DNA of 64,000 nt from Rhizobium sp. Root708 (GTDB lineage Bacteria; Pseudomonadota; Alphaproteobacteria; Rhizobiales; Rhizobiaceae), in the NCBI RefSeq assembly GCF_001429725.1, contig NZ_LMHV01000042.1, forward strand, positions 73-64,072. Direction: 5' to 3'. Shown here one piece after another: positions 1 through 64,000 of this stretch. The first letter of the stretch is position 1, and each line of letters begins with the position of its first letter. Position numbers and translations under genes: made by a program. Under the pieces are notes generated by a model. The model worked only from the letters and a program-made list of their open reading frames with translations. It did no database searches and was not told where the DNA came from.

Positions 1-230
1 AGGATGTCGCGCTCCTCGGTGACGCGAGCCAGTTCCTTCTTCAGCCGTCTGATCTCCTCGGCCTCATCGCTGTCTTTGACGTTCGATGTGCCGAACTTCT
101 TCTTCCACTCGTAGAGCGAATGCGGGCTGACCCCCAGCCGCTGCGAGACCTCCGCTACCGGATAGCCCCGCTCAGTGATCTGACGCACCGCATCACGTTT
201 GAACTCTTCTGTGAAATTGCCTTTGCCCAT
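1..230 (-). CDS. IS3-family transposase OrfA (partial, C-terminus outside window)
   Basis: The minus-strand frame opens with ATG at 230 and reads out of the window after about 76 residues. The N-terminal half is a typical IS3 OrfA helix-turn-helix: FTEEFKRDAVRQI, then GYPVAEVSQRLGVS and HSLYEWKKKFG. A charged leucine-spaced segment follows (EEIRRLKKELARVTEER), the usual coiled coil of OrfA that precedes OrfB. It would bind the IS ends and, through programmed frameshifting, contribute to the OrfAB transposase. Family assignment is secure from these motifs; the exact IS name is not. Confidence 0.85.
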   Translation of the reverse strand, partial: MGKGNFTEEFKRDAVRQITERGYPVAEVSQRLGVSPHSLYEWKKKFGTSNVKDSDEAEEIRRLKKELARVTEERDI

Positions 231-288
231 ATAGGCCTCCTGCCTCAAGTTTAGGGGAGAAGGCGTCTACAAATCTAGGGGCTATTCA
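1..288 (-). mobile_element. IS3-family insertion sequence, left end only
   Basis: Partial element running off the window edge. It contains the start of an OrfA-type transposase gene. Outside that, on the minus strand, lies a likely terminal inverted repeat beginning TGAATAGCCCCTAGATTTG, with its outer tip near 288. IS3 elements typically have ends starting with TG and an OrfA/OrfB pair. The opposite end is outside the window, so intactness and target duplication cannot be judged. Confidence 0.7.
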
Positions 289-494
289 GTCGGCGAGAAT
301 GGCGATCAGCGCGTGGGACTTGCCAACACCCGTTGCCGAGAACTGCCGCATCAGTCCGCGGAGAGCATAAGAAGGTACAGTTTGGTACAAAAAAACCAAA
401 GCTGGACACACACGGAACACATGCGGAGCACTAAATTGTTGCATTGCTTTCGCGCCGAAAAGGTCGGAGACACACACTCTATCGGGAGTTCCCC

Positions 495-1394
495 ATGCGC
501 ACATCAGTAACCTACTTAAGTTCCGGGTTGAAGATTGCCGGCCATATTTACAAGCCGCGGAAATCAAACGGGTGTTCAATTGTGATTGGTCATCCGGGTA
601 CATCGACAAAGGAGCAATCGCCGGCGCTATATGCACAGAAACTCGCCGATCAAGGATTTATCGTATTGACCTTTGATGCTGCATATCAAGGTGAGAGTGG
701 AGGTTTGCCTCGTGGTCTGGAAAATCCCGCGCAGCGAGTCGAGGATTTTAAGGCTGCTGTTTCCTTTCTAAGCGTCCAACCAGATATCAATGCCAACAGA
801 GTTGGTGTCCTGGGCATATGCGCGTCGGGCGGTTATGTCATCTCCGCTTCCGCGGGCGACCGCAGGATAAAGGCAGTCGCGACCGTCGCAGCGGTTGACG
901 TCGGCCTGCAAATCCGTGTCGGTGCGGACGGAAAACAGGACGCAGCGGTCATCAGCAGTCTGCTGGATGCGGCCGCGCAAGCTAGAACCCGGTCAGCAGG
1001 GGGCGAAGATATGGGGAGCTTCCCGATTTTTCCTGCATCTGAAGAAGAGGCACGCGCTGGAGGGCTCCATGTCTTTGAGGGCTGGGAGTATTACTGCTCA
1101 GATCGATGCAGTCATCCGCGCTCAGCAAAGTCGCTCACCTGGGATAGCGTGGACAGAATGGCCACATTTGATGCATTCCGCTTCATCGAAATGATCGCAC
1201 CTAGACCGCTGTTGATGATTACAGCCGAAAGAGCTGTGACCGCATGGATGACTCGTGACGCTGTTGCAAAAGCACGAGAACCCAAATCACTGTATACGGT
1301 CAAAGACGCTACCCACGTCGATCTTTACGATAGAGTTGACGCTGTTGATGACGCCGTGGCGCAGCTAGTTGCCTTCTTTTCTAAAGCTCTTTAG
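495..1394 (+). CDS. alpha/beta hydrolase (dienelactone-hydrolase / peptidase-S9-like)
   Basis: A 299-residue alpha/beta-hydrolase. The ATG at 495 is chosen because GGGAG lies 6 bases upstream; an earlier in-frame ATG at 444 has no such site. The strand after the N-terminal sheet carries a VIGHPGTSTKEQ oxyanion-type loop. The nucleophile elbow is GICASGGY, where either the Cys or the Ser could be the nucleophile, as in dienelactone-hydrolase relatives. The late region has PRPLLMITAE (acid strand) and ATHVDLYD (catalytic His). There is no signal peptide, so it is probably cytoplasmic. It stands alone, followed by a gene-poor stretch, and its substrate cannot be inferred. It lies 200 bp from the IS end and looks intact. 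Confidence 0.85.
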   Translation: MRTSVTYLSSGLKIAGHIYKPRKSNGCSIVIGHPGTSTKEQSPALYAQKLADQGFIVLTFDAAYQGESGGLPRGLENPAQRVEDFKAAVSFLSVQPDINANRVGVLGICASGGYVISASAGDRRIKAVATVAAVDVGLQIRVGADGKQDAAVISSLLDAAAQARTRSAGGEDMGSFPIFPASEEEARAGGLHVFEGWEYYCSDRCSHPRSAKSLTWDSVDRMATFDAFRFIEMIAPRPLLMITAERAVTAWMTRDAVAKAREPKSLYTVKDATHVDLYDRVDAVDDAVAQLVAFFSKAL

Positions 1395-2752
1395 CTCTTC
1401 TACGGGATCTGGGTCGGCGAGCAAAGGTCGATCAGGTATCCTTCATTGCGCTCATGGGTAACCGCTCGCTCCTCCGTGCTTGGCATCACCTCGAATCGTC
1501 AGGGCTACCGGACAGTAGTTTTCATAGGGCCTCGCCGCGCCGTTCGCCGTTCAGTTAGCGGCGTCGTCCCAGTTTCTGTTGGTTCGCGCGTAATGGCTTG
1601 CGCCGCTGTTTGCTAGGGATCATAAATCACCCATTGCCTCGGCTCTCTGCCCCCGACCAGAAATCCGGGCTGGCAAGGACAACTTTGTGGCCTGCAAAGC
1701 AAATTGCCGCACTCGCTCAACCTTTTCATGGGACTGACCCTCTGCACCCCGTGAGAACTTGTGGAGCAGCAAGTCACCCAAACCGTTGGAGCCGCCCCAA
1801 GATCAGGGACGGTTCCAATGATGGATTTTGCTTGTCGGCTTTGAGAGTTTTGCCGAACTAGCCATGCAGGAGCGGCGGCCCTTTTCGAGCGCGAAGTGCC
1901 AGTCCGAAAACAATGTAGCTCCAACCTTGGAAGATTAGATCTACCGTTAAAAAGGCACACGCCCAAGGCAACGAACCATCCCCAATTCCCTTCAACTTGT
2001 CTAATAGAAGTGCCGAGCCCGGCGTTGGATGCCACTGTCGACATCGAGATACCCTTTCTAATGACTTGGGTGATTGAACTAAAATTGGCTTTTTTCAAGA
2101 GAAGGTATTCGGATCGGTTATTTTGCTCTCGCGGCGGCGTCGACTGTTTGAGCAATCCACTGTTCCACGCTCAGCCCGCCTTGGCGGTCGACAACTCTGC
2201 CACCGCGGGAAAATAATTTGTTCGGCGCTTTTGCTTGGCACATACCGTAGTCGCGCAAAACAGCGATAGCGGACGCCGTTAGTCGAGAGAGCGCATGGGC
2301 TGATAGTTCCTCCGCCGAAGTGCCATCACCAGCAGAATTGCGCCAAATTAGCTCCAAAGCATTTTGAGCCGCTGAAATCGCCGAAGTTCATTGGTGCCGC
2401 CCTGTAGACTAGGTCAAACGCTCTTGAGTGGTCCGTCATTGAGCCCGACACTGTTCGAAGGTTTAATCATTCGACGCCGCGCCGTTTGGCCGACTTATGG
2501 CATCTTCTCCAAAAGGCACCTGGTGTGGAATTACGCAGCTCTTGCGCGGCCTGCATGGCCGCCTCCGCGTCGCGCGTCCCCATTTCTAACGAGCGAACTC
2601 GAGAGACGTCTCTCTTCCCTCAAGTCATCGCAAACATCGCGGTAGTCACTTCTTAGAGGCGCTCGCCGTCCTTCGAGACGCGGCGAGAGATCCGTCCTCC
2701 CAGAGTTTCGTTTTCTAAGAGATCGAGACATCGGAGAGCCTGCTGGCGTGGC
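1395..2752. other. gene-poor stretch, no supported gene
   Basis: About 1.36 kb without a convincing coding region. The open frames here are short, lack ribosome-binding sites and show no family motif. The longest minus-strand frames (1613-2155 and 2118-2357) have low-complexity, shadow-like composition. With the IS fragment nearby this is probably decayed or recombined DNA. I see no RNA gene or clear repeat. Confidence 0.5.
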
Positions 2753-3610
2753 CTACTCGTGATCGTTGCTGAGGCGATGAGATTCCCAACCTGCCAACAT
2801 TCGGTCGATCGTCTGCAGATCGTATCCCCGCACGATCAGACGTCGTATACGCTCTGCTCGAAGGTTGGCCCGCCATTGGTGAATGGTCATTCCCGCACTC
2901 AGTTCGAAGGATGCAGCTAGATCAAGCGGCGACATGCTGACCTCCGTCGATAGTTCGGAAAGGGACAGGTCGCCGTCGAGATGCTCCGCGATGCGATCCT
3001 TCGTTCGAGCTTCCTGACCACGTGACAGACGTTGTATCGTTGTTGTCCCGATCCTGCATCCAGCATAAGTCTTGATCGCATGAGCCGTGGCAGCAATGCT
3101 GACGTGGTCCACCAGTAGGCGGTTCGAATCCCGCGGAGCCCGGAAACACGGAAGGATCGCCCGCGCCAGATTGTGGAGGATGACATCCTTCACGCCCAGT
3201 CCCGGATAATGATCGAAACTGTCTACGTCTGGCAGGCCTTCTCGTTCTGCGACTTCCAGAAGAGCCTCGCGCGGCAGGTAGAAGCTCAGGTGATGAAACG
3301 TGCTGATGCTGTCGGCGACAGGCGAGGAGCGCAGGTCGTAGATGTTCGCTGTTCCGGCAGGAAGGAAATCAGTCTGTACCCGGCGGCCGTCGATAAACAG
3401 CCCATGGGAGTGTACGTCGCGGAGCTGTATCGTCACCAGGAACGCATCTTCGACGGGGATCGGCTCAGTGAGACCGGTGTCCTCTTTGTCGCAGCGGATT
3501 TCCGTCACCGCCACTTTGGCGTTCTTCAGGGTCCGAGCGACAAACGAGGGTGCCGTGTCGGTCTTGAACGTACGCCGCAGCGTCTCGCCGTAGGCTCCGT
3601 TTTCCTTCAT
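2753..3610 (-). CDS. AraC-family regulator paralogue with degenerate C-terminal HTH
   Basis: 285 residues starting at ATG 3610, which overlaps the stop of the upstream AraC gene as ATGA, so the two are probably translationally coupled. The N-terminal 190 residues carry the sensor domain shared by the other AraC genes here (NGAYGETL, PVEDAFLVTIQLRD, DGRRVQTDFLPAGTANIYDLR, SFYLPREALLE). The first HTH region is recognisable but drifted (LSLSELSTEVSMSPLDLA). Where a GF-x-D-x-S-HF second helix should be, the protein reads YDLQTIDRMLAGWESHRLSND and ends. The recognition part of HTH2 is therefore missing. It may be a decaying duplicate, or a non-DNA-binding partner of the upstream regulator. Confidence 0.75.
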   Translation of the reverse strand: MKENGAYGETLRRTFKTDTAPSFVARTLKNAKVAVTEIRCDKEDTGLTEPIPVEDAFLVTIQLRDVHSHGLFIDGRRVQTDFLPAGTANIYDLRSSPVADSISTFHHLSFYLPREALLEVAEREGLPDVDSFDHYPGLGVKDVILHNLARAILPCFRAPRDSNRLLVDHVSIAATAHAIKTYAGCRIGTTTIQRLSRGQEARTKDRIAEHLDGDLSLSELSTEVSMSPLDLAASFELSAGMTIHQWRANLRAERIRRLIVRGYDLQTIDRMLAGWESHRLSNDHE

Positions 3611-4518
3611 GTCGAGACCTCCCAGAGTGACCGGCGGTATGCGCCCGGCGTCGCGAACACGAGACGGGCAAATGACCGTGTGAAATGGCTCTGATCGGCG
3701 AACCCGCAGGCATGCGCGATCTCGCCCAACGTGAGCGACGTCGACCGCAGCAAGTCTTTCGCACGCTCGCATCGTCGGAGTACCATCCATTGGTGTGGCG
3801 CGACCCCGACGGTCTGCTTGAACGCACTAACGAAGTGCCGTGCGGACATGCCACACTCGCGCGCTATTTGCGCCAGAGGCACCTCTCCGGCAATGTTGGC
3901 GTCGATCAATTCCTTGGCCCGCCGTTCCATTTTCTGCGTTAGCCCAGTCGGCATTCCCTTTTCCAATATGCGAAGATCGCCATAGCCTCCGGCAAGATGC
4001 GTTGCGACCGCCAGCGCCAGGTGATCAAGGAAGAGCTGGCTTGCGTACTCCGGGGTCTGGAAGGCGGGAAGGATAGCGGCGCTGAGGCTCGCCACTACTG
4101 GGTCGTCGGTCGGACGGCCCTCGTGAGCATTCAGCTCGCTGAAGATCGCACCATTCTCCTCGGCAAGCGTGTCGAACGCCGCCTTCGGAAGGTAGTACAT
4201 CACGCAATTCGAGGTCTCGCGAACGAATGCGATCGGGTCGACCCGCAAGTCGTAGATCGAGGTCTGTCCTGCAAACAACGGCAACCGTCCGCTGCCGCGG
4301 CCATTGATCCAGAGCTCGTGCTCCAGGCAATCCTCGACCTGGAACGCGACGAGATACGCGTCTTCCGTTGGAATGGGAGATGTCAGGCTGGGCCGTTGGC
4401 AGCGAATGTGGGTGATGCCTATTTCCGATCGTTTCAAACTGGTCGTGACGATCGAAGGCGCGCTTTCGAGTTGGAAATGATCCCCGAGCTTCTGCCCATA
4501 AACCCCTTGGCTTCGCAT
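3607..4518 (-). CDS. AraC-family transcriptional regulator
   Basis: 303 residues from ATG 4518, with a GGAGG-like site just upstream. The N-terminal half is the shared sensor domain (SQGVYGQKLGDHFQ, PTEDAYLVAFQVED, INGRGSGRLPLFAGQTSIYDLR). The C-terminal 100 residues form a complete double HTH: VPLAQIARECGMSARHFVSAF, then SLTLGEIAHACGFADQSHFT followed by RSFARLVFATPGAYRR. It is first in a two-gene unit with the HTH-defective paralogue at 2753-3610 (ATGA overlap). It should be a DNA-binding activator or repressor of neighbouring metabolic genes; effector and targets are unknown. Confidence 0.88.
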   Translation of the reverse strand: MRSQGVYGQKLGDHFQLESAPSIVTTSLKRSEIGITHIRCQRPSLTSPIPTEDAYLVAFQVEDCLEHELWINGRGSGRLPLFAGQTSIYDLRVDPIAFVRETSNCVMYYLPKAAFDTLAEENGAIFSELNAHEGRPTDDPVVASLSAAILPAFQTPEYASQLFLDHLALAVATHLAGGYGDLRILEKGMPTGLTQKMERRAKELIDANIAGEVPLAQIARECGMSARHFVSAFKQTVGVAPHQWMVLRRCERAKDLLRSTSLTLGEIAHACGFADQSHFTRSFARLVFATPGAYRRSLWEVST

Positions 4519-4547
4519 TTTCGGCCTCCAGCCAACCGCTGACGATC

Positions 4548-4769
4548 CTAGACGGTCTTCGGAAGCATCCCCTGCATGATGTGGCCGTCCTTTGGACGAA
4601 ATGGACGCAAATGGCCGATCGCGCATGAAGCGTCCAACCTTCGTCGCCCCGATGCCGCGAAATCCTCAGCAGTCGCTTGGAGAAATTTGGCGAAAGCGAC
4701 GCTGCAGATGCCGTCGGCCTGCAACATCAGGGCGACGAGAGGATCCGCCATCATCTCCTCGATCGTCAT
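4548..4769 (-). CDS. small conserved-type hypothetical protein
   Basis: 73 residues. ATG 4769 is preferred because a GGAG lies 6-9 bases before it. The N-terminus, MTIEEMMADPLVALMLQADG, resembles small rhizobial proteins that begin with a short acidic helix and a DPLV-x3-M-x-ADG signature; I know of no function for them. No membrane segment or cofactor motif is visible. It sits 30 bp upstream of the AraC pair on the same strand and may be co-transcribed with it. Confidence 0.5.
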   Translation of the reverse strand: MTIEEMMADPLVALMLQADGICSVAFAKFLQATAEDFAASGRRRLDASCAIGHLRPFRPKDGHIMQGMLPKTV

Positions 4770-4798
4770 TTCGCTCCGTCCCCCGCAATCGCGCTTCA

Positions 4799-6290
4799 TC
4801 AGCCGTCCTCCGACATGTCGAACAAGTGGCGGATGCGATCCGCAAAGGAATATGTGGGCTGCTCCCTCGACTTGACCCTATCGGCCATGACGTGGTTGTC
4901 ATGCTCCGTATGCTTGAAGGAGAGCAGTCCAAGATGATCGAGAACTCCCTTTCGGGTCTCCATGATCTGCCGCAAAATATCCTGCGGGGCTTCGTAGATC
5001 ACGACCGGGGTCAGTGCCCGTTTGGTCGCCGTCTCGGGGGTGTCTGTCAGGACACCCACGTTCACCGAAGCAGTCGTGTGGAGAAAGTCTCGTGAGTTCG
5101 ACGGTCGACCCGGCAACCTCTCGCTCTACGACCACGACGCCACTTCGAATGATAGCTAGTCCCCGCAGGGTCTCGCCTTCAGACACGATGACTGATCCCC
5201 TTTCGAAAATACGTTTTCCGAGCGATCCGGCCAGTATCTCCTTCTCTTCCTCCGTCAGGCTCCCGAACAACGGAAGGGATGAGACCAGACGCCATGGCGT
5301 ACCTCGGTCGCGTTCTTCGCTGTCTTGGGCATGGAACCCTGCTGCCGCGGCAGGAGCCGCAAGCCTGAGGCCGGAAGCCCGCAGGTGCCGAAAAACGAGG
5401 TCGAACAGTTCATTCTTCGCCGCCATGGTTCGCGAGATATCCTTCACCCTGCATACCAGTTCGACTTCGACAGCGATGCTGTCCAGCGCTGTGATCCTCA
5501 CCGAGGGTTCCGGGTGCTTGAGGATGTGGTTGCTGCTCGAAAGCACAGTCCGCATCACGTCCTCGATCACCAAGGGAGAGTGGGTCGGTCTGACCCGGAG
5601 AACCAGAGATATTCCGTGCGTTTCGTCGGGACTGCTCTGGTTGACCAGTCTTGCCTTCGCAAGGGCGCTGTTTGGAACGATAACGAGGTCGTTCGTCCCG
5701 CTAAGCAGGTGGGTCGCTCGCCAGTTGGTTTCGACGACCCGCCCCTGGATGCCGTCATCGAGGACTATCCAGTCCCCGATGCGGTAAGGTTTCCCGAGAT
5801 TGAGTGCGACGCCTGAGAAGACGTCGGCGAGGGTATTCTGCAAGGCAAGGCCGAGGACGATGGCAAATACGCCCGATGTTGCAATCAAGGTGCCAACCGG
5901 GATCTGCAGCACGTAGGAGATGATCGAGAGCGCGGTCCCGACGAAGACCATTCCGACAAGGATATCCTGTAGGAGTCGCCCCTCGCGCGGCGTTCGCTCG
6001 AAGATGAGAAACAACCGGATCAGGCTGACTAGGAGCATCGATCCCGATATCCACCAGACGGCTTTCGCGAACCCTGCGGCGGCGCGGCCGATGCCATCCT
6101 CTCCCGGAGGGAGTGCTTCGTATGGTGCGAGTCCTTGCAGGAAGAGAACGAACGTCAACGCGGCAAAGAATGCAGCGTTGAGCGCGACCTTCGTCGGCGC
6201 TGATCCTCGCCCGAAAATCCTCGTCACGATCCTGGCGAGTACGATGATCGTTAGCTGGACCCGATAATCGTGAACCAGAAGGTCCGTCAT
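4799..6290 (-). pseudogene. MscS-type channel with C-terminal cyclic-nucleotide-binding domain, frameshifted
   Basis: The first frame (start 6290) encodes about four membrane helices, then the MscS core with the pore-lining and beta-domain hallmark LGLALQNTLADVFSGVAL and GDWIVLDDGIQGRVVETNWR. From about residue 345 comes a cNMP-binding fold (PLFGSLTEEEKEILAGSL, RGSVIVSEGETLRGLAII). At LSPHDCFGERG the frame derails. The expected continuation (VLTDTPETATKRAL, then VVIYEAPQDILRQIMETR) is in the next frame, ending at 4799. Removing one base near 5054 restores a single protein of about 496 residues. The start overlaps the upstream small gene as ATGA. The family couples membrane tension, and possibly cyclic nucleotide, to channel opening. 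The frameshift is either real inactivation of the cNMP domain or a sequence error. Confidence 0.85.
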
Positions 6291-6511
6291 CTGGGTAACT
6301 GAGCCGGGCAGACGGAAGGCGGGCAGGCCGGCTGCTGCGTGAGGGCCAATCCCGAGGGAGAACTCGGCACATAGACCCGTGCTCGCGGGCTTCCTTCGAA
6401 TAGGTGCCCGCGGAAAACCAGCGTGACAGTCACGAAGATCATGGCAAAGAACACGGCTGCAGCCGGAAACCCGGAATAGCTCTCTTCCGAGCGACGATTA
6501 GGTTTCGACAT
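6287..6511 (-). CDS. small single-span membrane protein
   Basis: 74 residues from ATG 6511. After a polar N-terminus (SKPNRRSEESYSG) there is one hydrophobic segment, FPAAAVFFAMIFVTVTLVFRG, then a proline-rich tail. Its stop overlaps the MscS-like start (ATGA), so the two are probably co-translated and may work together. A similar small polar-TM-polar protein lies next to hmp at 24591-24773. No named family recognised. Confidence 0.55.
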   Translation of the reverse strand: MSKPNRRSEESYSGFPAAAVFFAMIFVTVTLVFRGHLFEGSPRARVYVPSSPSGLALTQQPACPPSVCPAQLPR

Positions 6512-6532
6512 CTGGGGCGCCGCCTTCAACGC

Positions 6533-7006
6533 TTAGGTCAGGTAGATGACGGAGCCTTCCGGTCTGGCGGCGGCAGGCTCCGGGCGTGCCCCTCTAGCGG
6601 GTCGTGATCCCTGACCATCGAGCCGAACGCAGACCTCCATGTATCGGAGGAGCCGGGCGCGACCCGTCGACGCCGTCGCCCATATGGAGAGTGGCGCACT
6701 GGCCGTCGATAGGGCCGGCGCCGCGCATCTGACCCTTGTGCCGAACCCGGCGACACTTCCTCCGGAGCCGAAGAGCGAGTTGAAGGCCAGCTCGCCAGAG
6801 CTGTGGCAAAGGAGAAGCTGTATGGTAGCCTTTAGCAACGCATTCTTGCCGACAAGCGTGCCTGATCCTGCGGCACGACGCACGGCGTTCCTCGTTGGTG
6901 GCAGATCGACCAAGACTGCGTCGGGAGAAACCAGGCTCTCGGCCCGTGCAGGGTGGAACGCGCCATCGAGGAATTCACGGAGGATTTCGGCGGGGTCGTT
7001 TCGCAT
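6533..7006 (-). CDS. SnoaL/NTF2-like protein
   Basis: 157 residues; the start ATG 7006 has AAGGAG 7 bases upstream. It is related to the protein at 30869-31354: both have DP-x2-ILR-x-FL near the start, then LFGSGGSVAGFGTRVRC (there IFGSGGNVAAFGTVKQC), then a W-x6-G-x5-YME/YLE strand. This is a typical ketosteroid-isomerase-like cone fold used for small-molecule binding or as an accessory. The last 45 residues are Ala/Pro/Arg-rich and lose similarity after LRYME, so the C-terminus may be frameshifted. The substrate is unknown. Confidence 0.6.
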   Translation of the reverse strand: MRNDPAEILREFLDGAFHPARAESLVSPDAVLVDLPPTRNAVRRAAGSGTLVGKNALLKATIQLLLCHSSGELAFNSLFGSGGSVAGFGTRVRCAAPALSTASAPLSIWATASTGRARLLRYMEVCVRLDGQGSRPARGARPEPAAARPEGSVIYLT

Positions 7007-7063
7007 GAATGTCTCCTTATGCCGACGGTATGTCCCTGGAACGGATACTGGGATCGGAGAGGC

Positions 7064-8008
7064 TCAATCCGAGCCTATGAATTCGGTGATGAGAGCGACG
7101 GCCTGGTCAGGCTGTTCTTCCATGATCCAATGGCCGGAATCCTTGATGACCGCGCCGCGGACACGTTCAGCGACGGAAAGCAGTTCGTCCTTCATTTGTT
7201 CCCCATAGGAATGGTCTCCGCCGACCGCCAGGATCGGCATCTTCAGCTTTCCCTTCTCGGCAAAGATCGCCCGGTTGTCCTTGGCGTCCTGTGCAAACGC
7301 CGCGAACTGGCCGCCGAAGGCATCGTGGATGGCGCCCGGTCGGGCGTAGAGCTCCGCATAGTGATTGCGGGTCTGCTCATCGATCCTTGAAGGATCCGCC
7401 GACAGTTCGTTATAAAAACGGTCCAGAAGGATCCGCTCGCGTCCGGCAACGAGACGCTCGACGTCGGGACCTCTGAAGTTGAAATGCCAGACCTTGGGAT
7501 TCACGAGCTGCTTGTCCCAGTTTCCAAGACCGGGCAGCGGGGCGTCCATGATCACCCACTTCGTCACCCTGTCCGGATACTGGACTGCCAGCCTGTATCC
7601 GACCATGTTGCCGATGTCATGGGTGACGAGATCGAAGTTCTGGATCCCCATGTCGTAGAGCGCCTTGGCGAATGCCGTCGCCTGGCTGACTTTCTCATAA
7701 CCGCCTTCAGGATGGTCGGAGAGACCCATTCCGCGGAGATCGGGGACGATGACGGTATGGGATTTGGCGAGTTCCACCGCGACAGGTTCCCACATGTCGC
7801 CACTGTCGCCGAATCCATGGAGAAGGAGAACTGCCGGGCCGCTGCCTCCAATCCGAAAAAACTGCCCGGCGCCGTTCATGGTGATGTCTTGCCGGATGAA
7901 GCTCGGAGGAAAGGCCTTAACGTCGGCTGCCGCTTGCGGCGCGTTCAGTCCGGCCGCGAACACGACCGACATAATCAGGCGGGCCGGGACTCCAAAACGG
8001 ATGTTCAT
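7064..8008 (-). CDS. exported alpha/beta hydrolase, epoxide-hydrolase / dehalogenase-like
   Basis: 314 residues. ATG 8008 is chosen for the AAGGAG upstream. The N-terminus is a signal peptide (RLIMSVVFAAGLNAPQAAA). The oxyanion motif is LLHGFGDSGDMW, followed by DLRGMGLSDHP. The nucleophile elbow is VTHDIGN, where Asp replaces Ser, as in epoxide hydrolases and haloalkane or fluoroacetate dehalogenases. The C-terminal catalytic His is in IKDSGHWIMEEQP. The protein is probably periplasmic and acts on an epoxide or halogenated compound. It is upstream of the SnoaL-like gene on the same strand with a 57 bp gap. The exact substrate is not predictable. Confidence 0.85.
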   Translation of the reverse strand: MNIRFGVPARLIMSVVFAAGLNAPQAAADVKAFPPSFIRQDITMNGAGQFFRIGGSGPAVLLLHGFGDSGDMWEPVAVELAKSHTVIVPDLRGMGLSDHPEGGYEKVSQATAFAKALYDMGIQNFDLVTHDIGNMVGYRLAVQYPDRVTKWVIMDAPLPGLGNWDKQLVNPKVWHFNFRGPDVERLVAGRERILLDRFYNELSADPSRIDEQTRNHYAELYARPGAIHDAFGGQFAAFAQDAKDNRAIFAEKGKLKMPILAVGGDHSYGEQMKDELLSVAERVRGAVIKDSGHWIMEEQPDQAVALITEFIGSD

Positions 8009-8150
8009 TTCGAGCTCCTTCATGTCGTTATGGAATTGTAGCCGAACGTCTCGGGCTCCCTCTTGCGCCCTTCGGTCGCCTATTGGCGAAACGGGACGCA
8101 ACCAATTTAATCAAGCGGATACGGACGCAAGCTCGAGGAGTGTTGTCCTG

Positions 8151-8663
8151 TCACGGAACCAGATTGGTGACACAATCTCCGGCGTTTTCGCCAGCGGGAT
8201 CATCAGCTTTGGTTGTTCGGCATCTGCAGTGTTTTCGAACCCGACGAATAAAAACGGTCGCCACACTCCGAAGCAGCCCGTCTTCGACGCTCCGCTTCCG
8301 AATTGAAACGGATACGATCTCCGGCGTGTCGTCCCGACCGAGTAAACTCTCGGCGATGATCGCAGACGGTAGGGGCGCACCCGTATACGCGGCGATAAGG
8401 CCGTTGCTCTCGAACTCGAGCATGACAAACGTCAGCAGGGAAGGTGGCAGTCGCCTTACCCTGCCGCTGCAGACATCCAGTTCCCGGCCTTCGGAAGTCA
8501 TTTCTCCGGAGCCACCTTCACCGCGGAATCGATACCATTTCGAATGCCGCGCGATGTAGTCGGCACTCCAGCGAACGTCGCATTCCACGCCGCCGTTTCG
8601 CGTAAGGTCGCAAAGCTCAGCGAGGGTTTCCAGGAATATTCTGCGATAGCTGGCATAGGTCAT
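8151..8663 (-). CDS. hypothetical protein
   Basis: 170 residues from ATG 8663, with AAGGAAA upstream. The N-terminal 130 residues have ordinary globular composition (SYRRIFLETLAELCDLTRNG, then SADYIARHSKWYRFRGEGG). The last 40 residues become Arg/Cys-rich and look less protein-like, so the true end may have been changed by a frameshift. No motif recognised, no signal peptide, no membrane span. It lies between an alpha/beta hydrolase and a DUF4126-like gene on the same strand. Confidence 0.5.
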   Translation of the reverse strand: MTYASYRRIFLETLAELCDLTRNGGVECDVRWSADYIARHSKWYRFRGEGGSGEMTSEGRELDVCSGRVRRLPPSLLTFVMLEFESNGLIAAYTGAPLPSAIIAESLLGRDDTPEIVSVSIRKRSVEDGLLRSVATVFIRRVRKHCRCRTTKADDPAGENAGDCVTNLVP

Positions 8664-8724
8664 CGTCGTTTCCTTTGAGAATCGAACGGAAAACTTCACA
8701 ACCATGGTCTTCCGCGTTGCGTGG

Positions 8725-9183
8725 CTACGCCGCGCAGATGATCAGTGCTGCGCCAACGAGGGCGACAACGTCTTCCACGAACGCTGCTGGACGGTCGTTG
8801 CCGAACGAAGCCGCCATCTGCCGACGCGCCCATGCTCCGCCCAGCGTCCCGACGACGGCTCCGAACGCGCCAAGTCCGATACCTGCGGCGATCAGATTGC
8901 CTGCGGCTCCGAGGGTGCCCCCGGCAAGCGCGCCCATCAGGATACGCGCACCGAACTGCACGGGCACCTTCCGCGACGGCGTTGACGGCAACTGGTCGGT
9001 CACGAGTTCGACGCAGGCGAGGGCAGTCAGGATCCACGGCGTCCATTGATAGCCCATGAACCAAAGCCAGGAATTCGAGACGTCGAAATAAAGAAGCGTC
9101 GCGCCCCAGGCGACGGCCGCAGGAGCGGTGAAGGCCCGCAGTCCTGAAACGATCCCCGCGAACAGTGCAAGCAGTACGATCAT
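8725..9183 (-). CDS. DUF4126-like small integral membrane protein
   Basis: 152 residues with several hydrophobic helices. The N-terminal signature LFAGIVSGLRAFTAPAAVAW is typical of DUF4126 proteins. Glycine-rich helices follow (GALAGGTLGAAGNLIAAGIG, GAFGAVVGTLGGAWARRQMA), and the C-terminus is AFVEDVVALVGAALII. Function unknown; inner membrane. The start ATG 9183 follows GAGG, 10 bp after the stop of the SDR remnant, suggesting that both came as one transcription unit before the SDR gene decayed. Confidence 0.75.
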   Translation of the reverse strand: MIVLLALFAGIVSGLRAFTAPAAVAWGATLLYFDVSNSWLWFMGYQWTPWILTALACVELVTDQLPSTPSRKVPVQFGARILMGALAGGTLGAAGNLIAAGIGLGAFGAVVGTLGGAWARRQMAASFGNDRPAAFVEDVVALVGAALIICAA

Positions 9184-9193
9184 GTCCGACCTC

Positions 9194-9474
9194 CTATAGA
9201 GTGCTCATGCCGCCGTCGATGGTGAGTTCGCTGCCGACGATCTAGGGAGCCTCGCCCGACGCCATGAAAACGATGGTCTTTGCGACCTCCGAAGGCTCCC
9301 CGAAACGGCCGGCCGGAATCTGGCCCTGGATCTGGATGGCCATCGCCTTCATGTCCGTGCTGCTTCCCGCCACGATGACGCGCGCCCCTCGGCGATGAGG
9401 TGCGGGGCGGTCTCAAGCCCGATTCCGCTGGTGCCGCCTGCAATGAGTGCCGTCTTGTTTTCCAACCGAGGCAT
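9194..9474 (-). pseudogene. short-chain dehydrogenase/reductase remnant with internal deletion
   Basis: Frame from ATG 9474 begins as an SDR: LENKTALIAGGTSGIGLETA, with the TGxxxGIG-type NAD(P) loop as AGGTSGIG. After about 33 residues it jumps, in another frame, to the SDR C-terminus: IPAGRFGEPSEVAKTIVFMA, then an in-frame TAG, then IVGSELTIDGGMSTL and the stop at 9194. About 150 residues, including the YxxxK catalytic region, are missing. This is clearly a dead gene: one large deletion, a frame change and one nonsense codon. Confidence 0.85.
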
Positions 9475-9615
9475 CTTGTTCTCCTTCGGGGCGGGGTGCC
9501 CTTGAAGACGAATGCTAGGCGCGAAACGAGGGACTTTTATTGAAGAAGCAGGACACGAACGCGTAGCCGCAACCCACGATGTCCCGATCGTTATGTAGCC
9601 GTCCGGCTTGAAGGA

Positions 9616-10518
9616 CTAGCTCATCCAGACGCGATGCTTGACGAACCGTTCGGCAAGCAGGTCGATGAACAGACGGACCTTGGTCGGAAGATGGCTTCTA
9701 TTCGGGTAGACCGCATTGATTGCGAATTCCACGCCCCGATATTCCGGGAGCAGGCGGACGAGTCGTCCTTCGGCCAGATCCTCGGAAACGAGGAAGCTGG
9801 GGGCGAGGCTGATCGCCCGCCCGTTGATAGCCATATACCGGAGTGTCTCAGCGCTATTGGTGACAACGGAGCCACTGACCTTCACCTGGCTTCTTTCACC
9901 GCCGTCCACCTCGAAGGTCCAGTCGTCGCCGTATGGATAGTAGGTGTAGCGGGTGCAGTCGTGACCCGCGAGGTCGGCCAGCGCCGAAAGACGCTGACGG
10001 GTGTCGAGATAGGACGGCGAGCACACGAGGATATGCCGCCATGGGGTGAGCTTGCGGGCGACAAGGCTGGAATCCGGGGCTGGCGTCGTGCGAATGGACA
10101 GGTCGTACCCGTCCTCAATCATGTCAACCATTCGCTCGGTAATGCTCAGATCCAGGGAAACGGACGGATAGAGCTGGAGGAATTCATCCATGACCGGAAG
10201 AAGAAACCTCACGACGGCGGCCGTGGAATTGAATTTGAGGACGCCACGCGGCGTGGTGGTCAGCGCGCCTGCGGCGCGATCCGCCTCATCGAGGTCGGCG
10301 AGGATCTGGGCCGAGCGGTCATAGTAGAACTTCCCCGTTTCCGTGAGGCTGACCTTGCGCGTGGTGCGGTTCAGGAGGCGGACGCCGAGCCTCTCCTCGA
10401 GCGACTGGACATGCGTCGCTACCATCGTGACCGACATGTTCAACCGTCGTGCCGCTGCGGTGAACCCTCCGCACTCCACCACTTTTCCAAAGACCGAAAG
10501 ACTCGTCAACCGATCCAT
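9616..10518 (-). CDS. LysR-family transcriptional regulator
   Basis: 300 residues of usual LTTR length. The N-terminal winged HTH is intact: LSVFGKVVECGGFTAAARRL, then EERLGVRLLNRTTRKVSLTE. The effector domain starts about residue 90 (PRGVLKFNSTAAVVRFLLPV) and runs to the C-terminus, typical of the single-target DsdC/AaeR-like branch. It is transcribed divergently from the emrA-like gene, with 138 bp between starts containing nested inverted repeats, so it most likely controls that efflux operon in response to a small aromatic or toxic ligand (inference). Confidence 0.9.
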   Translation of the reverse strand: MDRLTSLSVFGKVVECGGFTAAARRLNMSVTMVATHVQSLEERLGVRLLNRTTRKVSLTETGKFYYDRSAQILADLDEADRAAGALTTTPRGVLKFNSTAAVVRFLLPVMDEFLQLYPSVSLDLSITERMVDMIEDGYDLSIRTTPAPDSSLVARKLTPWRHILVCSPSYLDTRQRLSALADLAGHDCTRYTYYPYGDDWTFEVDGGERSQVKVSGSVVTNSAETLRYMAINGRAISLAPSFLVSEDLAEGRLVRLLPEYRGVEFAINAVYPNRSHLPTKVRLFIDLLAERFVKHRVWMS

Positions 10519-10530
10519 GTCCGCACCTCT

Positions 10531-10576
10531 ATTATCCGCTCTCAGCGTATGATCCTTACCGATATACGCGGATTAT
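10531..10576. promoter_or_regulatory. LysR/emrA divergent control region with nested inverted repeats
   Basis: Between the LysR start (10518) and emrA start (10657). Outer arms ATTATCCGC (10531-10539) and GCGGATTAT (10568-10576) match in 8 of 9 positions. Inner arms GCGTAT (10545-10550) and ATACGC (10564-10569) are perfect with a 13-base spacer. This geometry fits a LysR regulatory/activation site (T-N11-A type) at an autoregulated divergent promoter. Inference from position and symmetry. Confidence 0.5.
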
Positions 10577-10656
10577 CAATCGGTGAATAGCGGGGCATCT
10601 TTACGTCATCCAACTAGGGCTGCGCCTCAGACGCGCCGAATAACAGGAGAATTGAA

Positions 10657-11835
10657 ATGGTCGAACTGCCCCGCAAGGAGGTTTTCGAAACCTCCGCAGA
10701 AGCCGATCGGAAGATCAAGGACGTGCCTTCGTCTCCTGTCGAACAGCCCGCTGCCGCACAGCCTGCTCCAGCGGCCAAGCCACGCAAGAGTGTCGTCAAG
10801 AAGGGCGTACTGATCGCGGTTCTCCTGGCAGGTGCAGCATACGGCGCCCATTTCGGTCATGACTACTGGACTGTCGGCCGCTTCATCGAATCCACCGACG
10901 ACGCTTACGTGAAGGCCGACTACACCACCGTCGCCCCGAAGGTCGCTGGCTACATCAGGGAGGTCCTTGTCAACGACAACGACGTCGTGAAGGCAGGGCA
11001 GGTGATCGCCAGGATCGACGACAGGGACTTCAAGGCCGCTCTCAACCAGGCGAAGGCCGACGTGAAGGCCGCGGACGCCGCCATCACCAATGTCGACGCC
11101 CAGATCGATCTCCAGCAGTCGGTGATCGGTCAGGCCAAAGCCTCGATCGATGCTTCGAACGCCTCGCTCGTCTTCGCAAAGTCCGAGGCGGCCAGAAACG
11201 CCCGTCTCATCATCAGCGGGGCGGGTAGCCAGTCGAAGGCTGAGCAGACCCAGTCACTGATGGATCAGGCGTCGGCTGCCGTCGAACGCGACCAGGCTGC
11301 CCTCGTCGCGGCCCAGAGCAAGGTGCCCGTCCTGAAGACGCAGCGCGACCAGTCGGTCGCCCAGAGGGACAGGGCGGCCGCAGCGGCCCAGCAGGCTGAA
11401 CTGAACCTGTCCTACACCAACATACTTTCCGCCGTCGACGGCACCGTCGGCGCCCGCTCCATTCGTGTCGGCCAGTTCGTCACGTCGGGCACGCAACTGA
11501 TGGCCGTCGTGCCGCTCCACTCAGTCTACGTAGTCGCGAACTTCAAGGAAACACAGCTCACCTACGTCAAGCCGGGCCAGACAGTCGAAGTAAAAGTCGA
11601 CAGCTTTCCCGACCTCGAGGTGAAGGGTCATGTCGACAGCATCTCACCCGCCAGCGGTCTCGAGTTCTCGCTTCTGCCTCCCGATAACGCGACGGGCAAC
11701 TTCACGAAGATTGTCCAGCGCATTCCGGTGAAGATCCTGATCGATGACGAGGAACTCGTGGGCCGCCTGCGGTCCGGCATGTCCGTCGAACCAGAAATCG
11801 ACACCAAGGAAGCCCAGCTTTCGGAAGGCAAGTAG
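10657..11835 (+). CDS. emrA: HlyD/EmrA-type membrane fusion protein of an efflux pump
   Basis: 392 residues; ATG 10657 follows AGGAGA. The N-terminus is cytoplasmic and proline-rich, then one membrane span (GVLIAVLLAGAAYGAHFG). A lipoyl half (STDDAYVKADYTTVAPKVAG and VIARIDDRDFKAAL) follows, then a long alanine/glutamine-rich coiled-coil hairpin (about residues 145-255). The beta-barrel half contains LSYTNILSAVDGTVGARSIR. It is the periplasmic adaptor linking the MFS pump encoded next to an outer-membrane channel (TolC type, not in this window). First gene of an operon with emrB, a cyclase and an AhpD-like gene, divergent from the LysR gene. Confidence 0.9.
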   Translation: MVELPRKEVFETSAEADRKIKDVPSSPVEQPAAAQPAPAAKPRKSVVKKGVLIAVLLAGAAYGAHFGHDYWTVGRFIESTDDAYVKADYTTVAPKVAGYIREVLVNDNDVVKAGQVIARIDDRDFKAALNQAKADVKAADAAITNVDAQIDLQQSVIGQAKASIDASNASLVFAKSEAARNARLIISGAGSQSKAEQTQSLMDQASAAVERDQAALVAAQSKVPVLKTQRDQSVAQRDRAAAAAQQAELNLSYTNILSAVDGTVGARSIRVGQFVTSGTQLMAVVPLHSVYVVANFKETQLTYVKPGQTVEVKVDSFPDLEVKGHVDSISPASGLEFSLLPPDNATGNFTKIVQRIPVKILIDDEELVGRLRSGMSVEPEIDTKEAQLSEGK

Positions 11836-11934
11836 GGATTGCCCGCTCCTGGCGGATAATCCTTCCGTTCCTTTCCCGATTATCGGCAACCCATCGTCAT
11901 GAGAGATTCCGCATCAGCCGGAAGGAGATAAGTC

Positions 11935-13551
11935 ATGGCTACGCTTCAGATCGCAGCAAACAGCAACCAGCATCCCAAGGTGGCCCCCGCGCAGTCTGCC
12001 AAGTCCGAAATGAGTTCGTTCCGGATGTGGTGCGCCGTCGTCGGCTCAACCCTCGGCGCCTTCATGGCCGTCCTCAACATCCAGATCGTCAATGCCTCTC
12101 TCGCAGACATCCAAGGCGCGATCGGGGCAGGCAAGGACGACGGCGGCTGGATCTCGACTTCGTACCTGATCGCCGAGATCGTCGTCATCCCGCTCAGCGG
12201 CTGGCTGGCAAGGGTCTTCTCCGTCCGCAACTACCTTCTGGTCAACGCGATCCTCTTTCTGGTCTTTTCGATCGCCTGCGCCTTCGCCGTCAACCTGCAG
12301 CAGATGATCGTGCTCAGGGCCATCCAAGGCTTCGCTGGCGGCGTTCTGATCCCAATGGCCTTCACCATCATCATCACGCTTCTGCCAAAACCCAAGCAGC
12401 CGATCGGTCTCGCGCTCTTCGCGCTTTCGGCCACGTTCGCCCCGGCGATCGGCCCGACCATCGGCGGCTACCTCACCGAGAACTACGGCTGGGAGTTCAT
12501 CTTCTACGTCAACCTGGTACCCGGTTCCCTCATGGTCGCAATGCTCTGGCTGTCGCTCGACCGTGCACCGATGAACCTCAGCCTGCTGGCGAAGGGCGAC
12601 TGGCCCGGCATCGTCACCATGTCCATTGGTCTCGCCGCCCTTCAGACCGTTCTTGAGGAAGGCAACAAGGAAGACTGGTTCGGCTCCGACTTCATCGTCC
12701 GCCTGTCGGTCATCGCCGCTGTCTCGCTGACTTTGTTCCTGATCATCGAATTGAAGACTGCTCATCCGCTGCTCAACCTCCGCCTGCTGATGCGCCGCAA
12801 CTTCGGCTTCGGGATCGTCGCGAATTTCCTGCTGGGCATCGCGCTCTATGGGTCCGCATTCGTTCTGCCGATCTACCTGTCGCGCATCCAGGGCTACAAC
12901 TCGGAACAGATCGGTATGGTTCTCGCTTGGACAGGCATCCCACAGCTTCTGCTGATCCCGCTGGTTCCGCGACTGATGAAGCGCTTCGACGTCCGCCTGC
13001 TGATCATAGTCGGGTTTGCGCTGTTTGCCGCATCAAACTTCATGAACGTGTTCATGACGGGCGACTATGCGAGTGACCAGCTATTCTGGCCGAACGTCGT
13101 GCGCGCCGTCGGTCAAGCCCTCGTCTTTACGCCACTCTCGGCTATCGCCACGGCTGGCATAGAGCAGGAGAACGCTGGCTCCGCGTCCGCGCTCTTCAAT
13201 ATGATGCGCAACCTTGGCGGCGCAGTGGGCATCGCCTCGCTGCAGACCTTCCTGTCGAAGCGCGAGCAGTTTCACTCGAACATCCTGACGAACTCCGTCA
13301 GCGTTTTCGAGGAGGCCACCCGGACCCGTGTCGCAAAACTGACGACGTACTTCATGAACCACGGTGTCAGCGACCAGGCCACGGCGACCCACAAGGCAAT
13401 CGTCGCCATCGCATCGAGTGTCCGCAAGCAGGCAAACATCATGTCCTTCAGCGACACGTTCTTCCTACTAGGGGTCGCTCTGGTCGTCGCCCTCGTTGCT
13501 TCGCTTCTTCTGAAAAAGCCGGGCCAGGTTTCCGGCGCTGGCGCCCACTAA
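11935..13551 (+). CDS. emrB: EmrB/QacA (DHA2) family drug efflux MFS transporter
   Basis: 538 residues, the normal length for a 14-helix DHA2 proton antiporter. The ATG at 11935 has AAGGAG upstream. Motifs seen: an early NIQIVNASLADIQGAIG (motif D1 region), GWISTSYLIAEIVVIPLSGW in helix 2, QGFAGGVLIPMAFTIIITLL, and GPTIGGYLTENYGWEFIFYV (motif C, the antiporter motif). It lies 99 bp after the adaptor and should form with it an inner-membrane extrusion pump for hydrophobic toxicants. Substrate unknown; regulation likely by the divergent LysR gene. Confidence 0.93.
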   Translation: MATLQIAANSNQHPKVAPAQSAKSEMSSFRMWCAVVGSTLGAFMAVLNIQIVNASLADIQGAIGAGKDDGGWISTSYLIAEIVVIPLSGWLARVFSVRNYLLVNAILFLVFSIACAFAVNLQQMIVLRAIQGFAGGVLIPMAFTIIITLLPKPKQPIGLALFALSATFAPAIGPTIGGYLTENYGWEFIFYVNLVPGSLMVAMLWLSLDRAPMNLSLLAKGDWPGIVTMSIGLAALQTVLEEGNKEDWFGSDFIVRLSVIAAVSLTLFLIIELKTAHPLLNLRLLMRRNFGFGIVANFLLGIALYGSAFVLPIYLSRIQGYNSEQIGMVLAWTGIPQLLLIPLVPRLMKRFDVRLLIIVGFALFAASNFMNVFMTGDYASDQLFWPNVVRAVGQALVFTPLSAIATAGIEQENAGSASALFNMMRNLGGAVGIASLQTFLSKREQFHSNILTNSVSVFEEATRTRVAKLTTYFMNHGVSDQATATHKAIVAIASSVRKQANIMSFSDTFFLLGVALVVALVASLLLKKPGQVSGAGAH

Positions 13552-13573
13552 TCCGCAATCGAAAGGCACGTCG

Positions 13574-14791
13574 ATGAACACGATCATGCAACAGCCGATG
13601 TCACGCCGGCAGCGCGCGGAGAAGGGGCGGCCCATGGATCCCGGCTCGATCCTCTCGGTCCTGGAATGGCTTTCAGGTGACGAGTGCCATGCGATCGACG
13701 AGGCCGGACTGATCTCCGGACTAGGGCGCAGACTACGCCAGATCGGCCTTCCGGTAGACAGGCTCACGCTCCATCTCATGACCCTGCATCCGGAAATTCT
13801 CGGCCGCACCCTGGCATGGGCGCCCTCCGAGCCGATCGAGATCCACGATCGCGAGCACGGGATGAAGCTTGCTTATGCGACCAGCCCTCTTCGCAAGGTG
13901 ATGGATAGCCGTGAACCCATGATCGTCGACACCAACGATCAACAGTGGCCTTGGCAGCATATCGACGTGTTCAGGGATCGCGGGCTGGTTCAGCTCGTCA
14001 TCGCGCCACTCTGCAATGTCGACGGTCCCGTCAGCGCGGCGGTGTTCGGGACCAAACGTCCGGGTGGATTCGCAACGTCGGAGATCCGGGCCATCGAACG
14101 CATTCTCCCGGCTCTCCGCAACACCTGCGAGCTTCGCGTCATGCGTCAGGCGGAACTCTCCCTGCTCGATGTGTACATCGGACCGATGACCGCACAGCGC
14201 ATCCTCGCCGGGAGGATCCGGCAGGGTGAGATCGAGACCATGGAGGCCGCGCTTTTGCTGTGCGATCTCCGTGGCTTCACGGAGCTTTCAAACAAATTGC
14301 CCGAAGACAAGGTCCTCGATCTTCTCAACGCGTACTTCGACATCGTCGTTCCGGCTATCACCAGCCAGGGAGGTGAGGTGCTGAAGTTCATGGGCGATGC
14401 GGTGATGGCGTTCTTTCCGACCTCGGATGCGGTGATGGCGAGCGAGCAGGCTCTCGCGGCGACGGACCAGATACTCGATGAACTCTCGCGGTTCGACATG
14501 GAGGGTGTCAGCATCGATGCCGCCGTCGCGCTGCACTACGGAAAGGTGAGCTACGGCAACGTCGGTTCGGGGAGACGCCTAGACTTCACCGTGATCGGCT
14601 CCGACGTGAACCTTCTCAGCCGCATCCAAACCGCCTGCGGCGCGCTCGGGAACTCCGTCCTGATGTCGGACGCATTCCGGCGCAGGGTAGGGACGGAGAA
14701 CGTCGTCACAACGAAATTCCACCATCTGAAGGGATTCGATGACCCGATCGAACTCTTCACGATCACGACGCCGAAAACACGCACTCACTGA
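13574..14791 (+). CDS. class III adenylate/guanylate cyclase with N-terminal GAF-like region
   Basis: 405 residues. The C-terminal class III catalytic domain (about 225-400) is complete: the first metal Asp in LLLCDLRGFTELSNKLPED, the second in GEVLKFMGDAVMAFFP, and the late VIGSDVNLLSRIQ with the expected Asn and Arg. The N-terminal half (about 20-210) resembles the sensor region of rhizobial soluble cyclases (ATSPLRKVMDSREPMIVDT, IAPLCNVDGPVSAAVFGTKR) and is probably GAF-like. No membrane span. It lies 22 bp after emrB, so it is co-transcribed with an efflux pump, an unusual pairing. The product nucleotide (cAMP or cGMP) cannot be read safely. Confidence 0.9.
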   Translation: MNTIMQQPMSRRQRAEKGRPMDPGSILSVLEWLSGDECHAIDEAGLISGLGRRLRQIGLPVDRLTLHLMTLHPEILGRTLAWAPSEPIEIHDREHGMKLAYATSPLRKVMDSREPMIVDTNDQQWPWQHIDVFRDRGLVQLVIAPLCNVDGPVSAAVFGTKRPGGFATSEIRAIERILPALRNTCELRVMRQAELSLLDVYIGPMTAQRILAGRIRQGEIETMEAALLLCDLRGFTELSNKLPEDKVLDLLNAYFDIVVPAITSQGGEVLKFMGDAVMAFFPTSDAVMASEQALAATDQILDELSRFDMEGVSIDAAVALHYGKVSYGNVGSGRRLDFTVIGSDVNLLSRIQTACGALGNSVLMSDAFRRRVGTENVVTTKFHHLKGFDDPIELFTITTPKTRTH

Positions 14792-14864
14792 CCGAGTGGT
14801 GTCTGGCGCCGAGGGATCGCGGCGTACGGCCGTGCGTCTCAATCAACCAACAAGGAAAAGAAAA

Positions 14865-15326
14865 ATGGCACCTCGTTTCAACTTCGGAAAAGCTTCTCCG
14901 GAAGCCTACAAGGCCGTAGCCGCTCTGGATCAGTTCGTGCAAGACAGCGGTCTCGAAGCGCACGTTCTCCACCTCATCAAGCTTCGCGCTTCGATCATCA
15001 ACGGCTGCGCCTATTGCGTGGACATGCACGTCAAGGAAGCCCGTCGCGACGGCCTCTCCGAGCAGTGGATCAATCTCATGTCAGTCTGGCATGAAGCGCT
15101 TGTCTATGATGCGAAGGAACGTGCTCTCCTCGCATGGGTCGACGCCGTGACGAATATCTCCAAGACTGGCGCGCCCGACTCTGATTTCGAGGCACTCAAG
15201 GCACATTTCTCCGAAACCGAGATGACGCTGATCACGGTGGCGATCGGAACGATCAATGTCTGGAACCGCCTCGCTGTCAGCTTCCGAGTTCCTCATGCGC
15301 TGGATGGCGCTGCGAAGGCTGCGTAA
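14865..15326 (+). CDS. AhpD/carboxymuconolactone decarboxylase-like protein
   Basis: 153 residues; ATG 14865 is preceded by AAGGAAAAG. The AhpD core motif is seen as NGCAYCVDMHVKEAR: a CxxC with a His three residues after the second Cys. LIKLRASIINGCAYC and the later ERALLAWVDAVTNIS are typical of this alkylhydroperoxidase-like all-helical family. It probably acts as a thiol peroxidase or redox partner in the cytoplasm. Last gene of the emrAB-cyclase unit, 73 bp after the cyclase, suggesting an oxidative or electrophile stress theme. Confidence 0.9.
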   Translation: MAPRFNFGKASPEAYKAVAALDQFVQDSGLEAHVLHLIKLRASIINGCAYCVDMHVKEARRDGLSEQWINLMSVWHEALVYDAKERALLAWVDAVTNISKTGAPDSDFEALKAHFSETEMTLITVAIGTINVWNRLAVSFRVPHALDGAAKAA

Positions 15327-15406
15327 GCAGTCCATCGCTCCGGCGACGGGACTGTAGAAAGCCTAAGACGGCCGCCACGATGGCGGCCGTCACGCTTCTT
15401 GCGAAG

Positions 15407-15973
15407 TCATTTTGGCCTGAAGAGAGCCTGGTATTGTTCCTGTGTGAACGTCTGATAACCGAACTCGCCGCGAGGATGCTTGTCGGCCCAAGCCAAAACC
15501 TCCGGGGTGGGAACGACCAGCGTCCTCTGTCCTTTTGGATGAAAGCAGTTCTTTCCGCTCTTCATGTAGAAGGCTCCGAACTGCTTGATGTACGTCCGCC
15601 CCTTTTTCGGGTTGGTGCCATCGATTTCGGTGACCGAGTAACCAAGCATATGGTGCTGCGTCTGTCGAACGACTGCGATGCTTCCGGTCTCGGCATTGCG
15701 GTAATATGTTTCTATGTCGGCTTGGGTCTGCAGCGCGCAAGGCGAAACTTTGGTTCTGTAGGGTTCGGCCTTCACATCCTTGGCTTCGGCCGTCACGTCG
15801 GAGACTTCTCGTTTCCGACTCTCCACAACCACTGTCTTCTTCGTTTTATCCAAGTCGTCCTCCACTCCGATCCCTGTAATTGCAGCGGGCGGCCTGACGT
15901 AGGTTGGCGAAGTGTCGCTTTCAAGCCAAAGTTGCGAGGGTCGGTCGCGGTTCCGCGGAAATGTCATCGGCAC
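15407..15973 (-). CDS. hypothetical protein (no recognised family)
   Basis: Up to 188 residues; the start is uncertain because only Met residues near 15973 are available and a GTG further in is possible. The N-terminal third is low complexity (DLDKTKKTVVVESRKREVSD). The rest looks structured: QTQADIETYYRNAETGSIAV, HHMLGYSVTEIDGTNPKKGR, KQFGAFYMKSGKNCFHPKGQ. Convergent with the AhpD-like gene and divergent from the cytochrome operon. No function assigned. Confidence 0.6.
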   Translation of the reverse strand: MPMTFPRNRDRPSQLWLESDTSPTYVRPPAAITGIGVEDDLDKTKKTVVVESRKREVSDVTAEAKDVKAEPYRTKVSPCALQTQADIETYYRNAETGSIAVVRQTQHHMLGYSVTEIDGTNPKKGRTYIKQFGAFYMKSGKNCFHPKGQRTLVVPTPEVLAWADKHPRGEFGYQTFTQEQYQALFRPK

Positions 15974-16100
15974 ACGTGCGTGGGTGGTTATTGCGGCCCA
16001 ATCTGGCCAAGCCCGTCCTTTTGCTGCCAGACACTCAGATCGTCATCCTGCACGCATGGTCCGCACTCTTTCAATTTATCCAGGGTCGGGAGCGGGGACG

Positions 16101-16814
16101 GTGAGGCGGTATCTGCATGGCGCGCTTCAAGCACTCTGTCTCTTAACCGCCTCGGTCGCCGTAGCGGCCGACGCCTCCATGGACGGCATGGCAGAGCGCG
16201 TCCAAGCCTGCACACCGTGCCACGGTGTCGAAGGAAGGGGTACAAACGATCCCTATTTTCCGCGTCTCGCGGGCAAGCCCTCGGGCTACCTCTACAATCA
16301 GCTTCTTGCATTCCGGAGCGAGCGCCGGAAATACCCGCCGATGAACTACCTTCTGCAGTTCCTGCCGGACGCCTATCTGAAGCAGATCGCTGACTACTTT
16401 GCCGCTCAGACACCTCCGCTGCCAGCAAATGGTCCGACCGAGGTCAGCGCGGCGGTTCTCGATCACGGCAAGTCGCTTGTCACGGGCGGGGACGCTGAGC
16501 GGAGAGTTCCCGCTTGTGTCAGTTGTCACGGCTCCCTTTTGACCGGACAGGAACCCGGCATACCGGGGCTTCTTGGTCTTCGCGCAACCTATCTGAGCGC
16601 GCAGCTTGGGGGCTGGCGCTACGGAACGCGTACCGCAATCTCGCCGGACTGCATGCAGATCGTGGCGGGCCATCTCAATGAGGATGACGTGCGCGCAGTC
16701 GCCGCGTGGCTCGCTTTGCAACCAGCCCCGGAAAATGCCTCCCCATCGCCGAGCGGAAGCTTCGCGCTTCCCTTCGAATGTGGCAGCCAGCCCGAAAGGG
16801 GCGCACGCCCATGA
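16101..16814 (+). CDS. dihaem c-type cytochrome (c4-like), first gene of the oxidase operon
   Basis: 237 residues from GTG 16101, chosen because GGGGA precedes it and the signal peptide (LHGALQALCLLTASVAVAADA) follows directly; the open frame extends further upstream without signal-like sequence. Two haem sites, CTPCH and CVSCH, about 125 residues apart, give the duplicated c4 layout. Periplasmic electron carrier. Its stop overlaps the next start as ATGA, so it belongs to the operon that ends with the haem-copper oxidase, presumably donating electrons to it. Confidence 0.85.
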   Translation: MRRYLHGALQALCLLTASVAVAADASMDGMAERVQACTPCHGVEGRGTNDPYFPRLAGKPSGYLYNQLLAFRSERRKYPPMNYLLQFLPDAYLKQIADYFAAQTPPLPANGPTEVSAAVLDHGKSLVTGGDAERRVPACVSCHGSLLTGQEPGIPGLLGLRATYLSAQLGGWRYGTRTAISPDCMQIVAGHLNEDDVRAVAAWLALQPAPENASPSPSGSFALPFECGSQPERGARP

Positions 16815-18082
16815 GGTCGGTCATCGCCAGTGTCATGGTTGCGGCCATCGGTCCGGCGGTTGCATCGATGTTGTTCTCGAACGCGCCGATCCTCGCCCAG
16901 GAAGCAAGCTCGAAACCCGATTCGGCCATCGTCGAGAAAGGCGAGTATCTCGCGCGAGTAGGCGACTGCATTGCCTGTCATACCGCCCCCGAGGGAAAGG
17001 CTTTCGCAGGCGGGCACGCCATGCCGACGCCGTTCGGAACCATCTACACCTCGAACATCACACCGGATCCCGAGACAGGTATCGGGCGATGGAGCGCCGA
17101 CGACTTTTACAGGACGATGCATGAAGGCCGCTTCCCAGACGGCGGACTTCTTTACCCGGCGATGCCATTCGGCTCATATACGAAGGTCAGTCGCGAGGAC
17201 AGCGACGCGATCTATGCCTATCTCAGGACCATCGAGCCTGTTTCCCGGGAGAACAAAGAGCACGAGCTCGACTTCCCATACAATAACCGCTCGCTCGTGC
17301 TCGGATGGCGGACCCTCTTCTTCAAAGAAGGTGAATTCAAGCCTGACACGGCGAAATCCGACGATTGGAACCGGGGCGCCTATCTCGTCGAGGGGCTGGG
17401 TCACTGCGGCATGTGTCACACACCGATCAATTCGCTGGGCGGCAATTCCGAATCCGACGCCTTCAAGGGTGGTTTGATCCCGATGCAGAACTGGTACGCG
17501 CCGTCGCTGACCTCCAACAAGGAAGCGGGGCTCGGCGAGTGGAGCATCGAGGACATCAGCGACCTGCTGCAGAAAGGCATCTCAAATCGCGGAGTCGTCT
17601 ACGGCCCGATGGCAGACGTGGTCTATAACAGCCTGCAGTATTTGAACGACGCAGACACGCGGGCGATGGCGGTCTATCTGAAAAGCATAGCACAAGACTC
17701 GCCCGAGCCTGCCGTATCGCGCCTGCCGCACGCCGAAAGCAGCCTGCTCGTCAGCCTAGGGAAGGCCGTCTACGACGGCCAGTGCGCAAGCTGTCACGGG
17801 GCGAAAGGCGAGGGTAGGCCGCCTCACTATCCGCCGCTCGCGGGCAACCAATCCATTCAGATGGACTCCGCAGTGAACGCGATCCGCATGGTGCTCAACG
17901 GCGGCTATCCTCCGGGAACGTTGGGGAATCCGATGCCACATGGAATGCCTCCGTTCTCGGTGAGCCTTTCCGACAATGAGGTCGCAGCGGTCGTCAGCTA
18001 CATCAGGACATCGTGGGGCAACACGGGCGCTCCGGTCAGTGCCGCCGAAGCCAATCAGTTGCGCGCGGCCCCGCTCCAATGA
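16811..18082 (+). CDS. trihaem cytochrome c, alcohol/gluconate-dehydrogenase cytochrome-subunit type
   Basis: 423 residues from ATG 16811 with a signal peptide (MRSVIASVMVAAIGPAVAS). Three haem sites (CIACH, CGMCH, CASCH), each in the setting of AdhB-type subunits: EYLARVGDCIACHTAPEGKA, then GTIYTSNITPDPETGIG. Family members take electrons from PQQ- or flavin-dependent periplasmic dehydrogenases and pass them on to quinone or an oxidase. No dehydrogenase gene is next to it here, so the donor is encoded elsewhere or differs. Overlaps its upstream neighbour by 4 bases; the next gene starts 8 bp on. Confidence 0.9.
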   Translation: MRSVIASVMVAAIGPAVASMLFSNAPILAQEASSKPDSAIVEKGEYLARVGDCIACHTAPEGKAFAGGHAMPTPFGTIYTSNITPDPETGIGRWSADDFYRTMHEGRFPDGGLLYPAMPFGSYTKVSREDSDAIYAYLRTIEPVSRENKEHELDFPYNNRSLVLGWRTLFFKEGEFKPDTAKSDDWNRGAYLVEGLGHCGMCHTPINSLGGNSESDAFKGGLIPMQNWYAPSLTSNKEAGLGEWSIEDISDLLQKGISNRGVVYGPMADVVYNSLQYLNDADTRAMAVYLKSIAQDSPEPAVSRLPHAESSLLVSLGKAVYDGQCASCHGAKGEGRPPHYPPLAGNQSIQMDSAVNAIRMVLNGGYPPGTLGNPMPHGMPPFSVSLSDNEVAAVVSYIRTSWGNTGAPVSAAEANQLRAAPLQ

Positions 18083-18089
18083 GGACACC

Positions 18090-18269
18090 ATGATCAACAC
18101 CGACACACCGGATGGAGATACAGCCGTACGCGACCAGAAGGTCGACGACATCGTGGCGAGCGGCCCGAGCGGCGCCATCGTTGTCGCGGGCATCGCCACT
18201 GCCGTGGTCATAGCCATGTGGCTGCTCTTCTACTTTCTCGTCTTCCTCCCGCGCGGAGCCATGCCATGA
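18090..18269 (+). CDS. small membrane subunit of the oxidase operon
   Basis: 59 residues from ATG 18090, with a GAGGAC-type site in front. A polar N-terminus (TDTPDGDTAVRDQKVDDIV) is followed by one membrane span, GAIVVAGIATAVVIAMWLLF, continuing YFLVFLP. Its stop overlaps the subunit II start (ATGA). The position and topology suggest an accessory subunit of the B-type oxidase, as small single-span subunits occur in ba3/cbb3 complexes; there is no sequence motif to prove it. Confidence 0.7.
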   Translation: MINTDTPDGDTAVRDQKVDDIVASGPSGAIVVAGIATAVVIAMWLLFYFLVFLPRGAMP

Positions 18270-18829
18270 CTGTCGATAGTCACCATTCCACGAGTGCGCT
18301 CGTCGCCGCGCGCATCGAGCGCAGATGGGCCGCGATCTCGATCGTGATCATCGCGTTCCTGACGGGGATGGCTGCCTATGCCGGGATCCATCAGGCGACG
18401 ATGCCTCAGGCCCAAGTGGAGACTATCGATCCCGTCACACTGCACCTCTCCGGAGAGTTCGTGGAATCGAATCTTGGCACAGCGGTGGAGCCAGATGGAT
18501 CGGTGACTGTCCGTGCCGTCGGCCAACAATACTCCTTCACTCCGCCCTGCATTCTCGTTCCCGCCGAGACGAAAGTGGTCATCCGGGCGACCAGCGCCGA
18601 TGTCGTTCACGGGCTTCTCATCCAGCAGACCAATGTGAACACTATGCTGGTGCCCGGCTACGTCTCCGAACAGACCGCACGGTTTCCCACCATCGGAGAG
18701 CATCTGATGCCCTGCCAGGAATTCTGCAGCGTCGGACACGAAGGCATGTGGGCGAAGGTCAAGGTGATCGATCGCAACGAGTTCATGGCGCTCGCCGCCG
18801 CCAAGCGGAGACTGAGCTGTGTTAAGTAG
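18266..18829 (+). CDS. cytochrome c oxidase subunit II, B-type (ba3-like)
   Basis: 187 residues with a single N-terminal membrane anchor (WAAISIVIIAFLTGMAAYAG) and a periplasmic cupredoxin domain. This short one-helix form is typical of B-type oxidases. CuA ligands are visible: His in SADVVHGLLIQ, then PCQEFCSVGHEGMW, giving Cys-x3-Cys-x3-His-x2-Met. So it accepts electrons from a c-type cytochrome. The gene overlaps its neighbours on both sides (ATGA in front, 11 bp with subunit I behind). Confidence 0.92.
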   Translation: MTVDSHHSTSALVAARIERRWAAISIVIIAFLTGMAAYAGIHQATMPQAQVETIDPVTLHLSGEFVESNLGTAVEPDGSVTVRAVGQQYSFTPPCILVPAETKVVIRATSADVVHGLLIQQTNVNTMLVPGYVSEQTARFPTIGEHLMPCQEFCSVGHEGMWAKVKVIDRNEFMALAAAKRRLSCVK

Positions 18830-20444
18830 CCGACGCCTGATACTCGCGCACTTCTGGCTTGCCTTCGGCGTCTTCGGATTAGCCCTGATCCTCGGCGCCT
18901 GGCAGATGTTCATCCGCAGCCCGCTGGCATCATGGATAGCTAATCCGGAGTGGTACTATCGGTCGGTGACCGCCCACGGGACAGTCATGGGCTATGTCTT
19001 TCCGACTTTGGTCGCCATGGGTTTCGGTTACGCGATTACGGAAAGCTCGCTGAAGACCGCACTGATCGGAGGACGCTGGGCCTGGGCCGGGTTCTGGCTT
19101 ATCGTCGTCGGCGCTGTCACAGCAATGATCCCGGTCTCGTTGGGACTGGCGTCCGTTCTCTACACTTTCTATCCGCCGATGATCGGCAACCCGTTCTACT
19201 ACATCGGCGTAGTTTTGGTCGTGGTCGGCTCGTGGATCTGGGTCGCCCTGATGTCCGTCAACCTCTACCACTGGAAGCGCGCTCATCCGGACGCTCCAGT
19301 GCCTCTAGCCATGTATGCCAATGTAGCCAGTTCCTACCTCTGGGGGTGGACAGCGGTCGGGGCGGCTCTTGAGCTTTTGATTCAGATTATTCCCGTAGCG
19401 CTAGGACTTCGTTCGACTATCGATGCCGGGCTGGCGCGCGTCTTCTTTTCCTGGACGCTCCATGCGATCGTCTATTTCTGGCTCATGCCGACCTACATCG
19501 CCTACTACACGATCGTGCCCAGGGCGATCGGCGGCAAGCTGTATAGCGACAGCATGGCACGCATCTCGTTCGTGCTCTTCCTCGTCGTCGCGATGCCGAT
19601 CGGAATCCATCACACCTTCGCAGACCCGCAGGTCGGCTCTGGCTTCAAGTTCGTCCATTCCGCCTTCACCGCGATTGTCGCGTTACCGACGCTGCTGACC
19701 GTCTTCACGATCTGCGCGTCCGTCGAGATCACGGGCAGGCTACGCGGAGGAAAGGGGCCGTTCGGCTGGCTCGTGGCGCTCCCGTGGAAGAACCCGACAA
19801 TGCTCGCGGTCGCCTTCTCCTTCATCATGCTTGGCTTCGGCGGCGCGGGTGGCCTGATCAACATGAGCTACCAGCTCGATAGCTCGATCCACAACACCCA
19901 GTGGATCACCGGACACTTCCACCTGATTTTCGGTGGTGCGATCGTCATTATGTACTTTGTCATCGCTTACGATCTCTGGCCCCACCTGACCGGGCGATCG
20001 CTGCGCGACCTGTCGCTGATGCGTGCGCAGCTCTGGCTATGGTTTATTGGCATGATCGTCACAACCTTCCCCTGGCACTATGTCGGCATCCTCGGAATGC
20101 CCAGGCGGATGGCCTACTACGACTATTCGAACGCGGCGCTGGCTGATGAGGCCATGCCAGTCGTTCTGTCGGCCTTCGGAGGGTTCATTCTCGTGCTGTC
20201 GGCAGTTCTCTTCTTTGTTGTCCTGATCAGGGGACATCGCTCGACATCGGTCGAACCCGGCGTCTACACCTTCAGTGTCGCTGTCCACCCACCGGTCCGC
20301 GTTCCCGCGGCCTTGAACAGCCACGGCATGTGGGTCGCGCTGATGATCGGACTGACGGTGACGAACTACGGTTTCCCGATACTCCAGCTCGCGCTCCGAC
20401 AGGACACTTCGGTACCTGCGGTCTATGTCGGGGTTCAGAGATGA
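18819..20444 (+). CDS. cytochrome c oxidase subunit I, B-type (ba3-like) haem-copper oxidase
   Basis: 541 residues from GTG 18819, with GGAG 8 bases upstream, inside the end of subunit II. About 13 membrane helices. Ligands seen: low-spin haem His in SVTAHGTVMGY, the CuB His with candidate cross-linked Tyr in SWTLHAIVYFWLMPTY, the CuB His pair in GIHHTFADP, and the late pair in WITGHFHLIFGG. A-type K-channel signatures are absent. It should reduce O2 to water and pump protons, probably with high O2 affinity. The active-site Tyr argues against a nitric-oxide reductase. Confidence 0.93.
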   Translation: MLSSRRLILAHFWLAFGVFGLALILGAWQMFIRSPLASWIANPEWYYRSVTAHGTVMGYVFPTLVAMGFGYAITESSLKTALIGGRWAWAGFWLIVVGAVTAMIPVSLGLASVLYTFYPPMIGNPFYYIGVVLVVVGSWIWVALMSVNLYHWKRAHPDAPVPLAMYANVASSYLWGWTAVGAALELLIQIIPVALGLRSTIDAGLARVFFSWTLHAIVYFWLMPTYIAYYTIVPRAIGGKLYSDSMARISFVLFLVVAMPIGIHHTFADPQVGSGFKFVHSAFTAIVALPTLLTVFTICASVEITGRLRGGKGPFGWLVALPWKNPTMLAVAFSFIMLGFGGAGGLINMSYQLDSSIHNTQWITGHFHLIFGGAIVIMYFVIAYDLWPHLTGRSLRDLSLMRAQLWLWFIGMIVTTFPWHYVGILGMPRRMAYYDYSNAALADEAMPVVLSAFGGFILVLSAVLFFVVLIRGHRSTSVEPGVYTFSVAVHPPVRVPAALNSHGMWVALMIGLTVTNYGFPILQLALRQDTSVPAVYVGVQR

Positions 20445-21232
20445 GTGGCGAAAGGCTCCTCAGCTTTGCCAACAGGTGGTTTACGACCAGCGTCGGACTC
20501 ACGGTGGCGATTCTCCTGCTGTCAGTCCTGACGGGGTTCGTTCTGCTTCCCTATGCTTCTCCGGACAGCCGTCTGACCGGACTATGGGATTCGATCTGCA
20601 GCGCGGCCGGGTTTCCCGTTCGGCGGTCGGCGGGCGATGTCATCGCTCTGGACTTTGCTGTCTCGTCAGCGAAATTAAACGAGACGATCCTGCGCAACCC
20701 GCCTGCCGAATCCATCGGGCGCGGCGCGACTCTCGCTCAGCAATGCGCGATCTGTCATGGACCAACCGGGATCAGCCGCGCGGACTCGCCGAACCTCGCA
20801 GGTCAGTACGCTGCCGTGATCTACAAGCAACTTCACGACTTCAAGACGGGCGCTCGAGTGAACACCGTCATGAGCCCGTTCGCCATCCATATGAGCGAGC
20901 AGGACATGCTCGACCTCGCGGCCTATTATTCGTACCTGCCGAGCTTGCCGGAAAGCGGTGCGAAAACCGTCGAACCAGTTCCAACGATCGTTGCCAGTGG
21001 AGCGCCAATGCGAGGGATCGCACCATGCGGATCATGTCATGGCGGCATTGAGACAAAAGAAGGGAGCCCCTGGCTGAACGGTCAGTCAGCTGTCTACGTC
21101 AAGTCGCAGCTGCATGCGTTTGCGGCAAGCGCCAGACGCAACGACACCAGCCAGCAGATGCGGAACATCGCAAGAGCGATGACGGAAGACGAAATCGACG
21201 CCGCCGCGAAATATTATTCGTCGTTGCAGTGA
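20441..21232 (+). CDS. membrane-anchored dihaem cytochrome c
   Basis: 263 residues from ATG 20441 (ATGA overlap with subunit I). One N-terminal membrane anchor, SVGLTVAILLLSVLTGFVLL, remains uncleaved. Two haem sites follow, CAICH and CGSCH, in a c4-like repeat (LAGQYAAVIYKQLHDFKTGA and LNGQSAVYVKSQLHAFAASA). It is probably the immediate electron donor to the CuA site, or a fixed subunit as in caa3-like oxidases. Last clear cytochrome of the operon. Confidence 0.9.
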   Translation: MSGERLLSFANRWFTTSVGLTVAILLLSVLTGFVLLPYASPDSRLTGLWDSICSAAGFPVRRSAGDVIALDFAVSSAKLNETILRNPPAESIGRGATLAQQCAICHGPTGISRADSPNLAGQYAAVIYKQLHDFKTGARVNTVMSPFAIHMSEQDMLDLAAYYSYLPSLPESGAKTVEPVPTIVASGAPMRGIAPCGSCHGGIETKEGSPWLNGQSAVYVKSQLHAFAASARRNDTSQQMRNIARAMTEDEIDAAAKYYSSLQ

Positions 21233-21243
21233 GGAGCATGAGG

Positions 21244-21501
21244 ATGGAACGGTTGCGGATCGATCATGTCAGGCATGGGCAGGCCCTTCTGGCGATGCGG
21301 CTCCCTCGTATTCGACCATACTTGAGCCGCCCACACCTTGCCGAAGTTTGCGAGTCCTATAGCCTCGTCAGTCTCCAAATCGACAGGCTTCGACGCGAGA
21401 ACGCTCCGCACGCCACCATTGAAGAGTATGAGGATCTGCGGCAGTCGATCGAAAAGGAAATGCGCGTCTACATGCTTCAATCCGGAAGGAGGACTGCCTG
21501 A
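21244..21501 (+). CDS. small hypothetical protein at the end of the oxidase operon
   Basis: 85 residues. ATG 21244 is preferred because GAGGAG lies 7 bases upstream; GTG 21229 is an alternative. Charged, helical, soluble: VCESYSLVSLQIDRLRRENA, then HATIEEYEDLRQSIEKEM. No motif known. Its start lies 11 bp past the cytochrome stop, so it is probably co-transcribed; a regulatory or assembly role is possible but unsupported. Confidence 0.55.
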   Translation: MERLRIDHVRHGQALLAMRLPRIRPYLSRPHLAEVCESYSLVSLQIDRLRRENAPHATIEEYEDLRQSIEKEMRVYMLQSGRRTA

Positions 21502-21515
21502 TCGCGTCAACGACC

Positions 21516-22661
21516 CTACGCTGCCTTGTCCGCCAGCATCGCCATCAGGACGTCGGACTGAGAGATTATTCCGACAAGCTTGTCGTTGACCGCGGTGACG
21601 GGAAGATAATGCAAACCTTCCTCCGCCAGATGAATGATCGCCTCTGAAATAGTCGCATCTGGAGAGACGGTCCGCACAGGCGTCGTCATGATGTCGCGCA
21701 CGATCCCTGACGGTGCCCGGCCACTCGTCAAGGATACTCGCAACCTCTGCCTGAAGCCGATCGTAGGCTTGCCATTTCTCCAGCTTGCCTTGTCGAGGAT
21801 GTCGGTCTGCGTAACAATACCGACAACCCGTGCCATGTCATCCGTAACTGGAAGCGCCTTGATATGGTGGAGCCGAAGAAGGTCAAGCGCGTGCCTGAGG
21901 CTGTCGTCCGCGGACACAGCGATCACACCACGGGACATGATGTCTCCACAGGTCGTCGTTCCACCACGTCGGGCATAGGACCTAAGCTCCGTCCGGTGAA
22001 GGATGTCGGCGAGATCCTCCCGATCCACGTCGATGATCTGGTCGTATTCCTTTAGCACTTCGTCGAGATCCTCGGTTCTGAAGCCGATGCGGTCGATGGG
22101 CGGTCTGTCGCCTGTCTTGTGGTCAGCCGGGTTTCGTTTCAATGAATGCGGATAGGGCCTGCCTGTCAGGTTGTTGAACGTTAGGGCGAGCAGCAGAAGC
22201 AGAATGGAGTTGCCTGCAACAGGCCAGAGTACGAAGCCGTACCCAAGCTCGTGTATGGCCGGGCCGCCCATGACGGCAGTGAGAGCAATTGCGCCGCTCG
22301 GCGGATGGAGGCAACGAAACGCCATCATAAGGGCGATGGCGATGCCGACGGCGATCGCTGCAGCCACGGCCAGGTTTGAGAACAGCAGGCCGACGGTAAC
22401 GCCCGTCAGTGCGGCGATAGAGTTCCCGCCGATGATCGACCAAGGCTGCGCCAAAGGGCTTGATGGTACCGCGAAGAGAAGCACGGCGGAGGCGCCCATT
22501 GGTGCGATCAGCGTCGGTACACCAGACCCGCTTCCCACAGTTGCGACTGCGACCGCGCCAGTCGCAAATATTCCGAAGGTCGCCCCGAAGCCAGACCGAA
22601 ACCGCTCGGTCAAACTGATCGTGGAGGCAACAGGTAGCAGACGTTTCAGGATCGATTGCAT
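21516..22661 (-). CDS. HPP-family membrane protein with two CBS domains
   Basis: 381 residues from ATG 22661. The first 170 residues contain four to five helices of the HPP family, including GSGVPTLIAPMGASAVLLFA and the signature FRCLHPPSGAIALTAVMGG. The C-terminal half has two CBS repeats: IMSRGVIAVSADDSLRHALD and IMTTPVRTVSPDATISEAII, each ending in a VVGIVTQTDIL/LVGIISQSDVL strand. Plant HPP proteins have been linked to nitrite transport; CBS pairs sense adenine nucleotides. It starts 30 bp after nsrR on the same strand, so it is probably NO/nitrite responsive. Confidence 0.88.
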   Translation of the reverse strand: MQSILKRLLPVASTISLTERFRSGFGATFGIFATGAVAVATVGSGSGVPTLIAPMGASAVLLFAVPSSPLAQPWSIIGGNSIAALTGVTVGLLFSNLAVAAAIAVGIAIALMMAFRCLHPPSGAIALTAVMGGPAIHELGYGFVLWPVAGNSILLLLLALTFNNLTGRPYPHSLKRNPADHKTGDRPPIDRIGFRTEDLDEVLKEYDQIIDVDREDLADILHRTELRSYARRGGTTTCGDIMSRGVIAVSADDSLRHALDLLRLHHIKALPVTDDMARVVGIVTQTDILDKASWRNGKPTIGFRQRLRVSLTSGRAPSGIVRDIMTTPVRTVSPDATISEAIIHLAEEGLHYLPVTAVNDKLVGIISQSDVLMAMLADKAA

Positions 22662-22691
22662 GCGAAGGCCTTGGGGAGACACGTGCTGGGA

Positions 22692-23150
22692 TCAGGCAAC
22701 AACGGCTGGAAGATCCGGAAGCGCCAGAAGATTTCGAAGTGGTACCGAGGGTCTCGTCAGGTCGGCGAGCGTGTATCCGTCAAGGACGTCGAGGAATGCC
22801 GCGGCGGCCGAGGCGAGGGCGCGTTTCAGGACGCACGCCGGCTGGATCACACAAATCCTTTCGGCGCCTTCCTCCATGCATGGCACGATTGCGAAATCCG
22901 GCTCCGACGCCCGCACGATCTCGCCGACGCCGATCTTTGCTGCGTCGCGCGCGAGCCGCATTCCACCTTGGCGCCCGCGCACCGTCTCGATGAATCCTTT
23001 GAGCCCGAGTTCATGAGTGATCTTCATCAGATGCGCCCTGGAGATGTCGTAGGCGTCAGCGATCTCGGAGATCGTCGAAAGACGCTCGCCGTTGAGCGCG
23101 AGGTACATCATCAACCGCAGTGCATAGTCGGAATAGACAGTGAGCCGCAT
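22692..23150 (-). CDS. nsrR: Rrf2-family nitric-oxide-sensing repressor NsrR
   Basis: 152 residues, normal for NsrR. N-terminal winged HTH: MRLTVYSDYALRLMMYLALN, then SRAHLMKITHELGLKGFIET and RGRQGGMRLA. Three Cys suitable for an Fe-S cluster lie in PCMEEGAERICVIQPACVLK. NO destroys the cluster and relieves repression. It lies 97 bp downstream of hmp and 30 bp upstream of the HPP-CBS gene on the same strand, the classic NsrR-Hmp association. A perfect AAGATATCTT palindrome sits about 40 bp before its start. Confidence 0.9.
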   Translation of the reverse strand: MRLTVYSDYALRLMMYLALNGERLSTISEIADAYDISRAHLMKITHELGLKGFIETVRGRQGGMRLARDAAKIGVGEIVRASEPDFAIVPCMEEGAERICVIQPACVLKRALASAAAAFLDVLDGYTLADLTRPSVPLRNLLALPDLPAVVA

Positions 23151-23188
23151 TTCTGGTCTCGTTGGGGTGGCAGGTCTCCCACCTCTAT

Positions 23189-23198
23189 AAGATATCTT
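23189..23198. promoter_or_regulatory. AAGATATCTT palindrome upstream of nsrR
   Basis: Perfect 10-bp palindrome 39 bp upstream of the nsrR start. The AAGAT half-site resembles the NsrR consensus half (AAGATGCAT type), and the position suits autoregulation. It is shorter than a full 23-bp NsrR site, so this is tentative. Confidence 0.35.
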
Positions 23199-23247
23199 GG
23201 GTATGAATCAAATGCGGGGCGGATGTCTGTCCGCCCCGCGCACGAGT

Positions 23248-24460
23248 TCACGCAGCAGCCAAGTCGTCGGCGGGGCCGAAGAACTCGAAATGGATGCGTT
23301 CCTGCGCGACGCCCGCCTGCAGGAGGCCGTTTACAAATGCCGCCAGGAACGGCTTCGGGCCGCAGAGATAAAAGTCGGCATCCCGAAGTGGCGTGTTCGC
23401 GGCGAGCCAGTCGATCGTGATATGGCCGTCGTGATCGAAGTGTACGCCTCGTTCATCGTCCTCGTGGGGTGTTCCATAGAAGATCGCAGCCTTCAGATGC
23501 GCGCGGCCCTCGACGAGTTGGCGCACATGGTCGCCCATCGCATGAACGCGACCGTCCTGCGCACCATGGACGTAGTGGACCTGATGCTCGACGCCGCTGT
23601 CGACGATCGTCTCCAGCATGCTGACCATCGGAGTGAGGCCAACGCCGCCGCTGAGAAGAACAACTGGCCGCTCCGGGCGCTCGGGCAGATGGAAATCGCC
23701 TGTTGGCGGTGCCACATCGATCACGTCGCCTTCCTGGATCCGGTCATGCAGATGCCTGGATACTGTTCCCAACGCCTCGCGCTTGACCGAAATGCGATAG
23801 GTCATGCCATTTGGCGACGACGAGATGCTGTAGTTGCGGCGCTGCGGGGGAAGGCCGGGAACGTCGAACTTGAAGGTCAGGTACTGGCCGGGACGATGGC
23901 CGACGACCGGACCGCCATCGAACGGCTGCAGAACGAACGAGGTGATGATGTCGCTCTCCCGACGCTTCGCAGCGACCTTGAATTTGCGCCAACCGTTCCA
24001 GCCGCCGACCGATCCCTTCAGGTGGTCGTAGATCTGCTTTTCCCGGCCGATCAGGATGCTGGCGAGGAACCAGAAGGCTTCCCCCCCACGCGCCAAGGAT
24101 CTCTTCGGTCGCCGCATCGCCAAGCACGTCCTTGATCGCGCCAAGCAAGGCGACTGCGACATGAGGGTAGTGCTCCGGAAGAATGTGCAGACCGACATGT
24201 TTCTGGGCAATGCGTTCGACTGCTGGCCCAAGGACCGAGAGGTTGTCGATGTTTTGGGCGTAGGCGAGGATCGCGTGAGCAAGTGCCTTGGTCTGCCGTC
24301 CGTCGTCACCCTGGTTTGCCTGATTGAACATGTCGCGGACGGCCGGGTCCTCGAACAAGCGCCTGTACATTGCTCCGGTGATCGTCGGGCCATGTGCCGC
24401 CAGCGCGGGCACGGTAGCTCTGACAATTGCTTTGGTTTGTTCACTCAACTGGTTCGACAT
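23248..24460 (-). pseudogene. hmp: flavohaemoglobin (nitric oxide dioxygenase), one-base frameshift
   Basis: The globin half starts at ATG 24460: TVPALAAHGPTITGAMYRRL, with the proximal haem His in IAQKHVGLHILPEHYP, then ILGAWGG. At the run of seven C at 24080-24086 the frame shifts. The reductase half continues in the next frame: EAFWFLASILIGREKQIYDH, FAD motif RRNYSISSSP, NAD motif LLSGGVGLTPMVSML, FYLCGPKPF. With six bases in the run the protein would be one piece of about 403 residues, the full Hmp length. Hmp oxidises NO to nitrate. A homopolymer indel may be a real phase-type mutation or a sequencing error; all catalytic parts are otherwise conserved. Confidence 0.9.
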
Positions 24461-24509
24461 GATGATCTCCGTTCTGGGTGTCTTTGTCGAAGAGCGGTTT
24501 ATGCCCTTA

Positions 24510-24534
24510 AAGATACATCTGCAATATATGTTTT
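24510..24534. promoter_or_regulatory. probable NsrR operator upstream of hmp
   Basis: AAGATACAT (24510-24518) and ATATGTTTT (24526-24534) form an imperfect inverted repeat, 6 of 9 matching, separated by 7 bases and about 50-75 bp before the hmp start. This matches the layout of the known NsrR consensus (AAGATGYATTT...AAATRCATCTT). Confidence 0.5.
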
Positions 24535-24590
24535 ATGGCTAAGCCTGGAATGTGCCGTTCTGTCGCAGCCGTTGCCGATGTCGGCACGAC

Positions 24591-24773
24591 CTACTTTGCC
24601 GCAGGCGACTTTGCGGGCGGATCGTAGGCTCTGGCCTGGAGATCACGACCTCCGGTCAGATTGCCGTGGACGAAAAGACCCGCCAATAGCATCAGCATGC
24701 CAGCGATGATGGCCAGTCCCACGAAGCTGCCGGAGGACGGCTGCCGCGGCTCGTTCGAGCGGGATTTCGGCAT
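24591..24773 (-). CDS. small single-span membrane protein upstream of hmp
   Basis: 60 residues from ATG 24773, with GAGGAG upstream. Polar N-terminus (PKSRSNEPRQPSSG), one membrane segment (FVGLAIIAGMLMLLAGLFVHG), polar Ala/Lys tail. Same orientation as hmp and 130 bp upstream of it, but the putative NsrR site lies between the two genes, so it is probably a separate unit. Comparable in build to the small protein at 6287-6511. Function unknown. Confidence 0.55.
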   Translation of the reverse strand: MPKSRSNEPRQPSSGSFVGLAIIAGMLMLLAGLFVHGNLTGGRDLQARAYDPPAKSPAAK

Positions 24774-25106
24774 TTGCTTCTCCTCGGTGTCGGTGCCGCA
24801 GGTCCCGAAAGGGGCCTGCCGAGGCGGCTGAGATCTCGGCAGGCCAGTTCGCAGATCGCGCCCGCGGCAGGCTCGTCTGCTACCGTGCCTTGGGCAGCAC
24901 GGCGGGGGGAACAAGAAGGAGGATGTCACGAGGATCGCCGATCGAATTGTATCGGAGAGACGCGTTTGGAACGCTTCGACCGTCAAGCGTCGCAGAAAGC
25001 TTCAACGACGGCCCGACCGTTCAACGGATGTGCCGATGGTGATAGAACGGATGTGCCCGCAGGCGCTTCTATCGTTTCGACTTCATCCTGATCTGGAGGA
25101 AAGAAA
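24774..25106. promoter_or_regulatory. divergent intergenic region with a 12-bp direct repeat
   Basis: 333 bp between the small membrane protein gene (minus) and the SDR gene (plus). AACGGATGTGCC occurs twice, at 25023-25034 and 25046-25057, 23 bp start to start, about two helical turns, and 50-85 bp before the SDR start. This is the layout of a tandem operator, possibly for the downstream TetR protein. No gene seen. Confidence 0.45.
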
Positions 25107-25871
25107 ATGAGACGGCTTGCGGGAAAAGTTGCCATCGTCACGGGTGCGAGCGCAGGGATTGGCCGCGCGACTGCCCTGAAGTTTGCCGCTGAGGGGGCGA
25201 TGGTCGTCGTCGGCGCCAGACGACATTCGGAGCTGCAATCGCTGGTCTCCGAGATCGAATCCCTTGGCGGTGTCGCCGCGATGGTCGCTGGCGATGTGGC
25301 GGAGGAAGACTACGCGCGAACGTTGGTAGAGACGGCCTTCGCGCGGTTCGGCGGACTGGACGTGGCGTTCAACAACGCCGGGACGATCGGCGAAGCTGGG
25401 CCTTCAGAGATCGTTTCGAAGCAAGGTTTCGAGAAAGCGCTCTCCGTCAATCTCACGGCGTCCTTTATCGCCGCAAGAACGCAGATCCCTCGCATGGCGG
25501 CGTCGGGTGGCGGCTCGGTGATCTTCACCTGTACGATCGTCGGCTCGAGTTTCGGAATTCCCGGCACCGTCGCTTACGCCGCCAGCAAGTCGGGACTCGT
25601 CGGACTGACCCAGACGCTCGCGACGGAATACGGCCCGAAGAACATCCGGGTGAACGCAATCCTTCCGGGAGCGATCGAGACGTCGATGTATCACGAGATG
25701 AACGACACGCCCGACAAGCAGAGTTTCATGGTCAACATGAGCGCGCTCAAGCGTCTCGGGCGTCCTGAGGAACTTGCGGGCGCGGCACTGTTTCTCGCTT
25801 CCGACGACTCGACCTTCGTGACGGGAAATACAATGCTCGTTGACGGTGGGGCGACGATCACCCGGACCTGA
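25107..25871 (+). CDS. short-chain dehydrogenase/reductase
   Basis: 254 residues, classical SDR. Start ATG 25107 follows GGAGGAAAG. Motifs: VAIVTGASAGIGRATAL (NAD(P) loop), NNAG in DVAFNNAGTIGEAG, the catalytic YAASKSG, and the C-terminal FVTGNTMLVDGGATI. A basic residue pair after the second beta strand (ARRHSE) suggests NADP(H) preference. Cytoplasmic; substrate unknown. Followed 58 bp later by a TetR gene on the same strand, which probably controls it. Confidence 0.9.
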   Translation: MRRLAGKVAIVTGASAGIGRATALKFAAEGAMVVVGARRHSELQSLVSEIESLGGVAAMVAGDVAEEDYARTLVETAFARFGGLDVAFNNAGTIGEAGPSEIVSKQGFEKALSVNLTASFIAARTQIPRMAASGGGSVIFTCTIVGSSFGIPGTVAYAASKSGLVGLTQTLATEYGPKNIRVNAILPGAIETSMYHEMNDTPDKQSFMVNMSALKRLGRPEELAGAALFLASDDSTFVTGNTMLVDGGATITRT

Positions 25872-25929
25872 CCGCATGACAGCGGCGTGCCCGGCATGAT
25901 AGATCGTTGTCGTATAGACGAGGTGAAGC

Positions 25930-26604
25930 ATGACGGACATCGACCGCGGCCAGACCGTGCCCAGGCTAGAGCCTCAGCAGAGGAGAAGCAGGGAGGCGCG
26001 CGCACGCATCCTGGCCGCCGCCGAGACGCTGTTGCGGGAAGATGGGATCGACGGGTTCTCGATGGCGGCCGTCGGGAAGGTGGCGGACATGCCCGTCGGC
26101 AACATCTACCGCCGCTTCGAAGGAAAAGACGACCTTCTGCAGGCGTTGAAGGACGTGGTGGCGCTTCGGATTCGGGAGGCTGTGGTCAAAGCCGTTCAAG
26201 GGGGGGATCATTGCAGCCTTGAAAGCTATGTCACTGCCTTCGCACTTGCGGTTGGCGACGTGTTCTCCAACGATGAGGCACTGCACAGGGCACTCTTCGA
26301 TCCCCGTGTCGCCAACAGGCCGATGCTGGAGACGGGGCAAGGCGTCCGGCAGACAATCTTCGGCTTCTTTCTCGGTGGTCTACGAGAGCACTTTCCAACG
26401 ATGCGAGACGAACGCCTAGCTTCTGCCGCCAAAGTCGCCTTCTCGATCATCACGAACGCGGCAATCTTCAAGGTTAGAGGAAGCGATCCGATAATGAGCG
26501 GTTTTTCGTGGGCGGCAGTGAAGAGCGAGTACGGCATGGCGGCGTTCGCCTATCTCGAAAAGGCCGTGACAGACACACCGTCATACAAAATGTCTCCCAA
26601 GTAG
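25930..26604 (+). CDS. TetR-family transcriptional regulator
   Basis: 224 residues. N-terminal HTH: RRSREARARILAAAETLLRE, then FSMAAVGKVADMPVGNIYRR followed by FEGKDDLLQAL, a standard TetR HTH. The C-terminal ligand-binding helices are variable and give no ligand clue. Start ATG 25930 is near AGGTGAAG. It lies downstream of the SDR gene on the same strand, and both probably form a small self-controlled unit using the direct repeats upstream of the SDR gene (inference). Confidence 0.88.
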   Translation: MTDIDRGQTVPRLEPQQRRSREARARILAAAETLLREDGIDGFSMAAVGKVADMPVGNIYRRFEGKDDLLQALKDVVALRIREAVVKAVQGGDHCSLESYVTAFALAVGDVFSNDEALHRALFDPRVANRPMLETGQGVRQTIFGFFLGGLREHFPTMRDERLASAAKVAFSIITNAAIFKVRGSDPIMSGFSWAAVKSEYGMAAFAYLEKAVTDTPSYKMSPK

Positions 26605-26704
26605 CGGGTCGCGTGGTTCCAGTTTCATCTGGCTGCGCTACGCCGCCGCCCCACAATTTTCGGCATGCCCATTCGCGGCGGTCATAAAAAGTGGTAAAAC
26701 GTAA

Positions 26705-26723
26705 ATGCGAACGCGATTCGCAT
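26705..26723. promoter_or_regulatory. perfect 7-5-7 palindrome ATGCGAA-N5-TTCGCAT
   Basis: Arms 26705-26711 and 26717-26723 are exact inverted complements around CGCGA. It is 30 bp before the start of the next gene (26753) and 100 bp after the TetR gene, so it looks like an operator overlapping that gene's promoter. The binding protein is unknown; the nearby TetR is the simplest candidate. Confidence 0.5.
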
Positions 26724-26752
26724 TCTGTTATGCTCTTGGGCGGGAATATCCG

Positions 26753-27226
26753 ATGACGGATACTGGGAAGACGGAAATCAACAGCGGACTCATCACATGG
26801 ATCATAGGGCAGGACATCGTGCTCGCAGACGATGTGGCGGCGCGCATGTTCGGATTGGACGAGGAGGAATGCGCGAGCGGAGTGGAGATCGGCGTCTTTC
26901 TGGCGCAGGTCGCCGAACCTGACAGGGGCAGGGTCGCGCGCCAGCTCTACGAAAGCATAGCCACTAACAGCCCATATTTCGAGGAGTTCAACCTCAACCT
27001 TGGGGGCACCGGAAACACCGTCGTCATGAAGGGGCGCTCGGTCGGTGACGTTCTTTTCACCTGCATCGTCGCCCAGGTGGATTGCGGTCTCAGGTTTGGA
27101 AAGCTGCAGGACTTATGCCTGGCTGCCTACGAGGCGGCGAGGGACGAGAACAACAATATCGCGGCAACGCAGCTCGCCCGAACGATTTCGCTGCTCGGCT
27201 CAACCGAGCCGCTACACATGCACTGA
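26753..27226 (+). CDS. PAS-like single-domain protein
   Basis: 157 residues from ATG 26753 (GGGA upstream; the frame is open to an earlier ATG at 26705 that lies in the palindrome). The sequence has PAS character: GLITWIIGQDIVLADDVAAR, then MFGLDEEECASGVEIGVFLA and VAEPDRGRVARQLYESI, matching the MFG-x-turn and DR-x6-I pattern of PAS folds in rhizobial sensory proteins. No output domain. Convergent with the AraC gene that ends 8 bp away. Probably a cytoplasmic sensory or partner protein. Confidence 0.6.
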   Translation: MTDTGKTEINSGLITWIIGQDIVLADDVAARMFGLDEEECASGVEIGVFLAQVAEPDRGRVARQLYESIATNSPYFEEFNLNLGGTGNTVVMKGRSVGDVLFTCIVAQVDCGLRFGKLQDLCLAAYEAARDENNNIAATQLARTISLLGSTEPLHMH

Positions 27227-27233
27227 ACCAGAA

Positions 27234-28145
27234 TCATTCACAACGGTTTCTGCGCCAGACACCCGGAGTTGTTCCGACATACTGCATGAAGACTCGAGTG
27301 AAGTGGCTTTGATCGGAGAAGCCGCTGAGGATGCCAACTTCGGCGAGGGATTTGCCCTTGTCAAGCAACAGTTCCTTGGCGTGGTCCAGTCGCCGTAGTT
27401 GGAACCATTCGTGTGGAGACTGGCCTGTAGTCTGTCGAAAGGCCCGGCAGAAGTGCCTCTTCGACAGTCCGCATTCCCTCGCGAGCGCCTCGAGCTCCAG
27501 AGCACCATCGAGCCGCGACTCGATCAGTTCCGTGGCCCGCTTGCGCTGCCATGGCGCGAGACCGCCTTTGGAGACCTTGCCTCCGGGCGATAGCCCTCCG
27601 TAGGTCGATGCGACGTGGGAGGCCATCGCAAGGGAGATGTGATCAACGAAGAGCTGAGGAACCTCGTCCGGGTTGGCGAAGGCGGTCGCCGCAGCCGTCA
27701 TCAGGCTCGCCATCGTCGGGTCGTCGTAGCCAAAGCCCGGCTTGTAGACCAGTTCGCTGATCTTGGGGGCGCAGGCCTCCTCGGCGACCTTGTCGAGCAC
27801 GTCCGACGGCAGGTAGAAGTGCACGGAGTGGAAGGGCTTGTCCAACAGCACAACGGGATCTCGCTGCAGATCGTACACGAGGCTCTGGCCCTGACGAAGA
27901 TCTTGCACCGGATACTGCCTGCCATCCTCCCAGTAGCGATGCGTGGGGTAGTCGCGCAATTGAAGCGCCACGAGGTAGGCCGTCTCTCGCGGAATGGACT
28001 TGCTTGGGAACGGGGACGGCGCGCTGCCCTTGATTTCGGTAAGGGCAAGATTTTCCCGCTTCAGGTTCCGGGACAGCACTGTCGGGACGTTCTGAAGTTC
28101 GAAACGCGAACCGAGGTTTTCACCATATGCACCTGCGTCAGTCAT
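27234..28145 (-). CDS. AraC-family transcriptional regulator
   Basis: 303 residues from ATG 28145, with GGGAG upstream. The N-terminal domain is the one shared in this island (TDAGAYGENLGSRFEL, PRETAYLVALQLRD, LRQGQSLVYDLQRDP, HFYLPSDVLDKVAEE, QLFVDHISLAMASHV). The double HTH is complete: LEALARECGLSKRHFCRAF and KSLAEVGILSGFSDQSHFT, then RVFMQYVGTTPGVWRR. Upstream of it (towards 28.3 kb) is a terminator-like hairpin shared with the NDH-2 gene, so it is probably transcribed on its own. Confidence 0.9.
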   Translation of the reverse strand: MTDAGAYGENLGSRFELQNVPTVLSRNLKRENLALTEIKGSAPSPFPSKSIPRETAYLVALQLRDYPTHRYWEDGRQYPVQDLRQGQSLVYDLQRDPVVLLDKPFHSVHFYLPSDVLDKVAEEACAPKISELVYKPGFGYDDPTMASLMTAAATAFANPDEVPQLFVDHISLAMASHVASTYGGLSPGGKVSKGGLAPWQRKRATELIESRLDGALELEALARECGLSKRHFCRAFRQTTGQSPHEWFQLRRLDHAKELLLDKGKSLAEVGILSGFSDQSHFTRVFMQYVGTTPGVWRRNRCE

Positions 28146-28282
28146 GGAGCGGCTCCCTAACGGATCTGATCTTACGACGCCGATCTGCGCTTGCAACTTC
28201 GTTTCGGACGAGGTCTGGATTTTGCGTCCACATCGTTCAATACCGAGCGAAATTTTTCAAGGAGGCGCTGAGAACAGAGAAA

Positions 28283-28326
28283 GACGAGCCCGTTCCTGGG
28301 GGGAGGAAGCGCGGAGCGGGCTCGTC
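28283..28326 (-). terminator. long stem-loop, probable terminator of the NDH-2 gene
   Basis: Arms 28283-28296 and 28313-28326 pair in 13 of 14 positions (GACGAGCCCG core). Read on the minus strand, the stem is followed by TTTCTCTG. It lies about 155 bp beyond the ndh stop, in the otherwise empty 335-bp gap before the AraC gene. Confidence 0.6.
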
Positions 28327-28480
28327 GTTTGGCAGTCGTTGCCGAGGGGTTAGCGGCGGCTGCCATCTCGTGCGGGAGAGGCACGGTGTCGCGACATTCA
28401 CACTATGCACGAGCAGGCATGTCCATTCTTGAATGATCGGGCACGGGTTGGAGAACCGGGCCGCATAGGGAGGAGCGTGC

Positions 28481-29692
28481 TCAAGCTACCACTATGCGTC
28501 GGGGATCGGCCGCTTCGAGAGCGGCCTTGCGGTCGGCACTCGGCGGGTAGATCCACATCGTGTTTATCTTCGTCTTCAGCTCTTTCGCTTCGGCACCCTT
28601 CAGCATGACCTGTCGATCCCAGCCCTCGGTGTAGACCGCACCCCATGGGCCAAGGTCGAGGCAGGTCACGTACTTCGGTTGGCTGTAAGGGATCGGCTCG
28701 ACACCGAGAAGGCCAGCGGCGACGTTGTTGCCCGCCGAACGTCCGAGGTTCATCGCATGCTGGCAGGACATCATTGCATAATTTCCGAGGTCGTCGGTCG
28801 CGGCATAGGCGACATCCCCGGTCGCGTAGACGTCGGCGTGGCCGACGACCTTCAAATTGCGGTCGACGTGCAGCCGTCCGACAGCGTCGCGTTCAGCTTC
28901 GATCTGTTTCGTCAGCGGGTTGGCGCGGACTCCTGCAGTCCACACGACCGTCGCCGCGTCGATACGCTCGCCGGACGATAGCGTCACGCCTCGGGCGTCG
29001 ACCGCGATGATCCCCGCACCAAGCCGCGTCTCAACGCCGAGTTCGGAAAGCGCCTGCTCGATGACCGGACGCGGGCCAGGTCCGAGGTCGGGCCCGATCG
29101 CCTCGTTGCGCTCAACGATAACTACTCTGACGGCGGCATCCTCGCCCAGCGCAGTGCGCAGCCTATGCGGCATTTCGGCCGCAGTCTCGATACCGGTGAA
29201 GCCGCCTCCCGCGACGATGACGGTATTCCTTGCGGGGCTTTCGGGAAGCTCGTGCAGTTCGGAGAGGTGTTCTTCGAGGATGGCGGCATCGGCAAGCTGA
29301 TCGACATTGAAGGCATGCTGTTCCAGACCGGGAATGTCAGGCCGGAACAGCTTACTGCCAGTCGCGAGCACGAGCTTGCTGAAGGCGATCTCCATCTCGC
29401 GGCCTTCGTCGTCGAGAAAGGTCACGCGGTTTCGGTCGGTCGATATGGAAGCAACATGGCCCTGAATGAAGCGAACACCCACGTTCTTGAATATCTCGCT
29501 CAGGGGAGCGCTCATCTTCGCCGCATGCTCTTCGTAGAGCCGCGGCCGGACATGGAGATCGGGCTGCGGGGCGATCAACGCCACCTCTACGGCACCGTCG
29601 GCCTTGCCTTGCTCGTCAAGAAGCCTGACTGCACTTAAAGCCGCCCACATTCCCGCGAAGCCAGCGCCGATGATCAGAATACGTTCGCTCAT
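28481..29692 (-). CDS. ndh: type II NADH dehydrogenase (NDH-2)
   Basis: 403 residues from ATG 29692. Two dinucleotide folds: RILIIGAGFAGMWAALSAVR for FAD and TVIVAGGGFTGIETAAEMPH for NAD. The C-terminal FAD-binding segment reads GHADVYATGDVAYAATDDLG, then MMSCQHAMNLGRSAGNN. The size fits a non-proton-pumping NADH:quinone oxidoreductase on the cytoplasmic membrane face. It stands between two AraC genes in the same orientation. With the oxidase operon it widens the branched respiratory chain of this island. Confidence 0.88.
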   Translation of the reverse strand: MSERILIIGAGFAGMWAALSAVRLLDEQGKADGAVEVALIAPQPDLHVRPRLYEEHAAKMSAPLSEIFKNVGVRFIQGHVASISTDRNRVTFLDDEGREMEIAFSKLVLATGSKLFRPDIPGLEQHAFNVDQLADAAILEEHLSELHELPESPARNTVIVAGGGFTGIETAAEMPHRLRTALGEDAAVRVVIVERNEAIGPDLGPGPRPVIEQALSELGVETRLGAGIIAVDARGVTLSSGERIDAATVVWTAGVRANPLTKQIEAERDAVGRLHVDRNLKVVGHADVYATGDVAYAATDDLGNYAMMSCQHAMNLGRSAGNNVAAGLLGVEPIPYSQPKYVTCLDLGPWGAVYTEGWDRQVMLKGAEAKELKTKINTMWIYPPSADRKAALEAADPRRIVVA

Positions 29693-29893
29693 TTTCCGTT
29701 TCCTTTGGACATGGCACCGCCCGCCGCATGACCAAGGGATGCGGTCGTCGATGGCCATACTGATGATCGCCCTGGAAGGGCGGTTTCACGACACGCTATT
29801 CGCATCGCATTGGACACGACGAAGCTTCGGCTTGATGCCGATCTTTATCGCAAGCTGGGGGCGGACTGCGAGGACTGGAGGATTTCCGGTTGC

Positions 29894-30844
29894 TCAGTCC
29901 GCCGAAAGCGGTCTGATAGACGATCGCCAGTCGCGGGGCCTGTCGCCAGTGATCCGCAGAAAGGTGCGGGCGAAGTGGGCGTGATCCGCAAACCCGCAGC
30001 GCGCCCCGATATCGGCCAGCGAGAGGGAACGGTCCCGCATGAGGTCGCATGCGTGCCTGATCCTTCGTCGCAGCAGCCACTGCTGCGGTGTCTCGCCCAT
30101 TGTGCGGCTGAACGCGCGGCCGAAATGGGATACAGAGGCGGAGCACTCCCTTGCCACTTCCAAGACTGAAACGTCGCTCTCGATGCGCGAATCCATCAGT
30201 TCCAGCGCCCGTCTCATCTGCAATGGCGCAAGGCCCCGGCTGCCAGCGATGCTTCGTTCCTCCAGCCGCCCGTACCGCACGCAGATGTGGACGGCGGCGG
30301 CGAGCGTGATCTGCTCGACGAAAAGCCGCGGGAAGCTGGCGGGTTCCTCGAAGCATGGTCGCAGTGCCGTCATGAGATTGTTAAGTGTCGCGTCATCGGC
30401 GGAAGATCCTGCTGGGTGCGCAAGCTCCGCAATGCGTGGCGCGCCCATGTCGTCGGTGATGAAGTCCAGCATCGATCGCGGAAGGTGATAGATGTAGCTG
30501 TGGGACGAGCTTCGCGGCCTGACCCGAAGCTCTCGGCGCAGATCGTATATGCTTGACGTTCCGGTCGGCAGAGGTTCCCTGCCGCACGACCTGCCATCGA
30601 CCCAGAGTTCGTGGTCTGGGCAGTCCTCGGCCTGCGTTGATACGAGCCATGCGTCTTCATAGGGAAAGACGTCGCTCATCTCCGGATTGCCCGAGCAGAT
30701 CAACTTCGTGACTGCGATCTCCGAGTTCCCGAGCAGGGAGCTCACAAGCACAGGCGCCTCTGTCACGCCGATCGGCCTTCCCAGATCCTTGCCGAAGGCC
30801 CCATTGATCGTTTTCGCGCCGCCGACTTCGCTCGCAGCGCTCAC
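29894..30844 (-). CDS. AraC-family transcriptional regulator
   Basis: 316 residues. The shared sensor domain is slightly divergent: TINGAFGKDLGRPIG, PYEDAWLVSTQAEDCPDHEL, VDGRSCGREPLPTGTSSIYD, YHLPRSMLDFITDDMGAP. Complete HTH pair: VSVLEVARECSASVSHFGRA and LSLADIGARCGFADHAHFAR, then TFLRITGDRPRDWR. It begins 24 bp downstream of the SnoaL-like gene on the same strand and probably belongs to the cupin-SnoaL unit, which it may control. Confidence 0.9.
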   Translation of the reverse strand: MSAASEVGGAKTINGAFGKDLGRPIGVTEAPVLVSSLLGNSEIAVTKLICSGNPEMSDVFPYEDAWLVSTQAEDCPDHELWVDGRSCGREPLPTGTSSIYDLRRELRVRPRSSSHSYIYHLPRSMLDFITDDMGAPRIAELAHPAGSSADDATLNNLMTALRPCFEEPASFPRLFVEQITLAAAVHICVRYGRLEERSIAGSRGLAPLQMRRALELMDSRIESDVSVLEVARECSASVSHFGRAFSRTMGETPQQWLLRRRIRHACDLMRDRSLSLADIGARCGFADHAHFARTFLRITGDRPRDWRSSIRPLSAD

Positions 30845-30868
30845 CGATGTGGCCCTCCCGCCCGAAGC

Positions 30869-31354
30869 TCAACGGACATCATAGGGTTTTCCCTCCGGAT
30901 CGGCATGGACCGTCCAGAACCCCTCCGACTTGAACGACAGCGCGGTGGCGTAGCTGTCCTCAAGATACTGGAGGAAGACGATTTTGCCAGCCGCGACTTT
31001 CGCCCACACGGAGAACGGCGAGGATGTCGACTTCGAGAGCGTGTTCGAGCACTGCTTCACCGTGCCGAACGCGGCGACGTTTCCGCCCGACCCAAAGATG
31101 GTCTCGACGACGAACTCTTCGTTCCGGATGTAGCGGAACATCCGGGAATGGGCGTCGAGGAACCCTTGCGGTCCATGATTTCTGCCGGCCCACGGCAGAA
31201 CCTTTTCCAGATCCGGGTTCTTATCGTTTATCGAAAGATGCACGGCATCGTCGGCCACCAGCTCGTGCACTGCTTCGGGATGTGCCGGATTCTCCAAAAA
31301 ACGCCGGAGGATGTCGACTGGGTCTTTTCGCGATCTCATCTGCTCGATCTCCAT
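30869..31354 (-). CDS. SnoaL/NTF2-like protein
   Basis: 161 residues from ATG 31354, which follows GAGGCCGAGAG and starts 10 bp after the cupin stop. Cone-fold features: DPVDILRRFLENPAHPEAVH, IFGSGGNVAAFGTVKQC, FSVWAKVAAGKIVFLQYLED, ending SEGFWTVHADPEG. A paralogue with the same layout is at 6533-7006. Proteins of this fold isomerise, hydrolyse or bind small organic compounds; the substrate is unknown. Operon with the cupin upstream and the AraC gene downstream. Confidence 0.75.
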   Translation of the reverse strand: MEIEQMRSRKDPVDILRRFLENPAHPEAVHELVADDAVHLSINDKNPDLEKVLPWAGRNHGPQGFLDAHSRMFRYIRNEEFVVETIFGSGGNVAAFGTVKQCSNTLSKSTSSPFSVWAKVAAGKIVFLQYLEDSYATALSFKSEGFWTVHADPEGKPYDVR

Positions 31355-31364
31355 TCTCTCGGCC

Positions 31365-31781
31365 TCATTCAGCGTCAGGCGTGGTCGGATGAGTTGCATC
31401 GCTGTCGAGAACGAAAACCGCCAGCAGTTTCGCAGGCTTCGTCTTGCTGGCATTTTCGCTCACCCGGTGGTGCGCTCCCGGAACCTCGAACCAGTTCTCG
31501 CCAACCTTGAACACATGGACGGGACCGTCGTCGACTTGGCTGCGGATCGCTCCTTCCAGGACGTACGCGAAGATAAATGCGGACTTGTCATGCGTGTGCG
31601 ACGGCGACGTGCCGCCGGGTGCGTATTCCACGACGAAGGCGCGCAGGCTCTTTCCAGGTATGTTTGGGATCTTCTCAAGAAACGCCTGGGAAACGGTCTC
31701 TCCCTTAGCGTCGTGGGCGTGAACCGGGCCTGAAAATGCCAGGGTAACGGCACATGCTATGACGGATTTATAGAAGTACAT
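31365..31781 (-). CDS. exported cupin-domain protein
   Basis: 138 residues; ATG 31781 follows a perfect AAGGAGG. Signal peptide FYKSVIACAVTLAFSGPVHA. Cupin motif 1 is PGGTSPSHTHDKSAFIFAYV (two His plus a later Glu in VLEGAI); motif 2 is GENWFEVPGAHHRVSENAS. A metal-binding beta-barrel in the periplasm, of the type that acts as a small dioxygenase or as a sensor or binding protein. First gene of a cupin-SnoaL-AraC set. Confidence 0.85.
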   Translation of the reverse strand: MYFYKSVIACAVTLAFSGPVHAHDAKGETVSQAFLEKIPNIPGKSLRAFVVEYAPGGTSPSHTHDKSAFIFAYVLEGAIRSQVDDGPVHVFKVGENWFEVPGAHHRVSENASKTKPAKLLAVFVLDSDATHPTTPDAE

Positions 31782-31896
31782 GTGATCCTCCTTCATCGGG
31801 TCCGACTGTCTTAAATTCGAATGTCTCGTACCTATTGAACCGTCTGCACAATCTTGTTGGGATCGAGCCACATTGACGTGAGTCGAGGTGACCGAT

Positions 31897-32856
31897 CTAT
31901 TCGACCGTCATGACTATCTTGCCCTTGCCTCGCGGGCGTGTCCCTTCGAGCATCTCGTGGGCTTCAGTCGCCTTCGAGAGTGGAAGAACCTTGCCTAAGC
32001 GGGTCTCAAGTTCGCCGCTGTCGATGGCGGCTGAGATGTCCACCAGCTCTCCAGTGGTGACGGCGACGAGGAAGAACGAGGCATGGATGCCCAGCTTGGC
32101 GGCCAGCTCCTCGTCGGGCTTGGAGACTGCGGAGATCAGGTAGCCGCCGTGTCGAACAACACCGAAGGAACGGAGCTGTGTCTCGCCTCCGACGAGATCG
32201 ATCACCGCATCGACACCATCAGTCGCTTCGTCGAACTTCTGTTTCTTGTAGTCGATCACAAGGTTCGCACCGAGGCCCTTCACGTAGTCCACATCCTCGG
32301 TCGCACAGGTCGCGATGATCTTAAGCTTGGCCCTGCGTGCGAGCTGGACCGCGAAGGCGCCGACGCTGCCCGCTGCTCCATGGATCAGTACGGTCTGGCT
32401 CGCCGTCAGACGAGCATGCTGAAATAGCGCCTGCTTCGCCGTGACGGCGATGACTGGCACCGATGCGGCCTCGACGTCGCCGATGGTGACGGGCTTGTGC
32501 CCGCCCATGGCGGCCTTGACGATCGCGTAGTCCGAATAGGCTCCAGTAAATCTTTCGTTGGTCACGCCGTAAACGGCATCTCCCGGTTTGAATCCTTTCA
32601 CGTCCAGCCCGAGAGCATCCACGACACCGGAATAGTCGGATCCAAGTGTAAGGGGCAGGGGTTGCGGCAGCGCGCTTTTGCCGGATCTGATCCAGCTATC
32701 CCAAGGGCCGACACCGATCGCCTTGATACGGACGCGCATTTCGCCCGCGCCGGGTTCATCGAGAGGGAGAACCTCAGCTCTGATTACATCGGGACCTCCG
32801 AACTCGTTCACGCGATACGAGGTCATGGTGGTTGTGCCTGCGCTTGCAGAACTCAT
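31897..32856 (-). CDS. zinc-independent MDR oxidoreductase (NADPH:quinone reductase-like)
   Basis: 319 residues. ATG 32856 is chosen for GGAG 7 bases upstream; ATG 32868 is possible. GroES-like N-terminal half (GEMRVRIKAIGVGPWDSWIR, LTLGSDYSGVVDALGLDVKG) without the catalytic zinc Cys of alcohol dehydrogenases. Rossmann half has QTVLIHGAAGSVGAFAVQLA, and the C-terminus TRPRGKGKIVMTVE is typical of QOR-type enzymes. Cytoplasmic NADPH-dependent reduction of quinones or enones. Stands alone upstream of the cupin group. Confidence 0.88.
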   Translation of the reverse strand: MSSASAGTTTMTSYRVNEFGGPDVIRAEVLPLDEPGAGEMRVRIKAIGVGPWDSWIRSGKSALPQPLPLTLGSDYSGVVDALGLDVKGFKPGDAVYGVTNERFTGAYSDYAIVKAAMGGHKPVTIGDVEAASVPVIAVTAKQALFQHARLTASQTVLIHGAAGSVGAFAVQLARRAKLKIIATCATEDVDYVKGLGANLVIDYKKQKFDEATDGVDAVIDLVGGETQLRSFGVVRHGGYLISAVSKPDEELAAKLGIHASFFLVAVTTGELVDISAAIDSGELETRLGKVLPLSKATEAHEMLEGTRPRGKGKIVMTVE

Positions 32857-33394
32857 TGGTTTCTCCATGTGAAATGCCGCCAGAGATCGAGCAGGCGGCC
32901 CGTTAGGCTGACCGGGCATTGATCATAGTCGGTGCAGCTCGCTTGCAGAGGCTGCGCGGTATCGAGAATACTCAAGCTCTCCGACCCGTCCTTTCGGATG
33001 GCCGGAGAGCTTATTCCGAAGACGACGCTTCGGTCTGCGTTGGTACGGCTGGACCCGCGCTGGGTCGGACGCGCTGAGGACCCATATTGCGGCAGCCGCG
33101 GAGAGCACGCAGGGAAGCGAGAGAGGATATCGTCTCCAGAAATGACGGACCATGCGACGGATTGCCTGTGATAGCTGGCATCATTCTGGGAAATGAAATC
33201 CAGATTGTATTTTGAACAAGCGACTTCCTTTGTGTGTTAGGGACACGATCCCGAACGATGCGTCTCCCGATCTCGAGGGGTTAAAGACCCGCGCAACTTG
33301 TCCGCATACTTCCAGCCGTGCCCCATTCCTTCAATAACGCGGTACTCGTTTGCGACACGCTGAAGTCGAACATGCGGGCGATGGAGCATACGCG
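32857..33394. other. intergenic stretch with a possible alpha/beta-hydrolase tail
   Basis: 538 bp with no intact gene. On the minus strand around 33255-33370 a short frame reads LQRVANEYRVIEGMGHGWKY, which resembles the catalytic-His end (EGMGHGW) of an alpha/beta hydrolase, without the rest of such a protein. A minus-strand frame at 32923-33153 has a hydrophobic start but no ribosome-binding site. The region also holds the MFS promoter. Confidence 0.3.
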
Positions 33395-34615
33395 ATGGGT
33401 GGGAGCGAATTTCGACGTGGATGGCCACCGCTGACGGCAGCGTTGCTCGGCAATGCAATCGGTGTTCACTCCCTGCCGCCATACACCATCGGCCTCTTCA
33501 TGGGGCCGCTTCAGGCGGAATTCGGCTGGGAGAGAACGTCCATATCAGCGGGAATAACTGTCCTCACAATATGCAGCGCCATCAGCGCTCCGTTCGTAGG
33601 CTCAGCCCTGACACGGTTTGGGGCTAGTCCACTCATCGTCGGCGGTCTCGGCTTTGGGGCGCTGGGGTACTTCGCGCTGAGTTCGATGGGGCCGTCGATC
33701 GCAATATTCTTGGCGATCATGGGGGCGATGGCGCTCCTTGGTTCCGGATGCGGACCGGTCACTCTTTCCCATCTGCTTGTGACATCGTTCGAGAGAAGGC
33801 GCGGCACCGCACTCGGAGTTGCGATGATGGGTATTGGCCTTTCAGGTACTATCGCTCCATTTCTTCTCGGGCATGTCGTCAACGGGAGCGGCTGGCGAAT
33901 GGGCTATGTCACGCTCGCCGTCATGATGATTGGGGCGATACCTGTCATGCTCTGCTTCCTCGTCATCACGAAGACGCGGTTTCCCGAGGCAGCGACGCGG
34001 CGCCATCTGCCTCGGGAAAGTATCCCTTGGAACGATTCGACCTTCCGTCGGATGCTCGCCGCATTCTTCTGTGTTGCGCTAGCGAGCGGAGGCGTTGTGG
34101 TTCACTTTGTCCCGATGCTTGTCGACAACGGGTACGCCGTCGCCCACGCTTCGGCTGCATCGAGCTTCCTTGGGATTTCGTTGGTCCTCGGACGGCTGCT
34201 GACTGGCCTCATTATCGATCGGGTGTTCGCGCCTACGGTCGCCGCTGTCATCATGCTCGGCAGTTCGCTCGGGTTTGTCGTGCTGTTCAGTCTGGGCGGC
34301 GACTGGATTCCGTTGACTGCCGTGCTCGTCGGTCTGACACTAGGCGCCGAGCTCGACCTCATCGCCTACCTGGTGTCGCGCTACTTCGGGCCGGCAGCGT
34401 ACGGCAGGATCGTGGGGGTCCTCTATTCCGGCTTCCTGGTCGGAGTCGCTCTTTCTCCGCTGTTCTTCGCGATCCTGAGAGATACGGGCGGCAGCTACTC
34501 TCCATGCCTGCTCTGGGCCGCCTTCTTCCTCGGGATCGGCGCCAATCTGTTCAAAGGACTTCCGCCCTTTGAAGAGCCGATTCAATCGGAGGTTCGGAAG
34601 CTGAGGCCTGCGTGA
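33395..34615 (+). CDS. MFS transporter (monocarboxylate/oxalate-formate antiporter-like)
   Basis: 406 residues from ATG 33395, with GGAG 8 bases upstream. Twelve helices expected. Features: GLFMGPLQAEFGWERTSISA after helix 1, SERRRGTALGVAMMGIGLSG-like loop (FERRRGTALGVAMMGIGLSG) after helix 4, a polar centre near 215-230, and LLTGLIIDRVF in the second half. The GWERTSIS signature is typical of MFS members carrying organic acids. Substrate unknown. The AraC pair begins 92 bp downstream on the same strand. Confidence 0.85.
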   Translation: MGGSEFRRGWPPLTAALLGNAIGVHSLPPYTIGLFMGPLQAEFGWERTSISAGITVLTICSAISAPFVGSALTRFGASPLIVGGLGFGALGYFALSSMGPSIAIFLAIMGAMALLGSGCGPVTLSHLLVTSFERRRGTALGVAMMGIGLSGTIAPFLLGHVVNGSGWRMGYVTLAVMMIGAIPVMLCFLVITKTRFPEAATRRHLPRESIPWNDSTFRRMLAAFFCVALASGGVVVHFVPMLVDNGYAVAHASAASSFLGISLVLGRLLTGLIIDRVFAPTVAAVIMLGSSLGFVVLFSLGGDWIPLTAVLVGLTLGAELDLIAYLVSRYFGPAAYGRIVGVLYSGFLVGVALSPLFFAILRDTGGSYSPCLLWAAFFLGIGANLFKGLPPFEEPIQSEVRKLRPA

Positions 34616-34707
34616 TTCATGTCCCGAACCATCAATCCTCGCTCGGAGTGCCTTGCTATTTTTTGGTTGTCCGAACCAACGCCCAACTCGAGAGGTAGAA
34701 GAACGGA

Positions 34708-35622
34708 ATGAACGCTCGTGGCGCCTATGGGGCCAACCTTGCAAGCGCGCTCAACGCACAGGCTGCTCGGTCTTTCCTGACGAGAACAAGTCTGAAAAGA
34801 AGTAGCATCGCCGTCACGCAAATCAGATGCGATATCGCGGACAACGTTCTTACGGCACCTGTCGAGAACGAGGACGCCATCCTAGTCATGCTGCAGCTAA
34901 GGGACTGGCCGAAGAGAATCCTTTGGAGAGACGGACGCCCTGTTGAGGCTCGGCCATTGGCGGCAGGAGCCGTTTCCATCTTCGACCTCAGAACCCGCTG
35001 GGTTGGGCATCGGGTCTGCCCAATCCACCAGTTAAATTTCTATCTCCCTCGCCACTCCCTGGACGAGATTGCGGACACAGAGGGTCTCGCCCATGTCCAG
35101 CACTTCAACAATGATCCCCTCGTCGGTGCGAGCGATCATGTCATCTGGAACCTCGGAAAGTCGCTGCTTCAGGCCTTCGACCGTCCCAACGAGGCCAACC
35201 AGCTATTCGTGGATCATGTTACCGCGGCTACCGCGGCATATGTCCTGCGGAAATATGGGATCGTTTCTTCAGTGCCTCGCCTGATTGGAGCGAAGCTATC
35301 GCTCGGTCAGCAAAAAAAGGTGAAGGAAATGATCGCTGCCAACCTCGACGGCGCGATATCTACTGCATCGCTGGCAGCCGAGTGCTCGCTCACCATTTCC
35401 GAATTCAATATTGCCTTCGAACGCTCGGTCGGCGTTCGCCCGGACATCTGGCTGGCGGAGCGCAGAATAGAGCGAGCGATGTTTCTGCTGCGGTCGACCG
35501 GATCTTCGTTGACGGAGATTGCTGCGGAGAGCGGCTTTTACGACGGCAGGCATCTATCTCGGGTATTCTGGAAGATTGTCGGTGTCAGCCCCGAAGAGTG
35601 GCGGCACCTGCTACGGCATTGA
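34708..35622 (+). CDS. AraC-family transcriptional regulator
   Basis: 304 residues. Shared sensor domain: NARGAYGANLASALNA, VENEDAILVMLQLRDWPKRI, LAAGAVSIFDLRTRWVG, LNFYLPRHSLDEIADTEG, NQLFVDHVTAATAAYVL. Complete HTH pair: STASLAAECSLTISEFNIAF and SSLTEIAAESGFYDGRHLSR, then VFWKIVGVSPEEWR. Its stop is followed at once by GGAGG and the start of a related HTH-less gene 12 bp on, so the two are co-translated. It probably regulates the adjacent MFS gene or itself (inference). Confidence 0.9.
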   Translation: MNARGAYGANLASALNAQAARSFLTRTSLKRSSIAVTQIRCDIADNVLTAPVENEDAILVMLQLRDWPKRILWRDGRPVEARPLAAGAVSIFDLRTRWVGHRVCPIHQLNFYLPRHSLDEIADTEGLAHVQHFNNDPLVGASDHVIWNLGKSLLQAFDRPNEANQLFVDHVTAATAAYVLRKYGIVSSVPRLIGAKLSLGQQKKVKEMIAANLDGAISTASLAAECSLTISEFNIAFERSVGVRPDIWLAERRIERAMFLLRSTGSSLTEIAAESGFYDGRHLSRVFWKIVGVSPEEWRHLLRH

Positions 35623-35633
35623 AGGAGGATGTG

Positions 35634-36209
35634 ATGAGGACCAGCTTGATCGCGTCCGGGCTGGCATGCCGATTCAAAGCAGCGAATGGACCATTCGTTA
35701 CGGCGCAGACTTTGAGACGCGGCCGATTGACGTTCACGGAGCTGAAGACGGACCGTTGCGAGCCATATGAAACTGGCCCTCGTGTCGTCGAAGACGCCAT
35801 TGTAATCGTTATGCAATTGAGGGCATATCGAGGATTCCAATTCTGGGAGCAGGGGCGGAAAGCCCCGACTTGCGATTTTCAGCCGGGCGATCTGACAATC
35901 AACGACATGAGGTTTGAAGGTCGCGCCATTATAGATCAGCCGCTCCACGCCCTGTATTGCCACATCCCCTTCAATGCGATCATCGACGTGGTCGGCGCGG
36001 AGTTTTGGGGGAGAACGTCGGCGCTTTCCTACAGTCCGGGTCAGGGTTTCGAGGATGCCACTATACGCAATCTGCTTCTGTCGGTGAGCCAGGCGATCCA
36101 CAGCTGCAGCAGAGATCGCCACCTGTATCTCGATCACGTTGCCGTGGCGCTGGTCGCACATCTTGTGGCGGTTCGTGGGGACGCGCTTTCTCGACGGTTT
36201 GCAGCATGA
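35634..36209 (+). CDS. AraC-type sensor domain without DNA-binding domain (truncated paralogue)
   Basis: 191 residues from ATG 35634, with GGAGG 5 bases before. It holds the whole shared N-terminal domain: RVVEDAIVIVMQLRAYRGFQ, FWEQGRKAPTCDFQPGDLTI, GFEDATIRNLLLSVSQAI, LYLDHVAVALVAHLVAV. It then stops at RRFAA just where the linker and double HTH should begin. No HTH is found in the next 250 bp in any plus-strand frame. Either a recombination truncation or a standing sensor-only partner of the AraC protein encoded 12 bp upstream. The same pairing is seen at 2753-4518. Confidence 0.75.
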   Translation: MRTSLIASGLACRFKAANGPFVTAQTLRRGRLTFTELKTDRCEPYETGPRVVEDAIVIVMQLRAYRGFQFWEQGRKAPTCDFQPGDLTINDMRFEGRAIIDQPLHALYCHIPFNAIIDVVGAEFWGRTSALSYSPGQGFEDATIRNLLLSVSQAIHSCSRDRHLYLDHVAVALVAHLVAVRGDALSRRFAA

Positions 36210-36260
36210 TGGCTGAGCGAGGCTGTCTTCAAGCGGGAACCATGGGTACGGCGGATGCTG

Positions 36261-36422
36261 GAGCCTGCTGAACGTCAGACTGGCGCCATTCTTCTTGACG
36301 AGTTCGGCGGGGCCATAGCTGCCAGCCCGGCCACAGGTGCGGCACTCGACTTCGATTACTGGATCGCGCACCCGACGGAGATCGAGGAAAGATTGAGCGG
36401 CTTCTTCTTCGTCATCGGCCAT
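36261..36422 (-). pseudogene. truncated zinc-ribbon-like small protein
   Basis: Frame from ATG 36422, overlapping the upstream gene's stop by 11 bp. It reads ADDEEEAAQSFLDLRRVRDP, then VEVE-type CRTCGRAGSYGPAELVKKNG, as in small rhizobial proteins with a CxxCGRxGxY knuckle. After about 54 residues the similarity ends and the frame runs on antisense to the truncated AraC gene. The second Cys pair expected of a zinc ribbon is absent, so the 3' part has probably been lost at a junction near 36.2 kb. Confidence 0.5.
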
Positions 36423-37161
36423 TGCCCTCGCGTTGCGCCAGCATCCCCTTCAGTTTCTCCATTGCTTTGGCGGCTTCATTGTTCAGTGCGATGAACTTCC
36501 GATCGGGAGTGAAATAGTTCGATCCCTTGGTTAGGCTGTCGCGGTGCTCTTCGAGTTCACCAGTCGCGCGAATGACGGTGTCGATCTGATCGTTCAATCT
36601 ATCGCTCGGGACCTTGCGTTCCATCCACTCCGAGAGTGACAGTCCCAGCTTGGAGGCTCGTTTTTCCTCGTGGGCCTTCTGGCTCTCTGCGAGACCCGAA
36701 ATCATAGAAGCGGCAATTGCCGCAAGGTCGAGATCCGGCAGTGCTCGCCGTCTCCGATTAGGAGGACGCGCGGCGAAATCGAAATCGGCTGGATACGTGT
36801 CGTCGGGAACGAACAATATCGAGGTCTCGCCGTCCGGCTTAGGGGTCACGTCGATAAGGGTGCCGTCGGGCGCCTTCCAGACGACGTGAAACTCGGCAGT
36901 CCAGAGCGCATCTGGCAGTTCCCATATGGACCATCCGTGGAGAGGGCCGCCGCCGTCCTGCTGAACCTTCGCCGCCACGGTGAGATTGCAAAACCCGTGC
37001 ACTCCACTGGGATCCTCAACAACCGGAACGAATATGGGATCGCCGTAAAGCTCGTCGCGGCAGAAAGCGAGGAGGATCAGTAATCGCCACCGGGGTGGTC
37101 TCGGCAAGAGCGGATCCGCGTTGCCGGGCCAGGCCCTCTGCCACCACTCTGGCCTCATCAA
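36412..37161 (-). CDS. conserved-type hypothetical protein
   Basis: 249 residues. The central region is a recognisable uncharacterised pattern found with mobile or accessory DNA: GWSIWELPDALWTAEFHVVW, then PDGTLIDVTPKPDGETSILF and VPDDTYP. The C-terminal third is charged and helical (LAESQKAHEEKRASKLGLSL). No signal peptide. Several His, Glu and Asp in the GWxIWE-x-EFHxVW segment could bind metal, but I know of no tested function. The stop overlaps the zinc-ribbon fragment (ATGGCCGATGA), indicating a former operon. Confidence 0.6.
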   Translation of the reverse strand: MMRPEWWQRAWPGNADPLLPRPPRWRLLILLAFCRDELYGDPIFVPVVEDPSGVHGFCNLTVAAKVQQDGGGPLHGWSIWELPDALWTAEFHVVWKAPDGTLIDVTPKPDGETSILFVPDDTYPADFDFAARPPNRRRRALPDLDLAAIAASMISGLAESQKAHEEKRASKLGLSLSEWMERKVPSDRLNDQIDTVIRATGELEEHRDSLTKGSNYFTPDRKFIALNNEAAKAMEKLKGMLAQREGNGR

Positions 37162-37210
37162 TCCCTACTACGCCAGCCAAGCACTCCCCCATGAAACTTC
37201 GGAAGGACAC

Positions 37211-38507
37211 AATGTCTAGGTGAGACGTCTGTGATCAGTCAACGGGTTCGGCTATTCACCTCACCGCTGTGTACGAGATACCCTACCAAGAAGCGTTCGA
37301 ACGGTTCTTGGGTCAAGCGAAGAACCCACTTCCAAGCTCACGCCCTGAGGTCTGATCGGCCGGCGCCAGCAGAGTCCTCGGGATCGTCTCATCCAATTTT
37401 CTCGATATTCTGTGTGATATCGTCGAAATGACGGCGGCTGTTGGTGCGCGCGACCACGGGCTCGGGTTCGCTCTGTGGTCTCCCTAACCCGTGCCTCGCC
37501 GGTGTCCTGTTAACTTTTTCCCGGGATAACAATGACATCCGGTGACTTTCTGCAAGCCGGATGCCCGACTTCTCACGGTTGGTCGGGCGCGACTGGGCAT
37601 ATGTGGTTGCCGCCTTGCTGCGGCGACCGAGGAGTGCGTCCCTATTATGCCAAGATCGCCGTGGCGGGCATAGTGTGTGTGCCCGCCACCTCTCTCCCGG
37701 AGGAGAGGCTGAGGACGAACCTTGACGACGGACAGCTCGATCAGATTTGGATACGTGCGTCATCGAGCGGCGAGCGCTCTCAATTTCGCTACGGTGGTCG
37801 GAAGCGTGCGATTTTCGGAGCGTCCGCGGGACCGTGTTGCAGCGATTTCGAATCCTTGAGGACTAGCTAAGGCTCTTCGGGCACGCCGCCTCTGGCGGGA
37901 CGCGTGCAGGCGATTTAAGGATTAATATTCGGGCAGCGTTCGAAGCATTCATCATCGAATCCAGCGGCGGGGCTCATCGCGTAGCCGCGATCTAAGTAGA
38001 TCTGACCGTTATGCTTTGCATGGTTCGCGGATACGTTCGCTGTTCTACGGACGAAGCGGCATCGTACTTAAGCGTTTCTTCCGATTTCGAGGATGATCGA
38101 GTGCGTTTTCGGATTCGTACTTTTGCACGGAGGCACTTCGGCACCATTTTTGGCTTCCTTCGGCAAAAAGTGAATCCTGACCCGTCTTCGCGCGACAGCG
38201 AAAGATGGTTAACGTTTGGTTAACGCTTGTACGGCGCGGGTTCGTGGCCTCTGGGATGGCGAGCGAGGGCCGTTGTCAACAATTGTTCAATGGGAAGCTT
38301 ACCCGGTCAACGAGGCATTCTCGGGGGCATAACAACATCATGGCACGCCAAAGGTTGTATTCGCATTATGGCTTGGTATGGTCGGAACCGAGCGCCACGC
38401 GGAGCGAAATCACAAGACTGGGTTGACGACGCCGCAGAGGTGAAAACGGCGCCGTAGTTCAAAAAATTGTTGCACTTCAATTAGTTGGTCAAATTGCAGT
38501 GCCGTCC
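37211..38507. other. gene-poor stretch next to tRNA-Arg
   Basis: About 1.3 kb without a supported gene. Frames are short and unlike any family; composition is locally AT-richer (for example around 37.9 and 38.2-38.5 kb). No integrase, no clear IS end and no RNA fold recognised. It lies on the 3' side of the tRNA, where an integrated element would end. Confidence 0.5.
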
Positions 38508-38568
38508 GAGTCCACGCTTATGGGTTCCACAGTCCGGACTTAGCGGGGTCGAGTCCGGGCTTATGTGG
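38508..38568 (+). repeat. three imperfect direct repeats, period 21-22 bp
   Basis: Units GAGTCCACGCTTATGGG (38508-38524), CAGTCCGGACTTAGCGGGG (38530-38548) and GAGTCCGGGCTTATGTGG (38551-38568) share AGTCC-x3-CTTA-x-GG. They end 21 bp from the tRNA 3' end. The spacing of two helical turns suits repeated protein binding, such as integrase arm sites, but no integrase gene is seen. Confidence 0.45.
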
Positions 38569-38588
38569 CGAGGCAGAATAAACGCAAT

Positions 38589-38665
38589 TGGCGCACCCGA
38601 CAGGATTCGAACCTGTGACCTTTGGAATCGGAATCCAACACTCTATCCAGCTGAGCTACGGGTGC
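38589..38665 (-). tRNA. tRNA-Arg (anticodon CCG)
   Basis: 77 nt with a complete cloverleaf on the minus strand: acceptor GCACCCG pairs with CGGGTGC, D-arm TAGCTCAGCTGGATAGAG, anticodon stem TTGGA/TCCAA with loop TTCCGAT giving anticodon CCG, T-arm CACAGGTTCGAATCCTGT, discriminator G and an encoded CCA. It reads CGG codons. Its 3' end faces the accessory region, making it a plausible integration site. Confidence 0.97.
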
Positions 38666-38748
38666 ATGCCTGAGGCGGGTTTGAATCGCCTGTCCGATGG
38701 GTGGTTCTTAGCCTAGCTTCTCGCCAGCATCAATCTCCAAAATTGAAA

Positions 38749-38776
38749 AGTGCGCCGTTCTTGCAAACGGCGCACT
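38749..38776 (-). terminator. rho-independent terminator of the xyl operon
   Basis: Perfect 11-bp stem AGTGCGCCGTT / AACGGCGCACT (38749-38759 and 38766-38776) with a 6-base loop. On the minus strand it is followed by TTTCAATTTT. It lies 9 bp beyond the xylG stop. Confidence 0.85.
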
Positions 38777-38784
38777 GTTTGTTG

Positions 38785-39567
38785 TCAGACCTGCATGGCG
38801 CCGGGGCCGGGGATGGCCTTTGGCGGCACCTTGCCGAGGATGATCATGCCGAGGACTTCGTCCTTGGTCACGTCCTCGGTGCGGGCGTGGCCGACGACCT
38901 GGCCGTTCTTCATGACGGAGACGCGGTCGGCGAGGTCGAAGACGTCGTGGATGTCGTGGCTGATGAGGAAGATGCCGATGCCTTCCTTCTTCAATTGCTT
39001 GATCAGCTCACCGACCTGCGCCGTCTCCTGCGGGCCAAGGGCTGCCGTCGGCTCGTCCATGATCAGGATGCGGGCGTTGAAGAGGATCGCACGGGCGATC
39101 GCCACCGATTGCCGCTGGCCGCCCGAGAGTGCCTTCACCGGCTCCTTGAAGCGGCGGAAGTTGGGGTTGAGACGGCCCATCACCTCGCGTGTCGAAGCCT
39201 CCATGGCGACGTCGTCGAGCGTGCCCCACTTGGTGCGGATCTCGCGGCCGAGATAGAGGTTGGCGGCGGCGTCGACGTTATCGGCGACGGCGAGCGTCTG
39301 GTAGATCGTCTCGATGCCGTATTTCTTGGCATCGCGCGGATTGCGGATGTCGACCGGCTCGCCGTTGATCAGGATCTCGCCGCTGTCGCGCTTGTAGGCG
39401 CCGGAGAGGATCTTGATGAGCGTCGACTTGCCGGCGCCGTTATGGCCGAGAAGGGCGACGACTTCGCCGGGGTAGAGATCGACCGAGGCATTGTCCACGG
39501 CATGGATGCCGCCGAAGGAGATCGAGATGTTCTTCAGTTCCACAAGGGGAGCGCGTTGATCAGTCAT
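38785..39567 (-). CDS. xylG: D-xylose ABC transporter ATP-binding protein
   Basis: 260 residues with one ABC domain: Walker [11 protein letters not shown]-loop IYQTLAV, signature [14 protein letters not shown], Walker [13 protein letters not shown], switch His in [13 protein letters not shown]. Rhizobial sugar importers of the CUT2/XylG branch often have this single-domain length instead of the 500-residue double protein of enteric bacteria. It energises import with XylH and XylF. Last gene of xylF-xylH-xylG on the minus strand, 14 bp after xylH. Confidence 0.92.
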
Positions 39568-39581
39568 ATCTAGGACTCCTC

Positions 39582-40891
39582 TTACTTCGACCGCGAGCGA
39601 TAGACGGTGTCGAGCCAGACGGCTACGACCAGCACGGTGCCCACGACGACATTTTGTATGGGGGTATCGACGTTCGCGAGACCCATGCCCGACTGCAGCG
39701 ACTGCATGACCAGCGCGCCAAGCATGGCGCCGGCGATGGTGCCGGTGCCGCCGGCAAGCGAGGTGCCGCCGATGACGGCCGCCGCGATCGTATAGAGCTC
39801 GTAGGTCGTGCCTTGCGAGTTGGCGGCGGCGTTGAGGCGGGCGGTCGAGATCGCCGCGGCGACGGCCGCCAGGAAGCCCATCAGCGCGAAGATACGAACC
39901 GCGACCCAGCGGGTCTTGATGCCGGCGAGTTCGGCTGCTTCAGGATTGCCGCCGATCGCGAAGACATAACGGCCGAAGCGCAGGCGGGTGGCGATGAAGG
40001 TCATGACGATGCCGACGAGGACGGCGATCAGCACAGGCACGGCGATGCCGTAGGAGATGAAGAGCCCCGTTTCCGGCCAGGCGATGCCGTTGGCCTCGGC
40101 GTATTTCTTGGCGATCGCCACCGGCCAGTAATAGATCGTCGAGACCCAGATGGCGCCGAGCACCAGCGTGCAGCCGAGAACGGCCAGGAAATACTCGGCC
40201 CAGAGCGGCCGGCGCGGGAAGTTGAAGCGCTTGCGCTGGTGGCGCGAGCCGATGATGCCGACGATGATCAGCACGCAGGCGACAAGCCCTATGATCCAGC
40301 TCCACGTGGCGCCGACGGAGCCTTCGGCACCGCCGCCCATGATGCGGAAGGTGGTGTCGAGAGGGGCAACCGTCTGGCCCGATGTGACGTACCAGGCAAG
40401 ACCGCGCCAGGCGAGAAAGCCGCCGAGCGTGACGATGAAGGAGGGGACGCCCAGAAAGGCGATGATGACGCCCTGGAAGAGGCCGATCAGCGTTCCGGCG
40501 ATCAGGCCGCAGACCAGCGTGATCAGCCAGGTCCAGGAATTGTCGAAGCCGAGATATTGCGGCAGGAACTTCGCCTGCACGACGCCCATGATCATGGCGA
40601 CGAGGCCAAGCATCGAGCCGATCGACAGGTCGATGTTGCGGGTGACGATGACGAGCACCATGCCGGTCGCGAGAACCGCGATCTCGGTGGTCTGGACCGA
40701 GAGGTTCCAGAGGTTGCGCGGCGTCAGGAAAAGCCCGCCGGTGTAGAGATGAAAGCCGATCCAGATGACCAGAAGTGCTGCGACATGCCGAGCAGGCGCG
40801 TGTCGATCTCGGTTGCGCGCAGGAAGCGCGTGAAAGCGTTGCCCTCCGCCGAGCGCGGATGGCCCGATGAGGATTGCGTGATATTTGCCAT
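39582..40891 (-). pseudogene. xylH: D-xylose ABC transporter permease, one-base frameshift near the N-terminus
   Basis: The natural start is ATG 40891 (MANITQSSSGHPRSAEGN); this frame reaches RLLGMSQHFW and then fails. From about 40780 the rest of a complete CUT2 permease is in the next frame: AALLVIWIGFHLYTGGLFLT, then [59 protein letters not shown]. Adding one G at 40780/40781 gives MSAALLVIWIG and restores about 436 residues. About ten membrane helices. In such a conserved importer with intact neighbours a sequencing error is likely; otherwise the cell could not use this xylose importer. Confidence 0.9.
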
Positions 40892-41143
40892 GGGTTTGCC
40901 GTTTCCCCCATTGTTTGGGCTTCTGGCGCGGGTGCCCGAAAGCCCTTGCCGAGGTGCCCTGTTCTTCAAATCGACCACCGAGAGACTTCCGAAGCGGCCG
41001 CTTGAGGGCGGCATCGTTGCGGCAGGGAATCAAAGCGTTCGCGGTGCGTTGCGAGGCGGGGAGCGTTCGTGGACGGCTCCATCCGCGTCCGGCGCCGCAG
41101 CGTGACCGCTGCGGCGCCGGTGTGTTGGTTTAGCTGGCGAGGA

Positions 41144-42184
41144 TTAATCGCAAGCCTTGACGCTGCCGGCCTTGACGCCCTGGCAGGCTTCAGCCTTGGA
41201 GATCCAGCCTGCGTCGATGACGACGTTCAGGTTGTCCTTGGTGATGGCCTGCGGCTTCAGGAAGATCGATTCCATCTTCACCTTCTTCGGGCCGCCGTCG
41301 AAGGCGGTTACGCCGTCGATCTTGTCCATGGTCTTGCCGCCAGCGAGGTCGAGCGCGATTTCAGCAGCGCGCTTGCCGAGTTCGCGTGAGTCCTTCCAGA
41401 CGGAGACCGTCTGCTGGCCGAGCGCGATGCGGTTCAGAGCAGCCTTGTCGGCGTCCTGGCCGGAAACCGGAACGGTGCCTGCCATGCCCTGTGCGTCGAG
41501 AGCAGCAACCGCGCCACCGGCGGTGCCGTCGTTGGAAGCAACAACGGCGTCGACCTTGTTGTTGTTGGCGGTCAGGAACTGTTCCATGTTGCGCTGAGCG
41601 TTCTGTGGCAGCCAGCCGTCGGTGTAGGCTTCGCCGACGTTCTTGATCTTGCCCGCGTCAACAGCGGCCTTCAGGACTTCCATCTGGCCGGCGAACAGGA
41701 AGTCCGCGTTCGGGTCGGAAGAGGAGCCCTTGATGAAGACGTAGTTGCCTTCAGGCTTGACCTTGAACACGCCTTCAGCCTGCAGACGGCCGACTTCCTT
41801 GTTGTCGAAGGTGATGTAGAAGGCAGCCGGGTTTTCGATCAGGCGGTCATAGCCGACAACAGGAATGCCTTCAGCGGCAGCCTTTTCGATCGCAGGACCG
41901 ATCGCATCCGAGTCCTGAGCAAGAACGATGAGTGCGTTCGCGCCCTGCGAGATCAGCGATTCAACGTCGGTGAGCTGCTTTGCGGCAGACGACTGTGCAT
42001 CAGCGGAAATGTACTTTGCGCCCTTGGCTTCAAGCGCCTTCTTGATGGCGGCTTCGTCGGTCTTCCAACGCTCTTCCTGGAAGTTCGACCAGGAAACGCC
42101 GACGACGAGGTCAGCAGCCATTGCGGCGGTATGCACCGATACGAGGATGGCAGCACCTGCCATCAGCTTCAAAACATGCTTCAT
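41144..42184 (-). CDS. xylF: D-xylose-binding periplasmic protein
   Basis: 346 residues; ATG 42184 after GGGAGGATATT. Signal peptide ([24 protein letters not shown] cleavage region). Type I periplasmic-binding fold of the CUT2 family: [80 protein letters not shown]. Similar to XylF and, more distantly, to the ChvE-type binding protein at 48252. It captures xylose for XylHG. First gene of the operon, facing the operator and the ROK repressor. Confidence 0.92.
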
Positions 42185-42269
42185 AATATCCTCCCGAATA
42201 GAATGCGGCCAGCCCCAGCCAGTGGTTCCTCCGGCCGCCGCGGTTCGCTGACGAGAAGGTTCGAATTAT

Positions 42270-42288
42270 TTTCTCGACAGTCGAGAAA
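42270..42288. promoter_or_regulatory. perfect 19-bp operator TTTCTCGAC-A-GTCGAGAAA
   Basis: Exact 9-1-9 palindrome, 86 bp upstream of xylF and 124 bp upstream of the divergent ROK gene. Position and symmetry are as expected for the ROK repressor binding site controlling both. Confidence 0.75.
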
Positions 42289-42411
42289 TTTAGTGTCAGA
42301 GATTTTTTCAACTGTCAACACCGCACTACCAGCTTAATTTTCTGCGCGGAAAGGTTGCTGGAGATACGGTGTGAGCGAGGGCGGAATGCGAGGGGGAGAG
42401 GGCCGGCATAT

Positions 42412-43626
42412 ATGCTGACCAAGTCGAGCACGGAGTTGGTCCGGCAGAGAAACAGCGTGCTCGTGCTGTCGGCGCTTCGCAGACAGGGCGCGCTGGCGCA
42501 TACCGAAATTGCTGATCTCACGAAGCTGTCCTCCGCGACGATCTCGGCCATTACCGCCGACCTGGAAAAGGCTGAGATCATTGAGAAATCCGAGCAGCAA
42601 TCGGCCAGCGGGCGAGGGCGTCCGCGGGTGCTGTTTCGGCAACGGCGTGATTGCGGCTACTTGATCGTCGTGATCATTTCATCGGACGGCGTGCAATATT
42701 CGCTGGTCGATTACGCCGGGAAACTGATCGACCGGTTCAGCGAGGACCGGTCGCATGATCCCGCGGGTGCCGAGCGGTTTGTCGCCTCCGTCAAGGAGGG
42801 GCTCGCCCGCATTCTTTCGCGCTCGAAGCTTGCGCAGGAGAAGGTGCTGTTGATCTCGATCAGCAGCAAGGGACTGGTGCATTCCACCGATCCCGTGCTC
42901 GTCTGGTCGCCGATTTTCGGCGGCGATCAGATCGATTTCGAATCGGCTTTTCGGCCCGCCTGGCAAGCTAGGATCATCCTGGGCAACGAGACGCAGCTTG
43001 TCGCCGCAGCGCTCGGCGCGCACGAGGAGAATGCGCGGCCGGCCGAGTTCCGGTCACTCGCCGCGCTGTCGCTCGGCCACAGCATCGGGCTCGGCATTGT
43101 CAGGCGTAGCGGACCGGGGGAGCAGGAGATCTCGGCTCCAAATTTCGGACATATGCTGCACATGGCGAATGGCGGCCTTTGTCGCTGCGGCAGCAAGGGC
43201 TGCATCGAGGCCTATGCCGGCTTCTATGCCATTCTACGCATGGCCTTCGAGGTGCCGCTCGACACGATCCCGGCGAAGTTCGTGCCGGTTGCCGAGCTCG
43301 ACAAGATTGCCGCGCAAGCCCGCCACGGACATCGCATGTCGTCCTTCGCCTTCAGGCAGGCGGGCGTAGCGCTCGGAAACGGGCTATCGCGGCTGCTCAG
43401 CCTCACCGAACGAATGCCGGTCGCCATCACCGGGCCCGGCACGCGCTATTACGATCTCCTGAGGCCGGGGATCGAGGAGGGGCTTGCCCAGTCGCACATG
43501 GTGCGGATGCAGGGCATGCCCGAGCTGCGCGTCGTGTTCGACGAACCGCTGCTGGTGTTCGAGGGCCATCTCAACCGGGCGCTGTCCGTCATCGACGGCG
43601 ATATTGTCCAGGGCGGGCTCGGCTAA
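42412..43626 (+). CDS. xylR: ROK-family transcriptional repressor (XylR type)
   Basis: 404 residues from ATG 42412; a purine-rich AGGGGGAGAGG lies 10 bases upstream. N-terminal winged HTH: LVRQRNSVLVLSALRRQGAL, HTEIADLTKLSSATISAITA, then SGRGRPRV. The ROK kinase-like domain carries the zinc motif GGLCRCGSKGCIEAYAG after the HM pair, and GHSIGLGIVRR. It is divergent from xylF with a perfect palindrome between them, so it probably represses xylFHG until xylose binds. The end overlaps the convergent acyltransferase gene by 4 bp. Confidence 0.88.
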   Translation: MLTKSSTELVRQRNSVLVLSALRRQGALAHTEIADLTKLSSATISAITADLEKAEIIEKSEQQSASGRGRPRVLFRQRRDCGYLIVVIISSDGVQYSLVDYAGKLIDRFSEDRSHDPAGAERFVASVKEGLARILSRSKLAQEKVLLISISSKGLVHSTDPVLVWSPIFGGDQIDFESAFRPAWQARIILGNETQLVAAALGAHEENARPAEFRSLAALSLGHSIGLGIVRRSGPGEQEISAPNFGHMLHMANGGLCRCGSKGCIEAYAGFYAILRMAFEVPLDTIPAKFVPVAELDKIAAQARHGHRMSSFAFRQAGVALGNGLSRLLSLTERMPVAITGPGTRYYDLLRPGIEEGLAQSHMVRMQGMPELRVVFDEPLLVFEGHLNRALSVIDGDIVQGGLG

Positions 43627-44768
43627 GCCGCGGATGTCTTGCGTCGGGTGAGCGTCCTGCCGATCTTCTGTCCCTGCATCTCGATGAATTTGTGCCCTGC
43701 CGCCGACAACGCATAGACGATTGGGATGGTGATCACGATCGACAGCAGAAAGCGCTGGAAGTTGCTGATGTCGTGCCCATGCGCCTTGATCAGGTAGGCG
43801 ATGACCGGCTGCATGACCAGCAGGTGGATCAGGTAGGCGCCGAAGGACAGCTCGCCGAGCTCGTGGCAGAAGCGGTTGCCCATGAAGTCGGAAATCCGGT
43901 TCAACGGGTTTGCCAGCGGGCGCGGCAGATGCGCGTGGAAGATCAGCGCGAAGAAGGCCACGACAAGCCCGAGCCGCACAAATTCGCGCATGACAGTCAT
44001 GCCGCCGCCGATTGGAAGGGCCACGAAGACCAGTGCCAGGAGGAAGTGCACTAGGGCGCGTGGGGTAGAGGCGTTGAGCGCGCCGGCCAGCAGCATGCCT
44101 GATGCAAAGACGTGCATCTTCAGCGGCAGAAAGGCCGGCATCGGGAAATTGATGCCGACTAGGCGCAGCGCCACGGCGATCGCGACGCCTGTTACAACGA
44201 TGCCGATGCTGCCGCGCAGCCATCCGAACCGGTGGATGAAGAGCATGAGGAACGGCAGGACGGCGTAGAACTGCATTTCCAGGCTGATGCTCCAATCCGG
44301 CAGTGGTGTGCGGAAGGCGTGCGCCGGGGAGAGGCCGAAGAGGAAGCTCACATGCAGCAGCACGTTCTCGAGGCTGCCGTCGAGATAGCGTTCGGGCTGC
44401 TGCGGCGTGACCTCGAGGAAATGGTCGATCACCATGCGGCTTTCGAAAATGAAGGGGCCGAGCGCGATGGCGATGGCCAGCATCACGTAGTAGAGCGGGG
44501 CGATGCGGAAGAACCGGCGGGTCCAGAAATTCGACCATGTCGAGATCTCCGACCACGGCTCCTTTTGCTGGCGGAGCTGATAGTGAAACACCATCAGAAA
44601 GCCGGACAGCATGATGAAGAGGTCGACGCCGAGATCGGGATCGCCGATCAGCGGCAAATGCCAGCCGGTGAGCAGCATCGCGTGCCCGATCAGCACCCAT
44701 AAAGCGGCGATGCCGCGCAAGCCATCGAGACTGCCGATTCGCCCCGAAGAGCCCGATACATCCGCCAT
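43623..44768 (-). CDS. acyltransferase 3 family membrane protein
   Basis: 381 residues; ATG 44768 is preferred (GGGA 9 bases before), with ATG 44783 possible. Ten or so membrane helices and the family pattern: SLDGLRGIAALWVLIGHAML with the catalytic His, FIMLSGFLMVFHYQ, NFWTRRFFRIAPLYYVMLAI, DWSISLEMQFYAVLPF. It moves acyl groups (acetyl, succinyl) from cytoplasm to sugars of exopolysaccharide, lipopolysaccharide or glucans. Acceptor unknown. Convergent with xylR. Confidence 0.85.
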   Translation of the reverse strand: MADVSGSSGRIGSLDGLRGIAALWVLIGHAMLLTGWHLPLIGDPDLGVDLFIMLSGFLMVFHYQLRQQKEPWSEISTWSNFWTRRFFRIAPLYYVMLAIAIALGPFIFESRMVIDHFLEVTPQQPERYLDGSLENVLLHVSFLFGLSPAHAFRTPLPDWSISLEMQFYAVLPFLMLFIHRFGWLRGSIGIVVTGVAIAVALRLVGINFPMPAFLPLKMHVFASGMLLAGALNASTPRALVHFLLALVFVALPIGGGMTVMREFVRLGLVVAFFALIFHAHLPRPLANPLNRISDFMGNRFCHELGELSFGAYLIHLLVMQPVIAYLIKAHGHDISNFQRFLLSIVITIPIVYALSAAGHKFIEMQGQKIGRTLTRRKTSAA

Positions 44769-44961
44769 CGTCTGGTTTCCCATTTATCGGAGGTTGCGAT
44801 AAGTTGGCGATCTTTCGAGGGAAACCAAGTCAATAATATGAATAGCGCGCTGTCGGATGCACGGAAGACGTGCGTAAAATCCGCTAATGTACAAGGCGCA
44901 TCAGGCGGCTGGCTCTGTCGGACGAGGGCGCATTATTTTGTTTGCCAACACTCTTGAACGA

Positions 44962-44991
44962 GAAATGGCCGGGCAGGGACCCGGCCATTTC
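44962..44991 (-). terminator. hairpin downstream of idhA
   Basis: Perfect 12-bp stem GAAATGGCCGGG / CCCGGCCATTTC with a 6-base loop, 30 bp past the idhA stop. The minus-strand continuation is only weakly T-rich. It accounts for part of the 252-bp gap to the acyltransferase gene, in which I see no gene. Confidence 0.65.
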
Positions 44992-45020
44992 ACAGTTGGC
45001 TTTCGGTCGGGAGAGGGCCG

Positions 45021-46013
45021 TCAGCCGATCTTGATGAGCTTGCCTTCCTTGACGGACTGCACCGCAGCGTCGGCAAGGGCGAGTGCCGCCAGACCATCGG
45101 CGCCGGAGGGCGAGATCTTGGCGCCCTTCTCGATGGCGGCGATGAAGCTTGCGATCTCGTTGGCATAGGCTTCGGTGTAGCGGGTCATGAAGAAGTCGTG
45201 CAGCGGCGGGCGGGTGTAGCCTTCGCCGTTGGCGACCTCGATGGAAACGGGGCGCTGGTTCTCGGCCGATACCATGCCCTTCGAGCCGTGCACTTCGATG
45301 CGCTGGTCGTAGCCGTAGGTGGCGCGGCGGGAGTTGGAGATGATCGCCTGCTTGCCGGATTTGGTCTGCAGGATCACCGAAACGCTGTCGTAGTCGCCGG
45401 CCTCGCCGATCGCCTTGTCCACGAGAACGGCGGCGGTGGCGCTGACGGCAACCGGCTCTTCGCCGAGCAGGAAGCGGGCCATGTCGAAATCGTGGATCGT
45501 CATGTCGCGGAAGATGCCGCCGGAGCGCTTGATGTAGTCGACGGGGGGAGCGCCCGGATCGCGAGAGGTGATGGTGACCATTTCAACGTCGCCGATCCGG
45601 CCGTCGTCGATCGCCTTGCGCACAGCCATGAAATGCGGGTCGAAGCGGCGGTTGAAGCCGACCATCAGCTTTGCCTTGGTCTCGTCGACGACCTTGATGC
45701 AGGCCCGGACGCGATCGACGTCGAGATCAACCGGCTTTTCGCAGAAGATCGCCTTGCCGGCGCGGGCGAAACGCTCGATCAGATCGGCATGGGTGTCGGT
45801 CGGAGTGCAGATGACGACGGCGTCGATATCCTTGGCAGCCTCGATCGCCTCGATCGTGCGGACCTCGCAGCCATAGGCGGATGCGATCGCGTCGGCGGCC
45901 TGGGGAAACGCGTCGGCAACGGCGACGAGCTTGGCATTGGCATCGCCGCTGACGGCTTTCGCATGAACCTTGCCAATACGGCCGGCGCCGAGAAGACCAA
46001 ATCTGACTGTCAT
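45021..46013 (-). CDS. idhA: inositol 2-dehydrogenase
   Basis: 330 residues from ATG 46013, preceded by GGGAGG. GFO/IDH/MocA family: MTVRFGLLGAGRIGKVHAKA is the Rossmann loop, the catalytic-Lys motif is GKAIFCEKPVDLD, and FRDMTIHDFDMARFLLGE carries the conserved HDxD. These match myo-inositol 2-dehydrogenases. It oxidises myo-inositol to scyllo-inosose with NAD, the first step of inositol use in rhizobia. The GGAA-N6-TTCC element upstream supports the inositol assignment over other sugar dehydrogenases of the family. Confidence 0.9.
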   Translation of the reverse strand: MTVRFGLLGAGRIGKVHAKAVSGDANAKLVAVADAFPQAADAIASAYGCEVRTIEAIEAAKDIDAVVICTPTDTHADLIERFARAGKAIFCEKPVDLDVDRVRACIKVVDETKAKLMVGFNRRFDPHFMAVRKAIDDGRIGDVEMVTITSRDPGAPPVDYIKRSGGIFRDMTIHDFDMARFLLGEEPVAVSATAAVLVDKAIGEAGDYDSVSVILQTKSGKQAIISNSRRATYGYDQRIEVHGSKGMVSAENQRPVSIEVANGEGYTRPPLHDFFMTRYTEAYANEIASFIAAIEKGAKISPSGADGLAALALADAAVQSVKEGKLIKIG

Positions 46014-46061
46014 GAGAACCTCCCTTGGATTCGGAACAAATGAACCGAATTGTACTCGTTG

Positions 46062-46077
46062 TGGAATTTTCATTCCA
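46062..46077. promoter_or_regulatory. IolR-type operator upstream of idhA
   Basis: TGGAATTTTCATTCCA is a perfect 6-4-6 palindrome and fits exactly the GGAA-N6-TTCC motif described for the RpiR-family repressor IolR of Sinorhizobium inositol genes. It lies 49 bp upstream of the idhA start. Confidence 0.75.
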
Positions 46078-46165
46078 TTTTATCCTCGCCGCGTCAAGCC
46101 CGGCGCTCTTTCACATTTTTGAAATTCACCTTAAAGACGTGTGACAATTCAGACATGGGAACGCA

Positions 46166-46408
46166 ATGCAGCTGATCGATCCACAACATCCGGCCTACCG
46201 CCCGCTCTGGGCGCGTATCCTCATCGTCGCCGTCTGCCTCGGATGGGCGGTGGTGGAAATCGTCACGGGCGACCCCTTCTGGGCCGTGCTCGCCGGAGGG
46301 GCCGGCGTCTATGCGGCCTACATGCTGCTCTGGAGCTACAAGCCGCCGGCGGAAACACCGGATGCTCCGCCGCAGGAAAGCCCTGCCGCTGAGAAGGACG
46401 AAGACTAG
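46166..46408 (+). CDS. small two-span membrane protein
   Basis: 80 residues. LIDPQHPAYRPLWARILIVA starts a first span and PFWAVLAGGAGVYAAYMLLW forms the second; the tail is Pro/Glu/Asp-rich (PPAETPDAPPQESPAAEKDED). Resembles small rhizobial DUF3329-like membrane proteins. Its stop overlaps the convergent J-like gene by 4 bp. Function unknown. Confidence 0.65.
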   Translation: MQLIDPQHPAYRPLWARILIVAVCLGWAVVEIVTGDPFWAVLAGGAGVYAAYMLLWSYKPPAETPDAPPQESPAAEKDED

Positions 46409-46917
46409 GATCTGAGCCGCGACAGTCGCCGGATCGCCTCGTCGATCAGGAGATTTGCGATCATCATTCGCTTGGTCGCATTGGCGCGAAAGGCGGGTGC
46501 GACGCCATCCGGATGATTGGCCTTTGCGAAGGCGCGCCGCTTTTCACCAAGGCTCTTCAGCGTGTCGCGGGACGAAATGGCGATCTCGGTCGCGATCTCC
46601 TGGGGTAATATCCGCGTCAGGCGTTCGGGGATGACGGGTTCCGGCTCCGGTTCAGGCGGGGGCGGGGGTGCAGGTTCGGGCTCGGCGGCGGCCTCCGGCG
46701 GCGGTGCCGCGCGCGGTTCCTCGGTCTCGAGATTGTCGAAATAGGCTTGGCCCGGTCGTGCAGCGCTGGCCGAGACGCCTTCCATGACATCGAAGGCAAG
46801 TCCGGTGTTGAAGCCGTGAACGCGCGCCGTGGAATGGGCCGGATACTCTTCAGCTTCCTCGTCTTCGCTTTTCAGGCGATCGAGGACGGACTGGAAGACC
46901 GATTGACCGAACAGCAT
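46405..46917 (-). CDS. DnaJ-like domain protein with proline/glutamate-rich linker
   Basis: 170 residues. The N-terminal 75 residues are acidic, followed by a Pro/Glu/Ala linker (PPPEAAAEPEPAPPPPPEPE region, about 72-95). The C-terminal 70 residues look like a divergent J-domain: a helix SLGEKRRAFAKANHPDGVAP containing the HPD tripeptide, then FRANATKRMMIANLLIDEAI. HPD is the DnaK-stimulating motif. The missing canonical first helix makes it a J-like protein of uncertain activity. It stands alone between small genes. Confidence 0.6.
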   Translation of the reverse strand: MLFGQSVFQSVLDRLKSEDEEAEEYPAHSTARVHGFNTGLAFDVMEGVSASAARPGQAYFDNLETEEPRAAPPPEAAAEPEPAPPPPPEPEPEPVIPERLTRILPQEIATEIAISSRDTLKSLGEKRRAFAKANHPDGVAPAFRANATKRMMIANLLIDEAIRRLSRLRS

Positions 46918-46973
46918 TGCGCATCTCCTTCGGGGAACGCGTACTAAAGCCGAGGAAGATGGAGCAAGGCTTG

Positions 46974-47981
46974 TCAGCCCGCCGCGGCCTTCTGACTTTC
47001 CCGCAACACGAGATTGTAAAGCAGCCGCGCGCTCGGCGGCAGTTCACGTTCTTTCACTGTGATAAGACTGTAGGGCCGGACGTTGATCTCGAAGTCGATC
47101 GGCAGGACGCGCACGTCCGAGGCCTTGGACTTGTGGCTCGCCAGGAATTGCGCGACGTCGATTGCGATCGGGGCAATTGCGTCCGTCTGGCAAACCGTGG
47201 CGCAGGTCAGCAGCAGCGACGAGGTGTTGACGATGTTTTCCGGCAGCGGGACCTCGTTCGTCAGGAAGACTTCCTCGATCGTCCGGCGCAGCAGCGTGCC
47301 CGGCGGCTGGAAGACCCAATCGTATTGCGGCAGGTCGGCGAGGGACGCGACCTTCTTCTTCAATAGCGGGTGGCCGCCTCGCACGATCAGGCAGGCCCTT
47401 TCGACGCCGATCTCCTGAACCTGGAAAAGGCGCGGGTTGAGATCATCGGGGATGCGGCTGATGATGAAGTCGTGGCGGGCTGCGAGGAGTTCGCGGGCAA
47501 GCACATTGCTCGTCTCGACCTGAATACTGACCTCGATCCCGGGAAGAGCTTTTCGCACATGCTTGATGGCAGGCACGACCAGGCTCATGGCCGGAGCGGT
47601 CACCGCGCCAATGAAGACGGCGCCGCCTTTTCCGGTCTTCAGTTCGCCGATTTCACGGCTGGCTTCCCTGAGCTCCAGCATGATCTTGCGGGCGCGTCTG
47701 GCAAGCGCCGCGCCGAAGGTTGTCAGCACAACGCCGCGGGAAACGCGCTCGTAAAGTGGTGTTTTGAGAATCGATTCCATTTCCGACAACATGCGCGAAG
47801 CGGCGGGCTGGGAGACGTTCAAAGCCTCCGCTGCTGCAGATATCTGCCCGCTATCTTCGATTGCGACGATCATGCGCAGGTGATTCAGCTTAAGCCCCGA
47901 CCGAAGCAGGCCGTCGTCCCCAAAAATTTCTGTCTGAATGTCCACGTAATCGATCGCTGGCGGCCCTGAAATAATCGTCAT
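46974..47981 (-). CDS. gbpR: LysR-family regulator of the chvE locus
   Basis: 335 residues from ATG 47981, with GGGAGG 8 bases before; ATG 48011 is an alternative. HTH: LKLNHLRMIVAIEDSGQISA, AAEALNVSQPAASRMLSEME. The effector domain contains VFIGAVTAPAMSLVVPAIKH. Divergently placed next to chvE, as is GbpR (galactose-binding-protein regulator) in Agrobacterium, which activates chvE in response to arabinose, galactose and related sugars. Name based on this position and family. Confidence 0.87.
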   Translation of the reverse strand: MTIISGPPAIDYVDIQTEIFGDDGLLRSGLKLNHLRMIVAIEDSGQISAAAEALNVSQPAASRMLSEMESILKTPLYERVSRGVVLTTFGAALARRARKIMLELREASREIGELKTGKGGAVFIGAVTAPAMSLVVPAIKHVRKALPGIEVSIQVETSNVLARELLAARHDFIISRIPDDLNPRLFQVQEIGVERACLIVRGGHPLLKKKVASLADLPQYDWVFQPPGTLLRRTIEEVFLTNEVPLPENIVNTSSLLLTCATVCQTDAIAPIAIDVAQFLASHKSKASDVRVLPIDFEINVRPYSLITVKERELPPSARLLYNLVLRESQKAAAG

Positions 47982-48009
47982 GGTTGCAGCCTCCCCACTG
48001 CTCTCCATC

Positions 48010-48024
48010 AAAAGTAATACTTTT
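48010..48024. promoter_or_regulatory. 15-bp palindrome AAAAGTA-A-TACTTTT in the gbpR-chvE gap
   Basis: Perfect 7-1-7 inverted repeat, 29 bp upstream of the gbpR start and 228 bp upstream of chvE. The gap also has a TTGACA element at 48069-48074. Candidate GbpR autoregulatory site. Confidence 0.45.
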
Positions 48025-48251
48025 TAACGATATACCAAAATTGTTATGCATTTTGCCAGTTATTCTATTTGACAGATATAGGAATCCATACCAGTTTGCC
48101 GCCGTGTGCTGGTGGCACTCAACACGTGAGAGCGTGGAGGAGACCTACTTCGTTTCTCACCATATGAAGTATCATCCAAGACGAAACCTGCCACAGTTTC
48201 GGGGCGGGCGATTTTTCGTCCGTGCGTTTATTAACTAAGGGAGAGAGAGAT

Positions 48252-49316
48252 ATGAAAACCATTATCTCATTGATGGCAGCGGCCGCCTTTGGCGTCGCTT
48301 CGTTCGTTATGCCGGCTATGGCTGCCGACAAGGGGACTGTCGGTATCGCTATGCCTACGAAGTCGTCCGCTCGCTGGATCGACGACGGCAACAACATCGT
48401 CAAGCAGCTTCAGGAAGCCGGTTACACGACCGACCTGCAGTACGCTGACGACGACATTCCGAACCAGCTGTCTCAGATCGAGAACATGGTCACGAAGGGC
48501 GCGAAGGTTCTCGTCATTGCCGCAATCGACGGCACGACGCTTTCCGACGTTCTCCAGAAGGCCCACGACGCAGGCATCAAGGTCATCGCTTACGATCGTC
48601 TGATCCGCGACTCCGGCAACGTCGACTATTACGCGACGTTCGACAACTTCAAGGTTGGCGTTCTGCAGGCAACTTCCATCGTTGACGCCCTTGGCCTCAA
48701 GGATGGCAAGGGTCCGTTCAACATCGAACTCTTCGGCGGTTCGCCTGACGACAACAACGCCTTCTTCTTCTATGACGGCGCAATGTCGGTTCTGCAGCCT
48801 TACATCGACAGCGGCAAGCTCGTCGTAAAGTCTGGCCAGACCGGCATGGACAAGGTCGGTACGCTGCGTTGGGATCCGGCAACGGCCCAGGCTCGTATGG
48901 ACAACCTGCTCTCGGCTAACTACACCGACGCGAAGGTCAATGCAGTTCTGTCGCCTTACGACGGTCTGTCCATCGGCATCATCTCGTCGCTGAAGGGCGT
49001 CGGCTACGGTTCTGGCGATCAGCCGCTTCCGGTCGTTTCCGGCCAGGACGCTGAAGTTCCTTCCGTCAAGTCGATCATCGCTGGCGAGCAGCACTCCACG
49101 ATCTTCAAGGACACCCGTGACCTCGCAAAGGTTACCGTCGGCATGGTCAACGCTCTGATGGAAGGCAAGGAGCCTGAAGTCAACGACACCAAGACCTACG
49201 ACAACGGCGTCAAGGTTATCCCGTCCTACCTGCTGACCCCGGTCGCTGTAGACAAGACCAACTACGAGAAGATCCTCGTAGAAGGCGGCTACTACAAGGC
49301 TGACCAGCTGAAGTAA
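48252..49316 (+). CDS. chvE: periplasmic sugar-binding protein ChvE
   Basis: 354 residues from ATG 48252, with GGGAGAGAGAG upstream. Signal peptide ([20 protein letters not shown]). Binding-protein features: [80 protein letters not shown], all typical of ChvE/MmsE-type CUT2 proteins. It binds several aldoses for GguAB import, and in Agrobacterium it also docks on VirA to enhance virulence induction. Followed by a strong hairpin, then gguA. Confidence 0.94.
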
Positions 49317-49330
49317 TCGTACCAAGTTGG

Positions 49331-49357
49331 CCGGAACCCGCCGCTTGCGGGTTCCGG
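49331..49357 (+). terminator. hairpin between chvE and gguA
   Basis: Perfect 11-bp stem CCGGAACCCGC / GCGGGTTCCGG, 5-base loop, followed by TCTTCACTTTTAT. It lies 15 bp after the chvE stop; as a partial terminator or 3' stabiliser it would let the binding protein be made in excess over the ATPase and permease. Confidence 0.75.
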
Positions 49358-49414
49358 TCTTCACTTTTATGATCGCCGCGCCGTATTACCGGCTGCTGGC
49401 GCTGGATTTTGACT

Positions 49415-50949
<1,535 letters not shown>

Positions 50950-50950
<1 letters not shown>

Positions 50951-52155
50951 TGACGCCGGTCAACCAAACAACCGAGGAAAGCAACGTCGTTTCCGTTACC
51001 GACTACATCCGCGGTAACATTCGCGAATACGGCATGTTGATCGCGCTGGTCGCGATCATGGTGTTCTTCCAGTTCTATACCGGCGGCATCCTGTTCAAGC
51101 CGGTCAATCTGACGAACCTTGTCCTGCAGAACTCCTTCATCGTCATTATGGCGCTGGGCATGCTGCTGGTTATCGTCGCAGGGCATATCGACCTTTCGGT
51201 CGGCTCGATCGTTGCCTTCGTCGGCGCGCTTGCGGCCATCTTCACCGTGACCTGGGGCATGAACTTCTGGCTCGCGGCACTGATCTGCCTCGCGGTCGGC
51301 GGCATGATCGGCGCGGCGCAGGGCTATTTCATCGCCTATCACCGCATTCCGTCGTTCATCGTTACGCTCGCCGGCATGCTGGTCTTCCGCGGTCTGACGC
51401 TGACAGTGCTGAACGGCAAGAACATCGGACCGTTCCCGAAGGAATTCCAGGTTATCAGCACCGGCTTCCTGCCCGGCGACATGATCGACCTGTTCGGAAC
51501 CCCGGTACAGTCGACCTCGATCATCCTCACCGTCATCCTGCCGGTTATCCTGTTCTACCTCGCCTGGCGCCGCCGCAAGGTGAACGAGAGCCACGGCATC
51601 GATGTCGAACCGACAAGCTTCTTCATCGTCCAGAACCTGATCGTTTCCGCGGCTATCCTGTGGATCGGCTACCTGCTGTCGAGCTATCGCGGCCTGCCGA
51701 ACGTGCTCGTCGTCATGCTGGTGCTGATTGCGATCTACGCCTTCGTTACCCGCAAGACGACGATCGGTCGTCGCATTTACGCCCTAGGCGGCAATGAAAA
51801 GGCCACCAAGCTCTCCGGTATCAACACCGAGCGCCTGAGCTTCCTGACATTCGTCAACATGGGCGTGCTCGCCGGTCTCGCCGGCATGATCATCGCGCTG
51901 CGGCTTAACTCGGCAACCCCGAAGGCCGGCGTCGGCTTCGAGCTCGACGTCATCGCGGCCTGCTTCATCGGCGGTGCTTCGGCATCCGGCGGCGTTGGCA
52001 AGATCACCGGTGCTGTCATCGGCGCGTTCATCATGGGCGTCATGAACAACGGCATGTCGATCGTCGGTCTCGGCATCGACTTCCAGCAGATGGTCAAGGG
52101 CCTCGTGCTTCTCGCAGCCGTCTTCTTCGACGTCTACAACAAGAACAAGGGCTAA
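50950..52155 (+). CDS. gguB: sugar ABC transporter permease GguB
   Basis: 401 residues, about ten membrane helices: GMLIALVAIMVFFQFYTGGI, ALGMLLVIVAGHIDLSVGSI, RIPSFIVTLAGMLVFRGLTL, ACFIGGASASGGVGKITGAV, the CUT2 permease signature. It overlaps gguA by 1 base, ensuring paired synthesis. With ChvE and GguA it forms the high-affinity multiple-sugar importer. Confidence 0.94.
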
Positions 52156-52197
52156 GCGCTTCGGCGCTGCCCACGCATTCGCAGTCATGTGAACTTA

Positions 52198-52227
52198 CCA
52201 ATCCGGCTCGTCTGAGAGCCGGATTGG
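52198..52227 (+). terminator. hairpin between gguB and gguC
   Basis: Perfect 12-bp stem CCAATCCGGCTC / GAGCCGGATTGG with a 6-base loop, 42 bp after gguB and 30 bp before gguC, no T-run. Probably limits read-through or marks an mRNA processing point. Confidence 0.6.
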
Positions 52228-52257
52228 CGGAGCATTTTCCGCGTTATCGAAAAAAGG

Positions 52258-53262
52258 ATGAAGACCGTGCTCATTTCGCAGATCAAGGGTTCGAACGGAG
52301 AGATCGTCGTCGCCGTGCGCGAGCCGGGCGGTACCGCGAAAGCCGTCAACAACGCCGGCAGCGTCTATGCGCTCGCCATGGAAGCCGCAAACGGTGGCAA
52401 GTCGCTCGCAGCGGTGATCGAGGCGCATGGTCTCGGTGATGCCGTCGATCTCGAGAAGGCTTATGCCGAAGGCAAGTTCCTGCCGCCGATGACGCATCCG
52501 GACGCTGCGCATCTGCATCTGACGGGCACTGGTCTGACGCATCTGGGGTCGGCGGCAACGCGCGATTCCATGCACAAGAAGACCTCCGAGGCCGCCGAGG
52601 AAACCCTCACGGACTCGATGAAGATGTTCAAGATGGGTCTCGAGAACGGCAAGCCGAAGGCTGGCGAAAAAGGCGTTCAGCCCGAGTGGTTCTACAAGGG
52701 CAACGGCTACGGTTCGGCTGCTCCGGGTGCGCCGCTCGTTTCTCCGTCCTTCGCGCTCGATGGCGGCGAAGAGCCCGAGATGGCCGGCATCTACATTATC
52801 GCTCAGGACGGCACGCCGTTCCGCATCGGCTTTGCGCTGTCGAACGAGTTCTCCGACCACGTTACCGAGCGCCAGAACTATCTCTACCTCGCGCACTCCA
52901 AGCTGCGTCCGGCAAGCTTCGGTCCTGAGATCCGCATCGGTGCTGCGCCTGACGACATCCGCGGCACGTCGCGCATCAAGCGCGGGACCGAGGTGATTTT
53001 CGAGAAGCCGTTCCTGTCGGGTGAAGCGAACATGTCGCATACCTTCGCAAACCTCGAATACCACCACTTCAAGTACGGCCTGTTCCGCGTGCCCGGCGAC
53101 GTTCACGTCCACATGTTCGGCACGGCGACGCTGTCGTTTGCCGAAGGCATCAAGACGGAAGAGGGCGACGTTTTCGAAATCGAAGTCGCCGATTTCGGCC
53201 TGCCGTTGCGCAATCCGCTGAAGATCGACGCCGAAGAAGAGATCGTCGTCAAGCAGCTCTGA
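52258..53262 (+). CDS. gguC: GguC, AraD1/fumarylacetoacetase-superfamily sugar-acid enzyme
   Basis: 334 residues. The C-terminal two thirds look like the FAH superfamily: GLTHLGSAATRDSMHKK, SFALDGGEEPEMAGIYIIAQ, GFALSNEFSDHVTERQN, then GPEIRIGAAPDDIRGTSRIK and a metal-binding-type VHVHMFG near the end. Relatives include 2-keto-3-deoxy-L-arabonate dehydratase (AraD1). Placed just before an alpha-ketoglutarate semialdehyde dehydrogenase, it would dehydrate the keto-deoxy sugar acid to that semialdehyde. Name from synteny with Agrobacterium. Confidence 0.88.
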   Translation: MKTVLISQIKGSNGEIVVAVREPGGTAKAVNNAGSVYALAMEAANGGKSLAAVIEAHGLGDAVDLEKAYAEGKFLPPMTHPDAAHLHLTGTGLTHLGSAATRDSMHKKTSEAAEETLTDSMKMFKMGLENGKPKAGEKGVQPEWFYKGNGYGSAAPGAPLVSPSFALDGGEEPEMAGIYIIAQDGTPFRIGFALSNEFSDHVTERQNYLYLAHSKLRPASFGPEIRIGAAPDDIRGTSRIKRGTEVIFEKPFLSGEANMSHTFANLEYHHFKYGLFRVPGDVHVHMFGTATLSFAEGIKTEEGDVFEIEVADFGLPLRNPLKIDAEEEIVVKQL

Positions 53263-53273
53263 GTTGGCATGGC

Positions 53274-53293
53274 CCGGCCGCTTCGGCGGCCGG
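53274..53293 (+). terminator. GC hairpin between gguC and the aldehyde dehydrogenase gene
   Basis: Stem CCGGCCGC / GCGGCCGG with a stable TTCG tetraloop, 11 bp after the gguC stop and 36 bp before the next start. Third inter-gene hairpin of this operon. Confidence 0.6.
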
Positions 53294-53329
53294 ACCGTTT
53301 CATGAACGGTATCGGAGGCCAACCAGCCC

Positions 53330-54763
53330 GTGACTATCTATCAGAACCTCATCGCCGGCGAATGGGTCGGTTCCGATGCGACCAAGAATATCAATCCGTC
53401 CGACACCAACGAGGTGGTCGGTCTTTATGCGGATGGTACGGTCGAAGACACCAAGAATGCGATTGCCGCCGCCAAGGCTGCTTTCCCCGCATGGTCCCGC
53501 TCCGGTATCTGGGAACGCCACGTAATCCTGAAGAAGGCCGGCGACGAGATCATGGCCCGCAAGGACGAACTCGGCGCGCTGCTCGCCCGCGAAGAGGGCA
53601 AGACGCTTCCCGAGGCGATCGGCGAGACCATTCGTGCCAGCCAGATTTTCGAATTCTTTGCCGGTGAAGCGCTGCGCCTCGCGGGCGAGATCGTTCCGTC
53701 CGTTCGCCCTGATATCGGCGTCGAGATCACCCGCGATCCGCTCGGCGTCATCGGCATCATCACGCCGTGGAACTTTCCGATTGCCATCCCGGCCTGGAAA
53801 CTCGCGCCGGCGCTCTGCTACGGCAACACCGTCGTGTTCAAGCCGGCGGAACTCGTTCCGGCCTGCTCCTGGGCAATCGTCGATATTCTCAATCGTGCGG
53901 GTTTGCCGAAAGGCGTGCTGAACCTCGTCATGGGCAGGGGCTCGGTGGTCGGTCAAACCATGCTCGACAGCCCCGACGTCAGCGGCATCACCTTCACCGG
54001 TTCCACCGGCACGGGCCGTCGCGTCGCAGCTGCCTCGATCGAGCATAACCGCAGGTTCCAGCTGGAAATGGGCGGCAAGAACCCGATGGTCGTCCTCGAC
54101 GATGCGGATCTGGACGTTGCCGTCGAAGCGGCCGCCAATTCAGGCTTCTTCTCCACGGGCCAGCGCTGCACCGCGTCCTCACGCCTGATTGTCACCGAAG
54201 GCATCCACGACAAATTCGTCGCGGCGCTGACGGCCAAGCTCGAGACGCTTGTGGTCGACAACGCCATGAAATCAGGCACGCATATCGGCCCGGTTGTCGA
54301 TGAAAAGCAGCTGAAGACCGATACCGACTATATCGAGATCGGTCGCAAGGAAGGCGCAAAGCTCGCCTTCGGCGGCGAGCTCATCAAGCGTGAAACGCCC
54401 GGCTTCTACCTGCAGCCGACGCTGTTTACCGAAGCCACCAACCAGATGCGCATCAGCCGCGAGGAAATCTTCGGTCCCGTCGTTTCGGTCATCCGCGTCA
54501 GGGATTACGAGGAAGCGCTGGCAACCGCCAACGACACGCCTTTCGGTCTGTCTGCCGGGATCGCGACGACGAGCCTCAAGCACGCGACGCATTTCAAGCG
54601 CAACTCGGAAGCCGGCATGGTGATGGTCAATCTCCCGACGGCGGGCGTCGACTTCCACGTGCCGTTCGGCGGTCGAAAGGGATCGTCTTATGGGCCGCGC
54701 GAGCAGGGCAAGTATGCGGCGGAGTTCTACACGAGCGTCAAGACGGCCTATACGCTGGCGTAA
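53330..54763 (+). CDS. alpha-ketoglutarate semialdehyde dehydrogenase-type aldehyde dehydrogenase
   Basis: 477 residues from GTG 53330 (GGAGG 11 bases upstream). ALDH motifs: IITPWNFPIAIPAWKLAPAL, FTGSTGTGRRV, catalytic Glu in LEMGGKNPMVVL, catalytic Cys in STGQRCTASSRLIV, EEIFGPVVSVIRV. Among ALDHs the TGQRCTASSR form is common in alpha-ketoglutarate semialdehyde dehydrogenases. It would turn the GguC product into 2-oxoglutarate, feeding the TCA cycle, so the operon links sugar import to non-phosphorylative breakdown. Confidence 0.88.
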   Translation: MTIYQNLIAGEWVGSDATKNINPSDTNEVVGLYADGTVEDTKNAIAAAKAAFPAWSRSGIWERHVILKKAGDEIMARKDELGALLAREEGKTLPEAIGETIRASQIFEFFAGEALRLAGEIVPSVRPDIGVEITRDPLGVIGIITPWNFPIAIPAWKLAPALCYGNTVVFKPAELVPACSWAIVDILNRAGLPKGVLNLVMGRGSVVGQTMLDSPDVSGITFTGSTGTGRRVAAASIEHNRRFQLEMGGKNPMVVLDDADLDVAVEAAANSGFFSTGQRCTASSRLIVTEGIHDKFVAALTAKLETLVVDNAMKSGTHIGPVVDEKQLKTDTDYIEIGRKEGAKLAFGGELIKRETPGFYLQPTLFTEATNQMRISREEIFGPVVSVIRVRDYEEALATANDTPFGLSAGIATTSLKHATHFKRNSEAGMVMVNLPTAGVDFHVPFGGRKGSSYGPREQGKYAAEFYTSVKTAYTLA

Positions 54764-54859
54764 CGGCCTCTCGGGCGCACTGGAGCAAAAAAGGGTAAGA
54801 CCAAGTTCCGGCTCGGACTGCCGACGAAGTGCTTCTCTGTACAAATGATCGGTTTCTCC

Positions 54860-54969
54860 GTCATGCCGGCCTTGAGCCGGCATCCAGCGGCACCGCGTCC
54901 GCGGTGCGAAGGACTTTTGCGCGCAAGGACTTGCGCGCGCTGGACCCCGGCTTTTGGCCGGGGTGACGA
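54860..54969. repeat. RIME-like rhizobial intergenic palindromic element
   Basis: The 110-bp stretch has two palindromic ends, CATGCCGGC-CTTGA-GCCGGCAT and CCCCGGC-TTTT-GGCCGGGG, plus internal GCG-rich inverted repeats. This matches the Rhizobium-specific intergenic mosaic elements scattered in these genomes. It fills most of the 283-bp gap between the ALDH gene and the HD-GYP gene (convergent), where no gene is seen. Confidence 0.8.
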
Positions 54970-55046
54970 AGGAGATGGCATCGATCCGTAATATGCCAAA
55001 GACGTTGTCAACAAGCTAAGGCGGGCCCAAGTCCCGCCTTTTGTCG

Positions 55047-56114
55047 CTAGATGGCTTCGGCGACCAGAGCGGTCGCTCGGCGCTCCATGCCATTACCGTC
55101 GAAGAGGCTGCGGATTTCCGGCCACTTGCGTCGGAAGGCCGCGACGCAGGCGGGATCGAAATGCGTTCCGCTGCAGTCGATGATCTCTTCGTAGGCTCGC
55201 TCCGGCTCCCAGGCAGACTTGTAGGGTCTGTCGGAGCAGAGTGCGTCGAAGACATCTGCAACGGCAACGATGCGGGCCTCAATCGGAATGTCTTCGCCGG
55301 CGAGGCCGTTCGGGTAGCCCGTGCCGTCCCACTTCTCGTGATGTCCGCCGATGATGGCGACGGCGACGCGCGAGAGTTCGGCGGTGCTGTTCTGCAGGAT
55401 GCCGACGCCGATCGGCACGTGCTGGCGCATCAGTTCGATTTCATGCGGATCGAGCTTGCCGGGCTTCTGCAGGATAGCGTCGGGAATGCCGATCTTGCCG
55501 ATGTCGTGTAGCGGCGCGGCCAGGAAGATGTTGCGGCGCTGGATCCGGTCGAGACCGACGCCTTCCGCGACGAGTTCAGCGATGGTGGCAACGCGCTCGA
55601 TATGATCGCCGGTATTGCCGTCCCGCGACGCCATCGCCTGCGCCAAGCACCATATAATTTCCTGCTCGCGCATGTCGGCCTGCCGGCTCGCATGGCGGAA
55701 GGCGAGATGCAACGCCTTGGCGCGATCGGCAAGTGCGACCTGTGCCGTGCGCAAAGCCAGAAGATTGCCGATGCGTGCCTGCAGTTCCAGCGGGTCGAAA
55801 GGCTTGTTCAGGAAGTCGGTCGCGCCGGCGTCGAGCGCTTCCAGGCGAATGGCTCGCTCGGTCTGCGAGGTGACCATGACAACAGGGACGTTCTTGTAGC
55901 CGTGCTGCGCGCGGAGATGGCGGATGAGTTCCACGCCGTTCAATCCGGGCATCATGTAGTCGACCATCACGAGGTCGAACTCGGCGGTACGGCTGCGTTC
56001 CAGAGCGGCACGCGGATCGGAAAAGCTTTCAATGTCGTGGTTGCTGAAGCTGCGGACGGCCGTCTCCAGCGCCAGCAGGCTCGATTTGCTGTCGTCGACG
56101 ATAAGAAGATGCAT
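55047..56114 (-). CDS. response regulator with HD-GYP domain (c-di-GMP phosphodiesterase)
   Basis: 355 residues. The N-terminal receiver (1-125) has HLLIVDDSKSSLLALETAV, the phospho-acceptor in LVMVDYMMPGLNGVE, the Thr in VVMVTSQ and the Lys in FLNKPFD. The HD-GYP domain (about 155-340) has RDGNTGDHIERVATIAELVA, metal-binding LHDIGKIGIPD, then HHEKWDGTGYPNGLAGEDIP, which keeps the GYP triad. It should degrade cyclic di-GMP when phosphorylated, affecting motility or biofilm. The partner kinase is not adjacent. Confidence 0.92.
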   Translation of the reverse strand: MHLLIVDDSKSSLLALETAVRSFSNHDIESFSDPRAALERSRTAEFDLVMVDYMMPGLNGVELIRHLRAQHGYKNVPVVMVTSQTERAIRLEALDAGATDFLNKPFDPLELQARIGNLLALRTAQVALADRAKALHLAFRHASRQADMREQEIIWCLAQAMASRDGNTGDHIERVATIAELVAEGVGLDRIQRRNIFLAAPLHDIGKIGIPDAILQKPGKLDPHEIELMRQHVPIGVGILQNSTAELSRVAVAIIGGHHEKWDGTGYPNGLAGEDIPIEARIVAVADVFDALCSDRPYKSAWEPERAYEEIIDCSGTHFDPACVAAFRRKWPEIRSLFDGNGMERRATALVAEAI

Positions 56115-56373
56115 GAAAAGACCCGATGAAATTCTGCTGCAGGCGGCTGGCGTGGCGCCAAGTCTCGAAACCCTGCTGCGTCAGGGTTGAATTCATTTCG
56201 ATCGAAACCGTCGCGACTGAGGATGCCGCGTTCACCGTCCCTAGGATCAGGGCAGGGCGCTTAACATCGGGTTATTTCAAAGGACAGGATTTTCTCTAGC
56301 GCGCAAAAGAAACGGGCGCATCGAGCGCCCGCTGCAATCAGGATTAAGGAGCGGTAACCGCAGCTCTCAGCTC

Positions 56374-57198
56374 TCAGCTCTGGCTTTGGCCCTGCATCTG
56401 CCCCTGATCCTCGACCTTGACCACGACCGAGAGTTTTTCTCCGGGTGTGCCGATACGCATGCCTGAAACGGGCGCGGCATCGCGGTAGCAGAGACCGGAA
56501 GCAACGCGCACATAGCGGGCATCGGGGCAGAGGTTGTTTGCCGGATCGAAACCGACCCAGCCCAAGCCGAGCACGTGGGCTTCGCCCCACGCATGAGTCG
56601 CTGCCTGCTCGACCTTCTCGTCCATCATCAGATAACCGGAAACATAGCGGGCCGGGATGCCAAGGGTGCGTGCGGCCGCGACGAAGATATGGGCGTGATC
56701 CTGGCAGACGCCGCTCTTCTTCTCTAGCGCTTGCTCAGCCGTCGTCTCTGTATCGCTGGTTCCAGGCTGGTAGGCCACCGTCGCGTGAATGGCGGCCATC
56801 AGCGCATGCATGCGTGAGAGTTCGTTTTCGCCGCTGACATCCCGGATTAGTTCCCTGACGAGTTTTCCGGCCTTCGTCCGTGGCGTCTCGCGCAGGAAAA
56901 GCCATAGCGGGCAAAACCCGCTGTGGGCGCCGAGGACGCCGTTGCGATCTTCGGTCTCGACTTCGCCCTCGGCGACGATACGGGTGGTGCGTTGCTCGCC
57001 TTCCAGCGAGACGAGATTGATGTGGTTGCCGAACTGGTCGTCATACTCGACCTCGGGCTTGGCGCCCTCCACATGCAGCGACCAATTCAGGATCGTCTGC
57101 CCGCCGACGGTCGGCGGTGTCAGGCGCAACCGCTGCAACGAGAAAACGGAGGGTTCCTCGTAATGATATTCGGTGACGTGGCTGATCTTAAGTTTCAT
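56374..57198 (-). CDS. transglutaminase-like cysteine peptidase (bacterial transglutaminase family)
   Basis: 274 residues. N-terminal beta region: MKLKISHVTEYHYEEPSVFS, QRLRLTPPTVGGQTILNWSL. Transglutaminase core with triad: Cys in KKSGVCQDHAHIFVAAART, His in AATHAWGEAHVLGLG, Asp in WVGFDPANNLCPD. Cytoplasmic. Third gene of a conserved set with the alpha-E and ATP-grasp genes (11 bp after alpha-E). This group is thought to make and process short peptides or peptide tags; the substrate is unknown. Confidence 0.9.
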   Translation of the reverse strand: MKLKISHVTEYHYEEPSVFSLQRLRLTPPTVGGQTILNWSLHVEGAKPEVEYDDQFGNHINLVSLEGEQRTTRIVAEGEVETEDRNGVLGAHSGFCPLWLFLRETPRTKAGKLVRELIRDVSGENELSRMHALMAAIHATVAYQPGTSDTETTAEQALEKKSGVCQDHAHIFVAAARTLGIPARYVSGYLMMDEKVEQAATHAWGEAHVLGLGWVGFDPANNLCPDARYVRVASGLCYRDAAPVSGMRIGTPGEKLSVVVKVEDQGQMQGQSQS

Positions 57199-57209
57199 GT
57201 CGTGCCCGC

Positions 57210-58151
57210 CTATGCATAGAACCGGTAACCGTCGGAAATTTCCATGCCGAGCTGGTTGTTGCGCGTGACGAAGTCCTCGAGAAACTCGTGGAGACCCTGG
57301 TCCATGATCTCCTTGATGGCGCGCGTCTGGAGCGTCCTGCGGATCGCATCGGCCGTGTCGTGCGCCGGCAACCGTTCGCCATAGTCCTTGGCAAGATAGC
57401 CGAGTTCGCTGACGATTTTTTCGTAGCAGTAGGCAAGCGAGCGCGGCATCTGGCCGTTGAGGATCAGGAAGTCTGCGATGTTCATCGCCCGATATTCACC
57501 GTCATAGGCCCAGCTGTAGGAGCGGTGGGCGGAGACGGAGCGCAGGATCGATTCCCACTGGATGTTGTCGATCGACGTGCCCACGGCCGAAACCGAGGGC
57601 AGCAGCACGTAATACTTCACGTCGAGGATACGACTGGTATTGTCCGCGCGCTCGATAAAAGTGCCGATGCGGGCGAAGTTGTAGAGTTCGTTCCTGAGCA
57701 TGGAGCCGTGGAAGGCGCCGCGGATCAGCCCGGCACGATGCTTGATCGCATCGATCGCCTCTGGCAGTTCCGCCGCCTTCAGCCGCTTGGACAGCAGCGC
57801 CTTCAACTCGATCCAGAACTCGTTCGTCGCTTCCCAGGTTTCCCGGGTCAGGGCGGTTCGCACCATGCGCGCATTGTTTCGCCCGTAATCGACGCAGGAC
57901 ATGACACTCGAGGGGTTGCTCTGGTCGCGCAGCAGGTAGTCGATCGCATCGGCGCTCGTCAGCTTGCTGTGACCCTCGTCGTAAGCCTCGCGGACGCCGG
58001 CACTTTGCAGGACGCCATCCCAATCGTCATCGCCGTTTCCGCTTCTGGTCAGCGACATGCGCAGACCGGCATCGATGAGGCGGGCGATATTCTCGGCGCG
58101 TTCGAAATAACGGAACATCCAGTAGAGTCCGTTTGCAGTTCTTCCGAGCAT
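57210..58151 (-). CDS. alpha-E domain protein (DUF403)
   Basis: 313 residues, all-helical. Start MLGRTANGLYWMFRYFERAE is the family signature, with NIARLIDAGLRMSLTRSGNG and later RIGTFIERADNTSRILDVKY. The start overlaps the ATP-grasp stop (TGATG). It always accompanies circularly permuted ATP-grasp ligases and transglutaminases, probably as a partner or scaffold in the same peptide-bond pathway. No catalytic residues known. Confidence 0.92.
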   Translation of the reverse strand: MLGRTANGLYWMFRYFERAENIARLIDAGLRMSLTRSGNGDDDWDGVLQSAGVREAYDEGHSKLTSADAIDYLLRDQSNPSSVMSCVDYGRNNARMVRTALTRETWEATNEFWIELKALLSKRLKAAELPEAIDAIKHRAGLIRGAFHGSMLRNELYNFARIGTFIERADNTSRILDVKYYVLLPSVSAVGTSIDNIQWESILRSVSAHRSYSWAYDGEYRAMNIADFLILNGQMPRSLAYCYEKIVSELGYLAKDYGERLPAHDTADAIRRTLQTRAIKEIMDQGLHEFLEDFVTRNNQLGMEISDGYRFYA

Positions 58152-59560
58152 CAGTCCTCCAATACCCAGGTATCTTTCGTGCCGCCGCCCTGGCTGGAGT
58201 TGACCACCAGCGAGCCCTGTTTGAGGGCCACGCGGGTCAATCCGCCGGGGATGATCTGCACCTTGTCGGAGACGAGAACATAGGGGCGCAGGTCTACATG
58301 GCGCGGCGCAATTCCCTTGTTGACGAGGATCGGCACGGTCGAGAGCGAAAGCGTCGGCTGCGCGATGTAATTGGTTGGCTTCGCCTTCAGCTTTTCAGCG
58401 AAATCGGCGCGCTCCTTCTTGGTGGCCGTCGGGCCGACCAGCATGCCGTAGCCGCCGGAGCCGTGGACTTCCTTGACCACCAGTTCCTCGAGATGTTCGA
58501 GAACGTATCTGAGGCTCTGCGGCTCGGAACAGCGCCAGGTCGGCACGTTCTCGAGGATCGGCTTGCGCCCGGTGTAGAACTCGACGATCTCGGGCATGTA
58601 GGAATAGATCGCCTTGTCGTCTGAGATGCCGGTGCCCGGCGCATTGGCGATGGTGATGTTGCCGGAGCGGTAGACGTCCATGATGCCGGGGATGCCGAGC
58701 GCGGAATCCGACCGGAAGGTGAGGGGATCGAGGAAGTCGTCGTCGACGCGGCGATAGAGCACGTCGATCGCCTCGTAACCGCGGGTCGTGCGCATCTTCA
58801 CCTTGCCGTCGATGACGCGCAGATCCGAGCCTTCGACGAGCTCGACGCCCATGGTGTCAGCCAGGAACGAATGCTCGTAATAGGCGGAATTGTAGATGCC
58901 GGGGGTGAGCACGGCGACGCGCGGCTTGCCCTTGCAGCCGGGAGGTGCCAGCGACGCCAGGCTCTGGCGCAGCAGATAGGGATAGTCCTCGACCGGCCGC
59001 ACCTTGTTGGCGTGGAACAGGTCCGGGAACATCTGCATCATGGTTTCGCGGTTTTCCAGCATGTAGCTGACGCCGGATGGTGTGCGGGCATTGTCCTCGA
59101 GCACGTAGAACTCGTCCTCGGCTGTTCGAACGATGTCGGTGCCGACGATATGCGTGTAGACGCCGCCCGGCGGACGGAAGCCGATCATCTCCGGCAGGAA
59201 GGCGACGTTCCTCTCGATCAGTTCGCGCGGGATGCGACCGGCGCGGATGATTTCCTGTTTGTGGTAGATGTCGTCGAGAAAGGCGTTGAGCGCGATTACC
59301 CGCTGCTCAATGCCCTGCGCGAGCTTGCGCCATTCGCGGCCTGAGATGATGCGGGGGATGATGTCGAAGGGGATAAGCTTTTCGGAGGAGTCTGCGTGTC
59401 CGTAGACCGCGAAGGTAATGCCGGTCTTTCGGAAGATGTTTTCCGCGTCCCGGGATTTGGCAATCAGATGCGTTCGATCTTGGTTATTGTACCACTCAAA
59501 GTATTTTTCATATGGCTGACGCGGACTTTCGTCCCCGGTGATCATTTCATCAAATGCCAA
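58151..59560 (-). CDS. circularly permuted ATP-grasp protein (DUF404/407 family)
   Basis: 469 residues from TTG 59560, chosen because family members begin with LAFDEM-like sequence and GGGGAG precedes it; ATG 59545 is the alternative. Motifs: EMIGFRPPGGVYTHIVGTDI, DEFYVLEDNARTPSGVSYML, LTPGIYNSAYYEHSFLADTM, YRRVDDDFLDPLTFRSDSAL, ANAPGTGISDDKAIYSYMPE, VVKEVHGSGGYGMLVGP. ATP-grasp enzymes join a carboxylate to an amine through an acyl-phosphate. First gene of the cassette with alpha-E and transglutaminase. Confidence 0.92.
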   Translation of the reverse strand: MAFDEMITGDESPRQPYEKYFEWYNNQDRTHLIAKSRDAENIFRKTGITFAVYGHADSSEKLIPFDIIPRIISGREWRKLAQGIEQRVIALNAFLDDIYHKQEIIRAGRIPRELIERNVAFLPEMIGFRPPGGVYTHIVGTDIVRTAEDEFYVLEDNARTPSGVSYMLENRETMMQMFPDLFHANKVRPVEDYPYLLRQSLASLAPPGCKGKPRVAVLTPGIYNSAYYEHSFLADTMGVELVEGSDLRVIDGKVKMRTTRGYEAIDVLYRRVDDDFLDPLTFRSDSALGIPGIMDVYRSGNITIANAPGTGISDDKAIYSYMPEIVEFYTGRKPILENVPTWRCSEPQSLRYVLEHLEELVVKEVHGSGGYGMLVGPTATKKERADFAEKLKAKPTNYIAQPTLSLSTVPILVNKGIAPRHVDLRPYVLVSDKVQIIPGGLTRVALKQGSLVVNSSQGGGTKDTWVLED

Positions 59561-59914
59561 AGGTGTGGCTCCCCTTTTTTCTTCATTTGAATACAACGCA
59601 ATAAGCAATGCAAGAACCATGCACAGTTCGAGGGCGATATTCGTAAAATCCTCCGGAACGGCCAAAAGAGCCGAAAAACTGGGCATTTATCAAAATGTGG
59701 CGTGGCCGTCTCAGCCGTCAATCCCCACGGCTCGCTCAAAATATAAGCAGATGATTGTTTTCGGATCGGCGTCCGATCTAATTTAAGCCGAGGCGGACGC
59801 GGCTGGTCGGGTCACCGATCAACGAAACTGCAGGTTAGTATCAATGCTTCGCCTTTGACGGCGGAGCTGTCTGTCGGCTATCAGCGCGGCAATCCCTTGC
59901 CCCAGGATACAATC
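59561..59914. other. divergent promoter region, no gene
   Basis: 354 bp between the ATP-grasp gene (minus) and the DMT permease gene (plus). Moderately AT-rich around 59.68-59.78 kb. I see no RNA gene or clear operator. Confidence 0.5.
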
Positions 59915-60814
59915 ATGTCGCTTGATCGCATTGCGCCCGCCATCTTCGTTCTTCTCTGGTCGACCGGCTGGGTCGTGGCGAAATATGCCTCTATCCACTC
60001 GGAGCCGTTCACTTTCCTCGTGGTGCGGTATGCGTTATCGGCGTTGGCGTTTCTCAGCCTCGCTCTTGCCATGCGTGCGGCTTGGCCGCGCAGGGCGATT
60101 GTCTTGAGGGCGGTTTATTCCGGCATGTTCCTGCACGGCTTCTATCTCGGCGGCCTGTGGTGGGCGATCGCGAATGGTGTGCCGGCCGGCATCTCCGGCA
60201 TCATTGCCGCCCTGCAGCCGCTGTTGACGGCGATGGCCGCGCCGCTCCTGATCGGCGAGCGCTTGCAGGGCATCCAGAGGCTGGGCCTGCTGCTTGGCTT
60301 TCTCGGCATCGCCATCGCGATATCGCCGAAGCTTCTCGATCCGGCCACGGCAAATCTGGCGCATGCCGCCGTACCCCTCGGGATCAACCTGATCGCGATG
60401 TGTTCTGTCACTTATGGAACGCTCTATCAGAAGAAGCATCTGCAGACCGGCAGCCTTCTGCCGATCGCGACGTTGCAGTATGTCGGCGCCATCATCATCA
60501 CGGTGCCGCTGATGCTCGCCTTCGAGCGGATGCATTTCGATGGGTCGGTGCAAGCCATTGCCGCGCTCATCTGGTCGGTATTCGGCCTGTCGATGGGCGG
60601 CGTCGGGCTGCTGCTTTATCTCATCCGCCGGGGCCAGGTCTCGCGGGCGGCCTCGCTCATCTATCTGATGCCGCCGGCTGTGGCGCTCGAGGCCTTCATC
60701 GCCTTCGGAGAGCCGTTGACCGTGCCGCTTGTCGTGGGAACGATCATCGTCGTCACCGGCGTCTATCTCACCAACAGAAAAGTTGGAGCCCGCCTGCAGG
60801 AACAGGCGCAATAA
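59915..60814 (+). CDS. EamA/DMT-family permease (10-span)
   Basis: 299 residues from ATG 59915. Two EamA halves: LDRIAPAIFVLLWSTGWVVA, FTFLVVRYALSALAFLSLAL, GLWWAIANGVPAGISGIIAA, QPLLTAMAAPLLIGERLQGI, and in the second half SLIYLMPPAVALEAFIAFGE. Ten hydrophobic segments. Members export amino acids or metabolites; the substrate is unknown. Convergent with rhlE through a shared terminator. Confidence 0.85.
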   Translation: MSLDRIAPAIFVLLWSTGWVVAKYASIHSEPFTFLVVRYALSALAFLSLALAMRAAWPRRAIVLRAVYSGMFLHGFYLGGLWWAIANGVPAGISGIIAALQPLLTAMAAPLLIGERLQGIQRLGLLLGFLGIAIAISPKLLDPATANLAHAAVPLGINLIAMCSVTYGTLYQKKHLQTGSLLPIATLQYVGAIIITVPLMLAFERMHFDGSVQAIAALIWSVFGLSMGGVGLLLYLIRRGQVSRAASLIYLMPPAVALEAFIAFGEPLTVPLVVGTIIVVTGVYLTNRKVGARLQEQAQ

Positions 60815-60817
60815 AAA

Positions 60818-60839
60818 ACGGCGGGATCTCTCCCGCCGT
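60818..60839. terminator. bidirectional terminator between the DMT permease and rhlE genes
   Basis: Perfect stem ACGGCGGGA / TCCCGCCGT with a TCTC loop. On the minus strand it is followed by TTTTTTATTG, on the plus strand by CCGTTGTTTTC, so it works best for rhlE. Confidence 0.85.
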
Positions 60840-60862
60840 CCGTTGTTTTCCAGTGCTGTAGA

Positions 60863-62548
60863 TTATGCGCGTTCGCGGCGCTGGCCGCCATTGCCGCCAC
60901 GCGAAGGACCACCACGGCGGTTGCCGCCGTTGCCTTCGCGACGTTCGCCGCGCTCGCCGCCGGCGTTAGCCTGTGCACCACGATCTTCACCGTGCTTGCG
61001 AGCCGGACGGCCGTGGGCGTTGCGGGCGCCGCCGCCGGGATGATGCCGATTCTCGCCGTTCGAGTTGGCATGGTTGCCGTGCTGCGGGCGCTGCGGCTTG
61101 CGGGCGCCTGCACCACGGAAGTCCGACGTCGTCGCTAGATCGTTATCCGGGCCCGCCGTCACCGGCGTAACTTCGCCACGGCGCTGGCCGCGGAAGTCCT
61201 CGTTGCGCTCGGTCCTGCGCTCCGGACGGGGGCTACGCTCGCGGCGCTCCTCGTTGTTGGCGCGAACTTCGCTGCCGGCTTCGGGACGTGGACGACGCTC
61301 GGGGCGGCGTGCACGGGCATCGCCGCGACCTTCGCCGCCACGGCCTTCACCACCGCGACCCTGGCCACGGTTGCCGCCGTTGCCGTTGCCCCGCTTCGGT
61401 GCCGCGTTCATATTGGCAGGCGCTTCACCGCTGGCGACCGCGATGTTGATGCTCATCAGGCGCTCGATGTCACGCAGCAGGCGGGTTTCGTCGGGCGCGC
61501 AGAAAGCGATCGCGATGCCGTCGCGACCGGCACGGGCCGTACGACCGATGCGGTGAACGTAGGCTTCGGCAACTTCCGGCAGGTCGTAGTTGTAGACATG
61601 GCTGACGGCCGGAATGTCGATGCCGCGGGCGGCAACGTCGGTGGCGATCAGCGTCTTGATGTCGCCGTCCTTGAAGGCCTTCAAGGCGCGCTCGCGCTGG
61701 CCCTGGCTCTTGTTGCCATGGATCGAGGCAACGGAGTAACCGACGGTTTCAAGATGCTTCATCAGCTTCTCGGCGCCATGCTTGGTGCGCAGGAAGACGA
61801 TGGCGCGGCCATCCGGGTTCTGCGTCAGCGACTTCTTCAGGAGGTCGGTCTTGTCGTTCTTGCCGTTGACGAAGTGAACATACTGTTCGACCTTGTCGGC
61901 AGCCTTGCCCGGAGGCGTGACTTCGACCTTGACCGGGTCGGTCAGGAAGTCGGCAGCGAGATCGGCAATCGCCTTCGGCATGGTGGCCGAAAACAGCATG
62001 GTCTGGCGCTTCTTCGGCACCATCTTGGAGATCTTGCGCAGATCGTGGACAAAGCCGAGGTCGAGCATCTGGTCGGCTTCGTCGAGCACGAGGTAACGCA
62101 CGGCCGTCAGGCCGATGGCGCGACGGTTGACGAGGTCGAGCAGGCGGCCGGGCGTGGCGACGAGAATGTCGGTGCCCTTTTCAAGCTGAAGCTGCTGCTT
62201 GTTGATCGAGACGCCGCCGACGACGACGTTGATGCGCAGGTGCGACTTGCGCAGGAAGTTCTTCAGGTTCATGGCGATCTGGTTTACCAGCTCGCGGGTC
62301 GGCGCCAGGATCAGCGTACGGGTGGTACGGTTGTCCGGGCGGCGCTCTTCAGGAATAAGCTTTTCGATCAGCGGCAGGCCGAATGCGGCCGTCTTGCCGG
62401 TGCCGGTCTGGGCGAGGCCGATCAGGTCGCGGCCTTCGAGAAGAAGCGGGATCGCCTTTTCCTGGATGGGAGTCGGCGTTTCGATGCCGAGCTGGAACAA
62501 TGTGGCGACGATCGGCTTGGAGACACCAAGCGATTCAAAATTGGTCAA
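60863..62548 (-). CDS. rhlE: DEAD-box RNA helicase, RhlE type
   Basis: 561 residues. All helicase motifs seen: Q motif with TPTPIQEKAIPLLL, motif I AQTGTGKTAAFG, Ia LAPTRELVNQI, Ib VATPGRLLDLV, II VLDEADQMLDLGF, III LFSATMP, IV AIVFLRTKHG, V LIATDVAARGIDIP, VI YVHRIGRTARAG. The tail (from about residue 390) is Arg/Gly-rich (RGQGRGGEGRGGEGRGDARA), an RNA-binding extension. It unwinds RNA in ribosome assembly or mRNA decay, often cold-induced. Confidence 0.94.
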   Translation of the reverse strand: MTNFESLGVSKPIVATLFQLGIETPTPIQEKAIPLLLEGRDLIGLAQTGTGKTAAFGLPLIEKLIPEERRPDNRTTRTLILAPTRELVNQIAMNLKNFLRKSHLRINVVVGGVSINKQQLQLEKGTDILVATPGRLLDLVNRRAIGLTAVRYLVLDEADQMLDLGFVHDLRKISKMVPKKRQTMLFSATMPKAIADLAADFLTDPVKVEVTPPGKAADKVEQYVHFVNGKNDKTDLLKKSLTQNPDGRAIVFLRTKHGAEKLMKHLETVGYSVASIHGNKSQGQRERALKAFKDGDIKTLIATDVAARGIDIPAVSHVYNYDLPEVAEAYVHRIGRTARAGRDGIAIAFCAPDETRLLRDIERLMSINIAVASGEAPANMNAAPKRGNGNGGNRGQGRGGEGRGGEGRGDARARRPERRPRPEAGSEVRANNEERRERSPRPERRTERNEDFRGQRRGEVTPVTAGPDNDLATTSDFRGAGARKPQRPQHGNHANSNGENRHHPGGGARNAHGRPARKHGEDRGAQANAGGERGERREGNGGNRRGGPSRGGNGGQRRERA

Positions 62549-62879
62549 GTCATAACCTTTTCAGGGGCGCCAAAACAATATCGCCGGAACGGGGGTTTGC
62601 GGTCCGGTGTTTACTCTGGCGTCAAGAACCCCGCGTGAAGTGGGAACTTGTCTTGTTGGAAAAAGCTTTCCAGCGCTTCTGCCGCGTCTTGGGATGCGGT
62701 CTATTCGAAATGCGCTTTTGTCCTTCTTCCTGCATCCTATTTGCTGGCAGGGGCACGCTCACGCGGCGGCCGGAAGGTGAAAGCTGACCTGCATTTGGTC
62801 CAGTTTTGCTCAAAAGTCAAGAGAGGCGAGGGATCATCGGTTGACGCCGCGCCAAAAATAACCGTTCGCTCAGCCCTGC
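62549..62879. other. intergenic region upstream of rhlE
   Basis: 331 bp with no supported gene. For rhlE (minus strand) this would be promoter and a possible long leader, as in cold-shock helicases. A short minus-strand frame (62622-62813) has no ribosome-binding site. Confidence 0.4.
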
Positions 62880-63269
62880 TCAGTAGGGGCATACCCTTAC
62901 GCGATAGGCTTCACCCCAGCCATTGCGCCTCCATTCCAGGCGGCAATGACGAGACTGATAATAGGCCGGTCGATAGGCGGGATAGGGCCGATAGGCGCGG
63001 TAATAGGGCCGGTAGGGGGCGTAGGCACGGTAGGCCGGGTAACCGTAGCGATAGCCATAAGAGTATGGATAGCCGTAGCCGTCCGGATAGCCGTATGTAT
63101 AGGGATATGGCCGCATGGCGGATCCGAGGAGAACCCCGCCGATAGCACCCGCCGCAACGCCGCCCCAGAAGTAATCATGGGAATGAGCCTGCGCTGACCC
63201 TGCCGGTACAGTTGTGGCCAACGTTATTGCCATCAGGCCCGCTGCCACGCTTTTGTGAACTACGGACAT
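62880..63269 (-). CDS. exported Tyr/Pro-rich protein, BA14K-like
   Basis: 129 residues. Signal peptide VAAGLMAITLATTVPAGSAQ. A glycine-zipper-like segment, WGGVAAGAIGGVLLGSAM, is followed by YPYTYGYPDGYGYPYSYGYR repeats and a Tyr/Pro/Arg region. The C-terminus is CRLEWRRNGWGEAYRVRVCPY with a Cys pair, the ending of BA14K-type lectin-like proteins of Rhizobiales. Probably surface- or periplasm-located. Start ATG 63269 with AAAGGAGAC upstream. Confidence 0.75.
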   Translation of the reverse strand: MSVVHKSVAAGLMAITLATTVPAGSAQAHSHDYFWGGVAAGAIGGVLLGSAMRPYPYTYGYPDGYGYPYSYGYRYGYPAYRAYAPYRPYYRAYRPYPAYRPAYYQSRHCRLEWRRNGWGEAYRVRVCPY

Positions 63270-63579
63270 TGTCGTCTCCTTTCATGGATGACGTGCATAT
63301 TGAAATCGTTAGCAAAATCGACGTCGATCAGCAGCCTGACGGATGCGGCTTCACTACCATTCCGTAAAACGACCGAGAGGCTGCTGCAGTTCCTCTATTT
63401 TGGTCAGTTGTCCGGCAATTCTACTCCGATCGAAGAAAGATTTCGATGGCTTAGACTTGGCGGCATTCGGCCAACTCTTTCGTTTCTCCTGATGGTCATA
63501 GTTAATGCGTTGTTAAAGTGCGGATGATTATAGTCGCTCCAAACGGCTTTCCTTAATTTCTTTGCTGCGGAGCGATTTA
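63270..63579. other. divergent intergenic region, no gene
   Basis: 310 bp between the BA14K-like gene (minus) and the PAS gene (plus). AT-rich near 63.3-63.55 kb, as expected for promoters. No RNA or repeat recognised. Confidence 0.4.
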
Positions 63580-64000
63580 TTGACATTCACGGGAGACCTT
63601 CTCGAGCTGGCATGCCGCCGGATCGCTGATCTGGTTAGTCCCGCCTATGTTAAAAACAGCGAACTTCGCTATGTGGCGGTCAACCGCGCCTACGCCGAAT
63701 TCTTCGGCATGGATATTTCGGACTTTATCGGTCGCCGCAGCCGCGAGCTTTTCGATCGGCCGGAAGAAGAGGACCGCGAGGACAAGGAACGCCGCGCGCT
63801 CGTTTTTGCAAGCGAGGAAAGCGCGATCTGCTTCGATGCCGTCGGCAACGCCCATGATCGCGTGCGGATCGAAAGCTTCACGGTGTCGGAAGACCGCGTG
63901 TACGTGCTCGGTCTTTTCGAGACCACCGGCCGCGCGAGGCGACGGGACGTGCCAACCTTTCCCGCCATGGATCATGATACTGAAGCGGAACTGCTGCGCT
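63580..64000 (+). CDS. PAS-domain sensory protein, N-terminal part (runs off window)
   Basis: The frame starts with TTG 63580, 7 bases after GGAG, and stays open to the window end (140 residues). It reads LTFTGDLLELACRRIADLVS, then ELRYVAVNRAYAEFFGMDIS, DFIGRRSRELFDRPEEEDRE, a PAS pattern with the usual VNxAYxxFFG and IGR motif. The output domain (GGDEF/EAL or kinase) lies outside the window. No signal peptide or membrane span in the visible part. Confidence 0.75.
   Translation, partial: MTFTGDLLELACRRIADLVSPAYVKNSELRYVAVNRAYAEFFGMDISDFIGRRSRELFDRPEEEDREDKERRALVFASEESAICFDAVGNAHDRVRIESFTVSEDRVYVLGLFETTGRARRRDVPTFPAMDHDTEAELLR

Follow-up and report, generated by a model that had tools for sequence, protein, structure and literature searches.

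Behind a complete AraC-family regulator of Rhizobium sp. Root708 lies a gene of 191 residues (35634-36209, plus strand), identified by its open frame and sensor homology, that consists of a sensor domain without HTH. We consider it probable that this gene is a 3'-truncated AraC-family paralogue, the remnant of a truncation at or near a DNA junction downstream of its stop codon. All positions are those of the window, i.e. the whole stretch of 64,000 nucleotides that was analysed (from contig NZ_LMHV01000042.1, forward strand). As a truncation remnant the short gene would be ordinary. Of more interest is the wider pattern of AraC gene pairs: AraC duplicates placed close behind a complete copy are prone to losing parts of their HTH, and the sensor is under strong constraint in the one clade in which this could be measured.

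The short gene and its neighbours

The short gene follows the complete AraC regulator claimed upstream of it (gene A, 34708-35622, plus strand; HTH_18 at 63.8 bits) at a distance of 11 bp, where the earlier note had counted 12, the adjacency itself being correct. It possesses, as had been claimed, its own GGAGG ribosome-binding site (35624-35628, plus strand, read from the sequence), five bases 5' of the ATG. Upstream of gene A, a domain search places an MFS transporter (33350-34615, plus strand), and homology and HTH identify two further complete AraC paralogues, D (27234-28196) and E (29894-30844), both on the minus strand. The sensor domain proposed for the short gene is homologous to the sensor halves of the neighbouring AraC genes; in total the gene matches, in their sensor halves, six other AraC-type genes of its own genome, of which five lie in the window and the sixth on a different contig. 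The absence of an HTH is likewise borne out: Pfam and NCBIfam searches of the short protein returned no family at E<=1, while all neighbouring AraC genes show AraC HTH domains, and our HTH profile found none either. This profile has 105 positions and was built from the window proteins A, C, D and E, which inflates the scores of these proteins themselves and not those of other genomes.

The frame is intact, its composition is coding-like, and its GC content by codon position resembles that of the neighbouring genes. The structure model of the short protein, for which eight sequences were used (mean pLDDT 83.9, the last seven residues being of low confidence), predicts an AraC/BgaR-like sensor fold with C-terminal helices. 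Among the sensor structures of AraC/XylS regulators (AraC, BgaR, CuxR and RhaR) the model matches BgaR and AraC best, with E 1e-6 to 5e-5, TM 0.44-0.54 (query length) and 11-14% identity; a sequence search of the protein against the solved AraC sensors gave no match. Sequence, tree and modelled fold thus agree on an N-terminal sensor/dimerisation domain homologous to that of the AraC/XylS family, but the C-terminal double HTH that these regulators possess is lacking altogether.

Relatives and evolutionary rate

For the short gene, no near relative emerged from 148 genomes of the genus, 397 of the order, 394 of the family, 210 of the class and 242 of the genus around Bradyrhizobium AS23.2, sets which overlap and were searched at differing E limits. 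At E<=1e-30 a single other genome of the genus (G072) and none of the 396 other genomes of the order sample matched; five others matched in the family sample at E<=1e-15. At E<=1e-20 there was no match among the 209 other genomes of the class sample, and 99 of the 242 Bradyrhizobium-side genomes matched, the shortest open frame among the matches listed there measuring 302 aa. A peptide-pattern search of GTDB contigs gave no match, a plasmid search with the short gene gave one (31%), and plasmid DNA searches with 33300-36260 and 36100-38600 gave none.

The nearest homologue, gene L008 of G072, is 303 aa long, shares 43% identity and carries a full HTH (117 bits over profile positions 1-103) in frame with its sensor. 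The two genes are sisters in the sensor tree (support 0.97), with equal sensor length and register. They differ in the full HTH of L008, in sequence (42-43% identity) and in that L008 has its own neighbouring AraC gene 320 bp further. The short gene groups with L008 and L023 and not with the clade B discussed below; gene A lies closer to B-like genes than to gene C. An HTH match is present in all of 74 homologous frames except two entries, which are the short gene itself; these frames stem from the first locus set only and are redundant, 51 being distinct besides the short gene. One of the 74, gene B of the window, scores only 27 bits.

A partial likeness is seen in Bradyrhizobium AS23.2 (L009), in which a relative of gene A (48%) has a second AraC-type gene behind it in the same orientation and the pair also neighbours an MFS gene (recognised from its translation). 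However, the MFS gene is divergent there, and the second gene is complete (304 aa, HTH 130 bits) and not an orthologue of the short gene.

In the sensor tree the short gene has the longer branch (0.97, against 0.43 for L008), as would be expected under relaxed constraint, and relative-rate counts over the sensor columns point in this direction with most of 32 outgroups. The chi-square exceeds 3.84 with only four of the 32, and these four are non-independent. Of 39 conserved columns, counted in the sensor only, the short gene keeps 25 and L008 keeps 27. Branch length and rate counts together are weak evidence that constraint on the short gene may have been relaxed.

The junction downstream

The earlier note had placed a recombination junction just downstream of the short gene, and such a DNA junction is present, its right side lying at 36257-36260. 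When 36100-37400 was searched as DNA against the 148 genomes of the genus, six others gave matches, each in a single stretch; these matches start at 36257-36281 and end at 36406-36417. They identify the right side of the junction as the 5' portion of a small, unrelated gene on the minus strand (36257-36422), which is cut mid-frame. In four of the six relatives (L012, L013, L014 and L016) this gene runs 28-37 residues past the window's break, and we conclude that the window copy has been cut at 36257-36260. The L011 copy is frameshifted at the window's break, and in L015 a motif search found no frame. The start of the cut gene is overlapped by a gene of 249 aa (36412-37161, minus strand), for which no family and, among the other 147 genus genomes, no homologue was found. 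The left side of the junction lies somewhere within about 36207-36257, and the stop codon of the short gene is 48 bp before the junction.

We favour truncation because the nearest homologue is full-length, all other homologous frames of the first locus set carry an HTH and the minus-strand gene is cut at 36257. The warning that an accidental truncation must be weighed for this gene was therefore justified; moreover, no HTH-free relative was found in its clade. The ancestor of the short gene would have been a full-length regulator with sensor and HTH. A rearrangement, whose right-hand edge is at 36257, would then have fused the AraC cluster to unrelated DNA, at the cost of the DNA-binding half. 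The remaining frame has a ribosome site of its own; translated together with gene A, it would provide a sensor/dimerisation domain that does not bind DNA. This product would probably be a passive remnant or, at the most, compete weakly with the full-length paralogues. That the rearrangement itself removed the HTH, and in which order the events took place, we infer from this arrangement; given that the stop codon precedes the junction and that the DNA between them shows no HTH homology above chance, HTH loss by this very join is unproved.

Close AraC pairs and a putative sensor partner

Alternatively, the short protein might be a working sensor partner of gene A or of another full-length paralogue, which by dimerisation would lower or retune the activity of its partner without binding DNA, the HTH having been lost under tolerance or selection. 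We regard this as unlikely, although the close coupling to gene A with a separate ribosome site, the intact sensor frame and the AraC/BgaR-like fold of the model would all suit such a role.

The same architecture had been reported for a first copy at 2753-4518, and its repetition had been taken as exceeding chance. Neither statement survives. Copy 1 comprises, according to HTH searches, a complete regulator C (3607-4518, minus strand) and a second gene B (2753-3610, minus strand; 285 aa), which overlaps C by 4 bp, has a sensor and HTH1, and has lost HTH2, inside which it ends. The HTH_18 match of B reaches 24.5 bits over profile positions 1-50 of 80, below the Pfam cut-off of 33.6, and B covers positions 2-63 of our 105-position profile. 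Copy 1 retains HTH1 and stems from a different paralogue clade, so that the two copies cannot be treated as one architecture; the short gene neither belongs to clade B nor combines a retained HTH1 with an eroded HTH2. The argument from chance does not hold, as tandem AraC paralogues are common in this family: Bradyrhizobium sp. AS23.2 (G911:C19, L067 2456-6338) has four consecutive ones, all of them complete.

A looser form of the claimed recurrence does stand. We counted same-strand AraC neighbours less than 400 bp apart, which gave 17 rows, one of which was dropped because its two members are parts of a single frameshifted gene; the loci had been selected for their resemblance to gene A and do not form a random sample. 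The search with gene A had matched 10 of the 148 genus genomes at E<=1e-40, and nine stretches were examined. In all seven genus pairs with a gap of -4 to +13 bp the HTH of the second gene is eroded or absent (27, 26, 42, 60 and 48 bits, and none in two), against complete first genes. The second genes of five looser genus pairs (155-368 bp) score 93-153 bits, and those of four Bradyrhizobium pairs (0-118 bp) 117-142 bits. Among the first genes, L103 and L106 also have a weak HTH (67 and 66 bits). Repeated loss in close pairs suits a tolerated or selected loss and argues against plain accident. Five of the seven cases belong to one clade, and the gene of L098 (G142) and the short gene to others, which makes about three origins. 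The L098 gene (6533-7303), second in its pair and of a different clade, ends right after HTH1.

The five cases of one clade are the C+B pairs. Outside the window this pair is present at another four loci, spread over three genomes (G043 with L099 and L104, G048 with L100, G098 with L101). The C-type genes and the B-type genes form separate clades (support 0.995 and 0.999, respectively). The HTH scores 142-171 bits in the first genes and 27, 26, 60, 48 bits and none in the B genes; in each of these tight pairs (window 2753-4518, L099, L100, L101 and L104) the HTH2 of the second gene has been eroded, cut short or shifted out of frame. In two sensor-only frames, L104 and L101:13414-13878, an HTH adjoins in another frame; that of L104 is intact, and the case looks like a frameshift that is recent or a sequence error.

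Sensor dN among the B genes is 0.06-0.31 (10 pairs) and HTH-part dN 0.20-0.50 (six pairs, L104 left out), compared with 0.03-0.24 and 0.14-0.27 among the C genes (10 pairs); dS is saturated or not computable in these comparisons, so that omega values are rough. The ratio of HTH to sensor dN is about 1.5-3.3 in the six B pairs and about 0.9-1.6 in the same six C pairs, with one at 5. The low sensor dN indicates that the sensor of B is maintained by selection, which speaks for a partner role, and the HTH of B, on these substitution counts, is evolving somewhat faster than the sensor, yet not free of constraint.

Several points speak against this role for the short gene. No HTH-free member of its own clade occurs in a second genome, and the junction is close downstream; five of the seven close-pair cases amount to one clade, and these as well as the G142 case, with the exception of the frameshifted L104, keep HTH1. 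That the close AraC pairs of the genus are two-protein regulators, the first protein binding DNA and the second acting as its sensor partner, is a tentative idea that we rather doubt. The second protein would be losing (copy 1 type) or would lack (copy 2) its DNA-binding half, and ligand sensing would be separated from DNA binding through heterodimer formation. If second proteins do act as partners, AraC regulation would gain a natural sensor-only subunit. Our literature search, in which subscription journals were mostly missing, yielded no earlier case of a tandem AraC paralogue that naturally consists of a sensor without HTH. Proteins of the ANR (Aar) type are small, lack an HTH and reduce the activity of AraC-type activators; they are described as helical and 39-80 aa in size (PMC4038620). 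With 191 aa the short protein lies outside the size range given there, and ANR proteins might at most be its functional analogues.

The stretch before the junction and minor observations

It is also conceivable, at very low probability, that a nonsense mutation came first and the junction later, in which case the stop codon would have arisen at the conserved GG and the DNA up to 36257 would be the old start of the HTH. When the plus-strand stretch between stop codon and junction (36210-36256) is read past the stop in the register of L008, the stop indeed takes the place of the first Gly in the conserved GGL that precedes the HTH, and both L and KR are found again where the family has them. However, of 1752 segments that follow stop codons in the window, 59 score as well as this stretch over nine residues and 347 over 16; the same holds for 658 and 4031 of 20000 shuffles, respectively. 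An HTH remnant right after the stop is therefore not supported, its scores being no higher than chance. An assembly error fusing two unrelated stretches, which the abrupt junction and the rarity of both flanks in the genus might suggest, can practically be dismissed, since the window is part of a single 373-kb contig and the genome reaches 99.98% completeness with little contamination.

To the right of the genes discussed above lies a tRNA-Arg (CCG) gene (38589-38665, minus strand). No second copy of its 3' end was found in the window (up to three mismatches) or in the genome (up to two mismatches), so that an island attachment pair at this tRNA finds no support. The tRNA-Arg region is matched by 147 of the 148 genus genomes, and most genus alignments, about nine-tenths of those listed as read by eye rather than counted by machine, end near its 3' end, which indicates that the DNA to the left of it is variable.
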